A DNA stretch of 64,000 nt, from contig JACDOG010000009.1 of assembly GCA_017656305.1 (NCBI GenBank), positions 1-64,000 of the forward strand, given 5' to 3'. Numbering within the stretch: position 1 is the first letter of the stretch; every line of letters starts with the position of its first letter. Below the pieces are notes generated by a model. It ran no database searches. It had not been told where the DNA came from and saw nothing but the letters and a program-made list of their open reading frames with translations. This stretch comes from Thermoanaerobacteraceae bacterium. GTDB taxonomy: Bacteria > Bacillota > JADQBR01. Shown here in pieces: positions 1 through 64,000 of the stretch. A program made the translations under genes and the position numbers.

Positions 1-63
1 TTGGAAATTGATTCATTTCCCATTTTATAGGCTTGGATGATTTTGGTGGTACGGGCTATTTAA

Positions 64-91
64 TTTACGGATTAATCGGTTTTGATATAAT
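64..91 (+). promoter_or_regulatory. Possible sigma-A promoter of the symporter/two-component operon
   Basis: A perfect -10 hexamer TATAAT lies at 86-91, preceded at 16 bases by TTTACG (64-69), a 4/6 match to the -35 consensus. It lies about 50 bases before the first possible start codon at 142. Nothing else is recognisable in bases 1-63. The -35 box is weak, so this is only a candidate. Confidence 0.4.
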
Positions 92-141
92 GAAATTGTG
101 ACGAAAAAAGACGAATTTTCTTGAAAAGCGGGTGTTTGTGT

Positions 142-264
142 ATGACGTTTCTGGGCGCGCCATTATCCGTCTGGTTGGGTGTGGGAATTCCCTTTTTGCT
201 GGCCACACTGCTGCCGGTCTGCCTGGCCATTTTACTGAAAAGGAGCCGGGTAAATGATGTATGA
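142..264 (+). CDS. Small membrane protein, possible symporter accessory subunit
   Basis: A 40-codon reading frame starts at ATG 142 and its stop overlaps the symporter start at 254 by 11 bases, which suggests translational coupling. The product is one hydrophobic stretch (about residues 9-32) followed by a basic end (LLKRSR), so one membrane helix with the C-terminus probably inside. Small hydrophobic partner proteins encoded directly upstream of SSS-family symporters are known, but I cannot assign this one to a named family. There is no strong ribosome site before 142, and TTG codons at 121 and 136 are alternative in-frame starts. The overlap and composition are seen; the accessory role is inferred. 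Confidence 0.45.
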   Translation: MTFLGAPLSVWLGVGIPFLLATLLPVCLAILLKRSRVNDV

Positions 265-1687
265 TCCGTTGTGGTACATGGGTTTCTTTGTCCTGTACAC
301 TTTTTTCATACTTGTACTGGGCAGGCACGGGTTTGATAAAAGCGACAGTATTAAAGATTACTTGATAGCCAACCGCAGCCTGGGACTTGTCAGCAGCGTT
401 GCAACGTTTGGCGCCACCTGGTTCAGCGCCGCGTCCATGCTTGGCTTTACGGGGCTGGTTTACGGTTTTGGGTACTCGACTGTATTGTTTACGGCTGTCT
501 GCTGGTTTCTTGGGGCTACCTTTTTAGTTCTCATGGTGGACAGGCTGTACCAATTTGATGTGGTGACGGTACCGGAATTTTTCCGTGTCAGGTATGACTC
601 ATTACTGCTGCAGGTAGTTTCGGGAATAACTCTGGTGGTGACGTACATTCTGTACATTGCCATACAGGTTGAGGGTTTCGGGATAGTGGTCAGCAAGCTG
701 CTTGATGTGCCTTATTCCGTAGGTATTTTTTTAGTATTTTTATTTATTCTTTATACAACTTTTGGCGGGCTGCATTCAGTGACGCGTACTGACATCCTGA
801 ATTTTGCCTTGATACTTGGGGGTTCGGTGATTGCAGCATGCCTGGTCTTAAACGAGGTGGGTGGCATAACTGATTTGCACGCGCTGTTGCTGGAACACCC
901 CAGGGGGCAGGATTTTTTTAATCCTTTTCCGCACGGTTGGTCTACATTTTGGGCATTTCTCAGCTCGTTTTTTGCCCTGGGTTTGGGCCTGGCAGCAAAC
1001 CCGCAGTATTTGGTGCGGATCTGGTCTGCGCGCAGCAGAGAAACTGCCTACAGTATGATTGGTATTAGTATCGTGCTGTTGTCCGTAGTTTACCTGTCTT
1101 TAGCCGTCGTGGGTGCCGGTGCTGCCGTGCTGGTGCCGGAAGAGGCATTGCAGTCATATGACGGAGTATTTCCCTACATAATTAGTACTCATATATTGTC
1201 CCCGTTGAAAGGATTGATTTTAATAAGTATTGTGGCCGCCAGTATTTCCACGGCTAATTCCCAGCTGCTTTTGCTCTCCGGCAGTGTCAGTTATGATATC
1301 CTGGCGGCCCTGAGCAGGCATCCCGTGCAGGAACAAAAACTGCTTAATTACAACCGCCTGTTGATTTTCCTGCTGGTCATTTTTTCCTTGCTGTTATCCC
1401 TGAACCGTCTGCCGGCGTTGGTAGAATTCAGCGGTCAGATTTGGGGAATGGTTGCTGCGGCATTCTTTTTCCCGGTCTTTGGCGGGTTGTTTTATTCCAA
1501 GGCGAGCAAACGGGGAGCAGTTGCGGCATTTTGCGGCGGGTTGGTTGTGTACGTGCTAAGCTATTTTCTAATACCCACCGGGGTAATGCGCTTTTTTCAC
1601 CCGGCGCTGCCTGCGGTGCTGGTTTCCGGGATATTGTTTTTCACGGTGAAGGGGCGGTTCCGGCATGAAGCAAAAGCGAACCATTGA
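254..1687 (+). CDS. Sodium:solute symporter (SSS family)
   Basis: The 477-residue protein is an integral membrane protein with about 12-13 hydrophobic segments and SSS-family features: an N-terminal helix followed by a DYLIANRSLG segment, then a WFSAASMLGF stretch and a conserved glycine-rich core. Members use the sodium gradient to import small solutes such as amino acids, carboxylates or sugars. Its 3' end overlaps the sensor kinase gene by 23 bases, so uptake and sensing are probably one operon. The position ahead of the 5-oxoprolinase genes suggests it could import 5-oxoproline or a related acid, or act as a co-sensor. The substrate is inference. ATG 254 is preceded by AGGAGCCGGG, a reasonable ribosome site. 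Confidence 0.85.
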   Translation: MMYDPLWYMGFFVLYTFFILVLGRHGFDKSDSIKDYLIANRSLGLVSSVATFGATWFSAASMLGFTGLVYGFGYSTVLFTAVCWFLGATFLVLMVDRLYQFDVVTVPEFFRVRYDSLLLQVVSGITLVVTYILYIAIQVEGFGIVVSKLLDVPYSVGIFLVFLFILYTTFGGLHSVTRTDILNFALILGGSVIAACLVLNEVGGITDLHALLLEHPRGQDFFNPFPHGWSTFWAFLSSFFALGLGLAANPQYLVRIWSARSRETAYSMIGISIVLLSVVYLSLAVVGAGAAVLVPEEALQSYDGVFPYIISTHILSPLKGLILISIVAASISTANSQLLLLSGSVSYDILAALSRHPVQEQKLLNYNRLLIFLLVIFSLLLSLNRLPALVEFSGQIWGMVAAAFFFPVFGGLFYSKASKRGAVAAFCGGLVVYVLSYFLIPTGVMRFFHPALPAVLVSGILFFTVKGRFRHEAKANH

Positions 1688-3065
1688 AAAGAAAATTCTC
1701 ATCCCGTTTTTGCTGGTGGTGCTGCTGCCCTGCCTGGCAGTGGGCGCCGCTGCTTACTGGACCGGCTTTCAGTCTTTCAAGAACCAGAGGTTTGCGGAGG
1801 CTGGCAAACAGCTCGGTTCGGTTACCGATTATTTGGGGATTTTGCAGGAACAAACAGCATCAGGCACATTGACTCCGGAAACTGCCAAACAACTGGGAGA
1901 GCGGTGGCTGGACAGCATGGAAAACGTCATCTTGCTGGCGCCCGACCGGCCGCTGCCGCCGGAAGTAGAAGGCGCGTGGTGGTACCCGCTGTTGGAAGAG
2001 GGAAACGGGCGTTACAAAAACACGGCCGGCAACCAAGGGTTGTCTGAAGAATGGGTGATAATCCGCCGGATACCGGAGTGGAACTGGACACTGGTTGTAC
2101 CCGTTACCGTCTCCTATTTTGCCAGACCGTTGGTTGATATCCAAAAAAGCACCCTGCTGGTTGCCATCATTGCCGCCATTGTGGCGGTGGAACTGACGGT
2201 GGTGCTGGCGTATCACTTTTCCAAGCCTATCAAACGCCTGGCTGAATTTTGCCAGGAACTGGGGCGGACGGGTATTGACCGGGACGCAGAGAGTGACCTG
2301 CCGGTGCAGTATAATGATGAAATAGGCGTTTTAGCCAGGGCGCTCAAGCAGATGGTGGAAGACATGAAGGAGAAACAGCGCCTGGAAAGGAAAATGGCAC
2401 GGATTGAGCGCCTGGCTTCCCTGGGGCAAATGGCCTCCGGCCTGGCTCATGAAATTCGTAATCCCCTGGCGGGAATAAAAACTTCTTTACAGGTGCTTAG
2501 CGCCAGGTTGGACCTGGAAGAACAAAACCGTCGCCTTGTCCGGGGAATTACAGGAGAAATTGACCGGGTGAACCGTATCATTAACAATTTGTTGAACATA
2601 GTTCGCCCCCGGGAACCCAACCCTGCTGCGGTTCGGGTGCGGCCCGTGATAGATGAAACTTTGGTGCTACTGGAAAAAGAGACGTGGCGGAAGAATATTG
2701 AGTTTAAAAACAATGTGGATCACTCTCTGGTCGTTGTGGTAGATAAAGATCATTTAAAACAGATTATTTTAAATTTAAGCCTAAATGCCATCAAAGCCAT
2801 GCCTTCCGGGGGACGGCTAACCTTTGCATCCCAACCGGAAGGAAAGATAATTGTTGCGGACACCGGCATGGGAATTGAAGAGCAGGAGCTTGATAAAATA
2901 TTTGACCCGTTTTACACCACATCCCAGACGGGTACTGGCTTGGGTTTGTCCATAGTACACCAGCTGGTGATCCAAAACCGGGGTGAAATAGATGTGGACA
3001 GCAGAAAAGGAACGGGCACTGCTTTCATTCTGAGCTTTCCGGTCCATGAAGAAAGGCGTGCATGA
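1665..3065 (+). CDS. NtrB-like membrane sensor histidine kinase
   Basis: The 466-residue protein has a first transmembrane helix at about 12-31, an extracytoplasmic domain of about 130 residues, a second helix at about 163-183, a HAMP linker (about 184-240), a HisKA domain with phospho-accepting His262 in GLAHEIRNPLAGI, and a HATPase_c domain with N box (NLSLNAIKAM), G1 (DTGMGI) and G2 (GTGLGLS). It autophosphorylates in response to an unknown extracellular signal and should phosphorylate the NtrC-type regulator encoded next. It overlaps the symporter gene, so both are likely co-transcribed. The sensing domain has no recognised ligand motif; 5-oxoproline or a peptide breakdown product is the contextual guess. 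Confidence 0.9.
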   Translation: MKQKRTIEKKILIPFLLVVLLPCLAVGAAAYWTGFQSFKNQRFAEAGKQLGSVTDYLGILQEQTASGTLTPETAKQLGERWLDSMENVILLAPDRPLPPEVEGAWWYPLLEEGNGRYKNTAGNQGLSEEWVIIRRIPEWNWTLVVPVTVSYFARPLVDIQKSTLLVAIIAAIVAVELTVVLAYHFSKPIKRLAEFCQELGRTGIDRDAESDLPVQYNDEIGVLARALKQMVEDMKEKQRLERKMARIERLASLGQMASGLAHEIRNPLAGIKTSLQVLSARLDLEEQNRRLVRGITGEIDRVNRIINNLLNIVRPREPNPAAVRVRPVIDETLVLLEKETWRKNIEFKNNVDHSLVVVVDKDHLKQIILNLSLNAIKAMPSGGRLTFASQPEGKIIVADTGMGIEEQELDKIFDPFYTTSQTGTGLGLSIVHQLVIQNRGEIDVDSRKGTGTAFILSFPVHEERRA

Positions 3066-3103
3066 TGAAGATATAATAGGCAGTGGCGAAAGGGGCATCT
3101 TCT

Positions 3104-4531
3104 ATGCTGGAAAAACGGATTATGATTGTTGATGATGAGGTGACGCTGCGGTTATCGCTGCAGGCTGGCCTGGAAGACAAAGGTTACCTGGTGGATACAG
3201 CGGACACAGTCAGTGTAGCCCAGGAAAAGATAGCAACTTTTCAACCGCACCTGCTGCTGTTGGATATCCGGCTGCCGGACGGTCATGGCTTGGACTTGCT
3301 GGAAACTGTGAAAAAAAGCTACCCTTATCTTGAAGTCATCATTATGACTGCTTATGGTGATACCGACAGTGCGGTAAGAGCAATGAAACTGGGCGCAATT
3401 GACTATGTTAACAAACCGTTTGATTTGGAAGAAATTTACCTGCTGGTGGAGAAGACTTTTTCCCATTTGGACCTGCAGTCCGAAGTAGAACTGTATCGCC
3501 AGGAAAAGAAAAGTAAGGAAATTGAACTGATTGGTGACAGTGATGTTACCAAACGCCTGCTGGAAAAATTGAGACTGGTGGCAGGGGCAAAAGACACCAC
3601 GGTATTGATTCAGGGAGAAACGGGTACCGGGAAAGAGCTGGCGGCACAGTACATTCACCGCAACAGTGCCCGGAAAAACCGCCCCTTTGTCGCCATCAAC
3701 TGCGGCGTGCTGCCTCCTAACCTGGTGGAAAGCGAACTGTTCGGTCATGAAAAAGGAGCTTTTACCGGTGCTTCCGGCATGAAAAAAGGCCTGTTTGAAT
3801 GGGCGGATATGGGTACGGTGCTGCTGGATGAAATCGGAGAGTTGACGCTGGAAATGCAGGTGAAATTGCTGCGTTTTTTGGAGGAACGGAAGTTTAAGCG
3901 GGTTGGCGGCTTCAGGGATATTCACGTGGATGTACGCATCATTGCAGCTACCAATAGAAATCTGGAGCAGATGGTGGCCGAGGGTAAGTTTCGTTCCGAC
4001 CTGTATTACAGGTTAAATGTGGTTCCGGTATGGCTGCCGCCCCTGCGGGAGCGGGGTAGTGACGTGATCTTGCTGGCGGAATATTTTCTCAAGCAGTACT
4101 GCCGGCAGCGAGGGAGAAAAGCGCCCGTTTTAACGGAAGGGGTCAAGGAAAAGCTTATGGAGTACCCGTGGCCGGGAAATGTACGGGAACTGAAAAATAT
4201 TATGGAACGTATTGCCATTTTGCACCAGGATAGGCTGATTACTGTAGAGGATTTACCTAAGGAGTTTCAGGAACCCGGCGGCAAAACGGAGCAACAAACG
4301 GGTTTTGGGGAACTTTCGGGCCAACACGGCAATGCTGGTCTGGGGGTTCTTGACCGGCCTTTAGGTGAAGGGTTTTCGTTGGAAAAAGTGGTGGAGGAAG
4401 TGGAAAAGGGCTACATCATCAAGGCGCTGAACCAAACCCGGTGGAATATTTCCCGGGCCGCCGGCTTGTTGGGTATCAGCAGGCATGCATTGCAGCGGCG
4501 GGTGGACAAATATTTTCCCAGGCGCTATTAG
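3104..4531 (+). CDS. Sigma-54-dependent response regulator (NtrC family)
   Basis: The 475-residue protein has the full NtrC layout: a receiver domain (1-115) with Asp54 as phosphorylation site and VNKPF, an AAA+ domain with Walker A GETGTGKE (171-178), the sigma-54 contact loop GAFTGA (218-223) and Walker B VLLDE (239-243), and a Fis-type helix-turn-helix near 440-470 (NISRAAGLLGISRHAL). It hydrolyses ATP to open sigma-54 promoters when phosphorylated. ATG 3104 is chosen over an upstream GTG at 3083 because AAAGGGG lies 8 bases before it. Its likely targets are the palindrome and sigma-54 promoter immediately downstream (4593-4675), so it probably activates the pxp operon. Confidence 0.93.
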   Translation: MLEKRIMIVDDEVTLRLSLQAGLEDKGYLVDTADTVSVAQEKIATFQPHLLLLDIRLPDGHGLDLLETVKKSYPYLEVIIMTAYGDTDSAVRAMKLGAIDYVNKPFDLEEIYLLVEKTFSHLDLQSEVELYRQEKKSKEIELIGDSDVTKRLLEKLRLVAGAKDTTVLIQGETGTGKELAAQYIHRNSARKNRPFVAINCGVLPPNLVESELFGHEKGAFTGASGMKKGLFEWADMGTVLLDEIGELTLEMQVKLLRFLEERKFKRVGGFRDIHVDVRIIAATNRNLEQMVAEGKFRSDLYYRLNVVPVWLPPLRERGSDVILLAEYFLKQYCRQRGRKAPVLTEGVKEKLMEYPWPGNVRELKNIMERIAILHQDRLITVEDLPKEFQEPGGKTEQQTGFGELSGQHGNAGLGVLDRPLGEGFSLEKVVEEVEKGYIIKALNQTRWNISRAAGLLGISRHALQRRVDKYFPRRY

Positions 4532-4592
4532 TGGTATTAGTAAACCGTATGAGCTGACATGTTGCAAATTGAGCGAAAACGCACAGTTCGCG

Positions 4593-4626
4593 AGAAAATC
4601 CACTTTGTATACAAGGTGGATTTTCT
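4593..4626 (+). promoter_or_regulatory. 34-bp palindrome, likely enhancer site for the NtrC-type regulator
   Basis: AGAAAATCCAC on the left (4593-4603) mirrors GTGGATTTTCT on the right (4616-4626), with a near-symmetric GTATAC centre at 4607-4612; only one base pair breaks the symmetry. The centre is about 78 bases upstream of the start site predicted from the sigma-54 promoter at 4661-4675, which fits an upstream activator sequence. A smaller inverted repeat, GCGAA/TTCGC, sits just before it (4573-4591). It could also act as a terminator for the regulator gene, but no T-run follows. Confidence 0.65.
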
Positions 4627-4660
4627 GCATATTTATGCGCTTTGACGGGAATTTTGAGAC

Positions 4661-4675
4661 TGGCACAAAAATTGC
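4661..4675 (+). promoter_or_regulatory. Sigma-54 (-24/-12) promoter of the pxp operon
   Basis: TGGCAC at 4661-4666, five bases, then TTGC at 4672-4675 matches the TGGCAC-N5-TTGC consensus in full, with the invariant GG (4662-4663) and GC (4674-4675). Transcription should start near 4687, about 60 bases before the pxpA start codon. The adjacent sigma-54 activator gene and the upstream palindrome strengthen the call. Confidence 0.85.
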
Positions 4676-4748
4676 TTGTATTTTTTTAAAAATGCCGCAT
4701 AATTGAATTGGTCTCAAGTTGCAAAAACTAAATACGGAGGTGAGCAAA

Positions 4749-5498
4749 ATGAAGCCTGTGGACCTTAACTGTGACATGGGAGAAAGTTTTGGCATCTACA
4801 AGCTGGGATTGGACGAAGAGGTGATAAAATACATTTCCTCCGCAAATATTGCGTGCGGTTTTCATGCCGGTGACCCGGTTGTTATGGCCAAAACCGTCCG
4901 GTTGGCCAAAGAGCATGGAGTCAATGTGGGGGCTCATCCCGGCTATCCCGATTTAGTGGGTTTTGGACGAAGAGTTATGCACGTGGACCGGGAAGAACTG
5001 AAACAATCCTTGATTTACCAGATTGGTGCCTTGCAGGCCATAGCAGAAAGCCAGGGAGTACAGTTAAAGCATGTAAAACCCCACGGGGCGTTAAACAACC
5101 AGGCGGCCACCGACCTTGACCTGGCACGTACTATTGCCGAAGCTATAGCTGCAGTCAGTGAGGATTTGATTTTTATTGCCATGGCCGGGACAGCCATGTG
5201 CCAGGCCGCGGAAGAATTCGGCCTGACTGTGGCGAGAGAAGCTTTTGCAGACCGTGCCTACAACGATGACGGCACCCTGGTGTCCCGCAAGCAGCCGGGA
5301 GCGGTAATTCACGACCCCGACCAGGTATTGGAACGGGTGCAGCGCATGGTGAATGATGGTGTCGTCATATCCATTAACGGAAAAGAACTTCCTGTTGAAG
5401 TGGATACCATCTGCGTCCATGGTGACACCAAAGAAGCGGTGGCCATGGTGCGAAAACTTAGCGAGGGCTTGCAGGTGCGTCCCTTGGGAAGTAAATAG
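4749..5498 (+). CDS. pxpA: 5-oxoprolinase subunit A (LamB/YcsF family)
   Basis: The 249-residue protein has the LamB/YcsF signatures DLNCDMGESFG at the N-terminus, CGFHAGDP, VGAHPGYPDL, VKPHGALNN, ADRAYNDDG and VHGDT. PxpA works with PxpB and PxpC in the ATP-dependent hydrolysis of 5-oxoproline to glutamate in the cytoplasm; both partners are encoded further along this cluster. ATG 4749 follows GGAGGTGAG at ideal spacing. It is the first gene after the sigma-54 promoter. The order pxpA, ycsI-like, NRAMP-like, pxpB, pxpC uses the same gene set as the B. subtilis ycsFGI-kipIA region, with the DUF1445 and NRAMP genes swapped. Confidence 0.93.
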   Translation: MKPVDLNCDMGESFGIYKLGLDEEVIKYISSANIACGFHAGDPVVMAKTVRLAKEHGVNVGAHPGYPDLVGFGRRVMHVDREELKQSLIYQIGALQAIAESQGVQLKHVKPHGALNNQAATDLDLARTIAEAIAAVSEDLIFIAMAGTAMCQAAEEFGLTVAREAFADRAYNDDGTLVSRKQPGAVIHDPDQVLERVQRMVNDGVVISINGKELPVEVDTICVHGDTKEAVAMVRKLSEGLQVRPLGSK

Positions 5499-5522
5499 AC
5501 TTAACAGGTGAAATGTGGTGAG

Positions 5523-6317
5523 ATGATGTTTGAACTCAAAGAAAAATCGCCGGCAGCGATTCGACAGGTGATAAGGGAAAACCGGTACACCGGGCCGACA
5601 CCGGGCCTGGCTCCGGGATATGCCCAGGCTAATTTGCTTGTTATACCGGAAAGAATGGCATTTGACTTTCTACTGTTTTGCCAGCGCAACCCCAAACCCT
5701 GTCCGGTATTGGACGTAACAGACGTGGGTAGTGCCGTTCCGGAAATACTGGCGCCCGGTGCTGATATCCGTACCGATATTCCACGATACAGGATTTACAA
5801 AAATGGCGCTCTGGTTGACGAAGTGCTGGATATAAAAGAATTTTGGCGGGACGATCTGGTGGCTTTTTTGCTGGGGTGCAGCTTTACTTTTGAGACAGCC
5901 TTGCTGGAGGCGGGTATTGGCATTCGGCATATAGAGGAACGGCGGAATGTTCCCATGTTTATTACCAATATACGCTGCAGGCCGGCAGGCAAGTTTTCCG
6001 GTGCAATGGTGGTGAGCATGCGCCCCATACCGCGGGACCAGGTAGTCAGGGCTGTTGAGGTGACCGGCCGGTTTCCGGCGGTGCACGGCACGCCAGTGCA
6101 TATAGGTGATCCGGAAGCCATAGGCATCAAAGATATTAACAGGCCGGATTTTGGGGACGCGGTGACCATAAAGCCGGGCGAGGTGCCCGTGTTTTGGGCT
6201 TGCGGGGTGACGCCACAGGTGGCGGTTATGGAAGTCAAACCGGAACTGGCAATCAGCCATGCCCCGGGGCATATGTTTATCGGGGACCTGCGGGATGCTG
6301 AACTGGCAGTCTGTTAG
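5523..6317 (+). CDS. DUF1445 (YcsI-like) putative hydro-lyase
   Basis: The protein (about 264 residues) matches the DUF1445/YcsI family: an N-terminal [18 protein letters not shown] segment, [23 protein letters not shown], and a C-terminal [10 protein letters not shown]. Members have been called hydro-lyases, and a mammalian relative is linked to D-glutamate cyclase activity, which would produce 5-oxo-D-proline. That makes a role in 5-oxoproline or D-glutamate handling plausible here, but the reaction in this organism is not shown. ATG 5523 is preferred because GGTGAG is close upstream; GTG 5508 is an in-frame alternative. The gene follows pxpA by about 24 bases. Confidence 0.8.
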
Positions 6318-6395
6318 TGCAAAGGATTAAGGACTTTATAAAATTTAGGTTTGTAGTGTGCAGTATTTATTCTAATTTAAAGGAGGCGTCAAAAC

Positions 6396-7622
6396 ATGAG
6401 TTCATTTGTTTCAAGACTGCGGAACATCGGGCCGGGTGCCCTGGTGGCTGCTGCTTTTATTGGCCCGGGAACGGTGACAACTGCTACGGTATCAGGCGCA
6501 AGTTACGGCTATGTCTTGCTGTGGGCCATGGCTTTTTCCATTTTGGCAACAGTGGTACTGCAGGAAATGTCCATGCGCTTGGGTATTATCAGCCGTGAGG
6601 GACTGGGTGAGGCCCTGCGCAACCAGTTTGACAACCCGGTTCTCAGGGGAGTGAGTATTTTCCTGGTTGTTTCTGCAATTGGTATCGGCTGTGCTGCCTA
6701 TGAAACCGGTAATATTCTCGGCGGCGCCATGGGGTTGGAAACCATTTCCGGTATTCCCGGTACCGTTTGGGGACCGATTATGGGTGTTGTGGCCGTCATT
6801 ATCCTGTGGAGCGGCAGTTATAAGGCCATTGAAAAAATTCTCGTCAGCCTGGTTGTGGTGATGAGTGTAACATTTGTGCTGACGGCACTGGTCATCAAGC
6901 CTGACCTGGGAGCAATTTTAAAGGGTATGTTTGTACCCAGTATTCCCAGCGATGCCGGCTTGACTGTGGTGCTGGGCCTGATTGGCACAACGGTTGTGCC
7001 CTATAACCTGTTCCTTCATGCTTCAGCTGTCCAGGAACGCTGGAGCAGGGCGGAAGACCTTACTGAAGCTCGGTGGGATACGGTGCTTTCCATTGTCCTA
7101 GGCGGAATTATTTCCATGTCTATCATCGTTACTGCAGCGGCGGCTTTTGCCGGCAAGGGCGTGGAAATTAAGAGTGCGGGCCAGATGGCCGTGCAGCTAG
7201 AGCCGCTTCTTGGCTCCTGGGCCAAGTGGTTCTTTGCCATTGGTTTGTTTGCTGCAGGATTTTCCTCTGCGGTAACTGCCCCGCTGGCTGCTGCGTTTGC
7301 TACGACTGGCGCGCTGGGTTTCAAACGGGATTTTAAGGATACCAGATTCAGGGCCGTATGGATTATTGTGCTCCTTGTTGGTATAATAGGTTCTAGTATT
7401 GGCTTGGCTCCGGTGCCGGTAATTATCTTTGCCCAGGCGGCCAACGGTATTCTGCTGCCCATTGTAGCCATTTATCTTGTCTGGGTCATGAATAACAGGG
7501 AGCGTTTGGGCAAATATGTTAATAGTGCGGCATCCAATATCCTGGGCGGTTTTGTAATAATTGTGGCCTTCCTGTTGGGTGCTCGGTCTCTGGTTTCCGT
7601 TGTCACCAAGCTATTTGGCTAG
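6396..7622 (+). CDS. NRAMP-like (YcsG-type) transporter lacking metal ligands
   Basis: The 408-residue protein has about 11 membrane helices and clear NRAMP-family similarity (an N-terminal GPGALVAAAF helix and a sixth helix with GTTVVPYNLFLHASAV). Canonical NRAMP metal transporters coordinate Mn2+/Fe2+ through DPGN in helix 1 and a methionine-containing MPH motif in helix 6. Here helix 1 reads GPGT and helix 6 reads VPYN, so the Asp, Asn and Met ligands are gone. The substrate is therefore probably not a transition metal; its place in a pxp cluster suggests 5-oxoproline or another organic substrate, which is inference. ATG 6396 follows AAAGGAGGCG. Confidence 0.82.
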   Translation: MSSFVSRLRNIGPGALVAAAFIGPGTVTTATVSGASYGYVLLWAMAFSILATVVLQEMSMRLGIISREGLGEALRNQFDNPVLRGVSIFLVVSAIGIGCAAYETGNILGGAMGLETISGIPGTVWGPIMGVVAVIILWSGSYKAIEKILVSLVVVMSVTFVLTALVIKPDLGAILKGMFVPSIPSDAGLTVVLGLIGTTVVPYNLFLHASAVQERWSRAEDLTEARWDTVLSIVLGGIISMSIIVTAAAAFAGKGVEIKSAGQMAVQLEPLLGSWAKWFFAIGLFAAGFSSAVTAPLAAAFATTGALGFKRDFKDTRFRAVWIIVLLVGIIGSSIGLAPVPVIIFAQAANGILLPIVAIYLVWVMNNRERLGKYVNSAASNILGGFVIIVAFLLGARSLVSVVTKLFG

Positions 7623-7660
7623 GGAAGGGAAATAAGTTTAAGTTAGTCTCTTGCTCCTGC

Positions 7661-7743
7661 CGATGTTACCGCGTTGGCACAGTGACTTTTCCCTCGGAAT
7701 AGTATAATTCCGGCCGGGAATGGTTTGCCTCTGGGTAACATCG
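7661..7743 (+). promoter_or_regulatory. Long nested hairpin leader before pxpB
   Basis: CGATGTTACC (7661-7670) is exactly complementary to GGTAACATCG (7734-7743). Inside, GGCA/TGCC (7676-7679/7726-7729), TTCCC/GGGAA (7689-7693/7716-7720) and GGAAT/ATTCC (7696-7700/7707-7711) can pair in register, giving one long imperfect hairpin that ends 33 bases before the pxpB start. No T-run follows. It does not match a riboswitch family I recognise. It may be an RNA processing or stability element, or a mobile palindromic repeat. Confidence 0.6.
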
Positions 7744-7776
7744 GTTTCTGTTTATATTTATACAGGAGGTGACCGG

Positions 7777-8511
7777 ATGTACGAGCGTGCGAAAATTCTG
7801 CCTGCCGGTGACAGCAATGCGGTGCTGGAGCTGGGAAACGAAATTTCGGTGGCGGTGCACAAAAAAGTCCGGGCATTCTTTTTGGCACTTAACAAGGAAC
7901 CAGTCAAGGGAGTGACGGAAATCATTCCCGCTTACCGTTCGCTGCTTATCAACTATGACCCGGTAAAAATATCCTACCGGGAGCTGAAACGGTCGCTGTT
8001 GGAGCTGGAAGAGCGGCTGGAAGCCATTGAACTGCCCAGCCCGCAAACCGTGGTCATTCCTACGTTGTACGGTGGAGAAGCAGGACCGGATTTGGAAGAT
8101 GTGGCGTCTTACAACAACCTGTCCCCCGAAGAGGTAATAGAAATCCATTCCGGGACCGATTACCTGATTTACATGCTGGGGTTTACACCGGGTTTTCCCT
8201 ATTTGGGCGGGATGTCGGAAAAGATTGCCACCCCCAGGCTGGAAAACCCCCGAACCGTGATACCCGGCGGCTCCGTGGGAATTGCCGGGTCCCAGACCGG
8301 GATATATCCTATAGACAGTCCCGGGGGCTGGCGGTTGATCGGCCGCACTCCGGTAGAGCTGTACAACCCCCATGCTAACCCGCCGGTATTGCTGCAGGTG
8401 GGTGACTACCTGCGCTTTAAACCGATTACCAAAGAGGAGTATGCACGAATTGCGCAGCAGGTGTCGGCTGGGAATTATTCAGTAACAACAATCGGGATGG
8501 AGGATGACTGA
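7777..8511 (+). CDS. pxpB: 5-oxoprolinase subunit B (KipI-like)
   Basis: The 244-residue protein belongs to the KipI/PxpB family: an N-terminal domain with GDSNAVLELG, and a cyclophilin-like C-terminal domain with YLIYMLGFTPGFPYLGG and TPRLENPRTVIPGGSVG. It forms the PxpBC complex that phosphorylates the 5-oxoproline-derived substrate for PxpA. In B. subtilis KipI also inhibits the sporulation kinase KinA, so a link to sporulation is possible but unproven here. ATG 7777 is preferred because AGGAGGTGA lies 7 bases upstream; an in-frame GTG at 7720 would fall inside the hairpin leader. The stop overlaps the pxpC start by one base. Confidence 0.92.
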   Translation: MYERAKILPAGDSNAVLELGNEISVAVHKKVRAFFLALNKEPVKGVTEIIPAYRSLLINYDPVKISYRELKRSLLELEERLEAIELPSPQTVVIPTLYGGEAGPDLEDVASYNNLSPEEVIEIHSGTDYLIYMLGFTPGFPYLGGMSEKIATPRLENPRTVIPGGSVGIAGSQTGIYPIDSPGGWRLIGRTPVELYNPHANPPVLLQVGDYLRFKPITKEEYARIAQQVSAGNYSVTTIGMEDD

Positions 8512-9509
8512 TGGGTATCATGGTACATAATCCCGGATTACTGACAACCGTACAGGACGCGGGGCGTTTCGGCTACCAGCATATCGGTATGCCCACAGCA
8601 GGTGTGATGGATTTCTTTGCTTACCAGGCTGCCAACAGACTGGTGGGTAATTCCAGCGGAGAAGCGGTGCTGGAATGTACGCTGGTAGGCCCCACCCTGG
8701 AATTTACGGAGGATGCTTTGGTGGCGGTTACCGGCGGCGACCTGTCGCCGCAGCTGGATGGCATGCCGCTTCCCATGTGGGAAAGCTGCCTGGTGTCCAG
8801 AGGGAGTAAGCTGTCCTTTCAAGGTGTACGCAGCGGTGCCAGAGCTTATATTGCCGTGGCTGGTGGCATTGATGTGCCGCTGGTAATGGGAAGCCGGTCT
8901 ACTTACCTGCGGGGGAAACTTGGCGGCCTGGAAGGGCGAAAACTGCGTCAGGGTGATTACCTGCCCGTGGGGAAGACGGACGGACGGCCGTCGCTGCTGA
9001 GGGTTAAGCCGGATTGTATCCCGGACTACAGCCGGGAGACCGTCCGGGTGGTTCTCGGTCCGCAGGACGATTACTTTACGTCTGAAGGTATCAAAACGTT
9101 TCTCAACGAAACCTATGAAGTGACCAAGAACTCGGACCGCATGGGCTACCGCCTGACAGGACCGACCATCGAACACGGCAAGGGGGCGGATATCATTTCC
9201 GACGGCATTCCCCTGGGCGGTATCCAGGTGCCCGGCCACGGCGAGCCGATTATCATGATGGTGGACAGGCAGACCACCGGAGGTTACCCGAAAATAGCCA
9301 CAGTGATTACCCCTGATATCAGTTTGGTGGCGCAGAAAAATCCCGGGGACAGGATAAAATTCGCTCAGGTAACGCTGGAGGAAGCGCAGGAAATTTACAG
9401 GTCGTGGATGGAGCGGCTTGACGAAGCTTATGAGCCCAAACCGGAAGGCAAGCGATTTAAAGTGACCATCAGTGGACACGTTTATGACGTGTTGGTCGAA
9501 GAAATTTGA
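8511..9509 (+). CDS. pxpC: 5-oxoprolinase subunit C (KipA-like, biotin-dependent carboxyltransferase-like domain)
   Basis: The 332-residue protein matches KipA/PxpC: GLLTTVQDAGRFGYQ at the N-terminus, GVMDFFAYQAANRLVGN, AYIAVAGGIDVPLVMGSRST, and a C-terminal DGIPLGGIQVPGHGEPI with DRQTTGGYPKIA. It partners PxpB to activate 5-oxoproline before PxpA completes hydrolysis to glutamate. The start ATG overlaps the pxpB stop (TGATG), a sign of translational coupling. The C-terminal end (FKVTISGHVYDVLVEEI) looks like the start of a biotinyl-type tail that does not continue. It is the last pxp gene; no kipR-like IclR repressor follows. Confidence 0.93.
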   Translation: MGIMVHNPGLLTTVQDAGRFGYQHIGMPTAGVMDFFAYQAANRLVGNSSGEAVLECTLVGPTLEFTEDALVAVTGGDLSPQLDGMPLPMWESCLVSRGSKLSFQGVRSGARAYIAVAGGIDVPLVMGSRSTYLRGKLGGLEGRKLRQGDYLPVGKTDGRPSLLRVKPDCIPDYSRETVRVVLGPQDDYFTSEGIKTFLNETYEVTKNSDRMGYRLTGPTIEHGKGADIISDGIPLGGIQVPGHGEPIIMMVDRQTTGGYPKIATVITPDISLVAQKNPGDRIKFAQVTLEEAQEIYRSWMERLDEAYEPKPEGKRFKVTISGHVYDVLVEEI

Positions 9510-9544
9510 TGCTTAACTTAATTGCATTTATTTCCATCATAACC

Positions 9545-9589
9545 CACCCTTCCAGTTAATATGATGTGATGAAATGATTGGGAAGGGTG
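9545..9589 (+). promoter_or_regulatory. Hairpin that would sequester the next gene's ribosome site
   Basis: CACCCTTCC (9545-9553) is exactly complementary to GGAAGGGTG (9581-9589), with a 27-base loop. The right arm is the Shine-Dalgarno region of the TTG-started gene at 9597, so folding would hide it. This may limit translation or respond to RNA-binding factors. No termination T-run follows. Confidence 0.5.
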
Positions 9590-9596
9590 AGAGCGT

Positions 9597-10286
9597 TTGG
9601 TTGTGAAGGTGCGCTGGTTGTGGGTAGTCATACCGCTTTTATTGATACTGCTGGCTGCTGGGGGGTACTACTATTACATAGAGGAAATCCGGGTGATTCC
9701 CGAGGAACTGGTACGGGAGTCCCTGGAAAACTCGCTGTATGCTACCAGTTACCGGTACAAAACGGTTGTCACGCTGAAATTGGATGGCCAGGAAGAAAGG
9801 CAGTTAAGTGATGTTGCCGGGGAAAAGTCGGGCCGTGATTTCCATTTCAAGGGTAAGATGCTCGGCCAAAAGGTAGAGGTGTACCAGGTTGATGATAGTA
9901 TTTACTCCCTGGACCCGAAGACGGGCAGGTGGATGATTACTCCGGGAAACGACCTGTTTCAGCCGGAAATATTTATGATGGAGATCAACCCCATGTCCAA
10001 TTTCCGCTTTACGGAGATAAACAATATTGAATATCACGGCCTGGAAAAGGTGGGCAGGAAAAAGTATTACATGGTGTCCTGTGAACCTGTGGTAAAAAAC
10101 AACTTCATTGAAAAATACTGGCAGGATTTTCGCTACCGCCTGTGGGTGGATAAGCGGTCCAGGAGAATAGTGAGAGCGGAAGTTTATGCCAAAAGCATCA
10201 AGGACCCGCAGGATTCCATCAATATTTCCGTAGAACTGAGCGATTTCAACAAAAGAATTACCATAAAACCTCCGGAAGCCAATTAG
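9597..10286 (+). CDS. Membrane-anchored extracytoplasmic protein of unknown function
   Basis: The 229-residue protein has one N-terminal membrane helix (about 6-26, ending in GGYYYYI) and an exported remainder rich in beta-strand pattern, with segments such as FHFKGKMLGQKVEVYQVDD and LWVDKRSRRIVRAEVY. That shape resembles LolA/outer-membrane-lipoprotein-sorting-like folds found on the outside of Firmicute cells, but the similarity is weak and no function can be given. TTG 9597 follows GGAAGGGTGAG at good spacing; GTG 9603 is an alternative. It is separated from pxpC by about 87 bases and ends in its own terminator, so it may be a single-gene unit or the tail of the pxp operon. Confidence 0.7.
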   Translation: MVVKVRWLWVVIPLLLILLAAGGYYYYIEEIRVIPEELVRESLENSLYATSYRYKTVVTLKLDGQEERQLSDVAGEKSGRDFHFKGKMLGQKVEVYQVDDSIYSLDPKTGRWMITPGNDLFQPEIFMMEINPMSNFRFTEINNIEYHGLEKVGRKKYYMVSCEPVVKNNFIEKYWQDFRYRLWVDKRSRRIVRAEVYAKSIKDPQDSINISVELSDFNKRITIKPPEAN

Positions 10287-10313
10287 CCCCAGTATTGGGG
10301 CTACAGCTTTTTT
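10285..10313 (+). terminator. Intrinsic terminator after the membrane-anchored unknown
   Basis: AGCCCCA (10285-10291) pairs with TGGGGCT (10296-10302) over a four-base loop, followed closely by six T residues (10308-10313). The stem begins within the stop codon. It separates this gene from the sigma-H-type promoter and moxR operon. Confidence 0.85.
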
Positions 10314-10358
10314 CAGGTTATACCTGTTCTGGGAAGATTAACCTTTTTGCCTGGTGCC

Positions 10359-10387
10359 GCAGGATTAGCTGGTAATCTGTCGAATAG
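10359..10387 (+). promoter_or_regulatory. Sigma-H-type promoter with an overlapping 0A-box-like site, upstream of moxR
   Basis: GCAGGATTA (10359-10367), an 11-base spacer, then GTCGAATAG (10379-10387) fits the sigma-H consensus RnAGGAwWW-N11-12-RnnGAATWW at all but the final base. TGTCGAA at 10378-10384 is also a full match to the Spo0A box. The start codon of moxR is 57 bases downstream of the -10. This suggests expression at the transition to sporulation. Confidence 0.6.
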
Positions 10388-10443
10388 AAGTTAAGAATGT
10401 GAAATTTGGTGGCAGGTTGTGCAGGTAAGATGGGGGTGATCTT

Positions 10444-11382
10444 ATGCAGTTGCAGGAGAAACTGACCAGGGTGCTGGATAACATAGATGAAGTTTTGGTA
10501 GGGCGGAGAAAAGCGGCCCAAAGTTTGCTGGCGGCGGTGCTCGCCGGGGGGCACGTTCTTATTGAGGACAAGCCCGGTGTGGGGAAAACCATGCTGGTTA
10601 AGGCTTTGGCCCGGTCCATTGACTGTGAGTTTTCCCGAATTCAGTTTAATGCCGATATATTGCCGGGAGATATTACCGGCATGGAAGTATATACCCGTGA
10701 TGGTGAGAAAAAATTTGTCCCCGGTCCCATTATGGCCAATCTGGTTTTGGTGGATGAGGTCAACCGGGGCAACCCTAGGGCCCAGGCCGGGCTGCTGGAG
10801 GCTATGGAGGAAAAACAGGTTACAGTCATGGGAAAGCGGTACCCGCTGGCTGAGCCGTTTTGTGTTCTGGCCACGCAGAATCCCGTGGAATTGGCGGGGA
10901 CGTACCCGCTGTCCGAGGGACTGGTGGACCGGTTTATGCTTCGCTTGTCCCTGGGATATCCCGATGCCGCCCAGGAAGTGGCCATGCTAAACCTGAAGGA
11001 GAAAGGAGAACCGCTGGACAAGCTGCAGCCGGTAGTTGATGCCGCCGTAATACTGGAGGCCCGGGAAGCGGTACATACTGTCTATGTGGAGTCCAGCGTC
11101 AAGCAGTATATAGTGGATATCGTGCGGGCTATTCGTTCGCGTAAGGAATTAAAGGTGGGTGTAAGTCCCCGGGCAACTCTGGATTTATACCAGCTGTCCC
11201 GGGCGCGGGCGTTTCTCCAGGGAAGAGACTATGTTATGCCTGACGATGTCAAGGCGCTTGCCTATCAGGCTCTGGCTCACAGAATATTTTTGACCAATGA
11301 GGCAGCTTTTCACGGCGTTACGGTTGAGAGTTTGCTGGAGGCTGCAGTAACAGGTACCCCTGTACCGGTAGCCCGGAGGTAG
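10444..11382 (+). CDS. MoxR-family AAA+ ATPase
   Basis: The 312-residue protein has a MoxR AAA+ core: Walker A EDKPGVGKTM (41-50), Walker B LVLVDEVNRGNP, sensor 1 FCVLATQNPVE, an arginine-finger LVDRFMLRL region, and a C-terminal lid with SPRATLDLYQLSRA. MoxR ATPases act as chaperones or activators for co-encoded VWA/DUF58 proteins and often pair with transglutaminase-like membrane proteins, exactly as here. The three genes are tightly spaced (4 and 22 bases), which indicates one operon. ATG 10444 follows GGGGGTGATCTT. The target of this system is unknown in most bacteria; a cell-envelope or sporulation role is suggested only by the promoter. Confidence 0.92.
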   Translation: MQLQEKLTRVLDNIDEVLVGRRKAAQSLLAAVLAGGHVLIEDKPGVGKTMLVKALARSIDCEFSRIQFNADILPGDITGMEVYTRDGEKKFVPGPIMANLVLVDEVNRGNPRAQAGLLEAMEEKQVTVMGKRYPLAEPFCVLATQNPVELAGTYPLSEGLVDRFMLRLSLGYPDAAQEVAMLNLKEKGEPLDKLQPVVDAAVILEAREAVHTVYVESSVKQYIVDIVRAIRSRKELKVGVSPRATLDLYQLSRARAFLQGRDYVMPDDVKALAYQALAHRIFLTNEAAFHGVTVESLLEAAVTGTPVPVARR

Positions 11383-11386
11383 TGGT

Positions 11387-12355
11387 ATGCGGTGGCTTGT
11401 GACGCTGGTTTGGATTATTGTCATTACAGTATTGTTAATACTGCTTGGCCACGGAAGAGAGGTGGCTATTTTTGACATTATTATCCTTTTGTTTGTCAGC
11501 GTTCAGGCGGTGGTTTCCTATGTTGTGGGAAAAAAAGCAGGCATTTCCCTGGAATTGGTACCGGAGATCACGCGGGGTACCGGCTTTACTGCGCGTTTGC
11601 ACGGTTGCTGCTGGTTTAAGCTAGTTCCTCATTCTTACTCGGTAAAAGCCCGTTATTCCGGGGTGCACTTGTCCCGGGTGGACGATTCCCGTTTTGTGTG
11701 CACCATTACCCGGCGCGGTTTCTATGACAAATCATTGCTACAGGTTACCTGGGGAGACCTGCTGGGATTTTTTTTGTGGACCAGGGATATTTCGCTTGTG
11801 AGGCCCTGCTGGGTATATCCCAGGAGGGAACAGGAGGTGTCTTGTGCCACCGGTGTTACCAACGGGGAACATGTTGACGAACGCCTGGTGGAAGCGGAAA
11901 GTTACAGTGATGTGCGGCGGGTGCACTGGCAGGCAACGGCCAGAACGGGGCAGCTGCTGGTGCGGCAAAATGTTACCTGTCGGAAGCGGTTATGGCTGGT
12001 GGCAGTATTTGCCGGTGGAGACGGAGAAGAGATTGCCGATACGGCAGCGTCCTGGCTGCGCTTTTTATCGGAGAAGCAGCTTTCCGTGGCTGCTGCAGTA
12101 ATTGGCCGTCAATCCTGGATTATACCCGAAGGCATGGGGATGGAGCATGAGAAGCGGGTGCTGCGGGCCCTGGCCTTGGCTGAAGGACCATTAAGTGAAG
12201 AGGAACTGTTTAAAGTGGTGAACCATATTGGCGTTCAAGATAAAGTTTTGCTGATTGGCGAGCTGCCAGAGCATGCAGGGCGCTTGTTTGCCGATACGGT
12301 AGCTGTTGGTACAACTAGCTGGCAAAATATGGAATTGTCTTGGGTTCAATTTTAG
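11387..12355 (+). CDS. DUF58 domain protein
   Basis: The 322-residue protein has two N-terminal hydrophobic segments (about 1-20 and 25-45), a beta-rich middle region, and the DUF58 core with YSDVRRVHWQATARTGQLLV followed by a VWA-like fold. DUF58 proteins are regularly encoded between a MoxR ATPase and a TgpA-type transglutaminase and are thought to be the MoxR partner. It starts only 4 bases after moxR and is followed after 22 bases by the transglutaminase gene. The biochemical function of this family is not established. Confidence 0.88.
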   Translation: MRWLVTLVWIIVITVLLILLGHGREVAIFDIIILLFVSVQAVVSYVVGKKAGISLELVPEITRGTGFTARLHGCCWFKLVPHSYSVKARYSGVHLSRVDDSRFVCTITRRGFYDKSLLQVTWGDLLGFFLWTRDISLVRPCWVYPRREQEVSCATGVTNGEHVDERLVEAESYSDVRRVHWQATARTGQLLVRQNVTCRKRLWLVAVFAGGDGEEIADTAASWLRFLSEKQLSVAAAVIGRQSWIIPEGMGMEHEKRVLRALALAEGPLSEEELFKVVNHIGVQDKVLLIGELPEHAGRLFADTVAVGTTSWQNMELSWVQF

Positions 12356-12377
12356 AGACAACTGACAGGGGGTTAAC

Positions 12378-14192
12378 ATGGGCATCGCTCGTAGGACAAT
12401 ATATGTCATAGCCTTGCTGGCGCTGGTGGTATTTGTAACCGGCGTTTTTCAGGCATTTCCGCAAAAATCGTTTTTCCCTGTGGTGCTGCTGGGCGTGGGC
12501 TGGTTTTCATGCGCCCTTTTTTCTCTTAAAAGCCGGCTGCCCGTTTTTCTGGCAGCCACTGTGCTGGGCGGCGCCTACTGCTTTGATGCCTATAGCCGGC
12601 AGGAACTTTTGGCTGACGGAGTTGCCTTGGGCCTGCTGATAACCTGGGCCATGGCATACCTGCTGGCGGTACAGGTAAACCGGGAGGATTTATGGGCGGT
12701 AATAATGGTCGGGAGTGCCGTGCTTTTAATTGAGCAGGCAGTTTTTTCTCTGAACCTCTGGTTGCAGCTGACTGTTTTTCTTGTCTTACTGGCTGTGGGA
12801 CAGGGGCTGCTGCGCCATTCTTCTCCGGCTTCCGGACTGCGGTTGGTATTGCTGTTATTTGTCTCCCTGCCACTCCTGCTGTTGCTTTGGTTACCGGAAA
12901 AGGTGCAGCCGGCCGCAAATGAACTGCATTTGGACCAGGTGGTAAAATATGATGGCAGTAGTGAAATAAGGGTGGATAATGCTGCCGGGGAGACGGTGGA
13001 ACTGCCTTTGTTTGTTGTGGAAAGCAGTAAGCCCAGTTACTGGCGCGGCAGAGTATACGACTACTACGACGGCCGCCAGTGGTATTCCACTCTGGAGAGT
13101 GCACCCGGCCTGCAGCCGCAGTTTACCGAACGCCTGTACGGAACGGAATTACAGCAAAGTATCACCCTGTTTGCGGAAGCGGAGTTTCTGCCTGCAGCCT
13201 ATCAAGCGATAGCAGTTTCTGACCAGGCTGTAAGCATTGATAGGGCAGGAAGTATCATCAAGGATACCCGGGAGATGTACAGGTACCAGGTAACTTCCAT
13301 CCTGCCGGACCTGGCCAAAGTATCGCCAGGAGGTGCTGACCGGCAGGTTGACCGACGTTATCTACAGCTACCGGATAATTTTTCCCCGGCGATTAAAAAG
13401 TTGGCCCAAGAAATAACGCGTGACAGTGAAAACAACTGGGAAAAAGCTCTGCTCATCCGGGACTATTTAAGGCAAAATTATACCTATAACACCCGGGTGA
13501 ATTTCAATGAGGGGGAAATGGTTGCCCGGTTTCTTTTTTCAGAGAAACAGGGTTACTGTGTGCAGTTTGCTACAGCCATGGTAATGCTGGCGCGTAGTGT
13601 CGGTATTCCTGCCCGGTGGGTGCTTGGTTTTACTCCCGGTGTATATGATGTGCGGCAGGAGGCGTACCTGGTTTACGGGAGAAATGCGCACACCTGGGCG
13701 GAAGTTTACGTTCCGGGTAACGGCTGGCTCCCCGTGGAGGCCACTCCGGGTTTTGCCCTGCCTGAGCTGAACGTTGAAGAAAGCGGTACCGGTCAGGTGC
13801 TGACAGGGTACGGTTTCACGGGACAAGGTTTCGGCATGTTTCTGCTGATGGTGATAACGACAGCCGTTGGACTGTACGTAATCTTTTTGGTACGGAGGAG
13901 AAGTCGTGAGGCGGGTAAAGGTGCTGCGGAGCACTGGACGGGAACGGGTCTTTACGGGGAAATGGCCCGGTGGTTCCAGCAGAGGGGTAAAGGACCTGCA
14001 CCCCACGAGACACCTGTTGAATTCGGCAACCGGATTGCCGGGGATTTCCCGCAGATGCGGGAAATAGTGAAAGCGGTTGTGGAAAACTTTATTTCGTGGC
14101 GCTACGGCAGGAAAAAGTTTGCAGCGGAGGAAGAACGAGAATTGAGGCAGCAGTGGGAAACTTGGCGACAAAATTCAACAAAAAAGAAATAA
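12378..14192 (+). CDS. Membrane transglutaminase-like protein (TgpA/YebA type)
   Basis: The 604-residue protein has about six N-terminal membrane helices (to about residue 175), an extracytoplasmic region, a transglutaminase-like core, another membrane helix near 490-512, and a C-terminal cytoplasmic DUF4129-like tail. Catalytic Cys394 (GYCVQFATAM) and His438 (NAHTWAEVY) are visible; the third position is Glu in PVEATPGF, as in many Firmicute relatives, rather than Asp. It probably modifies or cleaves envelope proteins or peptides on the outer face of the membrane, with MoxR and DUF58 acting inside. The substrate is unknown. The gene ends the moxR operon. Confidence 0.88.
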   Translation: MGIARRTIYVIALLALVVFVTGVFQAFPQKSFFPVVLLGVGWFSCALFSLKSRLPVFLAATVLGGAYCFDAYSRQELLADGVALGLLITWAMAYLLAVQVNREDLWAVIMVGSAVLLIEQAVFSLNLWLQLTVFLVLLAVGQGLLRHSSPASGLRLVLLLFVSLPLLLLLWLPEKVQPAANELHLDQVVKYDGSSEIRVDNAAGETVELPLFVVESSKPSYWRGRVYDYYDGRQWYSTLESAPGLQPQFTERLYGTELQQSITLFAEAEFLPAAYQAIAVSDQAVSIDRAGSIIKDTREMYRYQVTSILPDLAKVSPGGADRQVDRRYLQLPDNFSPAIKKLAQEITRDSENNWEKALLIRDYLRQNYTYNTRVNFNEGEMVARFLFSEKQGYCVQFATAMVMLARSVGIPARWVLGFTPGVYDVRQEAYLVYGRNAHTWAEVYVPGNGWLPVEATPGFALPELNVEESGTGQVLTGYGFTGQGFGMFLLMVITTAVGLYVIFLVRRRSREAGKGAAEHWTGTGLYGEMARWFQQRGKGPAPHETPVEFGNRIAGDFPQMREIVKAVVENFISWRYGRKKFAAEEERELRQQWETWRQNSTKKK

Positions 14193-14238
14193 GGCGGAAG
14201 GAGTTTCTTGTATTTTGGGAGAACTGTACTGATTAAAC

Positions 14239-14268
14239 TTGTGACCCCGGGGAAAACTACCATATAAC
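14239..14268 (+). promoter_or_regulatory. Possible sigma-A promoter of hpt-guaA
   Basis: TTGTGA (14239-14244) and TATAAC (14263-14268) are separated by 18 bases, 30 bases before the hpt start codon. The two boxes match consensus at 4/6 and 5/6 positions. No terminator was seen between the transglutaminase gene and this point, so read-through is also possible. Confidence 0.45.
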
Positions 14269-14298
14269 TTTAAGAAGAAATATGAGGGAGGAACGGGC

Positions 14299-14841
14299 AT
14301 GTTGGAAAATTATATCCAGGAGATTCTGATTTCCGAAGAGGAAATTACCAATAAGGTCAAGGAACTGGGACGGCAAATCAGTAATGACTACGGTGATGAC
14401 CAGCAGCTGATTGTTGTCGGGATTTTAAAGGGAGCAATTATCTTTCTTTCTGATCTGGTGCGGGAAATTAAACTTCCCATCGCGTTGGACTTCATGGCGG
14501 TTTCCAGCTACGGCAGCAGTACAGAAAGTTCGGGTGCGGTGCGGATATTGAAAGATTTGGAACGTGATGTGGAAAACAAGCATGTGTTGATTGTTGAAGA
14601 CATTGTCGATACTGGGCTTACGTTAAAGTACCTGCTGGATAACCTGTGGTCGCGCAAACCGGCAAGTGTCAAAACCTGCACGCTTCTTGACAAGCCCAGC
14701 CGGCGTCTGGTGGATGTGACCGTGGACTATAACGGTTTTTCCATTCCTGACAAGTTTGTCGTGGGTTACGGACTGGATTTTGCCGAGAATTACCGCAACT
14801 TACCCTATATTGCCATCTTGAAGCCAGAAGCTTATGAATAA
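14299..14841 (+). CDS. hpt: Hypoxanthine phosphoribosyltransferase
   Basis: The 180-residue protein has the type I phosphoribosyltransferase core with the PRPP-binding loop VLIVEDIVDTGLTL, the flexible-loop segment DFMAVSSYG, and a C-terminal PDKFVVGYGLDF. It salvages hypoxanthine and guanine by transfer from PRPP to give IMP and GMP in the cytoplasm. ATG 14299 follows a GGGAGGAACGGGC ribosome site. It lies 17 bases before guaA and upstream of the de novo purine operon, so salvage, GMP synthesis and de novo synthesis are clustered. Length fits the family. Confidence 0.95.
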   Translation: MLENYIQEILISEEEITNKVKELGRQISNDYGDDQQLIVVGILKGAIIFLSDLVREIKLPIALDFMAVSSYGSSTESSGAVRILKDLERDVENKHVLIVEDIVDTGLTLKYLLDNLWSRKPASVKTCTLLDKPSRRLVDVTVDYNGFSIPDKFVVGYGLDFAENYRNLPYIAILKPEAYE

Positions 14842-14858
14842 AGTTTGGGAGGTAAAAT

Positions 14859-16406
14859 ATGAAAGAGGTAAGCAAGCAGCACCAGTTGGTAATAGTTTTG
14901 GATTTTGGCGGTCAGTACAACCAGCTGATTGCCCGGAGGGTAAGGGAAGCCAATGTGTACTGTGAAATGCTTCCTTACAACACGCCTGTCGACGAGATAC
15001 TTGCCATGCAGCCCAAAGGCATTATCTTTTCCGGCGGGCCGTCCAGCGTTTATGGCGAAGGAGCGCCGCGAATTGATAAGAAGATTTACGAAGCGGGAAT
15101 TCCTATTTTAGGTATCTGCTATGGAATGCAGCTGATGACACATGATTTGGGCGGTAAGGTGGAAAAGGCCAGGTCCAGAGAATACGGGAAAACCATGTTG
15201 CAGGTCATTCATGAAGATGCTATCTTTGCCGGACTGCATAAACAACAGCAGTGCTGGATGAGCCACGGTGACTACATTACGGAACCGCCACAGGGTTTTA
15301 CCGTTACGGCAAAAACCGCCAACGCTCCGGTGGCTGCCATGGCCAATGAAGAAAAGAAACTTTACGGCATCCAGTTTCACCCGGAAGTGCGGCATACACC
15401 GCAGGGACAGGCCATGCTGGAAGCGTTCCTGTATAATGTTTGCGGCTGTGACGGCGAGTGGACCATGCAGTCCTTTATTGATGAAGAAGTGGCACGAATT
15501 AGGGAGGAAGTAGGCAATAAAAAGGTGATTTCCGCATTGAGCGGAGGCGTTGACTCAGCCGTAGCCTCCCTGATAGTTGCCGAAGCCATTGGCGAGCAAC
15601 TGACCTGCATTTTTGTGGACCACGGCCTGCTGCGCAAGGGTGAAGCGGAGCAGGTGAAAAAGACCTTTGCCGGGAAGTTTAACTTGAACCTGATTGCTGT
15701 GGATGCTAGGGAGAGATTTTTGAAGCGCCTACAAGGTGTCGTGGATCCCGAACAAAAACGGAAGATTATTGGCGAAGAGTTCATTAGAGTGTTTGAGGAA
15801 GAAGCTGAAAAACTGGGTAAAATCGACTACCTGGTGCAGGGAACCCTCTATTCCGATGTGATTGAAAGCGGTACGGATACGGCTTCCACTATCAAGAGCC
15901 ACCACAACGTTGGCGGGCTCCCGGAAAAGATGAAGCTGAAGCTGATTGAGCCGCTGCGCAATTTGTTTAAGGATGAAGTGCGTGTTGCCGGCAGCGAGCT
16001 CAACCTACCCGATGAAATTGTCTGGCGCCAGCCTTTCCCGGGACCGGGACTGGCCATCCGTATTCTCGGGGAAGTGACGGAGGAAAAGCTGGAAATTGTG
16101 CGGGAGGCCGACAGCATTATTATTGAAGAAATCAGGAAGGCCAATTTGTATCGGGACATCTGGCAGGCATTTGCCGTGCTGCCGTCCATGCGGTCTGTAG
16201 GCGTACAGGGAGATGAAAGAACTTACGCTTATACCATAGTTGTTCGGGCGGTTACCAGCGACGATGCCATGACTGCCGACTGGGCACGCTTGCCCTATGA
16301 CCTGCTGGAACGGATTTCTTCCAGAATTGTTAACGAAGTAGACCAGGTAAACCGCGTGGTTTATGATATCACTTCCAAACCGCCCGGGACCATTGAGTGG
16401 GAATAA
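14859..16406 (+). CDS. guaA: GMP synthase (glutamine-hydrolysing)
   Basis: The 515-residue protein has an N-terminal class I glutamine amidotransferase domain with catalytic Cys87 in GICYGMQLM and the FHPEV histidine/glutamate pair, an ATP pyrophosphatase domain with P-loop SGGVDSAVA, and a C-terminal dimerisation domain ending in the family signature [15 protein letters not shown]. It converts XMP, ATP and glutamine to GMP. Length is typical. It shares a transcript with hpt and ends at an intrinsic terminator, so it is outside the riboswitch-controlled operon that follows. Confidence 0.96.
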
Positions 16407-16413
16407 CAGGTAT

Positions 16414-16447
16414 ACCCGTGCTAAGCTTTAAAGCACGGGTGTTTTTT
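16414..16447 (+). terminator. Intrinsic terminator after guaA
   Basis: ACCCGTGCT (16414-16422) and AGCACGGGT (16432-16440) form a perfect 9-bp stem with a nine-base loop, followed by G and six T residues (16442-16447). It separates hpt-guaA from the purine permease/pur operon. Confidence 0.9.
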
Positions 16448-16598
16448 GTTTAAAAGATTTTGGTACAATTTGTCGGCAAAGCGTGTTCCTGGCTTCTTGT
16501 TTGTTTAACATCGCGAGAAAGAGAGCGGTTTAGGGGAACAATGTTAGCCAAAAGGTGAATGATTGAACACAAATAACATAAAATGTTCGGGAATTTTA

Positions 16599-16627
16599 TT
16601 GACAAATTTTTTGCCTTTTGGTATTAT
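16599..16627 (+). promoter_or_regulatory. Strong sigma-A promoter of the purine operon leader
   Basis: TTGACA (16599-16604), a 17-base spacer and TATTAT (16622-16627) give a near-consensus promoter. Transcription should start near 16634, about 15 bases before the guanine aptamer. Between the guaA terminator and this promoter (16448-16598) I see no gene or other clear element. Confidence 0.85.
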
Positions 16628-16648
16628 GATTTTGACAACAACATAGGT

Positions 16649-16718
16649 CGCTGTATAATTGTGGGAATATGGCTCACAAGTCTCTACCGGGTAACCGTAA
16701 ATTACCCTGGCTACAGCG
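16649..16718 (+). ncRNA. Guanine-class purine riboswitch aptamer (first of a tandem pair)
   Basis: P1 is CGCTGTA (16649-16655) with TACAGCG (16712-16718); P2 is TTGTG/CACAA (16659-16663/16675-16679) and P3 is GGGTAA/TTACCC (16689-16694/16702-16707). The loops carry the conserved ATATGGC and CCGTAAA sequences that form the loop-loop contact, and the J2/3 segment reads CTACC. The specificity position in J3/1 (GGCTAC) is C rather than T, which indicates guanine/hypoxanthine rather than adenine. No terminator separates this aptamer from the next; both must act through one expression platform at 16807-16860. Confidence 0.9.
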
Positions 16719-16726
16719 GAAAGTGC

Positions 16727-16824
16727 ACCTAGAGTTCCGCATGCTTTTTTAGCATGGCTGGATCGAGTGGTGCAGGTGCCTATCGAGCACTACACCGGAG
16801 GGATAAAAGCCCAGACGGGTAGGT
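16727..16824 (+). ncRNA. PRPP-type (ykkC family) riboswitch aptamer (second of a tandem pair)
   Basis: The ykkC signature is clear: CTAGAGTTCCG near the 5' end, GCTGGATCGAG in the middle, and ACCGGAGGGATAAAAGCCC near the 3' end. P1 can form from ACCTA (16727-16731) and TAGGT (16820-16824); ATGC/GCAT (16741-16744/16752-16755) closes another hairpin. ykkC relatives sense guanidine, ppGpp or PRPP; a position right after a guanine aptamer and ahead of purine genes is the published arrangement of PRPP aptamers, so PRPP is the best call. Its 3' strand overlaps the terminator stem, so ligand binding should prevent termination. Confidence 0.85.
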
Positions 16825-16868
16825 TTCTGCTACAGCGGTGGAATCTACCCGTCTGGGCTTCTTGATTT
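16807..16868 (+). terminator. Riboswitch-controlled terminator of the tandem leader
   Basis: A perfect 16-bp stem forms between 16807-16822 and 16845-16860 (core GCCCAGACGGGTAG with CTACCCGTCTGGGC), followed by a weak T-rich tail (CTTGATTTT). The left arm overlaps the PRPP aptamer's last conserved bases and P1 strand. The loop contains TACAGCG (16831-16837), a copy of the guanine aptamer's P1 3' strand, which could pair with the P1 5' strand at 16649-16655 and oppose termination. Bases 16869-16969 hold only the ribosome site region. Confidence 0.85.
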
Positions 16869-16969
16869 TAACAAACTTTTTTAAGCGGGAGGTGAAATAC
16901 AGGCTTTGGGTTGGGGTGCTGGATAGGCAGGAAATTTACGGGAAAAATTATTTAAGGGAGTGAACGAGA

Positions 16970-18268
16970 GTGTTGGAAAGGCTGTTTAAATTAAAAGAAA
17001 ACAACACTGATGTGCGGACTGAGATTGTTGCCGGTGTTACCACTTTCATGACCATGGCTTACATCATCTTTGTCAACCCCGCTATTTTAAGTGAAGCCGG
17101 AATGCCGTTCGGCGCGGTCATGGTGGCAACCGTACTGTCTGCTGCTTTTGCGACCCTGCTCATGTCCTTAATTGCTAATTACCCGTTTGCTTTAGCACCT
17201 GGTATGGGACTTAACGCATTTTTTACCTACACGGTAGTATTGGGAAGGGGCTTGACCTGGCAGGCAGCTCTGGCTGCAGTATTTGTCTCCGGTCTTATCT
17301 TTTTGCTCTTGACCCTCACTAAGGCGCGTGAAGCCATTGTTAATGCCATTCCCATGTCGCTCAAGCTGGCTGTCAGCGCCGGCATCGGTCTTTTCATAGC
17401 GTTTATCGGTTTTAAAAATGCCGGCATTATCGAAAGCGACCCGGCTACTTTTGTCAAGCTGACTGCTGACTTCGGAAAGCCAGAAGTGCTGTTGGCTGTA
17501 ATCGGCCTGGTTATCACGGCTGTGCTAGTGGTAAAAGGCATCAAGGGTGCACTGCTGTACGGTATTTTAATTACCACTGTTATCGGTATTCCCATGGGAG
17601 TGACAAACATCAGCAATTTTAAGCTGGTCAGCATGCCGCCCAGCATTGCCGATACTTTCCTGGCGATGGACTTTAAGGCATTGATGGATTACGGCCTAAT
17701 CACCATTATCTTCACTTTTACCTTTGTGGACCTGTTTGATACCATTGGTACTTTGGTTGGTGTTGCCAGCAAGGCGGACATGCTGGATGAGAAGGGACAC
17801 TTGCCCAGGGCAAACAGAGCTTTGCTGGCTGATTCCTTGGGCACCACCTTTGGCGCCCTGTTGGGCACTAGTACGGTTACTACCTATGTGGAAAGCGCTT
17901 CCGGTGTCGCTGAAGGCGGGCGTACTGGACTGACTTCCCTGACAGTGGCCGTGCTGTTTCTGCTGTCCATTTTCTTCTCCCCGCTAGTGGGTATTATTCC
18001 CGGTGCCGCAACAGCTCCGGTGCTGATTATCGTTGGTATTTTCATGATGCAGTCGGTAATGAAGATAGATTTCACCAATTACCTGGAAGGTATTCCGGCA
18101 TTTTTCGCCATTGTGATGATGCCGTTTACCTTCAGCATTGCGGAAGGCATTGTCTTCGGTGTGCTGGCATATACCATTCTGCATGCACTGGCCGGTAAGC
18201 ATAAGGAAATCAGTCTTACCATGTGGATACTGACCATCTTGTTTATCATTAGATTCTTTATCGTTTAG
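16970..18268 (+). CDS. NCS2-family purine permease (AzgA/PbuG type)
   Basis: The 432-residue protein has about 12-14 membrane helices and the AzgA/PbuG pattern: NTDVRTEIVAGVTTFMTMAY near the N-terminus, LAPGMGLNAFFTY, and TFTFVDLFDTIGTLVGVA with the later STVTTYVESASGVAEGGRTG. These permeases import hypoxanthine, guanine or adenine with protons. It is the first gene behind the tandem guanine/PRPP riboswitch, so import is adjusted together with de novo synthesis. GTG 16970 follows AAGGGAGTGAACGA. The exact base preference cannot be told from sequence. Confidence 0.9.
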   Translation: MLERLFKLKENNTDVRTEIVAGVTTFMTMAYIIFVNPAILSEAGMPFGAVMVATVLSAAFATLLMSLIANYPFALAPGMGLNAFFTYTVVLGRGLTWQAALAAVFVSGLIFLLLTLTKAREAIVNAIPMSLKLAVSAGIGLFIAFIGFKNAGIIESDPATFVKLTADFGKPEVLLAVIGLVITAVLVVKGIKGALLYGILITTVIGIPMGVTNISNFKLVSMPPSIADTFLAMDFKALMDYGLITIIFTFTFVDLFDTIGTLVGVASKADMLDEKGHLPRANRALLADSLGTTFGALLGTSTVTTYVESASGVAEGGRTGLTSLTVAVLFLLSIFFSPLVGIIPGAATAPVLIIVGIFMMQSVMKIDFTNYLEGIPAFFAIVMMPFTFSIAEGIVFGVLAYTILHALAGKHKEISLTMWILTILFIIRFFIV

Positions 18269-18276
18269 CAAATAGT

Positions 18277-18318
18277 AGGGGGTCAGGATGGGGAAGTGCT
18301 TTTCCTGCCTGTCCCCCT
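18277..18318 (+). terminator. Strong hairpin after the permease gene, possible partial terminator
   Basis: AGGGGG plus CAGG (18277-18287) pairs with CCTG plus CCCCCT (18308-18318), with GGAA/TTCC closing the top (18292-18295/18302-18305). There is no T-run on the + strand (TAAACTTTC follows), so it is more likely a message-stability or partial terminator element that lowers or separates expression between the permease and the pur genes. Confidence 0.5.
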
Positions 18319-18326
18319 AAACTTTC

Positions 18327-18386
18327 AAGATGTGGGAAGTGCGAGGTTCGAGGCAGTGGTTTCGGGTCTGGCACATCCTACATCTT
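18327..18386 (+). repeat. Palindromic intergenic element upstream of purE
   Basis: AAGATGTGGGA followed by GTGC (18327-18342) mirrors GCAC followed by TCCTACATCTT (18371-18386), giving about 15 bp of stem with one mismatch and one G-T pair, around a 28-base G/T-rich loop (TTCGAGGCAGTGG). It has no coding potential. It may be a dispersed palindromic repeat or a structured RNA in the operon message. Confidence 0.5.
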
Positions 18387-18441
18387 CTGTCCAACCGTCA
18401 AATGATAAAACTATAAGTAAAATTTGCAAGGAGGAATAATT

Positions 18442-18966
18442 ATGGCACAACCAAAAGTCGGCATAGTTATGGGCAGTGATTCCGATTTGCCGGTAATGAA
18501 GGACACTGTGGAAATTCTGGATCAACTGGGAGTGGAGTATGAAGTTGTCATAACCTCGGCCCACCGGGTGCCGCAGAAAACGGCTAAGTATGCGGCTACG
18601 GCAGAGGAGCGCGGTCTGGAAGTGATTATTGCCGCTGCCGGGGGCGCGGCACACCTGCCCGGCGTAATTGCCGCGGAAACGGCGCTGCCTGTGATCGGTG
18701 TACCTATCAAAACTTCGGCCCTGGGCGGTGTGGATTCTCTCTACTCCATAGTCCAGATGCCCAAGGGTGTTCCCGTAGCTACCGTGGCAATCAACGGTGC
18801 CAGGAATGCCGGTATCCTTGCTGCACAGATAATCGGTGTAAAGGATGAAGCTGTTCGTGAAAAAATTAAACGGTTTAAAAAAGAAATGGCGGAAGCTGTA
18901 GAGGAAAAGGATAAAAAACTGCAACAGCTAGGAGTTGCAGCCTATTTGGAGAATATGAATAAGTAG
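18442..18966 (+). CDS. purE: 5-(carboxyamino)imidazole ribonucleotide mutase
   Basis: The 174-residue protein has the PurE signatures [32 protein letters not shown] and a C-terminal [16 protein letters not shown]. PurE makes CAIR in the sixth step of IMP synthesis. In the class I route this needs PurK, but no purK lies between purE and purB, unlike B. subtilis; either purK is elsewhere, or CAIR is made from AIR and CO2 without it. ATG 18442 follows AAGGAGGAATAA. It is the first enzyme gene after the permease. Confidence 0.95.
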
Positions 18967-18970
18967 CAGG

Positions 18971-19018
18971 AATTCCCAGGTATGCCAGCTGTAAGAATAC
19001 CTGGGAATTGCATTTTAA
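18971..19018 (+). terminator. Strong hairpin between purE and purB, possible partial terminator
   Basis: AATTCCCAGGTAT (18971-18983) pairs perfectly with ATACCTGGGAATT (18997-19009) over a 13-base loop, followed by GCATTTTAATTTTT. The broken T-run suggests incomplete termination or a 3' stability element inside the operon rather than its end, because all following genes are pur genes. Confidence 0.6.
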
Positions 19019-19042
19019 TTTTTAGCGGAGGTTGATGCATTT

Positions 19043-20338
19043 ATGATTGAACGCTATACGTTGCCGGAGATGAAAAAAATCTGGTCGGAGGAAAACAAGT
19101 TTCGCAAGTGGTTGCTAATTGAAATTTATGCCTGTGAAGCCTGGGCCAAGCTGGGAAAGATACCGGAACAGGCGTTAAAGGAGATACAGGAAAAAGCGGA
19201 TTTTGATATTGATCGTATCAAGGAAATTGAAAGAGTTACCCGTCACGATGTCCTGGCATTTACCACTGCCGTGGCGGAGAAAGTAGGCGATGCTTCCAAA
19301 TATATACACATGGGCATGACTTCGTCCGATGTATTGGACACGGCGCTGGCGGTACTGATGAAAGAGGCCGCCGAAAAGATTCTGGAAAAGCTGGAGGAAT
19401 TACGTGAAGTCTTGGTACGCCGTGCCCGGGAAGAAAAATATACTATCATGATCGGCCGGTCTCATGGTGTGCATGCCGAACCGGTAACCTTTGGTTTAAA
19501 AATGGCTTTGTGGGTTGCGGAAGTGGACCGTAATATTGAACGGCTGAAGAAAGCAATGGAAACCATCAGTGTTGGGCAAATTTCCGGGGCCGTAGGCACT
19601 TTTGCCAATGTAGACCCACAAGTGGAGGAATACGTATGTGAAAAACTGGGGTTGAAACCGGCGCCGGTAACCACACAGATTATCCAGCGGGACAGGCATG
19701 CGGAATTTTTAACGACCTTAGCGGTAATAGGCAGTTCTCTGGATAAGTTTGCTACGGAAATCCGCAACCTCCAGCGGACGGACATTTTGGAAGTGGAAGA
19801 ATGGTTTGCCGAGGGGCAGAAAGGCTCCTCGGCAATGCCCCACAAGAAAAATCCCATCACTGCCGAGCGTGTATCCGGACTGTCCCGGGTGCTCAGGGGC
19901 AATGCCCTGGCCGCCCTGGAAAACGTGGCGCTCTGGCACGAAAGGGATATCACCCATTCGTCCGTGGAACGGGTGATTATTCCGGACAGCACCACCGTGC
20001 TGTATTACATGCTTCATAAATTTATTGAGATAATGGATAACCTGGTGATTCACAGGGACAACATGAAAGAAAACCTCAATAAAACTCTCGGCCTGGTATT
20101 CTCCCAGCGGGTACTGCTGGCCCTGGTGGAAAAAGGCGTGCTGCGGGAGACAGCCTATCACTGGGTGCAGCGGAATGCCATGAAAGCCTGGAAAGAAAAG
20201 CGGCAGTTTATTGATTTGCTCAAGCGTGATGAGGATATTACCAAGTACCTGTCTAAAAAGGAGATAGAAGGGCTTTTTGACTATGATTATCATCTGAAGC
20301 ATGTGGATTACATTTTCAAGCGGGTGGGAATTGAGTGA
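19043..20338 (+). CDS. purB: Adenylosuccinate lyase
   Basis: The 431-residue protein belongs to the fumarase/aspartase superfamily. It carries HMGMTSSDVLDTA, the GRSHGVHAEPVTFG segment and the family signature GSSAMPHKKNPI with its mobile catalytic loop. PurB acts twice, releasing fumarate from SAICAR in IMP synthesis and from adenylosuccinate in AMP synthesis. Length and motif order are normal. ATG 19043 follows AGCGGAGGTTGATGC. It sits between the hairpin after purE and the palindromic gap before purC. Confidence 0.96.
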   Translation: MIERYTLPEMKKIWSEENKFRKWLLIEIYACEAWAKLGKIPEQALKEIQEKADFDIDRIKEIERVTRHDVLAFTTAVAEKVGDASKYIHMGMTSSDVLDTALAVLMKEAAEKILEKLEELREVLVRRAREEKYTIMIGRSHGVHAEPVTFGLKMALWVAEVDRNIERLKKAMETISVGQISGAVGTFANVDPQVEEYVCEKLGLKPAPVTTQIIQRDRHAEFLTTLAVIGSSLDKFATEIRNLQRTDILEVEEWFAEGQKGSSAMPHKKNPITAERVSGLSRVLRGNALAALENVALWHERDITHSSVERVIIPDSTTVLYYMLHKFIEIMDNLVIHRDNMKENLNKTLGLVFSQRVLLALVEKGVLRETAYHWVQRNAMKAWKEKRQFIDLLKRDEDITKYLSKKEIEGLFDYDYHLKHVDYIFKRVGIE

Positions 20339-20349
20339 TTAAAGAATTC

Positions 20350-20425
20350 AGAAGACAGTAGCCAGCATGTGAGTCTAAAGAAAGTCTGCTGTATTTCGGT
20401 TTCTGACTCCTGATTCCTGTCTTCT
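20350..20425 (+). repeat. Palindromic, low-complexity intergenic element between purB and purC
   Basis: AGAAGACAG (20350-20358) mirrors CTGTCTTCT (20417-20425), with GAGTC/GACTC pairing inside. The right half reads as repeated CTGACTCC/TGATTCC/TGTCTTC units, a composition seen in degenerate dispersed intergenic repeats of related Firmicutes. No open frame of merit is present. It occupies most of the 157-base gap before purC. Confidence 0.5.
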
Positions 20426-20495
20426 CATCCTGAGATTTACGGTCTATGTTCAAATTTTGCTTTTTGTATCTAAACCTAGAAAGGAGAGAGGATTG

Positions 20496-21212
20496 ATGGT
20501 GGAAAAAAGACAACTGCTTTACGAAGGAAAGGCAAAGAAAATCTATCAAACGGATAACCCGGATTACCTGTGGGTGGAGTATAAGGATGATGCGACGGCT
20601 TTTGACGGTAAGAAGAAAGGGACCATTGCAGATAAAGGTTACTACAACAACCAGATTTCCGCTATTCTGTTTGACTGGCTGAAGCAAAAAGGAATTGACA
20701 ATCACTTTGTCAAGCTTTTGGGTGACCGGGAGCAGCTTGTAAAGGCCTTGGAGATTATCCCCGTGGAGGTTATAGCCCGAAACATTGCTGCCGGCAGCCT
20801 GGCAAAAAGACTGGGCATGGAAGAGGGAACGGAACTGCCCAAGCCTGTCCTGGAGTTTTGCTACAAGTCTGACGAGCTGGGCGACCCCATGATTAACGAA
20901 TACCATATTGATGCCCTGGAGTTGGCAACCATAGACCAGATGAACCAGATTAAAAAGCAAGCGTGGGAAATTAACAAGCTGCTGGTGGATTATTTTAAGG
21001 AAAAAGGCATTTTGTTGGTTGATTTTAAACTGGAATTTGGCGTGCACCGGGGGCAGGTATTGCTTGGCGACGAAATATCTCCCGATACCTGCCGCTTCTG
21101 GGATGCGGAAACCAAAGAGAAGCTTGACAAAGACCGCTTCCGCCGGGATATGGGCAGGGTGGAAGATGCTTACCGCGAAATTTTGCGCCGGGTGAAGGGA
21201 GAGGTTGATTAA
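20496..21212 (+). CDS. purC: SAICAR synthetase
   Basis: The 238-residue protein has the PurC signatures [28 protein letters not shown] and [13 protein letters not shown]. It joins CAIR to aspartate with ATP to make SAICAR. ATG 20496 is chosen because AAGGAGAGAGG is just upstream; an in-frame upstream start at 20457 would add a non-conserved extension. The stop codon overlaps the purS start by one base (TAATG), which indicates translational coupling. Confidence 0.95.
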
Positions 21213-21460
21213 TGTTCCGGGCCGAGATAAAGGTGATGTTGAAAAAAGGGGTCCTGGACCCCCAGGGTGGTGCTGTAGAACGTTCTCTGCATGCGCTGGA
21301 GTATGACAATGTAAGCCAGGTACGGGTTGGTAAATACATGGAGTTAACGCTGGATGCAGCCGACCGGGAGGCAGCAAAACAGCAGGTCCGCGAAATGTGC
21401 GAACGCCTGCTGGCAAACCCGGTAATTGAAGATTACACCTTTGATTTAGTGGAGGTGTAA
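21212..21460 (+). CDS. purS: FGAM synthase subunit PurS
   Basis: The 82-residue protein has the PurS pattern [19 protein letters not shown] and a C-terminal [14 protein letters not shown]. PurS bridges the PurQ glutaminase and the small-type PurL synthetase in the three-protein FGAM synthase complex found in Gram-positive bacteria. The start overlaps the purC stop, and only two bases separate its stop from purQ. Length is exactly that of the family. Confidence 0.95.
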
Positions 21461-21462
21461 TC

Positions 21463-22170
21463 ATGAAATTTGGCGTGGTGGTATTTCCGGGGTCCAACTG
21501 TGATGCTGACGTAAAATACGTGATTGACCAGGTGCTGAAACAGCCGGTGGACTATATCTGGCACCAGGAAGCGGATGTGTCGGGATACGACTGCCTGGTG
21601 CTGCCCGGTGGTTTTTCCTTTGGCGACTACCTGCGTATTGGAGCCATTGCCCGGTTTTCACCTGTGATGAAAGGCGTGGAACGGTTTGCCAGGGACGGCG
21701 GGCTGGTGATTGGTATTTGTAACGGCTTCCAAATTTTATTGGAAGCGGGCCTGCTGCCGGGAGCGATGAAGATAAACGACAATCTGCAGTTCAGGTGTCA
21801 TGATACGTTTTTACGGGTGGAAAATGCGACCACTCCTTTTACCGGTAGGATGTCCGCAGGGCAGGTGGTAAAAATACCCATTGCCCATGGCGAGGGCAAT
21901 TACTATGCCGATGAGGAAACACTGGCGGAACTGGAAAAGAATGGGCAGGTAGTATTTCGCTACAGTACCCCTGAAGGTGAGATTACCAGGGAGGCTAATC
22001 CCAACGGTTCAACCGCCAATATTGCAGGTATAGTCAATAAGGAAGGCAATGTGCTGGGAATGATGCCTCACCCGGAAAGGTGCGCGGAAGCCATATTGGG
22101 GGGCGAAGACGGTAAATTAATTTTTCAATCCATTGTCGATTGGCTGGAAAGAGGTGGCAACAGTGACTAA
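21463..22170 (+). CDS. purQ: FGAM synthase glutaminase subunit PurQ
   Basis: The 235-residue protein is a class I glutamine amidotransferase: [10 protein letters not shown] at the N-terminus, [12 protein letters not shown], nucleophile Cys86 in [10 protein letters not shown], and a C-terminal MMPHPERC with the catalytic His. It supplies ammonia to PurL for conversion of FGAR to FGAM. Start ATG 21463 follows GGAGGTGTAATC, which lies in the end of purS. It overlaps purL by 8 bases. Confidence 0.96.
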
Positions 22171-24358
22171 ATTATGGCAGGAGATGGGATTGACTGATTA
22201 CGAGTACAATAAAATAATCGAGCTACTAGGACGGGAGCCCAACTACACGGAACTAAGCATGTTTTCCGTGATGTGGTCGGAGCACTGCAGCTACAAGCAT
22301 TCCCGCCCGGTACTGCGCAACTTCCCCACGGACGGGCCGCAAGTACTACAGGGCCCGGGTGAAAATGCTGGCGTTGTGGATATCGGCGACGGCCAGGCAG
22401 TTGCCTTTAAAATTGAAAGTCACAACCACCCTTCAGCCATTGAGCCATTTCAGGGAGCGGCAACCGGTGTAGGCGGCATTATCAGAGATGTGTTTACCAT
22501 GGGTGCAAGACCCATAGCGTTGTTAAATTCCCTGCGTTTCGGTTCTTTGGACAGGGACAGGGTGAAATATCTTTTTAACGGCGTGGTGTCCGGCATCAGC
22601 TGGTACGGAAACTGCATCGGTATTCCCACTGTTGGCGGAGAAGTTTACTTCAATGACAGCTATACCGGGAATCCTCTGGTTAATGCCATGTGTGTGGGCC
22701 TGCTGGAGCATAAAGACCTGAAAAAAGGCGTGGCCAGCGGGGTGGGTAACCCTGTTATGGCAGTAGGGGCGCGTACCGGCAGGGACGGCATTCATGGGGC
22801 CACTTTTGCTTCTGAGGAACTCAGTGATGAGTCGGAAGAAAAGCGGCCATCCGTACAGGTGGGTGACCCCTTTATGGAAAAGCTGCTTTTGGAAGCGTGC
22901 TTGGAATTGATACGCTCTGGAGCGGTAATCGGCATGCAGGATATGGGAGCGGCAGGTCTGGTCAGTTCGTCCTGTGAAATGGCCACTCGCGGCGGCAGTG
23001 GCATGATCATAGACGTGGCCAAGGTGCCGCGCCGGGAGGAAGGTATGGAGCCTTACGAGGTGCTGCTTTCGGAATCTCAGGAACGGATGCTGGTGATTCC
23101 GAAAAAGGGCAAAGAACAGCTGGTTAAAGAAATATTTGCCAAATGGGGTCTGGAAGCGGCGGTAATCGGCCGGGTGACTGATGACGGCATGCTCACCATC
23201 ATGGATGGTGAGAAAAAGGTGGCTGCCGTACCGGCCACGGCACTGACGGATGCGTGTCCCGTATATGAACCGGAGGCTAGAAAACCGGCATACCTGGAGC
23301 AAACCGCTGCTTTTACGCCTGAATCTTTGCCGGCTGTGGAGGAATACAACGATGTTTTGCTGCGGCTGCTGGCCTCGCCTACCATTGCCAGTAAGGAGTG
23401 GGTATACCGGCAGTATGACTACATGGTGCGTACCAATACGGTGGTGGGTCCTGGTTCCGATGCAGCTGTCTTGCGGGTAAAAGGTACGAAAAAAGGTGTG
23501 GCAGTGACCACGGATTGCAACTCACTGTACTGCTACCTGGATCCTTTTACCGGCGGGGCTATTGCCGTGGCGGAGGCTGCCAGAAACCTGGTATGCAGTG
23601 GTGCCAAACCGCTGGCGGTTACCGACTGCCTTAACTTCGGCAACCCGGAAAAGCCGGAGATTTACTGGCAGTTCAAGCAGGCTGTGGCCGGCATGAGTGC
23701 AGCCTGTGAGAAACTCGGCACCCCGGTGGTCAGCGGTAACGTTAGTTTCTATAACGAAACCAACGGTGAAGCAATTTATCCCACTCCGGTGGTGGGGATG
23801 GTCGGTCTTATTGAGAATATTGAGCAGCGGTGTACCATGGACTTCAAACAGGAGGGAGATTTAATCTACCTGCTGGGAGAAACGAAAGCCGAATTGGGCG
23901 GTTCACAGTACCTGTCCGTCATTTACGGCCAGGATGCCGGCAAACCGCCGCAGCTTGACCTGGACCTGGAAGCTGCGGTACAGGGCTGCTGCCTTGAGGC
24001 AATAAAAAGAGGACTTATTGCTTCCGCTCACGACTGTGCAGAGGGAGGGTTGGCGGTTGCCCTGGCTGAATGTGCCATCAGCGGGCGCAGGGGCTGTTCT
24101 GTCGGTGTTTCTAGCGACTTGACGGCTACAGAGGTGTTGTTCTCCGAGAGCCAGTCGCGTATTGTGGTGAGCGTTACGCCCGAAAATGAGAAGGAACTGC
24201 TAGCGCTGGCAGGGGAATACAATGTTCCCTGTCAGAAGCTGGGGATTGTTGCTGGAAATGATTTGCGCATTATGGTTAACGGAACTGAAGTAGTGAGTGT
24301 ACCGCTGGACAAAGCGGAAAATACCTGGCGGGAGGCGATTGCATGCAAGCTGGGTTAG
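22163..24358 (+). CDS. purL: FGAM synthase subunit PurL (small type)
   Basis: The 731-residue protein has a duplicated AIR-synthase-like fold. Visible motifs include [48 protein letters not shown] and, in the second half, [16 protein letters not shown]. It lacks a glutaminase domain, which fits the separate PurQ and PurS. GTG 22163 is chosen over an upstream in-frame start at 22133 because GAGGTGG lies just ahead and the N-terminus then begins as [14 protein letters not shown]. It overlaps purQ by 8 bases and purF by 16. Confidence 0.95.
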
Positions 24359-25767
24359 ACAAAGTGAAGGACGAGTGTGGTGTTTTTGGCATTTATGCAC
24401 CCGGAATGGAAGTGGCCAAACTCACTTATTACGGTTTATATGCCCTGCAGCACCGTGGACAGGAAAGTGCTGGCATTGCCACCTCTGATGGGAAGGATAT
24501 TCGACTGCACAAGAACATGGGTTTGGTAACAGAGGTGTTTTCCGAAGAGGTACTAGAGAAACTACACGGCAATATTGCTATCGGTCACGTGCGTTATTCC
24601 ACCACGGGTTCAAGCCTCCTGGCCAATGCCCAGCCGCTTTCCTTCCGGTATTTGCGGGGGCAGGTAGCTCTGGCCCACAATGGCAATTTGACCAATGCCC
24701 ATGAACTGCGAAACAGCCTGGGTGCTGCCGGGTCAGTGTTTCAATCCACTACTGACAGCGAGGTAATTGTCAACCTGATTGCCCGCTACGGGCAGAATCC
24801 CATTGAAGAAGCTCTGATGAAATGTATGATCGATATCAAAGGAGCTTATTCGCTGCTGGTGATGACTAAGGACAAGCTAATCGGCGTGCGGGACCCGTTT
24901 GGGGTGCGCCCGCTGTGTATCGGCAAGCTGGATGAAGGGTACGTTCTCGCCTCCGAGTCCTGCGCGCTGGATACCGTTGGTGCCCAGTTTCTGCGGGATG
25001 TAGAGCCGGGGGAAATTGTGGTAATTGATGACAGGGGACTGCATTCCATAAGAAATCTGCGCAGTCTTCGGCGGGCATTATGCATCTTTGAGTTTGTTTA
25101 TCTGGCCAGACCGGACAGTAATATTGACGGCTTGAATGTGGTACAAACCCGCCGGGAATTTGGTCGGCAGCTGGGAAGGGAGTGCCCTATTGATGCGGAC
25201 ATCGTGATACCGGTGCCGGATTCCGGTACTGCCGCTGCCGTAGGTTACTCTGAAGAAACGGGAATTCCCTTTGAAGAAGGCTTGATGAAAAACCGGTATG
25301 TGGGGCGGACCTTTATTCAGCCTTCGCAAGAAATGCGTGACCTGGGCGTACGGTTGAAGTTAAATCCCATAAAAAACGTGGTGGCGGGCAAACGGGTGGT
25401 TATGGTGGATGATTCCATTGTTCGCGGCACTACCAGCAAAAAAATTGTGGAAATGCTCAGAAAAGCGGGAGTGAAGGAAGTGCACATGCTGGTCAGCTCG
25501 CCACCGGTGCTGCACCCGTGTTATTACGGAATTGACACTTCCGCCCGCGCTGAACTGATTGCCGCCCAGTATGATCTGGAAGAGATACAAAAGCATATCG
25601 GTGCAGATTCCCTGCATTATTTAAGTTTGGAGGGCATGTACCGGGCTGCCGGCAAAGAGCCTGACTTTTTCTGCAGTGCTTGTTTTAGCGGCCGGTATCC
25701 CATAGAAATACCGGACTTTCAACACATGGGTAAATATGTAATGGAAGCAGGTGGCACCAATGGCTAA
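24343..25767 (+). CDS. purF: Amidophosphoribosyltransferase
   Basis: The 474-residue protein catalyses the first committed step, PRPP plus glutamine to phosphoribosylamine. A short propeptide (11 residues) precedes Cys12 in [10 protein letters not shown], which becomes the N-terminal nucleophile after processing. The phosphoribosyltransferase loop reads [14 protein letters not shown]. Cysteines in HPCYYGID and [12 protein letters not shown] fit the ligands of the 4Fe-4S cluster of the B. subtilis-type enzyme, consistent with an anaerobe. It overlaps purL by 16 bases and purM by 8. Confidence 0.96.
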
Positions 25768-26758
25768 AGGTATATCCTACAAAGATGCCGGTGTGGATAT
25801 TGAAGCGGGAAACCGTGCTGTTGAGCTGTTAAAGCATTCGGTTAAAAAGACCTGGCGCCCAGAGGTGCTGACCGACCTGGGCGGTTTCGGCGGGCTGTTT
25901 GCCTTAAATGTGGAAAAATACCGGCAGCCGGTGTTAGTCTCGGGTACCGATGGCGTCGGGACCAAACTGCGGGTTGCTTTCGCCATGGGTAAGCATGATA
26001 CGGTTGGGATAGATGCCGTGGCCATGTGCGTCAACGATATTTTGGTCCAGGGGGCGGAGCCGTTGTTTTTCCTGGATTACCTGGCGGTGGGAAAACTGGA
26101 ACCGGAAAAGGTAGCGGAAATTGTAGGCGGCATAGCCAGGGGATGTGAACAGGCCGGCTGTACCTTAATCGGTGGCGAAACAGCGGAAATGCCGGGTTTT
26201 TATGAAGCGGAAGAATATGATATTGCTGGGTTTGCCGTGGGTGTGGTAGACAGGGAAAACATTGTGGACGGCTCAACTGTCAGGAAAGGAGATGTAATTA
26301 TCGGCATTCCCAGTTCCGGCTTGCATAGCAATGGATATTCCCTGGCACGCAAGGTACTGTTACACGATGACTACGGCAGGTTGGAACAGTATGTGGATGA
26401 GTTGGGCTGTACATTGGGTGAAGAAATGCTGAAACCTACTATTATCTATGTGCCTGTGGTGCTGCCGCTGCTGGATAGGATCAATGTCAAGGGCATGGCC
26501 CATATAACCGGCGGCGGCCTGGTGGAAAACGTGCCCCGGGTGCTACCCCAGGGCCTAACGGTAAAATTTGACTTTGGTTCATGGCCTGTTCCGCCCATTT
26601 TTAAATTGATACAGCAGCAGGGCGACGTAGCGGAGGAGGAAATGTATCGTACTTTCAACATGGGCATCGGTTTTGTATTGATAGTGGCGCCGGAAGATGT
26701 AGACAGGGTGAGGGCAGAAATTTCCAGTGAGACTTATGTTATCGGGACTGTTATCTAA
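25760..26758 (+). CDS. purM: AIR synthetase (phosphoribosylformylglycinamidine cyclo-ligase)
   Basis: The 332-residue protein has the PurM motifs [54 protein letters not shown] and [12 protein letters not shown]. It closes the imidazole ring using ATP to give AIR. ATG 25760 is used rather than the in-frame GTG at 25751, since GCAGGTGG then serves as ribosome site and the start overlaps the purF stop by 8 bases. Length is slightly shorter than B. subtilis PurM but complete. Confidence 0.95.
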
Positions 26759-26791
26759 CTGCGTATGCCCGTTGAAGGGGGAGGTAGCTTT

Positions 26792-27391
26792 ATGCGTTTA
26801 GTGGTGTTGGCTTCGGGACGGGGTTCCAATTTACAGGCTATCATGGATGCCATTGACCGGGGTGATTTAAACGCGGAGATAGCTATGGTAATCAGCGACA
26901 ATCCCGAAGCAAAAGCTTTGGCCAGGGCAGCAGGCAGGGGTATTGCTACAGAGGTAGTGGCAGCAAAAAATTTCCAGAGCAGACAGGAATATGATCGGGC
27001 TCTGGCAAAGTTGATTAGGGACATTGGTCCGGACTATATAGTCCTTGCCGGTTTCATGCGGTTGCTGGGTCCGGAGTTTATTAAGCAGTTTCCCAACCGG
27101 ATTGTAAACATTCACCCGTCCCTGTTGCCGGCATTTCCCGGACTGGAAGCGCAGCGGCAGGCTGTAGAGTACGGCGTGAAAATCTCCGGGTGCACGGTAC
27201 ATTTTGTCGATGAGGGCATGGATACCGGGCCTGTCATAGCCCAGCGTGCTGTTCCGGTAGCCGAAGATGATACGGCGGAAACCCTGGCACAGCGAATTTT
27301 AAAGGAAGAACATAAATTACTTCCTGCCGTCCTGCAATTGCTCGGTGAGGGACGGGTGACGGTGACAGGGCGCAGGGTGAAAATTACCTGA
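26792..27391 (+). CDS. purN: GAR transformylase (formate donor 10-formyl-THF)
   Basis: The 199-residue protein has the PurN signatures LASGRGSNLQAIMDAI, LAGFMRLLGPEFI, and the catalytic NIHPSLLPAFPG with later HFVDEGMDTGPVI (Asn, His and Asp of the active site). It formylates GAR to FGAR. ATG 26792 is preceded by GGGGGAGGTAG; an in-frame ATG at 26765 would extend it without conservation. It follows purM by 33 bases. Confidence 0.95.
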   Translation: MRLVVLASGRGSNLQAIMDAIDRGDLNAEIAMVISDNPEAKALARAAGRGIATEVVAAKNFQSRQEYDRALAKLIRDIGPDYIVLAGFMRLLGPEFIKQFPNRIVNIHPSLLPAFPGLEAQRQAVEYGVKISGCTVHFVDEGMDTGPVIAQRAVPVAEDDTAETLAQRILKEEHKLLPAVLQLLGEGRVTVTGRRVKIT

Positions 27392-27463
27392 GCCGGTACT
27401 AGAAATTACGGTTTAACTGCAGGACGACATGTCCAAATTTCGTGGAGAGAGGGAAGGTGAATC

Positions 27464-28996
27464 ATGCAAAAAAGGGCTTTGATAAGCGTGTCGGATAAGA
27501 CCGGTGTGAAAGAGTTTGCCAAAGGGCTGGTTGTTTTGGGCTATGAAATACTGTCCACCGGGGGTACGGCAAAAGTGCTTGAGGAAGCCGGTATACCGGT
27601 GACGTATGTCAGCGAAGTGACCGGGTTTCCCGAGATTTTGGACGGAAGGGTTAAAACGTTACATCCTAAAATACATGGGGGGATTTTGGCAAAACGGACC
27701 CAGGACCACCTGGCCCAACTGCAGCAGCATGATATAACACCAATAGATGTGGTGGCTGTGAATCTTTACCCGTTTAAGGAGACGATCAGCAAACCGGACG
27801 TTACCATGGAAGAAGCTATTGAAAATATCGATATCGGCGGGCCCACCATGGTACGTGCCGCGGCTAAAAACTACGAGCACGTCTTAATTGTAGTAAATCC
27901 GGAACGATACGAAGAGGTATTGCGAAACCTGGAGGCGGGAACCGCAGACGTGCAGTATCGCCTGAAACTGGCTGCGGAAGCTTTCACTCATACGGCGCAA
28001 TATGACAGTGCCATCAGCCGTTACCTCAACGACCAGCAGGACGAAAATGAGTTTCCCGTTAATTACGTGTTGACCGGCCAAAAGGTCCAGCAGCTGCGGT
28101 ATGGGGAAAACCCGCACCAGAAAGCGGCCTTTTACCGCCTGGAAGGAGTTGACCATGCCTGTGTGGCTGCAGCCGAGCAGCTACAGGGTAAGGAGCTGTC
28201 CTATAACAATATTATGGATGTGGAAGCGGCTCTGGAGCTGGTACGGGAATTTACGGACACGGCTGCTGTGGTTATCAAACATACTAACCCGTGCGGGGTA
28301 GCGCAGGCTGGTACTTTGGTGGAAGCCTACCGCGCGGCATTTAACGCTGACCCCATATCAGCCTTTGGCGGTATTGTGGGTTTAAACAGAAAAGTGGATG
28401 CCAGGACTGCCGAAGCCCTGGTGGAGACTTTCTTGGAGGCGGTTATCGCTCCAGATTACGAACCGGCGGCCCTGCAGATTCTGGCCAGGAAACCCAACCT
28501 GCGGGTGCTAGCGGTGGGAGAATTGTCAAGGCAGGTGCCGGGTAAGCAGGTGAAATCCGTAAACGGCGGTTTTCTGGTACAGGATGCGGATACGGGGCAA
28601 ATTTCTCCCGAAGACCTGCAAGTTGTTACCAGGGCCCAGCCCACCAAAAGGGAATTGGAAGAGCTGCTTTTTGCCTGGAAGGTGGTCAAACATGTCAAGT
28701 CCAATGCCATCGTAGTCACCAAAAATTACCAGACCCTGGGTGTAGGGGCCGGACAGATGAACCGCGTTGGTGCGGCAAATATCGCCCTTAAGCAGGCCGG
28801 TGACAGGGCCAGGGGTGCGTTTCTGGCTTCGGATGCGTTCTTCCCGTTTAAAGACACGGTGGCGCTGGCGGCAAAAGCGGGCATTACGGCCATTATCCAG
28901 CCTGGCGGCTCCATGCGGGATGAAGAATCTATTGAAGAGGCGGACAGGCATGGCCTGGTGATGGTATTTACCGGAATGCGTCATTTCAAACACTAG
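27464..28996 (+). CDS. purH: Bifunctional AICAR transformylase / IMP cyclohydrolase
   Basis: The 510-residue protein has an N-terminal IMP cyclohydrolase (MGS-like) domain with [23 protein letters not shown] and [20 protein letters not shown], and a C-terminal AICAR transformylase domain with [24 protein letters not shown] and SDAFFPFKD. It performs the last two steps to IMP. ATG 27464 follows GAGAGAGGGAAGGTG. The purD ribosome site AGGAGG overlaps its stop codon. Confidence 0.96.
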
Positions 28997-29009
28997 GAGG
29001 TGATTGCTG

Positions 29010-30281
29010 GTGAAAGTGCTGGTAGTGGGTGGCGGCGGGCGAGAACATGCCCTGGTCTGGAAAATTGCCCAGAGTCCCAAGGTGGAAAAAATATACTGTG
29101 CACCGGGTAACGCCGGGATTGCGGCACATGCCGAGTGTTTGGACATTAGTGCTACGGATATTACCGGGTTGCTCACGTTTGCCTATAATGAAAGGATTGA
29201 CCTGACCGTGGTGGGCCCGGAGGCGCCTTTGGTCGCAGGTATAGTGGATGAGTTTGAAAACCACGGATTGAAGATTTTTGGTCCCAATAAAGCAGCGGCG
29301 GAGCTGGAAGGCAGCAAAAAGTTGGCTAAGGAAATAATGGAAAAGTATGATATTCCCACGGCGCGGTATGCTTCCTTTACTGAGGCGCAGGCAGCCAAAG
29401 AATATATTAAAGAGCACGGAGCACCCTGTGTGGTTAAGGCTGATGGACTGGCTGCCGGCAAGGGCGTAATTGTTGCCACCACGGAGCAGGATGCACTGCG
29501 GGCGGTAGCAACCATTATGGAAGATAAGGCTTTTGGTGATGCCGGGAAGCAGGTGGTTATCGAAGAGTATTTGGAAGGAGAAGAAGTAAGCATCTTGGCC
29601 TTTACTGACGGGAAAACCGTCATTCCTATGGTGTCTTCCCAGGACCACAAGCGTATTTTCGAAGGTGACCTGGGACCCAATACCGGCGGCATGGGTGCGT
29701 ATTCGCCGGCACCGGTTTACACGCCGAAAGTACAAGAAATTGTGGAGAAAAAAGTGCTGAAACCAATTATAGAGGGGATGGCTGCTGAAGGCAGGCCTTA
29801 CCGTGGTGTCATCTATGCCGGGTTAATGCTGACTAAAGCAGGACCCAAGGTGCTGGAATTCAACTGCCGTTTCGGTGACCCGGAGGCCCAGCCGGTATTG
29901 ATGCGTCTGGAAAGCGACCTGGTGGAGATTATGCAGGCTGTAATTGAAGGCAGGCTGGCGGAGCAGGACATCAAATGGTCTGACCGGGCCAGCGTCTGTG
30001 TGGTGCTGGCCTCGGGCGGTTACCCCGGCGGCTATGAGAAAGGTAAAGTAATTACGGGATTGGATAAGGTTGACGAGGGATTTGTTTTCCATGCCGGGAC
30101 CAGGTACCTAGACGGGAAGATTGTGACCAGCGGCGGGCGCGTATTGGGAGTAACCGCTACGGGCGACACCATTAAGGATGCCATAGACGCGGCGTACAGG
30201 CAGGTAGAAAAAATATCCTTTGAGGGTATGCAGTACCGCAGGGATATCGGGCAAAAAGCCCTAAAGAGGCCAGGGATTTAG
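29010..30281 (+). CDS. purD: GAR synthetase (phosphoribosylamine-glycine ligase)
   Basis: The 423-residue protein is an ATP-grasp enzyme: VVGGGGREHALVWK, VGPEAPLVAGIVD, PCVVKADGLAAGKGV, DHKRIFEGDLGPNTGGMGAY and LEFNCRFGDPEAQ. It couples phosphoribosylamine with glycine. GTG 29010 is preferred, as AGGAGG (28995-29000) is then nine bases upstream; TTG 29004 is too close. It is the last pur gene and its stop codon region lies in the operon terminator. Confidence 0.95.
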   Translation: MKVLVVGGGGREHALVWKIAQSPKVEKIYCAPGNAGIAAHAECLDISATDITGLLTFAYNERIDLTVVGPEAPLVAGIVDEFENHGLKIFGPNKAAAELEGSKKLAKEIMEKYDIPTARYASFTEAQAAKEYIKEHGAPCVVKADGLAAGKGVIVATTEQDALRAVATIMEDKAFGDAGKQVVIEEYLEGEEVSILAFTDGKTVIPMVSSQDHKRIFEGDLGPNTGGMGAYSPAPVYTPKVQEIVEKKVLKPIIEGMAAEGRPYRGVIYAGLMLTKAGPKVLEFNCRFGDPEAQPVLMRLESDLVEIMQAVIEGRLAEQDIKWSDRASVCVVLASGGYPGGYEKGKVITGLDKVDEGFVFHAGTRYLDGKIVTSGGRVLGVTATGDTIKDAIDAAYRQVEKISFEGMQYRRDIGQKALKRPGI

Positions 30282-30296
30282 TTCCCTGGCTTTTTT
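30269..30296 (+). terminator. Terminator of the purine operon
   Basis: GCCAGGG (30269-30275) and CCCTGGC (30284-30290) form a perfect stem directly followed by six T residues (30291-30296). The purD stop codon lies in the loop. It closes the permease-purD operon before the spore germination genes. Confidence 0.92.
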
Positions 30297-30357
30297 GTAT
30301 ATATTGGATTGGCTCTGGTAAAGCTAATCTTGATGTAATAGTGACAGCTGGGAGTGA

Positions 30358-31992
30358 ATGCTTTTGCGCAGGGTTATCAGACCGTTGGATATGGACCAGT
30401 GGAAGGAAAAACGACAGCAGAAAAATACCAAGCCGGTGGATATAGCCATTGATTTAAAGGATTACGCTTTGGAAAAGGATATCGGCAAGAATGAGCAAAA
30501 TTACCGCACTATTTTCAGAAAGTGCAGCGATGTGGTAATCCGTCCCTTTAAGCTGGGAACGAACTGCGAAGTAAAGGCGCTGCTGGTGTACGTGGACGGT
30601 TTAATTGATAAAAGTTTGGTCAACAACTTTTTGATGCGTTCCGTGATGCTGCTTATGGGCGGTAAGGAACATCTCATGATCCGGGAAAATTCCTTTGATT
30701 TGCTAAAGGATTGCGTCATAAACATCGGTGAGGTTTCAGTGGAGGATACCATTGAGAAAGCCATTGATAAAATACTGGTGGGCGAATGTATTTTCATGGT
30801 GGACGGCCACCGGGAAGTACTGTCCGTGTCCGTGCGCGGGTGGGAAGCCCGCGGCATCAGTGAGCCGGATACGGAAGCCGTGGTACGGGGTCCTAGGGAA
30901 GGCTTCACTGAAACTTTACGTTTTAATACCGCCATGCTCCGGCGAAAAATAAAAAGCCCCGATCTGAAAATTGAAATTAAAACCAAGGGAAAATATACCA
31001 AGACCGATATTGCCGTTTGCTACATATCTGCCCTTAGCAATCAGGGAGTGATACATGAGGTTTTTAAACGGATAGACCGGATAGATATTGACGGTATATT
31101 GGAAAGTTCGTACATTGAAGAACTAATTGAAGACGAACCCTGGTCGCCTTTTCCCCAGATAGAATATACCGAGCGGCCTGATGTGGTAGCAGCCAACCTA
31201 ATGGAGGGCAGGGTGGCTATTATGGTGGACGGTACCCCGTTTGTGCTGATAGTGCCGACCATTTTTGCCCAGTTTCTCCAGTCTTCAGAGGATTATTACC
31301 AGCGTTTTTATTTATCTTCCTTATTTCGAATGGGACGTTTTTTGGCATTAAATATCGCCCTGCTGCTGCCGTCAATTTATGTGGCGGCAACTACTTTTCA
31401 CCAGGAAATGATTCCCACGTCGCTGCTGGTTAGTATTGCCAACCAGCGTGAAGGCGTACCGTTTCCTGCTTTATTGGAGGCGCTGGTGATGGAATTTACT
31501 TTTGAGCTGCTGCGGGAAGCGGGCATCAGGCTGCCCAAACCTATCGGGCAGGCAGTGAGTATTGTGGGCGCGCTGGTTATCGGTGATGCGGCAGTGGCGG
31601 CGGGCCTGGTATCGCCGGCCATGGTGATAGTAGTGGCCATTACGGCCATTGCCTCTTTTTCCCTGCCGGCATTTAACATGGCCATTACTTTGCGTATTTT
31701 ACGTTTTCCCATTACTTTTTTAGCCGGTATGCTGGGCTTTTACGGAATCATACTGGCTTTACTGGCAATTCTCATTCACCTGACAAGTTTACGTTCTTTC
31801 GGTGTGCCGTATTTGGCGCCGGTCGCTCCTTTTCGGCTTGACGAGTTACGTGACGTGCTGTTACGTGTACCCTGGTGGAGAATGGACTACCGTCCGGAAT
31901 CCATGGAGCCCCGGGATAAAAGACGTCAGGGGGAAAGACAGAAGCCAAGCCCGGAAAATCGAAATGGGAAAGGAGACGGGGGCAATGCTTGA
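30358..31992 (+). CDS. Spore germination receptor subunit A (GerA/GerAA family)
   Basis: The 544-residue protein has the GerA layout: a large N-terminal hydrophilic region with NFLMRSVMLL and VRGPREGFTETL, and a C-terminal region with about five membrane segments. It is one of the three inner-membrane subunits of a germinant receptor that opens dormancy when a nutrient binds. It marks the organism as a spore former. The ATG at 30358 follows GGGAGTGA, and it overlaps gerB by 8 bases. The germinant cannot be told from sequence. A sigma-G promoter is expected upstream, but I could not identify a convincing one in 30297-30357. Confidence 0.92.
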   Translation: MLLRRVIRPLDMDQWKEKRQQKNTKPVDIAIDLKDYALEKDIGKNEQNYRTIFRKCSDVVIRPFKLGTNCEVKALLVYVDGLIDKSLVNNFLMRSVMLLMGGKEHLMIRENSFDLLKDCVINIGEVSVEDTIEKAIDKILVGECIFMVDGHREVLSVSVRGWEARGISEPDTEAVVRGPREGFTETLRFNTAMLRRKIKSPDLKIEIKTKGKYTKTDIAVCYISALSNQGVIHEVFKRIDRIDIDGILESSYIEELIEDEPWSPFPQIEYTERPDVVAANLMEGRVAIMVDGTPFVLIVPTIFAQFLQSSEDYYQRFYLSSLFRMGRFLALNIALLLPSIYVAATTFHQEMIPTSLLVSIANQREGVPFPALLEALVMEFTFELLREAGIRLPKPIGQAVSIVGALVIGDAAVAAGLVSPAMVIVVAITAIASFSLPAFNMAITLRILRFPITFLAGMLGFYGIILALLAILIHLTSLRSFGVPYLAPVAPFRLDELRDVLLRVPWWRMDYRPESMEPRDKRRQGERQKPSPENRNGKGDGGNA

Positions 31993-33100
31993 AAAAGGCC
32001 GTATCGGGAATTACCAACTGTTTTTACTTGTGTTGTTTATTATCTTGCCCACTGCAATTTTGTTCGTGCCGGCGGTCACCACGGCGGTGGCACAGGAAGG
32101 CGGCTGGCTGGCAACTGCTCTGGCAAGCGGTGTCGGTATGGTCATTGCCTCGCTGTTTGGCGCTTATTTCCGTTTTTTTCCGGAACAAAACCTGTTGGAG
32201 ATAAGCAGTATGGCATTGGGAAAGTGGTTGGGGCGGATTGTAGGGCTGGGATATATCTGGTTCCTGTTTCAAACCAATGCCATAATTATCCGGGAATTTG
32301 GAGAGTTTTTGACAACTGCGGTCATGCCCGAGACACCGCTGTCGGTGTTTATCATCAGCATTACCCTGCTGTCCGCCTGGGCGGTTTACCAGGGGTTGGA
32401 AGTAATTGGACGAATGAACGAATTTGTGTTTCCGTTGCTTACTCTGGCAACGTTGATAGTGATTGTACTGGTTTTGAGAGAAGCTGAGTTTTCCCGGTTA
32501 AGCCCGCTTACCGTTTTTAACTGGAAGTCTTTACTGGCCGCTTCCATGATTCCTGCAAGCTGGATGGGAGAAATCGTGCTGGTGACTTTGTTTATACCTT
32601 TTGTTTACCAAGCGCAAAAAAGCTGGCCCTGGATGGTAGCAGGCATTATGGTAGTTGGTGCCTTTTTGCTGGCGATAACCATGGCGGCAATAGTTGTCTT
32701 CGGTCATGCGGAAGCTTCCCGGCTGATGTTTCCCACATATTCCCTGGCCAGAATTATCAGCATTTCCAACATCATTGAACGGATGGAATCCCTGGTAATG
32801 GCAGTCTGGGTAGCCGGGGTGTTTCTGAAAATTACTATTTGGTTTTATGCCCTGGTGCTGCTCACTGCCCAGACTTTTGGGCTCAAAACGTATAAACCCC
32901 TGATTCTTCCCTATGCCTTTGCACAGATAGCACTTTCTTTTTGGTTGTTCAAGAATATAACGGGTCTTTTTCAATTTATTAGCACGACCTGGCCCGTTTA
33001 CAGCATCAGTACCTTTGAAGTGGGCATTCCACTGCTTATTCTTGTCATAGCCTTAATTCGCCGCCGCGGGAGGGAAGGCAGTGCGAAAAACCAAGCTTAG
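31985..33100 (+). CDS. Spore germination receptor subunit B (GerB/GerAB family)
   Basis: The 371-residue protein has about ten membrane helices and matches the GerAB/endospore germination permease family of the APC superfamily; this subunit is thought to bind the germinant. ATG 31985 follows GGAGACGGGGGCA, and the first residues (MLEKGRIGNYQLFLL) match the family's usual beginning; an in-frame upstream start would lie deep in gerA. Its start overlaps gerA by 8 bases and its end overlaps gerC by 20, so the three are one operon. Confidence 0.92.
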   Translation: MLEKGRIGNYQLFLLVLFIILPTAILFVPAVTTAVAQEGGWLATALASGVGMVIASLFGAYFRFFPEQNLLEISSMALGKWLGRIVGLGYIWFLFQTNAIIIREFGEFLTTAVMPETPLSVFIISITLLSAWAVYQGLEVIGRMNEFVFPLLTLATLIVIVLVLREAEFSRLSPLTVFNWKSLLAASMIPASWMGEIVLVTLFIPFVYQAQKSWPWMVAGIMVVGAFLLAITMAAIVVFGHAEASRLMFPTYSLARIISISNIIERMESLVMAVWVAGVFLKITIWFYALVLLTAQTFGLKTYKPLILPYAFAQIALSFWLFKNITGLFQFISTTWPVYSISTFEVGIPLLILVIALIRRRGREGSAKNQA

Positions 33101-34253
33101 CCTAGCAGTAATCATAATTGTTGCCGTAAGTTTCTTGTCCGCCGGCTGCTGGTCGCGCAGGGAAATTGAAGACCTGGGTATTATTTCTGCAGTAGCCCTG
33201 GACCAGGCGCCCGGGAATAAAATCCAATTAAGTCTGCTGATACTTAACCCGACGGCCTATGCTGCCGGTCAAGGAAATGGCGGTGGCGGCGGTGGTGAGG
33301 AAGTGGGATTTGTGGTGTCAGCAGTGGGAAGTACCATAGCAGAAGCTACTAGAAATATCGCCACCACGCTGCCGCGGGAAATCTTCTGGTCGCATAACCG
33401 GCTGGTTCTTATTGGTGGGGACTATGCCAAGTCTGGGCTGAAGGATTTGGATTTCCTGTCGCGGGAACGGGGTACCCGCTTGACCAGCTGGGTGATGGTA
33501 ACTCCTGGCAGGGCTGTGGACCTGCTTAAGGTAAAAACCACCCTGGAGAAAACCGCGGCTGAGACACTGGCTGAGCTGAACCGCAGCCGGGTGGCCCTGC
33601 AGGTCAAATTGTTTCAGCTTTTAGCTGCACTTTCCACCAAAGGTGTCAGTCCGGTGGCGCCGCGGGTGGAAAAGACCATGTCCCAGGAAGCTGGCGCCCA
33701 GGGACAGGAGATTCTCAAGATGACGGGGACGGCAATCTTTAAAAATAACAAGCTTGCCGGGTGGGCGGATCTTGAGGCCACCCGCGGCTTGCTGTGGATG
33801 CGGGGCGAAATGGTGAAAGGAGGCATTACCGTTGGCAATCCTCAAAATCCCGGCAGTTTTGTTTCCCTGCGTATACGTGATGCGCAAAGGCATGTGAATT
33901 CCGTAGTGAGAGACGGGGAGCTAATGATTAAGGTAAAAGTAATCACTGACATGGACATTGAAGAAATCCAGCAAACATCACAACTGGGGAATCCCGGTTA
34001 CATCAAGCTGATCGAACAGGCAGCAGAGGCAAAAATTGCCCAGCGGTGCAGCAGGGCTCTGGCCCTGGCAAAAAAGCTGAAGGTTGACCCTTTTTCCTTT
34101 GGTGCGGTTATTCGCAGCCAGGCGCCAAACTACTGGTTGCAGGTACGGGATGATTGGGATGCGGTTTTTGCTGATATTCCGGTAAAAATACAGGTTGAGG
34201 CCAACGTCAGGCGCACGGGTTTGACAGGCAACACGGTGAAACAAAAGGATTAA
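33081..34253 (+). CDS. Spore germination receptor lipoprotein subunit C (GerC/GerAC family)
   Basis: The 390-residue protein begins with a lipoprotein signal ending in LSAGCWSRREIEDLG; the lipobox cysteine and the following CWSRREIEDLG-type motif are typical of GerAC. It should be lipid-anchored on the outer face of the spore inner membrane and needs prelipoprotein processing for function. Start is GTG 33081, after GGGAGGGAAGGCA. It overlaps gerB and is followed after 15 bases by a small membrane protein gene. Confidence 0.93.
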   Translation: MRKTKLSLAVIIIVAVSFLSAGCWSRREIEDLGIISAVALDQAPGNKIQLSLLILNPTAYAAGQGNGGGGGGEEVGFVVSAVGSTIAEATRNIATTLPREIFWSHNRLVLIGGDYAKSGLKDLDFLSRERGTRLTSWVMVTPGRAVDLLKVKTTLEKTAAETLAELNRSRVALQVKLFQLLAALSTKGVSPVAPRVEKTMSQEAGAQGQEILKMTGTAIFKNNKLAGWADLEATRGLLWMRGEMVKGGITVGNPQNPGSFVSLRIRDAQRHVNSVVRDGELMIKVKVITDMDIEEIQQTSQLGNPGYIKLIEQAAEAKIAQRCSRALALAKKLKVDPFSFGAVIRSQAPNYWLQVRDDWDAVFADIPVKIQVEANVRRTGLTGNTVKQKD

Positions 34254-34268
34254 AGCGGGGAAACGACC

Positions 34269-34505
34269 ATGATTTTTATGTTGCTGGTATTGCTTTTGGC
34301 CTTAGGTATCATTGTGGTGCTGGTTGGTATACCGGTATACTACAACAAATTATACGGTGAACTGCTGGTGGCTGCGGGCATAACGCTTTTGGGGGTGGTC
34401 ATTGCCCTCATACAAATTTTTAATTTACCTGTGCTTAATCTTACGGATGTGTTGGGCATGCTGTTTTACCCGGCAGTTAAGTTTATGAAAAGCTTGCTAA
34501 AATAA
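34269..34505 (+). CDS. Small two-helix membrane protein, probable germinant receptor D subunit
   Basis: The 78-residue protein has two hydrophobic segments (about 2-22 and 33-52) and a weaker third one near 60-72. Small proteins of 55-85 residues with two membrane helices, encoded at the end of some gerA-type operons, have been described as D subunits that modulate receptor function in Bacillus. Position (15 bases after gerC) and size fit that group. The ribosome site is weak (GGGGAAACGACC). The assignment rests on context and topology, not on a strong sequence signature. Confidence 0.65.
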   Translation: MIFMLLVLLLALGIIVVLVGIPVYYNKLYGELLVAAGITLLGVVIALIQIFNLPVLNLTDVLGMLFYPAVKFMKSLLK

Positions 34506-34537
34506 AATAAAAGCGACCGGCTACTGCCGGCCCGCTT
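34501..34537 (-). terminator. Terminator of metNIQ on the - strand
   Basis: Read on the - strand, AAGCG plus GCCGG (34537-34526) pairs with CCGGC plus CGCTT (34521-34511), followed by TTTTATTTTATT. The T-rich tail is on the - strand, so it serves the metN-metI-metQ operon; the same stem without a T-run could weakly stop the ger operon coming from the other side. Confidence 0.75.
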
Positions 34538-34550
34538 AACTGTAAGGGGA

Positions 34551-35375
34551 TTAAAATACCGGAATAACTGAACCCTGGTACTTTTCTTCTATGAACTGCT
34601 TAATTTCGGGAGAAGTAAGCACTTCATTTAAAGCCTTGATTTCTTCGCGGTTTTCCTCCTCAGCACGAACGGCTACAATATTTGCATAAGTTTTAGCAGC
34701 CAAAGAATCTTTGGTTTCGGCGGTTATGGCGTCTTTGGCCGGGCTTAACCCTGCTTCGATTGCATAGTTACCGTTAATTACTGCCGCTGCCACATCTTCC
34801 AGGGAACGCGGAATTTGTGCTGCCTCTAATTCAACGATTTCCACGTCCACCTTTTTATCGACGATGTCCTGCTTGGTCGCTTCCAAACCGACGCCTTCCT
34901 TGAGCGTAATAATACCGTTGTCCTGGAGTAACAGCAAGGCCCGCGCTTCGTTGGTGGGGTCGTTGGGTACTGCTATTTGGTCCCCGTCTTGCAGTTCGTC
35001 CAGTGATTTAATCTTTTTAGAATAAATGCCCATAGGCTCAAAATGAACTGCTACTGTAGAGGTTAAGTCAAGATTGTTCTTCTTTTTAAAATCCTCTAAA
35101 TAAGGAAGGTGCTGAAAATAATTGGCGTCCAGTTCGCCATTTGCCAGTGCTTTATTAGGCGTTACGTAATCGGTAAATTCCACGATTTCCAGCTCAATTC
35201 CCTTTTCTTTCAGCAGTTCTTTGGCTTTTTCCAGGATTTCCGCGTGGGGTACTGGTGTAGCTCCTACTACCAGTTTGCCGCTGTCACTGCTGCTCGTGCC
35301 CTGGGAACAACCCACTGTTGCACCAACGACCAAGCCCAGTATTAAGATTAGTCCTATAAATTTTTTTGCATTCAT
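34551..35375 (-). CDS. metQ: Methionine ABC transporter substrate-binding lipoprotein
   Basis: The 274-residue protein starts with a lipoprotein signal ending in VVGATVGC and has the NlpA/MetQ pattern: VVGATPVPHAEILE, VEFTDYVTPNKALANGELDANYFQHLPYL and AVPNDPTNEARALLLLQ. It captures methionine outside the membrane and delivers it to MetI/MetN. It is the third gene of the - strand operon and ends just before the - strand terminator. Start codon ATG is at 35375, following AAGGAGGTCTC on the - strand. Confidence 0.95.
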   Translation of the reverse strand: MNAKKFIGLILILGLVVGATVGCSQGTSSSDSGKLVVGATPVPHAEILEKAKELLKEKGIELEIVEFTDYVTPNKALANGELDANYFQHLPYLEDFKKKNNLDLTSTVAVHFEPMGIYSKKIKSLDELQDGDQIAVPNDPTNEARALLLLQDNGIITLKEGVGLEATKQDIVDKKVDVEIVELEAAQIPRSLEDVAAAVINGNYAIEAGLSPAKDAITAETKDSLAAKTYANIVAVRAEEENREEIKALNEVLTSPEIKQFIEEKYQGSVIPVF

Positions 35376-35403
35376 GATGTTGAGACCTCCTTAAATAATT
35401 TTG

Positions 35404-36072
35404 TTATTTTTTGTTTAGTTTGGCGGAAAAATAGTCACCTATCATTTGGATGACCTGTACCAGGATAATTAATAAAATTACTATGGGAATCATCAGTTCG
35501 GTTTCATACCGGTAGTACCCGTAACGAACGGCTAAATCGCCCAAGCCACCTCCTCCCACTACTCCAGCCATGGCTGAAAAACTGATTAGAGTAATAGTGG
35601 TAATAGCCGCCCCCAGAATTATGGAGGGCATCGCTTCGGGCAGCAGCACCTTGCGGATTATCTGCCAGGGTGTTGCACCCATGGCCAGGGCGGCCTCCAC
35701 TATTCCCCACTCAACCTCTTTTAAAGCGGTTTCCACCATGCGGGCCACAAACGGGGTGGCACCCACGACCAGGGGTACTGTAGCTGCCGTTGGCCCGATG
35801 GTCTTACCAACAAGCAATTTGGTAAGGGGCATGATTGCCACCAGGAGAATAATGAACGGAATGGAACGGGTGGCATTGACAATTACTGCCAAAAACTTAT
35901 TGACTATTGGGCATTCCAGGATGTGCCCCTTTTCCGTGGTTACCAGGATTACTCCCAGCGGAATGCCCAGCAGGTGGGATACCAGTACGGAAAGGCTAAC
36001 CATGTAGGAGGTATCCCATAATCCTTCAAGAATCAGTTGTATCAGCTGTGGCAGTTCTTCGGCGCTAAACAT
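35404..36072 (-). CDS. metI: Methionine ABC transporter permease
   Basis: The 222-residue protein has five membrane helices and the permease EAA-like loop near EAALAMGATPWQIIRKVLLPEA, which contacts MetN. It forms the membrane channel of the MetNIQ importer. Its start overlaps metN by 8 bases on the - strand and GGAGGTGATACAGC serves as ribosome site. Length is normal for MetI. Confidence 0.95.
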   Translation of the reverse strand: MFSAEELPQLIQLILEGLWDTSYMVSLSVLVSHLLGIPLGVILVTTEKGHILECPIVNKFLAVIVNATRSIPFIILLVAIMPLTKLLVGKTIGPTAATVPLVVGATPFVARMVETALKEVEWGIVEAALAMGATPWQIIRKVLLPEAMPSIILGAAITTITLISFSAMAGVVGGGGLGDLAVRYGYYRYETELMIPIVILLIILVQVIQMIGDYFSAKLNKK

Positions 36073-37099
36073 GCTGTATCACCTCCACCTGCAGGTTCTG
36101 CCCTTTCAGGAACTGTAAAGCGTCGTTAACCGCCTGCTCCTGTCCGGTCAGCTCCAGGGTCAGCATACCGTAGATGGTATCTTTAATATGGTCTAGATTG
36201 CCGTATAGAATATTGGCGGTGACATTAAAGTTCTTGATCAACTGCGTGATAACAGGTTCCCCGGCAGATTGACCGATGAAGGAAATGCGGACTATTTTGG
36301 CCGGTGAACCGTTGGCCTTAAGCTCTATCTGACGGTTGCGCACCACTTCCGGTATATCAGTCTTGACCACGCTGTTGATAAAGCGCCGGGTAACGGGCGA
36401 CTGCGGCCTGGTGAAGACGTCTATTACTGGCCCTACTTCTACTACCTGGCCCCGGTCAAGTACGGCAACACGGTCGCAGATTTCTTTGATGACATGCATT
36501 TCGTGGGTAATGACCACTATGGTCAGGTTAAGTTTACGGTTAATGTCCTGAAGCAGCTTTAAAATGGAATCCGTGGTATCCGGGTCCAGGGCGGAAGTGG
36601 CTTCATCGCATAGCAGGACTTTGGGGTCATTGGCCAGCGCGCGGGCAATACCTACCCGCTGCTTCTGCCCGCCGCTTAACTGGGCCGGGTAAGCGCTGGC
36701 TTTGTCCTCCAGACCTACCAGCTGTAGCAGTTCGTTGACCTTGGACTGGATTTTATCCCGGGAAACACCGTTAATTTCCAGCGGCAGAGCCACGTTCTCA
36801 AAAACCGTGCGGGACCACAGCAGGTTAAAGTGCTGAAAAATCATTCCTATTTTCCGCCGGGCCAGGCGCAGTTCTCCTTTGCTTAATTGCGTGAGATTTT
36901 GCCCGTTGACAATCACTTCTCCCGCTGTTGGTTTTTCCAACATGTTGATGCACCGGACCAGTGTGCTTTTCCCTGCACCGCTGAAGCCGATAATACCGAA
37001 AATTTCTCCACCTTTGATGTCTAAATCAATGCCGTTTAGCGCCGTTATTTTGTTGTCACCTGATGTAAATACCTTGCGAATGTTTTTTAATGTAATCAT
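36065..37099 (-). CDS. metN: Methionine ABC transporter ATP-binding protein
   Basis: The 344-residue protein has Walker A GFSGAGKST, signature LSGGQKQRVGIARAL, Walker B KVLLCDEATSALD and a C-terminal NIL domain that binds methionine and inhibits transport allosterically. ATG at 37099 is preferred over GTG at 37108, which lies in the GGAAGGTG ribosome site. It is the first gene behind the SAM riboswitch, so the operon is shut off when SAM is plentiful. Confidence 0.95.
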   Translation of the reverse strand: MITLKNIRKVFTSGDNKITALNGIDLDIKGGEIFGIIGFSGAGKSTLVRCINMLEKPTAGEVIVNGQNLTQLSKGELRLARRKIGMIFQHFNLLWSRTVFENVALPLEINGVSRDKIQSKVNELLQLVGLEDKASAYPAQLSGGQKQRVGIARALANDPKVLLCDEATSALDPDTTDSILKLLQDINRKLNLTIVVITHEMHVIKEICDRVAVLDRGQVVEVGPVIDVFTRPQSPVTRRFINSVVKTDIPEVVRNRQIELKANGSPAKIVRISFIGQSAGEPVITQLIKNFNVTANILYGNLDHIKDTIYGMLTLELTGQEQAVNDALQFLKGQNLQVEVIQHV

Positions 37100-37122
37100 T
37101 GCACGCACCTTCCGTCAATTTG

Positions 37123-37156
37123 CAAAAAAAAATTCCCTCTGTCAGACAGAGAGAAT
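37123..37156 (-). terminator. SAM-riboswitch terminator
   Basis: On the - strand ATTCTCTCTGTC (about 37155-37144) pairs with AGAGGGAAT (37140-37131), followed by a run of nine T residues (37132-37124). It lies between the aptamer and metN and is the expression platform: SAM binding favours its formation and stops transcription. Confidence 0.9.
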
Positions 37157-37174
37157 GGTTTTGCTTCCACTCTA

Positions 37175-37286
37175 CTCTTATCTGCCAGATGTAGATACAT
37201 CTGCTGGAATTAGCACCGCTGCCCAAAAAAAATGGCCGGTTGCCGGGTTTCATAGGGCCAGTCCCTCCACCTTCTCTCGATAAGAG
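37175..37286 (-). ncRNA. SAM-I (S-box) riboswitch
   Basis: On the - strand the P1 stem GATAAGAG/CTCTTATC closes at 37182-37175 and 37286-37279. Conserved SAM-I elements follow in order: AGAAGGTGGAGGGACTGGCC, CTATGAAACCCGGCAACC, GGTGCTAATTCC and CAGATAAGAG. The leader then continues to the terminator before metN. SAM-I controls methionine transport and synthesis genes, matching the metNIQ operon below. Confidence 0.96.
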
Positions 37287-37310
37287 TATTTTTCTATTCG
37301 GTTTGCAATA

Positions 37311-37339
37311 ATATTAACACAGGCTCACCGGGTGGTCAA
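37311..37339 (-). promoter_or_regulatory. Sigma-A promoter of metNIQ leader
   Basis: On the - strand TTGACC (37339-37334) and TAATAT (37316-37311) are separated by 17 bases. The transcript would start about 20 bases before the SAM-I P1 stem, the usual distance. Confidence 0.8.
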
Positions 37340-37377
37340 GCATTTTTTAACTTTTCCCTGGTGAAATGTGGTATTTT

Positions 37378-37405
37378 AAAGGATTAAAATGTTTAGGTGT
37401 CGAAG
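37378..37405 (+). promoter_or_regulatory. Sigma-H-like promoter upstream of the YerC-like gene
   Basis: AAAGGATTA (37378-37386), 12 bases, then GTCGAAG (37399-37405) fits RnAGGAwWW-N12-RnnGAAT except for the last T. TGTCGAA at 37398-37404 is also a Spo0A-box match. It lies 26 bases before the ATG at 37431, close but possible. It resembles the element upstream of moxR (10359-10387), so the two support each other. Confidence 0.45.
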
Positions 37406-37430
37406 ATACGGGAAATAGGAGGTGGAATTC

Positions 37431-37736
37431 ATGGGTTACAGCAGCAAGTTGAAGGACCCGTTTATTGACAGGCTGTTTGAAGCCATTCTTGTACTGGAAA
37501 ACGAGGAAGAATGCTATCGTTTTTTTGAAGATATCTGTACTATAGCGGAATTAAAGGCCATGGCACAGCGGCTGGAGGTGGCAAAAATGCTGCGGGCAAA
37601 CCGTAAATATAGTGATATCGCTGAGGAAACCGGAGCCAGTACGGCAACAATTAGCCGGGTAAAGCGCTGCCTTAACTATGGAGCTGACGGGTACAAACTG
37701 GTGCTGGATAGATTGGAGGAAAAAGAGAAAAAGTAG
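37431..37736 (+). CDS. YerC/YecD-family (TrpR-like) regulator, probable histidine repressor
   Basis: The 101-residue protein is a TrpR-superfamily helical DNA-binding protein: LFEAILVLENEEECYRFFED, TIAELKAMAQRLEVAKML and the helix-turn-helix SDIAEETGASTATISRVKR with NYGADGY after it. YerC-like proteins have been proposed as histidine-responsive repressors (HisR) of histidine genes in Gram-positive bacteria; here it sits 110 bases ahead of the his operon. ATG 37431 follows AGGAGGTGG. The corepressor and operator are inferred from context and from the palindrome at 37813-37822. Confidence 0.85.
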   Translation: MGYSSKLKDPFIDRLFEAILVLENEEECYRFFEDICTIAELKAMAQRLEVAKMLRANRKYSDIAEETGASTATISRVKRCLNYGADGYKLVLDRLEEKEKK

Positions 37737-37759
37737 GGGCGGGGTGACCGCTCTTTTTT
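37737..37759 (+). terminator. Terminator after the YerC-like gene
   Basis: GGGCGG (37737-37742) pairs with CCGCTC (37748-37753, one G-T pair) and is followed by six T residues (37754-37759). It suggests the regulator and his operon have separate promoters. Confidence 0.7.
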
Positions 37760-37774
37760 AATATGCAAAAAGTA

Positions 37775-37803
37775 TTGACCGGCAGCTTGCTTTATGATAG
37801 CAT
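37775..37803 (+). promoter_or_regulatory. Probable sigma-A promoter of the his operon
   Basis: TTGACC (37775-37780) is followed after 17 bases by TAGCAT (37798-37803), matches of 5/6 and 4/6. The start site would be near 37810, directly at the palindrome that may be the operator, and about 37 bases before hisZ. Confidence 0.5.
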
Positions 37804-37812
37804 TTTGATAAC

Positions 37813-37822
37813 ACGTTAACGT
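37813..37822 (+). promoter_or_regulatory. Perfect palindrome, candidate operator for the YerC-like repressor
   Basis: ACGTTAACGT reads the same on both strands and lies at the predicted transcription start of the his operon, where a bound repressor would block initiation. It is 76 bases downstream of the YerC-like gene's stop codon. Ten bases is short, so chance is possible; no second copy was seen at the regulator's own promoter. Confidence 0.45.
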
Positions 37823-37846
37823 ACTAAAGTAAAGGATGGTTACTCC

Positions 37847-39004
37847 ATGAGCAACATTTACGAAATACCCCCTGGCGTGAGAGATTTATTGCCTCACCAG
37901 GCGCGGTGGAAGCGGCAGATGGAAGACCGCCTGGCGGAGTTGTTTTCCCGGTGGGGTTATGAAGAGGTGCTGACGCCCACCTTTGAATACTACAGTTCTC
38001 TGACGGAGCAGGGTAGCGGTCTGGATGAGGAGTTGCTGTACAAATTTCTTGACCGTAACGGGCGGATTATGGCTTTACGGCCGGACATGACCACGCCCAT
38101 TGCCCGTATGGTGTCCAGCCGGATGCGTGGTGAGCCCCTGCCGTTGCGATTGTTTTACCTGGCCAACGTATTCCGGTACGAAAAAACTCACGCCGGCCGG
38201 CAGCGGGAATTTTTCCAGGCAGGTGTGGAGCTTTTGGGAGCTAAAGGACCAAAAGCCGATGCGGAAGTGCTGAACTTGGCGGTGGCGGCGCTGGAGACAG
38301 CCGGTCTTAAAGATTTTCGTATTGGCGTTGGACAGGTGGAAGCTACCAAAGCCTTACTGGGTGAGCTGGATCGAGAAAGTAGTACCAGCTTCAAGGAGGC
38401 TATTGCCAGCAAGGATTTTGTCCAGCTGGAAATTTTGCTGGAGAAATCTCGGGTGTCGGCAAGAGAGCGGGACATCCTGGTGGAGGTTGCCATGTCCCGC
38501 GGTGGGGTCAGTGATTTGGAGCAGTTGCTGGATGTAGTGGAGAACAGGGATGCATATAATGCCCTGAGCGAGCTGGTGGAAATATTTAAAATACTGCAGT
38601 ACCAGGGCTTGGAGGAAAAAGTGTTCTTTGACCTGGGTATTTTGCGGGACTTTGATTACTACACGGGCATTGTCTTTGAAGGTTACGTACCCAACCTGGG
38701 TTTTCCGGTTTGCGGCGGCGGTCGTTATGACAATTTGCTGGAGAAGTTTGGCTACCCGCTGGCAGCCACGGGTTTTGCCGTGGGGCTGGAAAGGGTTATG
38801 CTGGCCTTGCGGGAACCGGAGTCCGACAGGGAGCAGGGCTACCTGCTTCTTGGTTCATTTCCGAAAGTACTGGATAGGGCAGGACAGCTCCGCCGGCAGG
38901 GATACCGGGTGGTTGTCTGTTATGAGCAGTTGCCGCGGGGAGAAGCGGAGAAACTGGCTGCGGCCAAGGGACTGACACTTCTGGTCGAGGAGGGGGAACA
39001 GTGA
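37847..39004 (+). CDS. hisZ: ATP phosphoribosyltransferase regulatory subunit
   Basis: The 385-residue protein is a histidyl-tRNA synthetase-like protein without synthetase function. It shows class II features (PPGVRDLLPHQARWK, TPTFEYY, LRPDMTTPIAR, GVQLLG-like AGVELLGAKG and GGGRYDNLLEKFG), but lacks the anticodon-binding end of HisRS. It is needed to activate the short-form HisG that follows. GTG of hisG overlaps its stop by four bases. ATG 37847 follows AAAGGATGGTTACTCC. Confidence 0.93.
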   Translation: MSNIYEIPPGVRDLLPHQARWKRQMEDRLAELFSRWGYEEVLTPTFEYYSSLTEQGSGLDEELLYKFLDRNGRIMALRPDMTTPIARMVSSRMRGEPLPLRLFYLANVFRYEKTHAGRQREFFQAGVELLGAKGPKADAEVLNLAVAALETAGLKDFRIGVGQVEATKALLGELDRESSTSFKEAIASKDFVQLEILLEKSRVSARERDILVEVAMSRGGVSDLEQLLDVVENRDAYNALSELVEIFKILQYQGLEEKVFFDLGILRDFDYYTGIVFEGYVPNLGFPVCGGGRYDNLLEKFGYPLAATGFAVGLERVMLALREPESDREQGYLLLGSFPKVLDRAGQLRRQGYRVVVCYEQLPRGEAEKLAAAKGLTLLVEEGEQ

Positions 39005-39675
39005 CGGAAGATTGGCTAACGGTGGCGCTGCCCAAGGGTAAACTGGGCCGGCAGGCGCTGGAAATTGTCAATCAAACCAGCCTTGCTGTAAGCGGGATGG
39101 AAATTGATTCCCGTAAGCTGTACTGGGAGTTTCCGGAAAAACAGGTGAGATTTTTAATTTGCCGGCCTACTGACATCCCGGTTTACGTGGAGTACGGGGC
39201 TGCTGATCTAGGTATTGTAGGTAAGGATACCATAGTGGAAGCGGGGGCCGATGTTTTTGAACTGGTGGACTTGAAATTTGGTGAGTGCAAATTTGTGGTG
39301 GCAGTTCCCGGGGACCAGGTTGCAACTGACGGTGAATACGATCTTAACAGGCTCAATTTGGGGAGAATTGCTAGCAAATTTCCTAACGTAGCCCGCCGGT
39401 TTTTTCAACAGGCAGGCCTGCAGGTGGAAGTGATTAAACTGCATGGCAATATTGAACTGGCTCCAAAAGTTGGGCTTGCTGACGCCATCGTGGATATCGT
39501 GTCTACGGGGAGGACGTTGAAGGAAAATGACCTGGTGGCGGTTCAGGATATCTTTCGTGCCACTGCACGGTTGATTGCCAACAGGGTAAGCTACCGCATG
39601 AAGTATGCGGTTATTAAGCAAGTAGTGGCGGAATGCAAACAAACTGTTGGGAGCGGAGGGATACTCAGTGATTAA
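39001..39675 (+). CDS. hisG: ATP phosphoribosyltransferase, short form
   Basis: The 224-residue protein performs the first step of histidine synthesis, joining ATP and PRPP. Motifs include ALPKGKLG, GAADLGIVGKDTI, RIASKFPNVARRFF and ADAIVDIVSTGRTLKEN, the PRPP-binding segment. Its shortness, lacking the C-terminal regulatory domain, matches the presence of HisZ. GTG 39001 overlaps hisZ (GTGA) and the gene overlaps hisD by 8 bases. Confidence 0.96.
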   Translation: MTEDWLTVALPKGKLGRQALEIVNQTSLAVSGMEIDSRKLYWEFPEKQVRFLICRPTDIPVYVEYGAADLGIVGKDTIVEAGADVFELVDLKFGECKFVVAVPGDQVATDGEYDLNRLNLGRIASKFPNVARRFFQQAGLQVEVIKLHGNIELAPKVGLADAIVDIVSTGRTLKENDLVAVQDIFRATARLIANRVSYRMKYAVIKQVVAECKQTVGSGGILSD

Positions 39676-40954
39676 AATAGTTACGAAGCGTGCCGAGTTT
39701 AGTGACTACGCGCGGCCGCCTGCCCGGGTTGCAGCCGAGGCAGAGGCTTCGGTGCGCAATATCATAGAAAAAGTGCAGAGCGAGGGTGACCGGGGACTCC
39801 TGGAACTGCGGGAACGTTTTGACGGGGTGGGAGCGGACAGGCCGCTTCGGGTCACGGCGGAAGAGATAAATAACGCGTACAGGCAGGTAACCAAGGAGTT
39901 TTTACAGGCCCTGCACCAGGCCAGGGAAAACATTTTTTTCTATCACCGGCAGCAAAAGCGCAATTCCTGGTTTACGGAAACCAAGACCGGTTCCAAACTG
40001 GGGCAGTTGATTAGACCTCTGGCCAGGGTGGGAATTTATGTTCCCGGAGGTACGGCCACATACCCGTCGTCAGTACTGATGAATGCCATTCCTGCCAAAG
40101 TTGCGGGTGTGAAAGAGATTGCTATGGTAACACCGCCAGATAGGGAGGGCAATATTCCCGCACCCACCCTGGTAGCGGCGGCAGAGCTGGATATTACGGA
40201 AATTTACCGGGTTGGCGGCGCCCATGCCGTGGCGGCCCTGGCTTACGGCACGGAAACCATTAAGGCGGTAGACAAAATCAGTGGGCCGGGAAACATTTAC
40301 GTAACGTTAGCCAAAAAGCTGGTTTACGGTCAGGTTGATATTGACATGCTGGCGGGCCCCAGTGAAATACTGGTGGTGGCTGATGAAACCGCCGACGCAC
40401 GGTTTGTCGCGGCAGACCTTTTGTCCCAGGCGGAACACGATACGCTGGCTCGGGCCATGCTCATCACCGATAGTGAGGAATTGGCCAGGCAGGTGCAGCA
40501 ACAGGTTGAATTGCAGCTGAAGAAACTGTCGCGCTGGGAGATTGCCAGAGAAGCGATTGATAATTACGGCGTTATCTTTGTGGAGCGGGACTGGGACCGA
40601 ATCTGGCAGCTGGTTAACTTGATTGCACCGGAGCACTTGGAGCTGCAAATTGCCAAACCGTGGGAGGCAGTAGATAAAATACAGAACGCCGGCGCGATTT
40701 TTATCGGGCCGTATTCTCCGGAGCCGCTGGGAGACTACATGGCCGGGCCCAACCATATCCTGCCAACCGGCGGGACGGCGCGGTTCTATTCGCCGCTGGG
40801 AGTAGATAGCTTTGTGAAAAAATCCAGTGTCATTGCTTATTCTCGTCAGGATTTTCTTAACGAAGCGGACAACATTATTTCCTTGGCGGAAATCGAAGGC
40901 CTGGACGCCCATGCCCGGGCTGCAAAGGTACGGCTGGAAGAAAGGGGGCGGTAA
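39668..40954 (+). CDS. hisD: Histidinol dehydrogenase
   Basis: The 428-residue protein shows the HisD motifs YVPGGTATYPSSVLMNAIPA, GGAHAVAALAYGTETI, DMLAGPSEILVVAD and LLSQAEHDTLARAML, which include NAD- and zinc-binding residues. It oxidises histidinol to histidine in two steps. GTG 39668 follows GGAGCGGAGGGATA and overlaps hisG by 8 bases; the upstream in-frame start at 39647 lies in hisG and is not needed. hisB starts 2 bases after its stop. Confidence 0.95.
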   Translation: MIKIVTKRAEFSDYARPPARVAAEAEASVRNIIEKVQSEGDRGLLELRERFDGVGADRPLRVTAEEINNAYRQVTKEFLQALHQARENIFFYHRQQKRNSWFTETKTGSKLGQLIRPLARVGIYVPGGTATYPSSVLMNAIPAKVAGVKEIAMVTPPDREGNIPAPTLVAAAELDITEIYRVGGAHAVAALAYGTETIKAVDKISGPGNIYVTLAKKLVYGQVDIDMLAGPSEILVVADETADARFVAADLLSQAEHDTLARAMLITDSEELARQVQQQVELQLKKLSRWEIAREAIDNYGVIFVERDWDRIWQLVNLIAPEHLELQIAKPWEAVDKIQNAGAIFIGPYSPEPLGDYMAGPNHILPTGGTARFYSPLGVDSFVKKSSVIAYSRQDFLNEADNIISLAEIEGLDAHARAAKVRLEERGR

Positions 40955-40955
40955 C

Positions 40956-41540
40956 ATGCGGGCTGCTTCAGTGGTGCGTAAAACCAGTGAGACGGATATC
41001 AAGCTTGAGCTTGTACTGGATGGTCAGGGAAGATTTGCCGGTGGTACGGGTATCGGTTTTTTTGACCACATGCTGACGTCACTGTGCAAACATGCTGCCT
41101 TTGACCTGAAAGTTGAAGTGAGCGGTGACCTGGAAGTGGACGGGCATCATACTGTTGAAGATTTGGGGCTGTGTCTGGGGCGGGCGTTTGCGGAAGCGTT
41201 GGGGGATAAAGTGGGAATCCAGCGGTTTGGCGATGCCTTGATTCCCATGGATGAATCGCTGGCACAGGCGGTGGTGGATATCAGCGGCAGGCCTTATTTT
41301 CATTTTACTGCCGAACTGCCCCGCACAGCGGTTGGTACCTTTGACCTGGAGCTGGTACCCGAGTTTTTCCGTGCCTTTTGCAGTGAGGCCAGGATAACAT
41401 TGCATCTCAGGTTGTTATATGGCAGTAACAGCCACCATAAGGTTGAGGCACTGTTCAAGGCGGCTGCCCGGGCACTGGCGCAGGCGGTAGCCAAAAATGA
41501 AAGAGAGACTGGGATTCCCTCGTCTAAAGGGGTGCTTTAA
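40956..41540 (+). CDS. hisB: Imidazoleglycerol-phosphate dehydratase
   Basis: The 194-residue protein has the IGPD motifs FFDHMLTSLCKHA, VDGHHTVEDLGLCLG, and SNSHHKVEALFKAAARAL, containing the His/Glu manganese ligands. It is the monofunctional dehydratase; no histidinol phosphatase domain is fused. ATG 40956 follows AAAGGGGGCGGTAAC. It is followed by hisH after one base. Confidence 0.96.
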   Translation: MRAASVVRKTSETDIKLELVLDGQGRFAGGTGIGFFDHMLTSLCKHAAFDLKVEVSGDLEVDGHHTVEDLGLCLGRAFAEALGDKVGIQRFGDALIPMDESLAQAVVDISGRPYFHFTAELPRTAVGTFDLELVPEFFRAFCSEARITLHLRLLYGSNSHHKVEALFKAAARALAQAVAKNERETGIPSSKGVL

Positions 41541-41541
41541 A

Positions 41542-42159
41542 ATGCAATCGGATGTGGTCATAATAGATTACGGCATGGGCAACCTGCGCAGTGTGCAGAA
41601 GGGATTGGAAAAAGTTGGTTTAACTGCGGATATCATCACCGGGCCGGAACGCCTGTACGCGGCTCCCGGGGTAATTCTGCCCGGAGTGGGTGCCTTTGCC
41701 GATGCCATGGAGAATTTGGACAGGGCCGGTTTTATCCCGGCAATCAAAGAGGTTGTTGCCCGGGGCAAACCTCTTTTGGGAATTTGCCTGGGACTGCAGC
41801 TTTTGTTTAGTGAAAGTGAGGAGAACGGTTTGCACCGGGGGCTGGATTTGATTCCCGGGCGGGTGGTTAAACTGCCCGCAGGTTTGAAAGTGCCTCACAT
41901 GGGGTGGAACCAGCTGGAAATAAAGAGGCAGAGCCCATTATTAAAGGGAATTTCAAATGGGGATTACTTTTATTTTGTGCACTCCTATTATGTGGTGCCT
42001 GAAGATGACCGGGCAATTATTGCATGTACGGAGTACGGCATTAAAGTACCGGCAATTGTTGGTAGCGGTAATTTGTTTGGCATTCAGTTTCACCCGGAAA
42101 AGAGCAGCGACCTGGGATTGAGAATATTGAAAAATTTTGGGGAGTTGGTCAAATGTTAG
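41542..42159 (+). CDS. hisH: Imidazole glycerol phosphate synthase glutaminase subunit
   Basis: The 205-residue protein is a class I amidotransferase with IDYGMGNLRSV, LPGVGAFADAM, nucleophile Cys82 in LLGICLGLQLL, and FHPEKSS with the catalytic His-Glu pair. It feeds ammonia to HisF. ATG 41542 follows AAAGGGGTGC; the upstream in-frame start at 41497 lies in hisB. It overlaps hisA by seven bases. Confidence 0.95.
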   Translation: MQSDVVIIDYGMGNLRSVQKGLEKVGLTADIITGPERLYAAPGVILPGVGAFADAMENLDRAGFIPAIKEVVARGKPLLGICLGLQLLFSESEENGLHRGLDLIPGRVVKLPAGLKVPHMGWNQLEIKRQSPLLKGISNGDYFYFVHSYYVVPEDDRAIIACTEYGIKVPAIVGSGNLFGIQFHPEKSSDLGLRILKNFGELVKC

Positions 42160-42881
42160 TGATACCGGCAGTGGATATCAGGGAAGGTCGGTGTGTCCGG
42201 CTGCTGCAGGGACGACCGGACCAGCAAACGGTATACTCGGACAATCCGGTGGCGGCCGCTCATTCCTGGCAGGACCAGGGAGCAAGGTTTCTGCATGTGG
42301 TGGATTTGGACGGCGCTTTTGCCGGGGAACCGAAAAATTTGGATGTTATCAAGGAAATCACCGGTGTGCTCAAGATACCGGTGCAGGTAGGCGGGGGTAT
42401 TCGCACTTTGGACACCATTGATAAATTGTTAAACCTGGGGGTCCACAGAGTAATTTTGGGTACGGTAGCTATCAATAACCCTCGGTTGGTTGGCGAAGCC
42501 TGCCGGCGGTTTGGAGCGGACAAAATTGTAGTTGGCATCGACAGCAAGGATGGTAAAGTGGCGGTTGAAGGCTGGGCGGCCACGGTAGAAAAAAAGGCAG
42601 GCGAACTGGCACGGGAAATGGTGGACCAGGGTGTCCGGCGCGTGGTCTATACTAATACCAGCCTGGATGGCACCTTGTCAGGGGTTGACGTGGAGTCAAC
42701 GGTGGAACTGGCACGGGAGACGGGGTTGCAAGTGATTGCTTCCGGTGGCGTGTCTTCGGTAGAGGATATCAAAAGACTGAAGGCAGCAGGCGTAGCCAAT
42801 ATTGAGGGAGTGATTCTGGGTAAATCCCTTTACAGTGGTGCTATCCGGTTAAGTGAAGCCTTGGCCGTGGCGGAGGGGTAA
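42153..42881 (+). CDS. hisA: ProFAR isomerase
   Basis: The 242-residue TIM-barrel protein has [16 protein letters not shown] with the catalytic Asp, [32 protein letters not shown] and [15 protein letters not shown]. It opens the ribose of ProFAR to PRFAR. The start overlaps hisH by seven bases and the gene is one base from hisF. Length is normal. Confidence 0.95.
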
Positions 42882-42882
42882 C

Positions 42883-43641
42883 ATGCTTTGCAAAAGAGTG
42901 ATACCGTGCTTGGATGTGGACCGGGGGAGAGTTGTCAAAGGAACCAACTTTATAAACTTGCGTGATGCTGGCGACCCGGTGGAACTGGCCCGCTTTTACG
43001 ACCGGGAAGGCGCCGATGAGCTGGTGTTTTTGGATATTACCGCCTCCCACGAAAAGCGTGACATTATGCTGGATGTGGTGCGGCGCACCGCCGAGGAGGT
43101 GTTTATTCCCTTCACAGTGGGCGGCGGCCTCCGTTCCCTGGAAGATATTCGGAAGATGCTTGCAGCCGGTGCGGACAAGATTTCGCTGAATACCGCCGCC
43201 GTAAAAAATCCGGATTTGGTGGCCCAGGGTGCCCGGCGTTTCGGCAGCCAGTGCATCGTGGTGGCCGTCGATGCCCGCCGCAGTGGTGAGCAATCGTGGG
43301 AAGTGTACATCCACGGCGGTAGAACTGGTACGGGTTTGGACGTTTTAGAATGGGTCAAAAGAGTGGAGCAGCTGGGGGCGGGCGAGATTTTGCTGACTAG
43401 TATGGATCGGGACGGCACTAAAGACGGGTACGATGTGGAACTTACCAGGGCAGTCAGTGAAGCGGTGTCCATTCCTGTAATTGCTTCGGGCGGTGCGGGA
43501 AACCTGGAACATCTGGTAGACGGCATAGTGGCCGGTAAGGCCGATGCGGTACTGGCTGCATCGATATTTCATTTTAGACAGTATACTGTTCGCCAGGCCA
43601 AGGAGTACATGCAATCCAAAGGGGTGGCTGTAAGATTATGA
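42883..43641 (+). CDS. hisF: Imidazole glycerol phosphate synthase cyclase subunit
   Basis: The 252-residue TIM barrel shows [17 protein letters not shown] with catalytic Asp, [46 protein letters not shown] with the second catalytic Asp, and [16 protein letters not shown]. With HisH it makes imidazole glycerol phosphate and AICAR; the AICAR is returned to PurH, linking this operon to the purine operon. ATG 42883 follows GGAGGGGTAAC. It overlaps hisI by four bases (ATGA). Confidence 0.96.
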
Positions 43642-44252
43642 ATGTTGACCTGGACATGCTGAAGTTTGATGAAAGGGGACTAATTCCGGCAGTTGTGCAG
43701 CATTATTTGACCGGCCAGGTGCTAATGGTGGCATATATGAACCGGGAAGCACTGGAGAAAACCCTGGCAACCGGGGAAACCCATTTTTACAGTCGCAGCC
43801 GCCGGAGACTGTGGCACAAAGGTGAAACTTCAGGAAATACCCAGCAGGTTAAGGAAATATTTTATGATTGCGACGGGGATACGCTGCTAGTGCAGGTAAT
43901 ACCAGCAGGTCCGGCCTGTCATACGGGAGCGGACAGCTGTTTTTACCGCTCTCTGACCGGTGATAGCAAAAACCCCGGCAGCATGCTGGAGCGGCTGCAG
44001 GCGGTGATAGCAGACCGGAAACAGAATTTACCTGAAGGCTCATACACCACCTACCTTTTTACGGAAGGCCTGGACAAGATATTGAAAAAAGTGGGCGAGG
44101 AAACGGCCGAAGTCATTATTGCTGCCAAAAACGACGGTACGGATGAGCTGGTGTATGAGGTGGCTGATTTGCTTTATCACCTGCTGGTACTGCTGGAACA
44201 AAAAGAAGTGGATTTAATGGACATCTGGCAAGAACTAAATAACCGCCGCTAA
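43638..44252 (+). CDS. hisI: Bifunctional phosphoribosyl-AMP cyclohydrolase / phosphoribosyl-ATP pyrophosphatase
   Basis: The 204-residue protein fuses a cyclohydrolase domain ([42 protein letters not shown] with metal-binding Asp and Cys) to a C-terminal pyrophosphatase domain ([14 protein letters not shown] with [12 protein letters not shown]). It performs the second and third steps of the pathway; the fused gene is often called hisIE. It is the last his gene; hisC and a histidinol phosphatase gene are absent from the operon and must lie elsewhere. Confidence 0.95.
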
Positions 44253-44258
44253 ATTTAA

Positions 44259-44291
44259 AATTCACATTGGGGACGGTTCCCAATGTGAATT
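44259..44291 (+). repeat. Perfect 13-bp inverted repeat (REP-like), likely his terminator
   Basis: AATTCACATTGGG (44259-44271) and CCCAATGTGAATT (44279-44291) form a perfect stem with loop GACGGTT, followed by GTTTTCC. The GGGGACGGTT sequence is reminiscent of palindromic repeats scattered in many Firmicute genomes. It starts seven bases after the hisI stop and probably ends the his transcript. Confidence 0.65.
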
Positions 44292-44410
44292 GTTTTCCAT
44301 TATCTGGAACACAAGACGCTGATGTCGCGAAAATTTACTTGTTTGCCGTCTCTGATGGCAAATTTTTTGTTTCTGTAGATATAAAAATGAGAATAAATAG
44401 GAGCTGGGTG

Positions 44411-44436
44411 CTTTTTGTCGTATCTTTTTGTCGTAT
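44411..44436 (+). repeat. Perfect tandem duplication of 13 bp upstream of oppD
   Basis: CTTTTTGTCGTAT occurs at 44411-44423 and again at 44424-44436 without interruption. It lies in the 220-base leader before the opp genes. Two adjacent identical boxes may be a regulator site or a slippage event. The rest of 44292-44511 shows no clear promoter or gene. Confidence 0.6.
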
Positions 44437-44511
44437 CATGATGGAGGATATTTGTCTACTGCTACGATACATATTTTCCGAAATATTATGTATTTTTATG
44501 GAGGGCTGACA

Positions 44512-45486
44512 TTGGCAGGGGAATTACTGCAGGTAAAAAACTTAAAAACTTACTTTTTTACTAAATCAGGTGTGGTCAAAGCTGTCGATGGTGTCAATTT
44601 TTCGGTACAAAAAGGCCAGACACTGGGTATCGTTGGGGAATCCGGTTCTGGCAAGACCATTACAGTAATGTCCATCATGCGCCTCATTCCCCAGCCACCG
44701 GGTAAAATTGTGGCTGGTGAAGTTATTTTTGAAGGTGCAGATTTACTGAAAAAGTCTGAGAAAGAAATGCGCCAGATTCGGGGAAATGACATATCCATGA
44801 TTTTTCAAGATCCCATGACCTCGCTCAACCCGGTAATGACCGTCGGCCAGCAGATCATGGAAGCAATCCTCTTTCACCGTGACGTGGATAAAAGGACAGC
44901 CCGGGAGATGGCTGTTGCAGTTCTCGGTAAAGTGGGGATTCCCGAACCCGAACAGAGGGTGGACGAGTATCCCCACCAGTTTAGCGGTGGTATGCGCCAG
45001 AGAGCAATGATTGCTATGGCGGTTGCATGCAATCCCAAACTGTTAATAGCTGACGAACCGACTACGGCCCTGGACGTGACTATCCAGGCGCAGATATTGG
45101 ACTTGTTACGCGAATTGCAGCAGGATTACGGTACTTCGGTGATTATGATTACGCATGACCTGGGAGTAGTTGCGGAAGTATGCCACGAAGTGCTGGTAAT
45201 GTATGCAGGCAATCCTGTGGAGAAAACCAGTGTGGAACGGATTTTTGGGGAGCCGAAACACCCCTACACGCTGGGATTACTGCGCTCTCTGCCCAAGCTG
45301 GAAGAAACCGGTCGGGAGCGGTTAATCCCCATCAAGGGCAATCCTCCCGATTTACACAATTTGCCTGCAGGTTGTAATTTTGCCCAGCGGTGTGACAGCA
45401 GCAGGAGCATTTGTTTTAACCAGAAACCCACGCTGCAGGAAATTGAACCGGGACACTGGGTTAGCTGTCATCTTTACGGTAGTTAA
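44512..45486 (+). CDS. oppD: Oligopeptide ABC transporter ATP-binding protein (OppD/DppD type)
   Basis: The 324-residue protein has Walker A GESGSGKT, Q-loop, signature FSGGMRQRAMIAMAV and Walker B LLIADEPTTALD, plus the C-terminal oligopeptide/dipeptide extension with Cys residues (GCNFAQRCDSS and CFNQKP) that fits an Fe-S cluster in this family. TTG 44512 is chosen because GGAGGG lies six bases upstream; ATG 44488 is an in-frame alternative. It powers uptake of peptides with OppF and the OppABC proteins encoded next. Confidence 0.92.
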   Translation: MAGELLQVKNLKTYFFTKSGVVKAVDGVNFSVQKGQTLGIVGESGSGKTITVMSIMRLIPQPPGKIVAGEVIFEGADLLKKSEKEMRQIRGNDISMIFQDPMTSLNPVMTVGQQIMEAILFHRDVDKRTAREMAVAVLGKVGIPEPEQRVDEYPHQFSGGMRQRAMIAMAVACNPKLLIADEPTTALDVTIQAQILDLLRELQQDYGTSVIMITHDLGVVAEVCHEVLVMYAGNPVEKTSVERIFGEPKHPYTLGLLRSLPKLEETGRERLIPIKGNPPDLHNLPAGCNFAQRCDSSRSICFNQKPTLQEIEPGHWVSCHLYGS

Positions 45487-45498
45487 GGAGTGTTTGCA

Positions 45499-46482
45499 AT
45501 GGCAGAGGATTTGTTGCAGGTGAGAGATTTAAAAAAATATTTTCCGGTAATGAAAGGTATTATTCCGCGACAGGTTGGGGCAGTTAAAGCTGTAGACGGA
45601 GTTACGTTTGATGTGAAAGAGGGGGAAACTTTGGGCTTAGTAGGTGAAAGCGGGTGCGGCAAATCGACTACGGGACGGCTGCTGCTGCGCTTGCTGGAGC
45701 CGACGGCGGGACAGATAATTTTTAACGGTAAGGATATAACTAGGTTAAATGCCAGGGAAATGCGGCCAATTCGCAAACAATTGCAAATGGTATTTCAGGA
45801 CCCTTATGCATCCCTGAATCCTCGCATGACGGTGGAGGAAATTCTCAGCGAACCCATGCGTGTCCACGGCATCGGCGACAGGCACAGCCGGGTAAGGAAA
45901 GTGATGGAGCTGCTGGATGTGGTGGGACTGGCGAGTTATCACGCCCGGCGGTACCCCCATGAATTCAGCGGGGGGCAACGCCAGCGTATCGGTATTGCCC
46001 GAGCGCTGGCAGTCAATCCCAAGCTGATTATCTGTGATGAACCCGTATCTGCTTTGGACGTGTCCATTCAGGCACAGGTCATTAATTTGTTGGAGGACCT
46101 GCAGAAGGAGTTTGGCCTGACCTATATTTTTATTGCCCATGATTTGAGTGTGGTAAAACACATTAGTGACCGGGTTGCGGTAATGTACCTGGGCCGAATT
46201 GTGGAACTGGGGACAGACACGCAGCTATACCGAGAACCACGGCATCCGTATACCCGGGCGTTGCTGTCGGCTATTCCTATCCCTAATCCTAAACATAAGA
46301 AGCAGCGAGTAATCCTTAAGGGTGATGTGCCCAGCCCTCTTAATCCACCGTCAGGATGCCATTTTCACAACCGCTGCCAGCAGGTCATGAACATTTGCCG
46401 GACGGAAATACCGCACTTGCAGGATCTGGGCAATGGTCACCAGGTAGCATGTCACCTGTACCGGGAGACGAAAACCGCTTAA
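45499..46482 (+). CDS. oppF: Oligopeptide ABC transporter ATP-binding protein (OppF/DppF type)
   Basis: The 327-residue protein has Walker [10 protein letters not shown], signature [15 protein letters not shown] and Walker [13 protein letters not shown], and a C-terminal extension with [15 protein letters not shown] cysteines. It pairs with OppD as the ATPase heterodimer. ATG 45499 follows AAGGAG. It lies 12 bases after oppD and about 117 before the binding protein gene. Confidence 0.93.
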
Positions 46483-46599
46483 TAGACCTGTCATAGAGAG
46501 AAATTTCCAGGGGGGAGGTGGTTACAGGAGAATTTCGCTATTAGCTTAATTTATTTGGAAAAAATTGCGGAAAGAAAGAATATTCGGGGAGGTCACGAT

Positions 46600-48216
46600 A
46601 TGAAAAGATTTACTAACAAGCTTATTATAGTCTTGGTGATGTTGTTTGCCTTGAGTGTCCTGGTTGCCGGTTGTGGTGGCGGAGCGCCGGCAGAGGATCA
46701 AGGTAAACAGGAAGCGGCAAATGAGAAAGTGTTGGTGTGGGGCCGTGGTGGTGATTCGCCGGGGTTGGACCCTGCCAATGTTACTGACGGCGAGTCGGCC
46801 AAGGTGACAATAAATATTTTTGATGGCTTGGTACAGTACAAGCAGGACAGTACGGAAATCGAACCGGCATTGGCAACTGACTGGAAGGTTTCCGAGGATG
46901 GAAAAACATGGACATTCTACCTGCGTCAAGGCGTCAAGTTTCATGACGGTACGGATTTTGACGCTGAGGATGTTGTTTTCAACTTTGAGCGCTGGATGTA
47001 CAAGGATCATGAATATCATATTGGCGGTACTTTTGACTACTGGGGCTACATGTTCGGCGATTATCCCGGTGTAGTGGAATCCGTCACTGCCAAGGACAAA
47101 TACACTGTTGAGTTTAAGCTGAAAAAGCCCATGGCAACTTTCTTAGCCAATCTTGCCATGTTCCCCTTTGGTATTGCCAGTCCAGAAGCTGTTAAGGAGT
47201 ACGGGGAAGACTTCTTCAAGCATCCCGTAGGCACCGGACCGTTTAAGTTTGTTGAATGGGTTCCCGATGACAAGATTGTGCTGGAAAAATTTGAGGATTA
47301 TTGGGGCGAAAAAGCAAAGGTTGACAAGCTGGTGTTCCGTTCTATCCCGGATAATTCTACGCGGTTAATGGAATTACAAGCAGGTACTATTGATATCATG
47401 GACGGTATTTCTCCGGATGACGTGGCAACTATCAAGAATGATGAAAGGTTCCAGTTGATTTTAAGACCGAGTATGAACGTGGGGTATGTTGCCATGAATA
47501 TGGAGAAGGAACCGTTTGATGACCCCAGGGTACGCAAAGCCGTTAACATGGCTATCAACAAGAAAGAAATTATTGATGCTTTTTTTGCCGGGCTGGCTAA
47601 GCCTGCTAAAAACCCGCTACCGCCTTCGCTGTGGGGATATAATGATGCCATTGAGGATTATCCGTATGACCCGCCAAAGGCCAAGGCGCTGCTGGCTGAA
47701 GCGGGTTATCCCGACGGATTTGAGACAACGCTTTGGACGATGCCGGTGCCGCGGCCGTACTTCCCGCAGCCGCAAAAAATTGCCGAAGCCATTCAGGCCA
47801 ACTTGGCCGAGGTTGGTATCAAGGCGGAAATTATCACCTATGATTGGGCTACTTACCTGGAAAAGGTTGAGAATGGTGAACATGACATGGCTATGCTCGG
47901 TTGGACCGGAGACAACGGCGACCCGGACAACTTCCTGTACGTGTTACTGGACAAGGATAATGCGGTTAAGCCGGCTGGAAACATTGCGTTTTATAAAAAT
48001 GACGAACTGCACGACATCCTGATTGAAGCGCAACAGGAAATGGACCAGGAGGTCAGAGCGCAGTTATACAAGCAGGCACAGGAAATCATTCATGAAGATG
48101 CTCCGTGGGTGCCGATGAGTCACTCTACACCGCCCATTGCGGCTAAAAAGAATGTTATCGGTTACGTTCCGCACCCGACCGGTGTGGAGAAGTTGAATAC
48201 TGTTGATATTCAGTAG
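46600..48216 (+). CDS. oppA: Peptide ABC transporter substrate-binding lipoprotein
   Basis: The 538-residue protein has a lipoprotein signal ending in LSVLVAGC and the SBP family 5 layout (ATDWKVSEDGKTWTFYLRQG, FHDGTDFDAEDVVFNFERWM, TGPFKFVEW and RKAVNMAINKKEI). It captures peptides or similar solutes outside the cell. ATG 46600 follows GGGGAGGTCACG; the upstream in-frame start adds no signal sequence feature. The substrate is uncertain: this family also takes nickel or other solutes. Confidence 0.9.
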   Translation: MKRFTNKLIIVLVMLFALSVLVAGCGGGAPAEDQGKQEAANEKVLVWGRGGDSPGLDPANVTDGESAKVTINIFDGLVQYKQDSTEIEPALATDWKVSEDGKTWTFYLRQGVKFHDGTDFDAEDVVFNFERWMYKDHEYHIGGTFDYWGYMFGDYPGVVESVTAKDKYTVEFKLKKPMATFLANLAMFPFGIASPEAVKEYGEDFFKHPVGTGPFKFVEWVPDDKIVLEKFEDYWGEKAKVDKLVFRSIPDNSTRLMELQAGTIDIMDGISPDDVATIKNDERFQLILRPSMNVGYVAMNMEKEPFDDPRVRKAVNMAINKKEIIDAFFAGLAKPAKNPLPPSLWGYNDAIEDYPYDPPKAKALLAEAGYPDGFETTLWTMPVPRPYFPQPQKIAEAIQANLAEVGIKAEIITYDWATYLEKVENGEHDMAMLGWTGDNGDPDNFLYVLLDKDNAVKPAGNIAFYKNDELHDILIEAQQEMDQEVRAQLYKQAQEIIHEDAPWVPMSHSTPPIAAKKNVIGYVPHPTGVEKLNTVDIQ

Positions 48217-48225
48217 GGATCTTGA

Positions 48226-48264
48226 CGGGCAGTGCAGTTTGCTGTCACTGCCCGCCTCTTTTCC
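48226..48264 (+). terminator. Partial terminator between oppA and oppB
   Basis: CGGGCAGTG (48226-48234) and CACTGCCCG (48246-48254) pair perfectly over an 11-base loop, followed by CCTCTTTTCC. The imperfect T-run fits partial termination that keeps the binding protein in excess over the permeases, common in this operon type. Confidence 0.65.
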
Positions 48265-48303
48265 CGAATTAGCAGCTCCGAAGCTGGTTAGAGGTGAACT
48301 GCA

Positions 48304-49308
48304 ATGCTGAACTATATCCTTAGAAGATTGCTCATGATTATACCGGTTCTGATAGGTGTTTCCATATTGGCCTTTTTGCTCATTCATTTAATACCCGGTA
48401 ACCCTGCCGTTGCTATGTTGGGGGAAAGGGCGACTCCTGAACAGATTGCCCGGCTGGAAGAGGAATTGGGACTTAACGACCCGCTGTACGTGCAGTACGG
48501 GCGTTTTATGGCGCGGGTGTTGCAAGGAGACTTCGGACGCTCTATTCATACTCACAGCCCGGTATTGTGGGAGATGAGCATGCGCTTCCCCGCAACAATA
48601 GAATTGACAGTTGCTGCCATGATTATTGCCGTTGTTATAGGCATGGGTGCCGGTATTATTTCTGCGGTTAAACCATATTCCATATTTGACTATTCTTTCA
48701 TGGGTAGTGCTTTGATAGGCGTATCTATGCCCATTTTTTGGTTAGGTCTCATGTTAATTTATTTGTTTGGTGTCAAGTTGGGCTGGTTACCTCCTTCGGG
48801 AAGGTTGAGTATTGGTGTGGAACTGGAGACAGTTACCAATATTTACGTCCTGGATGCTATAATTACGGGTAATTGGGTGGCTTTAAAAGATGCCTTAAGA
48901 CACTTGTTCATGCCGGCCCTTGCTTTGGGGACTATTCCCATGGCAATGATTGCCCGTATGACGCGTTCAAGTATGCTGGAGGTCATGCGTCAGGACTTTG
49001 TGCGTACTGCCCGGGCCAAGGGTTTGCCTGAAAAAATAGTTATTTTTAAACACGCCCTGCAAAATGCCTTTCTACCGGTATTGACAGTTATTGGACTGCA
49101 GTTCGGATATCTTCTTGGTGGTGCAGTCATGACTGAATGGATTTTTGCCTGGCCCGGCATTGGCCGGTGGATGTTTTTGGCCATTAGTTCCAGGGACTTT
49201 CCCATTGTTCAGGGAGGAATTTTATTGATAGCCATGGTTTTTGTCTTCGTAAACTTGCTGGTAGATGTGCTTTACAGCTACGTTGATCCCAGGATACGCT
49301 ACGACTAG
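48304..49308 (+). CDS. oppB: Peptide ABC transporter permease (OppB/DppB type)
   Basis: The 334-residue protein has about six membrane helices, the N-terminal hydrophobic signature ILRRLLMIIPVLIGVSILAF and the cytoplasmic EAA-type loop RQDFVRTARAKGLPE, which contacts the ATPases. It forms half of the membrane channel. ATG 48304 follows AGAGGTGAACTGCA. It lies 15 bases before oppC. Confidence 0.94.
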   Translation: MLNYILRRLLMIIPVLIGVSILAFLLIHLIPGNPAVAMLGERATPEQIARLEEELGLNDPLYVQYGRFMARVLQGDFGRSIHTHSPVLWEMSMRFPATIELTVAAMIIAVVIGMGAGIISAVKPYSIFDYSFMGSALIGVSMPIFWLGLMLIYLFGVKLGWLPPSGRLSIGVELETVTNIYVLDAIITGNWVALKDALRHLFMPALALGTIPMAMIARMTRSSMLEVMRQDFVRTARAKGLPEKIVIFKHALQNAFLPVLTVIGLQFGYLLGGAVMTEWIFAWPGIGRWMFLAISSRDFPIVQGGILLIAMVFVFVNLLVDVLYSYVDPRIRYD

Positions 49309-49322
49309 GGAGGAAGAATAAT

Positions 49323-50222
49323 ATGAACATGCGAGCGGTGATAAAAGGAAATTCAGAACAGGTTGAGGTTACATGCCAGTCACGTAGTCTATGGTCGGAC
49401 GCGTTGAGCCGCTTGCTGAGACAAAAAGCGGCGGTACTGGGATTGATTATTGTGCTTGCGTTAATCGCATCGGCCATATTTGCCCCGTTTATTGCACCTT
49501 ATGATCCGGAAAAGGGGAAACTGTCCGACAGGCTGCAGCCTCCTTCTGCCGAGCACTGGCTGGGAACCGACAGCCAGGGAAGAGATATTCTCAGCAGGAT
49601 TATCTATGGTTCGCGTATTTCTATTCAGGTAGGAGTCATTACCGTGGGTATCTCTCTTGTGATTGGTACGTTTTTGGGTGCCGTATCCGGGTATTTCGGG
49701 GGAATTCTGGATTTGCTGGTAATGCGTTTTATTGACATCATGATGGCTTTTCCTTATATCTTGCTGGCCATAGCCATCACGGCTGTATTGGGGCCTAGCT
49801 TAATAAATGCCATGATTGCCATTGGCATTGTCGGTATCCCCATTTATGCTCGGGTAGTTCGCGGGGCAGTGCTGTCCGTTAAGGAAAACGAGTACATTGA
49901 TGCTGCCAAAGCAGTGGGCTGTACCAACGGGCAGATTATCTGGCGGCATGTGCTGCCTAACTGTATTGCACCTATTATAGTGCAGGCCACACTGGGGATC
50001 GGCACGGCCATTCTTGATGCGGCCGGCTTAAGTTTTCTGGGGTTGGGGGCCAAACCGCCAAAGCCCGAGTGGGGTTTGATGCTCAACCAGGGGAAAGATG
50101 CGCTGCAGACCGCACCGTGGACTGTCATGTTTCCCGGGCTGGCCATTTTGCTGGTTGTGCTCGGCTTCAACCTTCTTGGCGACGGCTTACGTGATGCACT
50201 GGATCCAAAATTGAAGGATTGA
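49323..50222 (+). CDS. oppC: Peptide ABC transporter permease (OppC/DppC type)
   Basis: The 299-residue protein has about six membrane helices, the OppC-type N-terminal region ending IAPYDPEKG, the GTDSQGRDILSRI segment and the EAA-type loop NEYIDAAKAVGCTNGQIIWRH. It forms the other half of the channel. ATG 49323 follows AGGGAGGAAGAATA; ATG 49329 is a close alternative. It ends the opp operon, which carries its own terminator. Confidence 0.94.
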   Translation: MNMRAVIKGNSEQVEVTCQSRSLWSDALSRLLRQKAAVLGLIIVLALIASAIFAPFIAPYDPEKGKLSDRLQPPSAEHWLGTDSQGRDILSRIIYGSRISIQVGVITVGISLVIGTFLGAVSGYFGGILDLLVMRFIDIMMAFPYILLAIAITAVLGPSLINAMIAIGIVGIPIYARVVRGAVLSVKENEYIDAAKAVGCTNGQIIWRHVLPNCIAPIIVQATLGIGTAILDAAGLSFLGLGAKPPKPEWGLMLNQGKDALQTAPWTVMFPGLAILLVVLGFNLLGDGLRDALDPKLKD

Positions 50223-50227
50223 ATTAT

Positions 50228-50263
50228 AAAACACGCTGTGCCGTTACCATAGCGTGTTTTTCT
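50228..50263 (+). terminator. Terminator of the opp operon
   Basis: AAAACACGCT (50228-50237) and AGCGTGTTTT (50251-50260) pair fully, with the U-tract (TTTTTCT) following directly. The region from here to the agrB start (50264-50383) is AT-rich, with possible Spo0A-like boxes (TGTTGAA, TATCGAA) but no promoter I can defend. Confidence 0.88.
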
Positions 50264-50383
50264 ATTATGACAACATGGCAAAAGATAGAAAAAATAATAT
50301 TTTATGCAAAAAATTCATATTTTAACAGGGATTTGTTGAAACATATCGAAATATACAATAATAGCAAATATTGGTAGAAGGAA

Positions 50384-50395
50384 GTGAAGCTTCAC
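50384..50395 (+). promoter_or_regulatory. Perfect 12-bp palindrome at the agrB ribosome site
   Basis: GTGAAGCTTCAC is self-complementary and ends two bases before the TTG start of agrB, partly overlapping the GAAGGAAGTGAAG ribosome-binding region. It could be a regulator site or an RNA hairpin that limits translation of the maturation protease. As a short palindrome it may also be chance. Confidence 0.4.
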
Positions 50396-50396
50396 G

Positions 50397-51044
50397 TTGA
50401 GTGTAAAAGATTACTCCATCCACAGTTTGGCTACGAGTATTGGCTCATGGGTTTCGCGGCAGGCCGGTGAAACTGAAAAATTGGCCGTTTTGGTTTATGG
50501 GACTGAAGTGCTACTTGGCGGAATTATTAAACTGGCGGCACTTGCTATATCCAGTTTTTTACTCGGCATTCCGCATCTGGTTGCAGTGCAGGTGGTATCC
50601 GCAGGATTTATTCGTACATTATCAGGGGGTGCTCACTGTACTGCTTATTACCGTTGCCTGCTGTCAAGCCTGTTAATTTTTCTCGGCATGGGGTATTCTT
50701 TAAAGTTAGGTTTGCCTCACTTAACCGTTCTGAGCAACCATTATATGCTGTTTTGTTTTCTGGTGAGCTTTTATTGGATTTACCGCTGGGCACCGGTTCC
50801 TCCGGATAACAAACCCTTAAGAACCGACAGAGATAGGCTTGTTCGTAAAGCATGGACTATTATTGCTGTTTTAATTATTATGGCCGCTTTGATTATGGTG
50901 GGAACTGCTAAATGGTGGGTATGGGCCATAACTTTTAGCATATTATGGCAGTGTTTCACTCTGACTCCTTTCGGTCAAAAGTTTTTTTACAGATTGGATA
51001 AGATGCTGGTGTTTTTTGAGGGAAAGGAGGTGACATGGTCATGA
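50397..51044 (+). CDS. agrB: AgrB-like autoinducer-processing membrane protease
   Basis: The 215-residue protein has five to six hydrophobic segments and the accessory gene regulator B motif RTLSGGAHCTAYYRC, giving the catalytic pair His80 and Cys87 at the seven-residue spacing of known AgrB proteins. It should cleave the C-terminal tail of the AgrD precursor and form the ring of the autoinducing peptide. TTG 50397 follows GAAGGAAGTG. The agrD start overlaps its stop (ATGA), as in known agr cassettes. The Spo- or growth-phase control is unknown. Confidence 0.9.
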   Translation: MSVKDYSIHSLATSIGSWVSRQAGETEKLAVLVYGTEVLLGGIIKLAALAISSFLLGIPHLVAVQVVSAGFIRTLSGGAHCTAYYRCLLSSLLIFLGMGYSLKLGLPHLTVLSNHYMLFCFLVSFYWIYRWAPVPPDNKPLRTDRDRLVRKAWTIIAVLIIMAALIMVGTAKWWVWAITFSILWQCFTLTPFGQKFFYRLDKMLVFFEGKEVTWS

Positions 51045-51178
51045 GACAAAAAATTATGAGTTTTGTAGGCAAAAGTTTAGCCGGTGTACTGGCAGCAGTA
51101 GCACTTTTAGAGGTAGGAACCACTAGTATGTTTTTTTACCATCAACCCGACATTCCTGAAGAACTGAAAAGGAAATAA
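51041..51178 (+). CDS. agrD: AgrD-like cyclic autoinducer peptide precursor with a predicted Ser lactone
   Basis: The 45-residue product has an N-terminal amphipathic/hydrophobic leader, a core TTSMFFY, and a conserved acidic tail HQPDIPEELKRK. Aligning the tail with staphylococcal AgrD (DEVEVPKEL) puts the five-residue ring at S29-M30-F31-F32-Y33, with Ser in place of the usual Cys; there is no Cys in the whole peptide. A Ser lactone ring is known from Staphylococcus intermedius AIP and enterococcal GBAP. AAAGGAGGTGA is upstream; ATG 51035 is an alternative start. It is too short for automatic calling and was found by reading on from agrB. Confidence 0.85.
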   Translation: MRQKIMSFVGKSLAGVLAAVALLEVGTTSMFFYHQPDIPEELKRK

Positions 51179-51229
51179 GTATTATTTGTAGAATAATACG
51201 TAGGAGACATGTGGATAGGAGCTGCGGGC

Positions 51230-52591
51230 ATGGATAAAATAGCACTCTTACCATTTTTACTGCAATCTTTTCCGGAAAATTTCATAATCTTGTTTTTTGG
51301 GTTTGTTATGATTGATGCGGCTCCCAGATTCAAGCCTCTGATAGTAGTTGCAGCATGTGGGGCCGTATTTTCTTATATTGTCCGCGCGCTGGCCATACCC
51401 TTTGGCGTGCATTCCCTGGTTCAACTTGTTTTTTTAATTGCTGCTGTATATTTTGTTTTCCAAGAATCGGTGCTAAATTCGGTTATTGTGGTATTGTTTG
51501 GCGGTATTGCCATGGGGCTGGCTGAAACTTTGATCGACCCGTTAATAATTCGTGCTTCAGGTATTACTTTTGAGCAGGTAATGTCCGATCCATGGCTGCG
51601 AGTATTTGTGCCCCTCCCGCATATGGTGCTATTAGGTATTGCAGCATGGTTGAGCATGAACAAAAACTGGGCATTATTGCCTGTAGGAAGAAAACCTCGA
51701 AAAAGTCCCCAGCAGTGGCAGAGAAAAGATATTACATATTTAATTTTAATTAGTTTGTTACAGGCTTTTCTTTTTATCGCTTTGAATCTGACTTTATACA
51801 ATTATTATACTGGTATTTTTTCTACCACGGATTTACAGTCCTTATTGTATATTGGTGTTATTTTGTTATTGACGGCTGTGGGTACTACGCTGGTTGTTAC
51901 TTATTACATGTTGAAAACTGCACGGAAAGAAAGCCAACTGGAAGCGGAACAGCGTCATATCCAGGGATTGCATGAACTGTATCTTGCGGTGCGGTCACAA
52001 CGGCACGACTTTTTAAATCATGTGATGTCCCTGTACGGGTTGATTAAGACGGAAAATTATGCTACAGCCAAGCAATACATGGAAAGCCTTTATGAGGATA
52101 TAAAACAAAGCCAGGAAATAATAAATCTGGGTATTCCCGTATTAAGCGGCATGCTGCAAACCAAAAAAGATATTGCGTCCAAACGCGGTGTGGATTTAAA
52201 GTTGACTGTTGACCGTGATTTTGCGGATATACATCTTGCCCCTGTGGAATTAAACGGCATTGTGGGAAATCTTGTGGACAATGCGCTGGATGCTATTGAG
52301 GAGTACAAGCCCCGTGAACCGCTGATACATGTGGAGTTACTTAAGGGGAGGACTTGTTTTAAAATTATAGTTTCCAACACAGGCCCGGTTTTAAAACCTG
52401 AATTGAAAAACAAGATTTTTGCCGCGGGTTTTTCTACCAAGGACAATAAGCGTCACTCGGGAATCGGTTTGGCTTCCGTTCAAAGTATAGTAAGGAAGCA
52501 TGATGGGAAAATAGAAATTGAAGACCCTGAAGATTTTGAGGGCGTCCGTTTCCGAGTGCTGATACCCTTTGTATCTCGAGATGAAGGGTAG
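51230..52591 (+). CDS. agrC: AgrC-like sensor histidine kinase (HPK10 type)
   Basis: The 453-residue protein has six to seven N-terminal membrane helices (to about residue 230), the HPK10-type phosphoacceptor His259 in RSQRHDFLNHVMSL, and a HATPase domain with GNLVDNALDAIEEY and SGIGLASV. It should detect the peptide made by AgrB/AgrD. ATG 51230 is chosen because AGGAG lies eight bases upstream; ATG 51209 is an alternative. No AgrA-like LytTR regulator is next to it, so its partner must be encoded elsewhere or be unusual. Confidence 0.87.
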   Translation: MDKIALLPFLLQSFPENFIILFFGFVMIDAAPRFKPLIVVAACGAVFSYIVRALAIPFGVHSLVQLVFLIAAVYFVFQESVLNSVIVVLFGGIAMGLAETLIDPLIIRASGITFEQVMSDPWLRVFVPLPHMVLLGIAAWLSMNKNWALLPVGRKPRKSPQQWQRKDITYLILISLLQAFLFIALNLTLYNYYTGIFSTTDLQSLLYIGVILLLTAVGTTLVVTYYMLKTARKESQLEAEQRHIQGLHELYLAVRSQRHDFLNHVMSLYGLIKTENYATAKQYMESLYEDIKQSQEIINLGIPVLSGMLQTKKDIASKRGVDLKLTVDRDFADIHLAPVELNGIVGNLVDNALDAIEEYKPREPLIHVELLKGRTCFKIIVSNTGPVLKPELKNKIFAAGFSTKDNKRHSGIGLASVQSIVRKHDGKIEIEDPEDFEGVRFRVLIPFVSRDEG

Positions 52592-52600
52592 AGCTATGCA

Positions 52601-52630
52601 CGCTATAGTGGCGGCACTATAGCGTTTTTT
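52601..52630 (+). terminator. Terminator after agrC
   Basis: CGCTATAGTG (52601-52610) and CACTATAGCG (52615-52624) form a perfect stem with a four-base loop, followed by six T residues. It confirms that the cassette is a self-contained agrBDC unit. Confidence 0.93.
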
Positions 52631-52715
52631 GTTAAATACTTTACTGCTGTTTGCTTAGGCAGGGTTTAGATAACAATCAAGCGAAAGTAGTTTGGGAATG
52701 GAGATTGGATTGATT

Positions 52716-53612
52716 ATGGTAAAGAAGGCCAAACTGATATATAATCCTGTGTCAGGAAAGGGAAGTTTTGTTCAACAATTGGACAAGGTGATAGCGACTT
52801 TTCAGGAAAGCGGCTGGTATTTGTCTTTATACCGCACGTCGCCGGGTGTCCCTGTAGAACGTTTTCTGGCCGATAACGAGGGTTATGATGCTGTCCTGGC
52901 TGCCGGCGGGGATGGTACCATTCACCAGGTGGTTAATGCCATGGCCACATACAAAGTACATTTACCCCTGGGAATCTTTCCGGTGGGCACGGTAAATGAT
53001 TTTGCAACATATCTTGGCATTCCCGGCGATACTGATGCCTGTGCGAGGGTTGTTTTGCAGGAAAATGTGGTGCAGCTGGACATAGGACAGGTCAATGACA
53101 GCTATTTTCTCAACGTAGTCAGCGGCGGCCTGCTGACGGATGTGCCGCATACCACCCCGTTAAAATTAAAAAACCTGCTGGGAAGGCTGGCGTATTATGC
53201 CAAGGGTTTGGAAGCATTACCCAAATTCAAACCGCTGGCACTAAAAATAGAGACAACGGAAAAAACCTGGGAAGCGGAGTATCTTTTATTTTTGGTTTTG
53301 AACAGTTCCGCTGCGGGCAGTTTCCGTCATCTTGCTCCTGCTGCAGCGGTTACTGACGGTTTGCTGGATGTGCTGCTCATTAAAAATTGTTCTCTTTCTG
53401 AACTGGTGGCGTTATTTTTTAAATTGTTGAAAGGTCGCCATGTGGAGGACCCCAATGTTATTTACTTTCAAACCAGGGCATTATGCATATCCGGCAGTGA
53501 AAAAATAATCAGCGATCTTGACGGGGAGCAGGGCCCTGCACTGCCGCTGGAAATCAGGTCGCGGCCGCATGCCATCCAGGTTTTTGTGCCGAAAGGAGTG
53601 AAAATAAAATGA
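52716..53612 (+). CDS. Diacylglycerol kinase-like lipid kinase (YegS/BmrU type)
   Basis: The 298-residue protein has the DAGK catalytic signatures LIYNPVSGKG at the N-terminus, AAGGDGTIHQVVNAMA and GIFPVGTVNDFATYLGIP, and a C-terminal domain with a DGLLDVLLI segment. Members phosphorylate diacylglycerol or related lipids using ATP, feeding phosphatidic acid synthesis. ATG 52716 is chosen, though the ribosome site is weak; an in-frame ATG at 52698 is possible. It overlaps the next gene by four bases, so the two are one transcript. Confidence 0.88.
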   Translation: MVKKAKLIYNPVSGKGSFVQQLDKVIATFQESGWYLSLYRTSPGVPVERFLADNEGYDAVLAAGGDGTIHQVVNAMATYKVHLPLGIFPVGTVNDFATYLGIPGDTDACARVVLQENVVQLDIGQVNDSYFLNVVSGGLLTDVPHTTPLKLKNLLGRLAYYAKGLEALPKFKPLALKIETTEKTWEAEYLLFLVLNSSAAGSFRHLAPAAAVTDGLLDVLLIKNCSLSELVALFFKLLKGRHVEDPNVIYFQTRALCISGSEKIISDLDGEQGPALPLEIRSRPHAIQVFVPKGVKIK

Positions 53613-54016
53613 CTGCTGTGGAGTTGCGCGTACGTTACCAGGAGACGGACCAAATGGGTGTGGTGTATCACAGTAATTACCTGGTGTGGTGTGAAATAGG
53701 GCGGACGGAACTGCTGCGGAAGATGGGAATAAGCTACAGGGAAATTGAGGCTATGGATATTTATCTTCCCGTTACCGAGGTCAACTGCCGGTATAAAAGC
53801 CCGGCAAGATATGATGATGTGGTCGTTGTGGAAACGCGAATCAGCAACGTGACTGGTGTGCGGCTTGACTTTACCTATCAAATTGTCAGAAAAGAGGATA
53901 ATGTTTTGCTGGCCGAAGCTGCCACACACCATGCCTTTGTGGATGGTAGCGGCCGTCCGGTTAACATCAAGAAGAAGGCGCCTCGCTTGTGGGAGATTAT
54001 ACAAAAACCGGTATAG
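53609..54016 (+). CDS. Acyl-CoA thioesterase (YbgC/4HBT hot-dog fold)
   Basis: The 135-residue protein has the 4-hydroxybenzoyl-CoA thioesterase-type signature YQETDQMGVVYHSNYLVW, with catalytic Asp in ETDQMG. It hydrolyses acyl-CoA thioesters; the substrate is unknown. ATG 53609 overlaps the lipid kinase stop (ATGA), with GGAGTGAAAATAAA ahead of it. Coupling to a lipid kinase suggests a role in membrane lipid turnover. Confidence 0.88.
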   Translation: MTAVELRVRYQETDQMGVVYHSNYLVWCEIGRTELLRKMGISYREIEAMDIYLPVTEVNCRYKSPARYDDVVVVETRISNVTGVRLDFTYQIVRKEDNVLLAEAATHHAFVDGSGRPVNIKKKAPRLWEIIQKPV

Positions 54017-54092
54017 CAGCTTGCTGCTACTGCCTGATTGTAGGAATTTAACCTCCCGCTGGCGAATAGGTCTTAGAGGTGTCGAGAGAAAA

Positions 54093-54677
54093 ATGAGAAA
54101 AATCCTTTTCGTGGTTATGTTTACGATGGTATTATTAGTAAGCGGTTGTGTGCCGCAAAATGAGCGAATTACGGCCTACCGCGTACCGCATCTGCCCAGG
54201 CCCATAGCACGGGAACGTGCTATTATCACTCCGGCGGGTCAGGGGGTTGAAGGGTTAGTTATTTCCCAAATTACCTCACAATTAAACATCAGAAACCGTT
54301 TTTGGCGCAAGGTTAGAGGAAAAGATTTAAGCGACCGGTATGATTGTGTGATTATTGTTTTGGGAATATCTCATGGCAATATGAAGCGGCTCAAGACAGA
54401 CTTGACACAGGAGCAGCAGCGGTTGGTTGAGCTTGCCAGAAGTGCCAAGGAGAGAGGGATGGCAGTAGTGCTTGTCAGTATGGGGAAACTGTACCGACAT
54501 GCCGGGACGGATGCCATTTCCGAAGCTGTTGCTCCGCATACGGATTACGTTATAGTAGTTGGTGACGGCAACTATGATGGCTTTTTCGAACGCTTGACCG
54601 CAAAGGCCAATGTTCCCCTGACTATTGTTAGCGATATAGAAAAGATTAAAACCCCTTTGAATTCTGTGTTCCGGTAG
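54093..54677 (+). CDS. Exported lipoprotein, DUF6305-like
   Basis: The 194-residue protein has a lipoprotein signal ending in LLVSGC and a soluble domain with IITPAGQGVEGLVISQ, RYDCVIIVLGISHG, KERGMAVVLVSMGK, HTDYVIVVGDGNYDGFF. This alternating pattern looks like a Rossmann-like sensor/binding fold and resembles DUF6305 proteins, though I cannot confirm the family. It stands ten bases before a membrane histidine kinase gene and a regulator, which suggests it feeds a signal to them. ATG 54093 follows AGAGGTGTCGAGAGA. Confidence 0.72.
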   Translation: MRKILFVVMFTMVLLVSGCVPQNERITAYRVPHLPRPIARERAIITPAGQGVEGLVISQITSQLNIRNRFWRKVRGKDLSDRYDCVIIVLGISHGNMKRLKTDLTQEQQRLVELARSAKERGMAVVLVSMGKLYRHAGTDAISEAVAPHTDYVIVVGDGNYDGFFERLTAKANVPLTIVSDIEKIKTPLNSVFR

Positions 54678-54687
54678 AGGTGTATTC

Positions 54688-56028
54688 ATGAACGGTTTGT
54701 TAGCCGACAGGGATAAGTTTTGGCAGGGTTTGTTGATAGCAGTGTCGGCATTGGTGGTACAGCGATTATTGGAAAAATTATACTGGCAGGTACTTGTTAA
54801 AATTGAAGAAAGTATTTTAAATAAGGACAGCGGCAGTTTGATACTTGCTGCGGGAGTACTGGTAGGGTTGGATTCCCTGCGTGCCCTGCCTGTCTTTTTG
54901 GGTGCCTTTCGGGCAGCAGAAGCATTGAAGAAGAAAAATGGTGTTTTGGCGTTGCTGGTAGCGGGGATGATTATCATTGCCATTTTTACCGTCCTGTACA
55001 TTTCTCAACCCGGTCAGTGGGACTGGGGTGTGCCGCTGGTGGTATTTTTATCTGCTGTGGCACTGCTGTTAATTTGGGGTAGGGGAATTCTGAGATTTTG
55101 GCATAAGCTTATAATCCTGTCCCAGTTATTGATGGGTATTTACTGGCTATCGGTGGCACCGCTTCTGACTCATTTTGGTTTTGGCCGCGGGGAGTTGCCG
55201 GCCAGTATTAAACTGGCAGCCGATTACCTGGATGCCCATGGCACGTTAAACTTTTTCAGTTTTGCCTTTTTTTTGCCTTTTGTTATCATTGCTGTGATTA
55301 CTACTGGACTTATTGACAATTACTCTAAAATAATTCAGCATATCAATGCGGCCAAAGAACAGGAAAAGCAAATTCGGCGGGTGCGCATCGCGGCGGCACA
55401 GGCGCGAATACTGGAAGAACTGCATGCTCTGGTGCATGACCTGAAGACGCCGTTAACCACTATCCAGGGATTGAGTTCGTTACTGGAAATGACCAGTAGC
55501 AACGCCAAGCAGCGAGAATATGCCGGTAAAATAAGTCAATCGGTAGAAAACATGAATGATATGATTTCGGAGATGCTGTATGAGGAAGTACGTAAACCTA
55601 CCAGTGTTCATGCGTTGATAAACTACGTGCGTGCCCAGATTATCCTGGAAAACATGAACCAGAAGTTCTACTTTTACATTGAAGAAAATTTGCCTGACAT
55701 TGAAGTGAACAAGATACGTTTGGCCAGGGCTTTGGTTAACGTGATTGAAAATGCCATTCGGGCCACTGAGAGCATGTCGGGCGGTGAAATAATAGTGTCC
55801 GTCAAAAAACAGGACGGCGGGGTGAAATTTACCGTAGAGGATAACGGTAAGGGCATCAGCCAACAAGACCTAGCGCGCATATGGGAACCGGGATTTAGTT
55901 CCAGCAAGTCGTCGGGCTTGGGTTTGACTTTTGTGCGTAAGGTGGTGGAGGACCATGGCGGGCATATTTACATTGATAGCAGGCTTGGAAAGGGGACCCG
56001 GGTAACTATAGTGATTCCCAGAGGGTAG
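54688..56028 (+). CDS. Membrane histidine kinase
   Basis: The 446-residue protein has about six membrane helices up to residue 210 (QRLLEKLYWQVL, SLILAAGVLVG, LLVAGMIIIAIF and others), a HisKA domain with phospho-acceptor His250 in LVHDLKTPLTTIQG, and a HATPase_c domain with N box and DNGKGIS, SSGLGLTFV. The large membrane part has no known ligand motif. Start ATG 54688 follows TAGAGGTGTATTC, directly after the lipoprotein gene. It should phosphorylate the regulator encoded nine bases on. Confidence 0.88.
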   Translation: MNGLLADRDKFWQGLLIAVSALVVQRLLEKLYWQVLVKIEESILNKDSGSLILAAGVLVGLDSLRALPVFLGAFRAAEALKKKNGVLALLVAGMIIIAIFTVLYISQPGQWDWGVPLVVFLSAVALLLIWGRGILRFWHKLIILSQLLMGIYWLSVAPLLTHFGFGRGELPASIKLAADYLDAHGTLNFFSFAFFLPFVIIAVITTGLIDNYSKIIQHINAAKEQEKQIRRVRIAAAQARILEELHALVHDLKTPLTTIQGLSSLLEMTSSNAKQREYAGKISQSVENMNDMISEMLYEEVRKPTSVHALINYVRAQIILENMNQKFYFYIEENLPDIEVNKIRLARALVNVIENAIRATESMSGGEIIVSVKKQDGGVKFTVEDNGKGISQQDLARIWEPGFSSSKSSGLGLTFVRKVVEDHGGHIYIDSRLGKGTRVTIVIPRG

Positions 56029-56036
56029 GTGACAAA

Positions 56037-56654
56037 ATGACCACGATTTTAATCATTGATGATGATGCGGATATCCGGTATACATTGAGGGAAATCTGCG
56101 AGTTGTCAGGCTGGCAAACGGTTGAAGCGGCTACCGGCAGGCAGGGGGTGGCGAAATTTGAACAGGTGCGTCCCGACTTGGTGCTGGTCGACTACCACAT
56201 GCCGGAAATGGATGGAATATTGACGGTAAAGGAACTGCGCAGGCGTTCACGACAGGTGCCGATCATAGTGTTAACCGTAGATGAAAGACAGGAAATTGCC
56301 GATGCTTTTTTAAATGCCGGTGCCAGTGACTTTGCCTTAAAACCCGTTAAGGCACCGGATTTAATCAGCCGCCTGAAGGTCCACCTGCGGTTGGCTAAGG
56401 TATATGCTGATAATGAGGGAGAAGTCTATACCGTCAAAGGTATTAACAGGGCTACTTTAAAGCTGGTTACAGATTACCTGAAAACTTGTTCCACTGCAGT
56501 CACCATTGGTGAGATTTCCCAAAATATTTCGCTTGCCTACCCGACCGTTCACCGCTATCTCATGTACTTGTTGGATCAGGGTGAAGTTGAAGTTGAGGTG
56601 GACTACGGTAAGGTGGGACGTCCCAAGAACAAGTATGTCTTAAGAGAAAAGTAA
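56037..56654 (+). CDS. Response regulator, receiver plus CitB/DcuR-like helix-turn-helix
   Basis: The 205-residue protein has a receiver domain (1-120) with Asp52 in LVLVDYHMPEMDG and ILTVDERQEIADAF, and a C-terminal winged-helix with SLAYPTVHRYLMYLLDQG and VDYGKVGRPKNKYVL, close to the CitB/DcuR family's HTH. CitB/DcuR partners usually have PAS/Cache kinases for C4-acids, so pairing with this multi-helix kinase and a lipoprotein is unusual. The target genes are unknown. The gene is followed by a terminator. Confidence 0.88.
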   Translation: MTTILIIDDDADIRYTLREICELSGWQTVEAATGRQGVAKFEQVRPDLVLVDYHMPEMDGILTVKELRRRSRQVPIIVLTVDERQEIADAFLNAGASDFALKPVKAPDLISRLKVHLRLAKVYADNEGEVYTVKGINRATLKLVTDYLKTCSTAVTIGEISQNISLAYPTVHRYLMYLLDQGEVEVEVDYGKVGRPKNKYVLREK

Positions 56655-56661
56655 CAGGTAT

Positions 56662-56691
56662 AACATTCCCCTGTAGCGGGGAATGTTTTTT
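56662..56691 (+). terminator. Terminator after the response regulator
   Basis: AACATTCCCC (56662-56671) pairs with GGGGAATGTT (56678-56687) and is followed by a T-run (56686-56691). In the gap to pcrA (56692-56826) I see a further weak hairpin TGGCC/GGCCA near 56745-56761 but no confident promoter. Confidence 0.9.
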
Positions 56692-56826
56692 GCATGTCCT
56701 GTTGCAGGAAAGTTTTACGGTTGTTTAGAATTATAAATGTTTGATGGCCTGTCACGGGCCAATTTTTCTGTAATACTTGTAGCACGGGTATCTTTACGGG
56801 AATTATACATTTAAGGAGGATAAATT

Positions 56827-58974
56827 TTGAAAGATATATTAAGCAGTTTAAATGAACAGCAGAAAGAAGCGGTTACCACGGTAGATGGGCCGATGCTGGT
56901 CATTGCCGGAGCGGGAAGCGGCAAAACTAGGGTGATTACCCACAGGATTGCCTACCTGGTAGAGGAAAAGGGTGTGGACCCCGCAAATATTTTGGCAATT
57001 ACATTTACCAATAAGGCAGCCGATGAAATGAAAGAACGCCTGGAGCAGTTGCTGCAGTACCCGGTATCGGGCATGTGGGTAAGTACTTTTCACTCCGCCT
57101 GTGTGCGCATTCTCCGCATGGAAGCGGATAACCTGCCTTATGACCGCAATTTTGTCATCTATGATACCACTGATCAAAAATCCTTAATTAAATCCTGTAT
57201 TGCTGAATTGGGACTAAGCGATAAGAAATTTGACCCGCGGGTGGTTATGTCACGCATCTCCAATGCCAAAAACGAATTGCTGACACCCGACAAGTACCGG
57301 CAGCGTACCGCTGACCTGTATGACGAGCAGATAGCCCGCATTTATGCGCTCTATCAGGAAAAACTTTATAAATACAATGCCATGGATTTTGATGACCTAA
57401 TCATGCAGACGGTATTGTTGTTTAGCCGCAACCCCCGGGTGTTATCCTATTACCAGAACCGCTTTCAATATATTTTGGTGGACGAGTACCAGGATACCAA
57501 TCATGCCCAGTATGTGCTGGTAAAGCTGCTGGCACAGGCCCATGAGAATATCTGTGTCGTTGGTGATCCGGACCAGTCTATCTACGGCTGGCGGGGAGCC
57601 GACATCCAAAATATCCTGGATTTTGAAAGCGACTATCCCAATGCTCGGGTAATTCGCCTGGAACAGAATTACCGTTCCACGAAAAATATTCTCGGTGCAG
57701 CCAACGAGGTGATAAAAAACAACCTGGGGCGGAAGCCCAAAAACCTTTGGACCCGTAACGATACGGGACACCCGCTGGTCAGGTACCAGGCGGGAGATGA
57801 ACAGGAAGAAGCCCGGTTTGTGGCGGAGGAAATATTCCGCCTGCACCGGGAAGAGGGCTACAAGCTGGGGGATTGTGCCATTCTCTACCGGGTTCACGCG
57901 CAGTCCCGGGCTTTTGAGGACTGGCTGTTGAAAGGGAATATTCCTTATGAAGTTGTGGGCGGGCTACGCTTTTATGACCGTAAGGAAATCAAGGACCTTT
58001 TGGCTTACCTGCGCGTGCTGGCCAACCCCTTTGATAATGTCAGTTTGGGACGCATTATTAATGAGCCAAAACGGGGTATCGGACCCGCTACCTGGGAAAG
58101 GCTGGTCGCTATGGCGGAGGAACAGGGTGTTGCCATAGCCCAACTGCTGCTGTCCGGTCAGGAAATTGCCGGCTTGGGTGCGCGGGCACAGAATAATGTG
58201 CGGGAATTTGCGAATTTGCTGGCAAAATTAATGGAGAAGAAAGAACAGCTGCCGGTAACTGAGCTGGTGGAAGCTGTATTGGTGGAAACCGGCTACTGGG
58301 ACATGCTGGAGCAGGATAAGACACCGGAAGGGCAGGCCCGCCGGGAAAACATCCGCGAGTTTACAACGGTGACACAAAATTATGACCGGCAGCATGTGGA
58401 AAAAGACCTGGAAGGTTTTCTGGCGGAAATTTCCCTGCAGTCGGATGTTGATACCTATGAAGGGCAGGATAAAGTGGCACTGATGACCCTGCATACGGCC
58501 AAGGGACTGGAATTTCCCGTGGTATTTCTGGTGGGAATGGAGGAAGGCATTTTTCCCAGCTACCGTTCGCTGCCTGACCCGGAACAGGTGGAAGAAGAAA
58601 GAAGATTATGCTATGTGGGAATGACCCGGGCCCAGGAGCGCCTGTACCTGACCAATGCCTGGCGGCGGCACATGTACGGCAGTACCCAGTACAACGCGCA
58701 GTCGCGTTTTCTGGAAGAAATTCCTGACGAGTATTTCGGCATTACAGTCAAAGAACAGGAAAAGACGCCGGGTAGCCAAAAACTGGGGGACACTGAAAGA
58801 GGTGGGCACATGTTCAACCTGGGTGACAGGGTCTATCATGCCAAGTTTGGTGAGGGCGCTATTGTTAAGATAGAGGGTGAAGGAAGCGATGCCAAGGTAA
58901 GCGTGGCCTTTCCGGACCAGGGCATCAAGGAATTGATGCTGGCTTACGCACCGCTGAAAAAGATTTCCAAGTAA
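56827..58974 (+). CDS. pcrA: ATP-dependent DNA helicase PcrA/UvrD
   Basis: The 715-residue protein is a UvrD-family 3'-5' helicase with motif I AGAGSGKTRVITHRIAYL, Ia ILAITFTNKAADEM, II VDEYQDTNHAQY, III VVGDPDQSIYGWRGA, IV EQNYRST, V TLHTAKGLEFPVV and VI YVGMTRAQERLYL. It unwinds DNA in repair and rolling-circle replication. It has a C-terminal Tudor-like extension (DRVYHAKFGEG) typical of Gram-positive PcrA. TTG 56827 follows AAGGAGGATAAA. It is followed by ligA, a very common PcrA-LigA-GatCAB gene order. Confidence 0.95.
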   Translation: MKDILSSLNEQQKEAVTTVDGPMLVIAGAGSGKTRVITHRIAYLVEEKGVDPANILAITFTNKAADEMKERLEQLLQYPVSGMWVSTFHSACVRILRMEADNLPYDRNFVIYDTTDQKSLIKSCIAELGLSDKKFDPRVVMSRISNAKNELLTPDKYRQRTADLYDEQIARIYALYQEKLYKYNAMDFDDLIMQTVLLFSRNPRVLSYYQNRFQYILVDEYQDTNHAQYVLVKLLAQAHENICVVGDPDQSIYGWRGADIQNILDFESDYPNARVIRLEQNYRSTKNILGAANEVIKNNLGRKPKNLWTRNDTGHPLVRYQAGDEQEEARFVAEEIFRLHREEGYKLGDCAILYRVHAQSRAFEDWLLKGNIPYEVVGGLRFYDRKEIKDLLAYLRVLANPFDNVSLGRIINEPKRGIGPATWERLVAMAEEQGVAIAQLLLSGQEIAGLGARAQNNVREFANLLAKLMEKKEQLPVTELVEAVLVETGYWDMLEQDKTPEGQARRENIREFTTVTQNYDRQHVEKDLEGFLAEISLQSDVDTYEGQDKVALMTLHTAKGLEFPVVFLVGMEEGIFPSYRSLPDPEQVEEERRLCYVGMTRAQERLYLTNAWRRHMYGSTQYNAQSRFLEEIPDEYFGITVKEQEKTPGSQKLGDTERGGHMFNLGDRVYHAKFGEGAIVKIEGEGSDAKVSVAFPDQGIKELMLAYAPLKKISK

Positions 58975-58992
58975 ATGAAGCTGACAGTATAA

Positions 58993-61065
<2,073 letters not shown>

Positions 61066-61081
61066 GCAGTAGGTGTAGTAT

Positions 61082-61111
61082 TTGTTATTAATTGCAAAGT
61101 TCTGCTATAAT
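61082..61111 (+). promoter_or_regulatory. Probable sigma-A promoter of gatCAB
   Basis: TTGTTA (61082-61087), 18 bases, then TGCTATAAT (61103-61111) gives a perfect -10 with an extended TG motif. It lies 41 bases upstream of the gatC start, suggesting its own transcript start inside the pcrA-ligA-gat order. Confidence 0.6.
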
Positions 61112-61151
61112 TAGCTAAGTTAATAGCTTTTATCAAAAGGAAGGTGAAAAA

Positions 61152-61436
61152 ATGAGCATTTCCAAAAAGGATGTAGAGCATGTGGCTTTGCTGGCACGTT
61201 TGGAATTTTCCGAGGAGGAGCTGGAAGAGTACACCAAACAGCTCAACGACATTTTGGGCTATGTGGATAAGCTGAACGAACTGGACACAGCAGACGTGGA
61301 ACCAACATCTCACGTGCTGCCTCTAAATAATGTACTGCGGGAAGATGCCAGCAGGGATTACCTGGATAACGAAACTGCACTGAAAAATGCCCCGGATAAA
61401 AAGGATGGCATGTTCAGAGTACCAAAAATTGTGTAG
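61152..61436 (+). CDS. gatC: Aspartyl/glutamyl-tRNA amidotransferase subunit C
   Basis: The 94-residue protein has the GatC pattern [20 protein letters not shown] and [20 protein letters not shown], with LREDASR in the C-terminal part. It wraps around GatA and GatB to hold the amidotransferase complex that makes Gln-tRNAGln or Asn-tRNAAsn where a matching synthetase is absent. It starts after GGAAGGTGAAAAA and ends eight bases before gatA. Confidence 0.95.
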
Positions 61437-61444
61437 ACGGAGGG

Positions 61445-62917
61445 ATGAAGTTGACAGTTTATTCTTTGACCGCTCATGAACTGCATGAAAAGCTGAAAAG
61501 CAAGGAAATCAGCGCTAGGGAACTGGCGCGGGCGGTACTGGACCGCATCGAGCAACTGGAACCCAAAGTAAAGGCCTATTTGACCGTAACTGCGGAACAG
61601 GCCATGGAAAAAGCTGCGGAAGTGGACAGGCGCATTGCCAGGGGCGAGGAATTGAGACCGCTGGAAGGCATTCCTATGGCTTTAAAGGATAATCTTTGCA
61701 CAGAGGGTATCAAAACCACCTGTGGTTCACAGATCTTACATAATTTTGTTCCGCCGTACAGTGCCACGGTGGTGGAGAAGCTGGACCGGGAAGGTGCCAT
61801 CCTGCTTGGTAAGCTGAACATGGACGAATTTGCCATGGGCTCGTCCAACGAAAATTCTTCTTTTTATCCTACCCGTAACCCCTGGGATTTAGAACGGGCT
61901 CCCGGCGGTTCCAGCGGCGGTGCGGCAGCTGCCGTGGCTGCGGACGAAGCCGTGTTTACCCTGGGAAGTGATACCGGCGGTTCCATTCGCCAGCCGGCGG
62001 CATTTTGTGGTGTTGTCGGTCTGAAACCCACCTACGGGCGGGTATCCCGTTACGGGCTGGTGGCTTTTGCTTCTTCACTGGACCAAATCGGACCGATAAC
62101 CAAGGATGTGAAGGATTGTGCCCTGGTACTGCAGGCTATTGCCGGTCATGACGACAAAGATTCCACTTCTGCCGACGTGCCCGTTCCCGATTATACAGAA
62201 GTGCTGGGAAAAGATATCAAGGGGATGCGCATTGGTATTCCCAAAGAGTATTTTGCTGAAGGTCTGGACAGCGGCGTGAAGGAAAAGATAGAGGCGGCAA
62301 TAAAGCAGTTACAGGAACTGGGTGCCGTCTGTGAGGAAACGTCCCTGCCCCACACCGAATACGCGTTGCCTGCCTATTACCTGGTAGCTCCGGCGGAAGC
62401 CAGTTCCAACCTCGCGCGTTATGACGGCGTGCGCTATGGTTTCCGTGATACGGAAGCCCAGGATGTTATATCCATGTTTAGGAGTACCCGCAGCAAGGGC
62501 TTTGGACCGGAAGTTAAGAGGCGGATCATGATTGGCACCTATGCTTTGAGTTCCGGTTATTACGACGCGTATTACCTGAAGGCCTTAAAAGTACGGACGC
62601 TCATCCGGCGGGATTTTGACCGAGCTTTTGCAAAATATGATGCCATAGTGACGCCTACCTCGCCGAACGTTGCCTTCAGAATTGGGGAAAAAATTGGCGA
62701 CCCGCTATCCATGTATTTGTCCGACCTGTACACTATCCCCGTTAACATGGCGGGTCTACCAGCCATATCACTTTCCTGCGGTTTTAGTGAGGGAATGCCC
62801 GTGGGACTGCAGATAATAGGGAAACCCTTTGATGAAAGCACTGTTTTGCAAATAGCTTATCAGTATGAGCAGAGTACGTTACATCACCAGGCACGTCCTG
62901 CGTTGGAGGTGAGGTAG
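61445..62917 (+). CDS. gatA: Aspartyl/glutamyl-tRNA amidotransferase subunit A
   Basis: The 490-residue protein is an amidase signature enzyme: the Ser-cisSer-Lys triad is visible as Lys81 (GIPMALKDN), Ser156 (RAPGGSSGG) and Ser180 ([11 protein letters not shown]). It hydrolyses glutamine and passes ammonia to the mischarged tRNA on GatB. ATG 61445 follows GACGGAGGG. It ends just before gatB, which starts two bases later. Confidence 0.96.
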
Positions 62918-62918
62918 A

Positions 62919-64000
62919 ATGAGTGCCAATAAGTACGAAGCAGTTATCGGTTTGGAAGTGCATGTTGAGTTGAAAACGAATTCCAAGATTTTCTGTGCCT
63001 GCTCAACTGAGTTCGGTGCCGCTCCCAACACCCAGGTCTGCCCGGTATGTCTGGGCTTGCCGGGAACCCTACCGGTGGTAAACAAGCGAGTTGTGGATTT
63101 TGCCATCAAGGCCGGGCTGGCGCTTAACTGTAAAATTGCCGAGTTCAGCAAGTTTGACCGTAAAAACTATTATTATCCCGATTTGCCCAAGGGCTACCAG
63201 ATATCCCAATATGATCTGCCTATTTGCGAACACGGTTACCTGGACATAGAGGTGGATGGAGAAACCAAGCGTATCGGTATTACCCGGATTCACATGGAAG
63301 AGGACGCGGGCAAATTAATGCATGAGGGAGACGCCATTGCCGAGGCGGAATCCTCCCTGGTGGATTACAACCGCACCGGCGTACCGCTGTTGGAGATTGT
63401 TTCGGAACCGGACTTGCGCTCGCCGGAAGAGGCCGTGGCGTACCTGGAAAAGTTGAAAGCAATTCTGCAGTATACCGAGGTATCCGACTGCAAGATGCAG
63501 GAAGGTTCCCTGCGGTGTGATGCCAACGTCTCGGTACGCCCGGTGGGTGCAGCGGAGTTTGGTACCAAAACCGAACTGAAAAACATGAATTCCTTTAAGG
63601 CGTTGCAGAAAGCGCTGGAGTACGAAATCGAGCGGCAGATAGATATACTGGAAGATGGTGGGGAAGTCGTTCAAGAAACCCGGTCCTGGAACGAAAACAA
63701 AGGTATTACCGTCAGCTTGCGCAGTAAGGAAGAAGCCCATGACTACCGGTATTTTCCTGACCCTGACCTGGTACCGCTGGTTATTGACCGAGAATGGGTG
63801 GAACGTATCCGGGAAACACTGCCCGAATTACCTGATGAGCGTAAGCGGCGGCTAATTGAGGAATACGGGCTGCCCGAGTATGATGCCACGGTGATAACCA
63901 GTTCCAAGGACCTGGCTGATTATTTTGACCGGTGCTTGCAGTACTTCGGCGATGCGAAAAAGGTTAGTAACTGGATTATGGCCGAATTGCTCCGCCTGCT
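62919..64000 (+). CDS. gatB: Aspartyl/glutamyl-tRNA amidotransferase subunit B (5' part, runs off the window)
   Basis: About 360 codons are visible, of roughly 475 expected. The start ATG 62919 follows GGAGGTGAGG. GatB motifs appear: [47 protein letters not shown], and the ATP-dependent kinase region [15 protein letters not shown]. It activates the mischarged Glu or Asp on tRNA before amidation. The frame remains open to the window end, so the end lies beyond base 64000. Confidence 0.95.

Follow-up and report, generated by a model that had tools for sequence, protein, structure and literature searches.

Two aptamers that precede a single terminator raise the question of how occupancy of one can influence the other, and which strands carry the decision. 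We addressed this question for a purine gene leader of a Thermoanaerobacteraceae bacterium, within a stretch of 64,000 nucleotides (contig JACDOG010000009.1, positions 1 to 64,000) that is called the window below. The first-pass annotation, made from the sequence alone, had described a tandem guanine-PRPP riboswitch and had explained its gate by a 10-mer, GCTACAGCGG, that occurs twice in the leader.

The leader and its genes are on the forward strand. A likely sigma-70-type promoter, TTGACA-17-TATTAT, is found at 16599-16627 (11/12 in a consensus scan), which would place the transcription start at ~16634. The same -35 and -10 boxes are present in G001. Just 5' of the -35 box, AATGTTCGGGAAT (16582-16594) resembles a reversed Bacillus PurBox, and the genome has a gene for a PurR of the B. 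subtilis type (364 bits); protein (PurR) and RNA control of the operon may be layered. A sigma-70 promoter look-alike with a perfect score (12/12, TTGACA-16-TATAAT) overlaps the guanine aptamer at 16632-16659. Its -10 box falls on the conserved GTATAAT junction, and its spacing is not kept in G001; transcripts started from it, if it is used, would lack the guanine P1 5' strand. The genes hpt and guaA are located upstream of the leader. Downstream, the first gene under its presumed control starts with GTG and encodes an NCS2-type purine permease (16970-18268; Pfam PF00860, 155 bits), followed by purE, purB and purC (18442-21212; NCBIfam TIGR01162, TIGR00928 and TIGR00081). In G001, the tandem leader (L123) is found directly 5' of purE, without intervening permease. 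Elsewhere in the window, there is a SAM riboswitch (S box leader, 37175-37286 on the reverse strand, 90 bits).

Both aptamers matched their Rfam models above the cut-offs (37 bits for the purine aptamer, 63 bits for ykkC/guanidine-I). The guanine riboswitch aptamer (RF00167, 16631-16733, 78.6 bits by cmscan) keeps all consensus pairs of the covariance model, with C16711 at the ligand-specificity position and CTA at 16711-16713, matching guanine aptamers. According to the Rfam alignment, its P1 5' strand TCGCTGTA (16648-16655) pairs with 16712-16719, so that CGCTGTA (16649-16655) had been correctly placed in this strand by the first-pass annotation. The aptamer assigned to PRPP (ykkC subtype 2b) spans 16718-16819 (65.4 bits by cmscan with the ykkC model), and its assignment is based on residue mapping to the T. 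mathranii aptamer. The guanine aptamer is directly 5' of the PRPP aptamer, with a single terminator and none between the two, as had been claimed. The spacing was revised: the P1 helices are only 4 nt apart (16719 and 16724; 5-7 nt are typical for the class), and the nine bases given earlier are the distance to the CTAG core.

The identity of the ykkC copy is indicated by individual residues. In the alignment, C75-A76-C77-C78 of T. mathranii correspond to 16793-16796 and G96 corresponds to G16814, and the pair C16793-G16814 keeps the 21-nt spacing of C75-G96. A G in this place, opposite the C75 equivalent, is absent from ppGpp aptamers. The ligand contacts A103, G104 and G105 align with 16821-16823, and P0 begins at ~16824. 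Thus, the stretch 16820-16824 is not part of the PRPP P1, as previously suggested (P1 is formed by 16724-16729 and 16769-16774), but part of it does contact the ligand by alignment. U16768 occupies the position of C49, which is aligned to an A of guanidine-I; this ykkC position, A in guanidine-I, is a pyrimidine in subtype 2 (PMC6031431). The P0 helix made from the aptamer ends is also present (16715-16722 with 16824-16831, 8 bp). The sole other ykkC match in the genome, L002, carries an A instead of G96, which is what a ppGpp aptamer should have, and its positions 1500-1645 read as a T box-ppGpp (ykkC 2a) leader, a known AND-type tandem, 5' of ilvE/ilvD. Because the specificity residues match and the ppGpp copy differs at the deciding position, the ykkC copy of the window carries the PRPP signature. 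The downstream genes for purine transport and biosynthesis (NCS2 permease, purE, purB, purC) are those expected from the class context. By its sequence, the leader belongs to the published tandem guanine-PRPP (IMPLY) class.

The intrinsic terminator (16807-16860) consists of 19-nt lower arms (16807-16825 and 16842-16860) topped by a 4-bp apical stem (16827-16830 with 16835-16838), and folds as a very strong hairpin (z -5.1). A simple terminator scan of the window made no call at 16807-16860, where the tail TTCTTGATTTT is interrupted. Matches of the hairpin to the Rfam families mir-3179 and mir-1289 were disregarded. Since unconstrained folding of the aptamers gave non-native folds, the alternative states were evaluated under constraints. 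By this measure, the completed terminator together with P1 amounts to -84.4 kcal/mol.

The anatomy of the two aptamers points to a strand that they have in common. We call this strand X (16712-16722): the guanine P1 3' strand (16712-16719) overlaps the P0 5' strand (16715-16722). The P0 3' strand, Y (TTTCTGCT, 16824-16831), follows directly after the PRPP ligand site and has two possible places, an 8-bp helix with 16715-16722 and the upper part of the terminator hairpin. We ran a pattern for the tandem arrangement over GTDB genomes and 399 genomes of the same phylum, which yielded 65 distinct tandem leaders. In every one of them, the P1 3' strand together with the GAAA that follows it pairs with TTTC plus 4-8 bases, so that a P0 X:Y helix of 6-11 pairs is found in 65/65 cases. 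Pairing of X with its own Y scores 7.68 on average, versus 6.51 with redistributed Y strands (sd 0.12, maximum 6.90 of 2000 redistributions, which ignore the kinship of leaders). Across an alignment of 44 leaders, 75% of X:Y cells are paired in register, compared to 46-58% when the strands are slid against each other. Changes are two-sided and occur across several types of X, with AGCG, CGTG, CGAG and CGGA going with the Y types TGCT, CACG, CTCG/CTTG and CCG, respectively. Y thereby imitates the guanine P1 5' strand (CGCT occurs with TGCT, CACG with CACG, CTCG with CTCG). In four close leaders, Y (16824-16831) is invariant.

The two helices competing for X are also balanced in strength. Mean duplex energies over the 65 leaders are -7.9 kcal/mol for P1 and -8.0 kcal/mol for P0, and in the window P1 with P3 reaches -42.6 kcal/mol versus -41.7 kcal/mol for P0 with P3. 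Such a balance is a requirement for an exchange that is poised to respond to ligand. Anatomy, conservation, co-variation and energy balance were all directly observed, and together they lend broad cross-species support to the exclusion of P1 and P0 by way of the shared strand X. At its inner end, P0 has an uncertain register, since the equivalent of A16722 is a PRPP contact in the structure from T. mathranii.

Sherlock et al. had considered that the neighbouring aptamers clash sterically, independently of any X:Y pairing. The 4-nt distance between the aptamers agrees with this alternative, as does the finding that guanine loosens the PRPP aptamer 5' end in B. megaterium (in-line probing). However, a clash does not predict that Y follows the sequence changes of P1 across species, which is what we see. 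As the explanation of the gate we regard it as quite unlikely, but it may act in addition to the X:Y exchange.

We consider it highly probable that the leader is a tandem guanine-PRPP riboswitch with one terminator that switches by means of strand X, shared between P1 and P0. X would pair either upstream with the P1 5' strand, when guanine is bound, or downstream with Y, extending P0, and the two states would be mutually exclusive over 16715-16719. With guanine and without PRPP, X should be held in P1 and P0 cut to ~3-4 bp, leaving Y and the P3 3' side free for the terminator to form (OFF). Without guanine, X:Y pairing would allow P0 and P3 to hold the terminator 5' arm (ON). PRPP would stabilise P0 and displace P1 even with guanine present (ON). 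The choice would be a kinetic one, made before the terminator 3' arm is transcribed, because the completed terminator is far more stable at equilibrium than either antiterminator. A kinetic choice is usual for switches of this type. For this RNA, ligand binding and the ON and OFF outcomes are predictions from sequence; the proposed strand exchange reproduces the published IMPLY outputs. The logic that the first-pass annotation had given, ON if PRPP is present or guanine is absent, is the published logic of the class (Sherlock et al., 2018, eLife 7:e33908), and is likewise predicted for this leader.

The annotation had reached this logic by another path, in which the P1 5' strand, when guanine is absent, pairs with a copy of its partner in the terminator loop (TACAGCG, 16831-16837) and so breaks the terminator. 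The underlying repeat is real, as GCTACAGCGG occurs exactly at 16710-16719 and again at 16829-16838. The loop copy offers a perfect 7-bp complement to the P1 5' strand, and the minimum-energy fold of a transcript ending short of the terminator 3' arm contains this pairing. Conservation does not support the path. The nearest relatives, G001 and G002 from the same family and G004 as the next nearest, have a guanine P1 3' strand that is the same or differs in one base (TACAGCG in G001 and G004, TACAGTG in G002), but their terminator loops, TGCTAAGCAG, TGCTACGCAG and TGCTAAATGGCA in G001, G002 and G004, respectively, can form Watson-Crick matches with the P1 5' strand of at most 3, 3 and 4, compared to 7 in the window. 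Across the class, the loop matches the P1 5' strand over 6 bp or more in 3/65 leaders, versus ~1 expected from mismatched pairs; the two matches outside the window are in L031 (8 bp) and L114 (6 bp). With the window left out, at least 7 bp are found in 1/64 leaders versus 0.17 expected. The mean longest loop match is 3.46 over the class and 3.23 after permutation (sd 0.08). We did not accept this as a class-wide enrichment, since it rests on three leaders, in all of which the copy coincides with an apical stem pairing Y. Absence of the copy from related leaders is the very observation that the annotation had named as refuting its proposal.

The energetics of the hairpin also argue against the loop copy as a switch. 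The 19-nt lower arms exclude 16831-16837 and would be left untouched by the pairing; just the 4-bp apical stem would be lost, at a cost of ~6 of 84 kcal/mol. We regard opening of the terminator by the loop copy as very improbable.

A more modest role of the copy would be that of a helper, restricted to the genome of the window, in which the P1 5' strand, once displaced by P0, re-pairs with the second copy (X', 16829-16838) and stabilises the ON state. Pairing of the P1 5' strand with X' would be nested around X:Y without a knot, with the two helices adjacent on the 3' strand, and L031 and L114 are capable of the same pairing. Before the terminator 3' arm is made, the computed energy would drop from -41.7 to -49.9 kcal/mol (8.2 lower), but Vienna multiloop energies of such size are unreliable. 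The pairing is also not conserved in relatives, and the repeat can be explained without it, so that we think a helper unlikely. If true, a three-strand exchange in the PRPP-bound or apo state would deepen the ON state and bias the gate, as a lineage-specific refinement of the P0/P1 exchange that possibly arose separately in L031 and L114.

The repeat is uncommon, though not exceptionally so. Among 3000 dinucleotide shuffles of the 220-nt segment, 33 (1.1%) contained some non-overlapping exact 10-mer repeat. The second copy runs from the end of Y through a tetraloop into the 3' half of the apical stem, and much of it is constrained. GCTA (16829-16832) is the end of Y, invariant in the four close leaders, and the residues G-C-G-G (16835-16838) belong to the apical stem of the terminator. 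CTGC (16827-16830), within Y, has two alternative partners, X in P0 and GCGG (16835-16838), and X and GCGG look alike because they share Y as their partner. In close relatives, GCAG or GGCAG serves in the same apical stem, and in L031 and L114, the other leaders with long copies, there is an apical stem on Y as well. Coincidence has to account only for C and A (16833-16834), and for a G instead of an A at 16837. The 10-mer repeat thus probably reflects the several alternative partners open to one strand, and not a conserved switching device.

A further complementarity was observed downstream of the terminator. The stretch GTGCTGGATAGGCAGGAAATTTACGG (16916-16943) is complementary to the PRPP P2 (16777-16790, 13/14) and also to the guanine L3/P3 (16695-16706, 11/12). 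GGATAGGCA..TTTACGGGA is kept in G001, whose leader precedes purE, and in G002, but not in G004. TTTACGG is the complement of the invariant guanine L3 loop, and occurs 35-150 nt past the Y anchor in 8/65 tandem leaders (0.35 expected from anagrams), compared to 1/22 singlet guanine leaders. Some of the TTTACGG cases may be coding.

The riboswitch arrangement is already described, and the leader of the window adds a new example. The work of 2018 did not settle how the aptamers of the guanine-PRPP gate influence each other, and according to a 2022 review, the precise structural changes of the gate were not yet established. Our comparison across species supports one answer, in which the guanine P1 and the PRPP P0 have a strand in common and a downstream strand copies the P1 5' strand. 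It also indicates that the X:Y bases, rather than the loop repeat, are the ones to change experimentally.

The tandem class was reported from Firmicutes only (2018, eLife 7:e33908). Six tandem leaders (L005, L079, L092, L110, L038 and L095) are in metagenome-assembled genome records labelled Chloroflexi or Ktedonobacterales, 5' of NCS2-like and cytosine-permease-like proteins and purL, as read from the open reading frames.

IMPLY behaviour was demonstrated for the B. megaterium codA leader (Sherlock et al., 2018, eLife 7:e33908). The leader of the window has in common with it the order and close spacing of the aptamers, the single terminator overlapping the PRPP aptamer, and the purine-gene context. 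It differs in coming from another organism, in the NCS2 permease that is first in its operon, and in that its function is predicted from sequence. For T. mathranii, the structure paper proposed an exclusion of P0 and P1 (Knappenberger et al., 2018, eLife 7:e36381; PMC6031431). There, as in the window, P0 would compete with the guanine P1 for a common strand so that only one of them can form, and C75-C78, G96, A103, G104 and G105 are matched, whereas the window has a G for A101 and a U for C49. The exclusion in T. mathranii was read from the folding of one sequence; here, it is followed as co-variation through 65 leaders. The T box-ppGpp tandem (ykkC 2a), represented in the same genome by L002, has the same ykkC fold as the PRPP aptamer of the window, but with an A at the G96 place, no guanine aptamer, and genes for branched-chain amino acids downstream.
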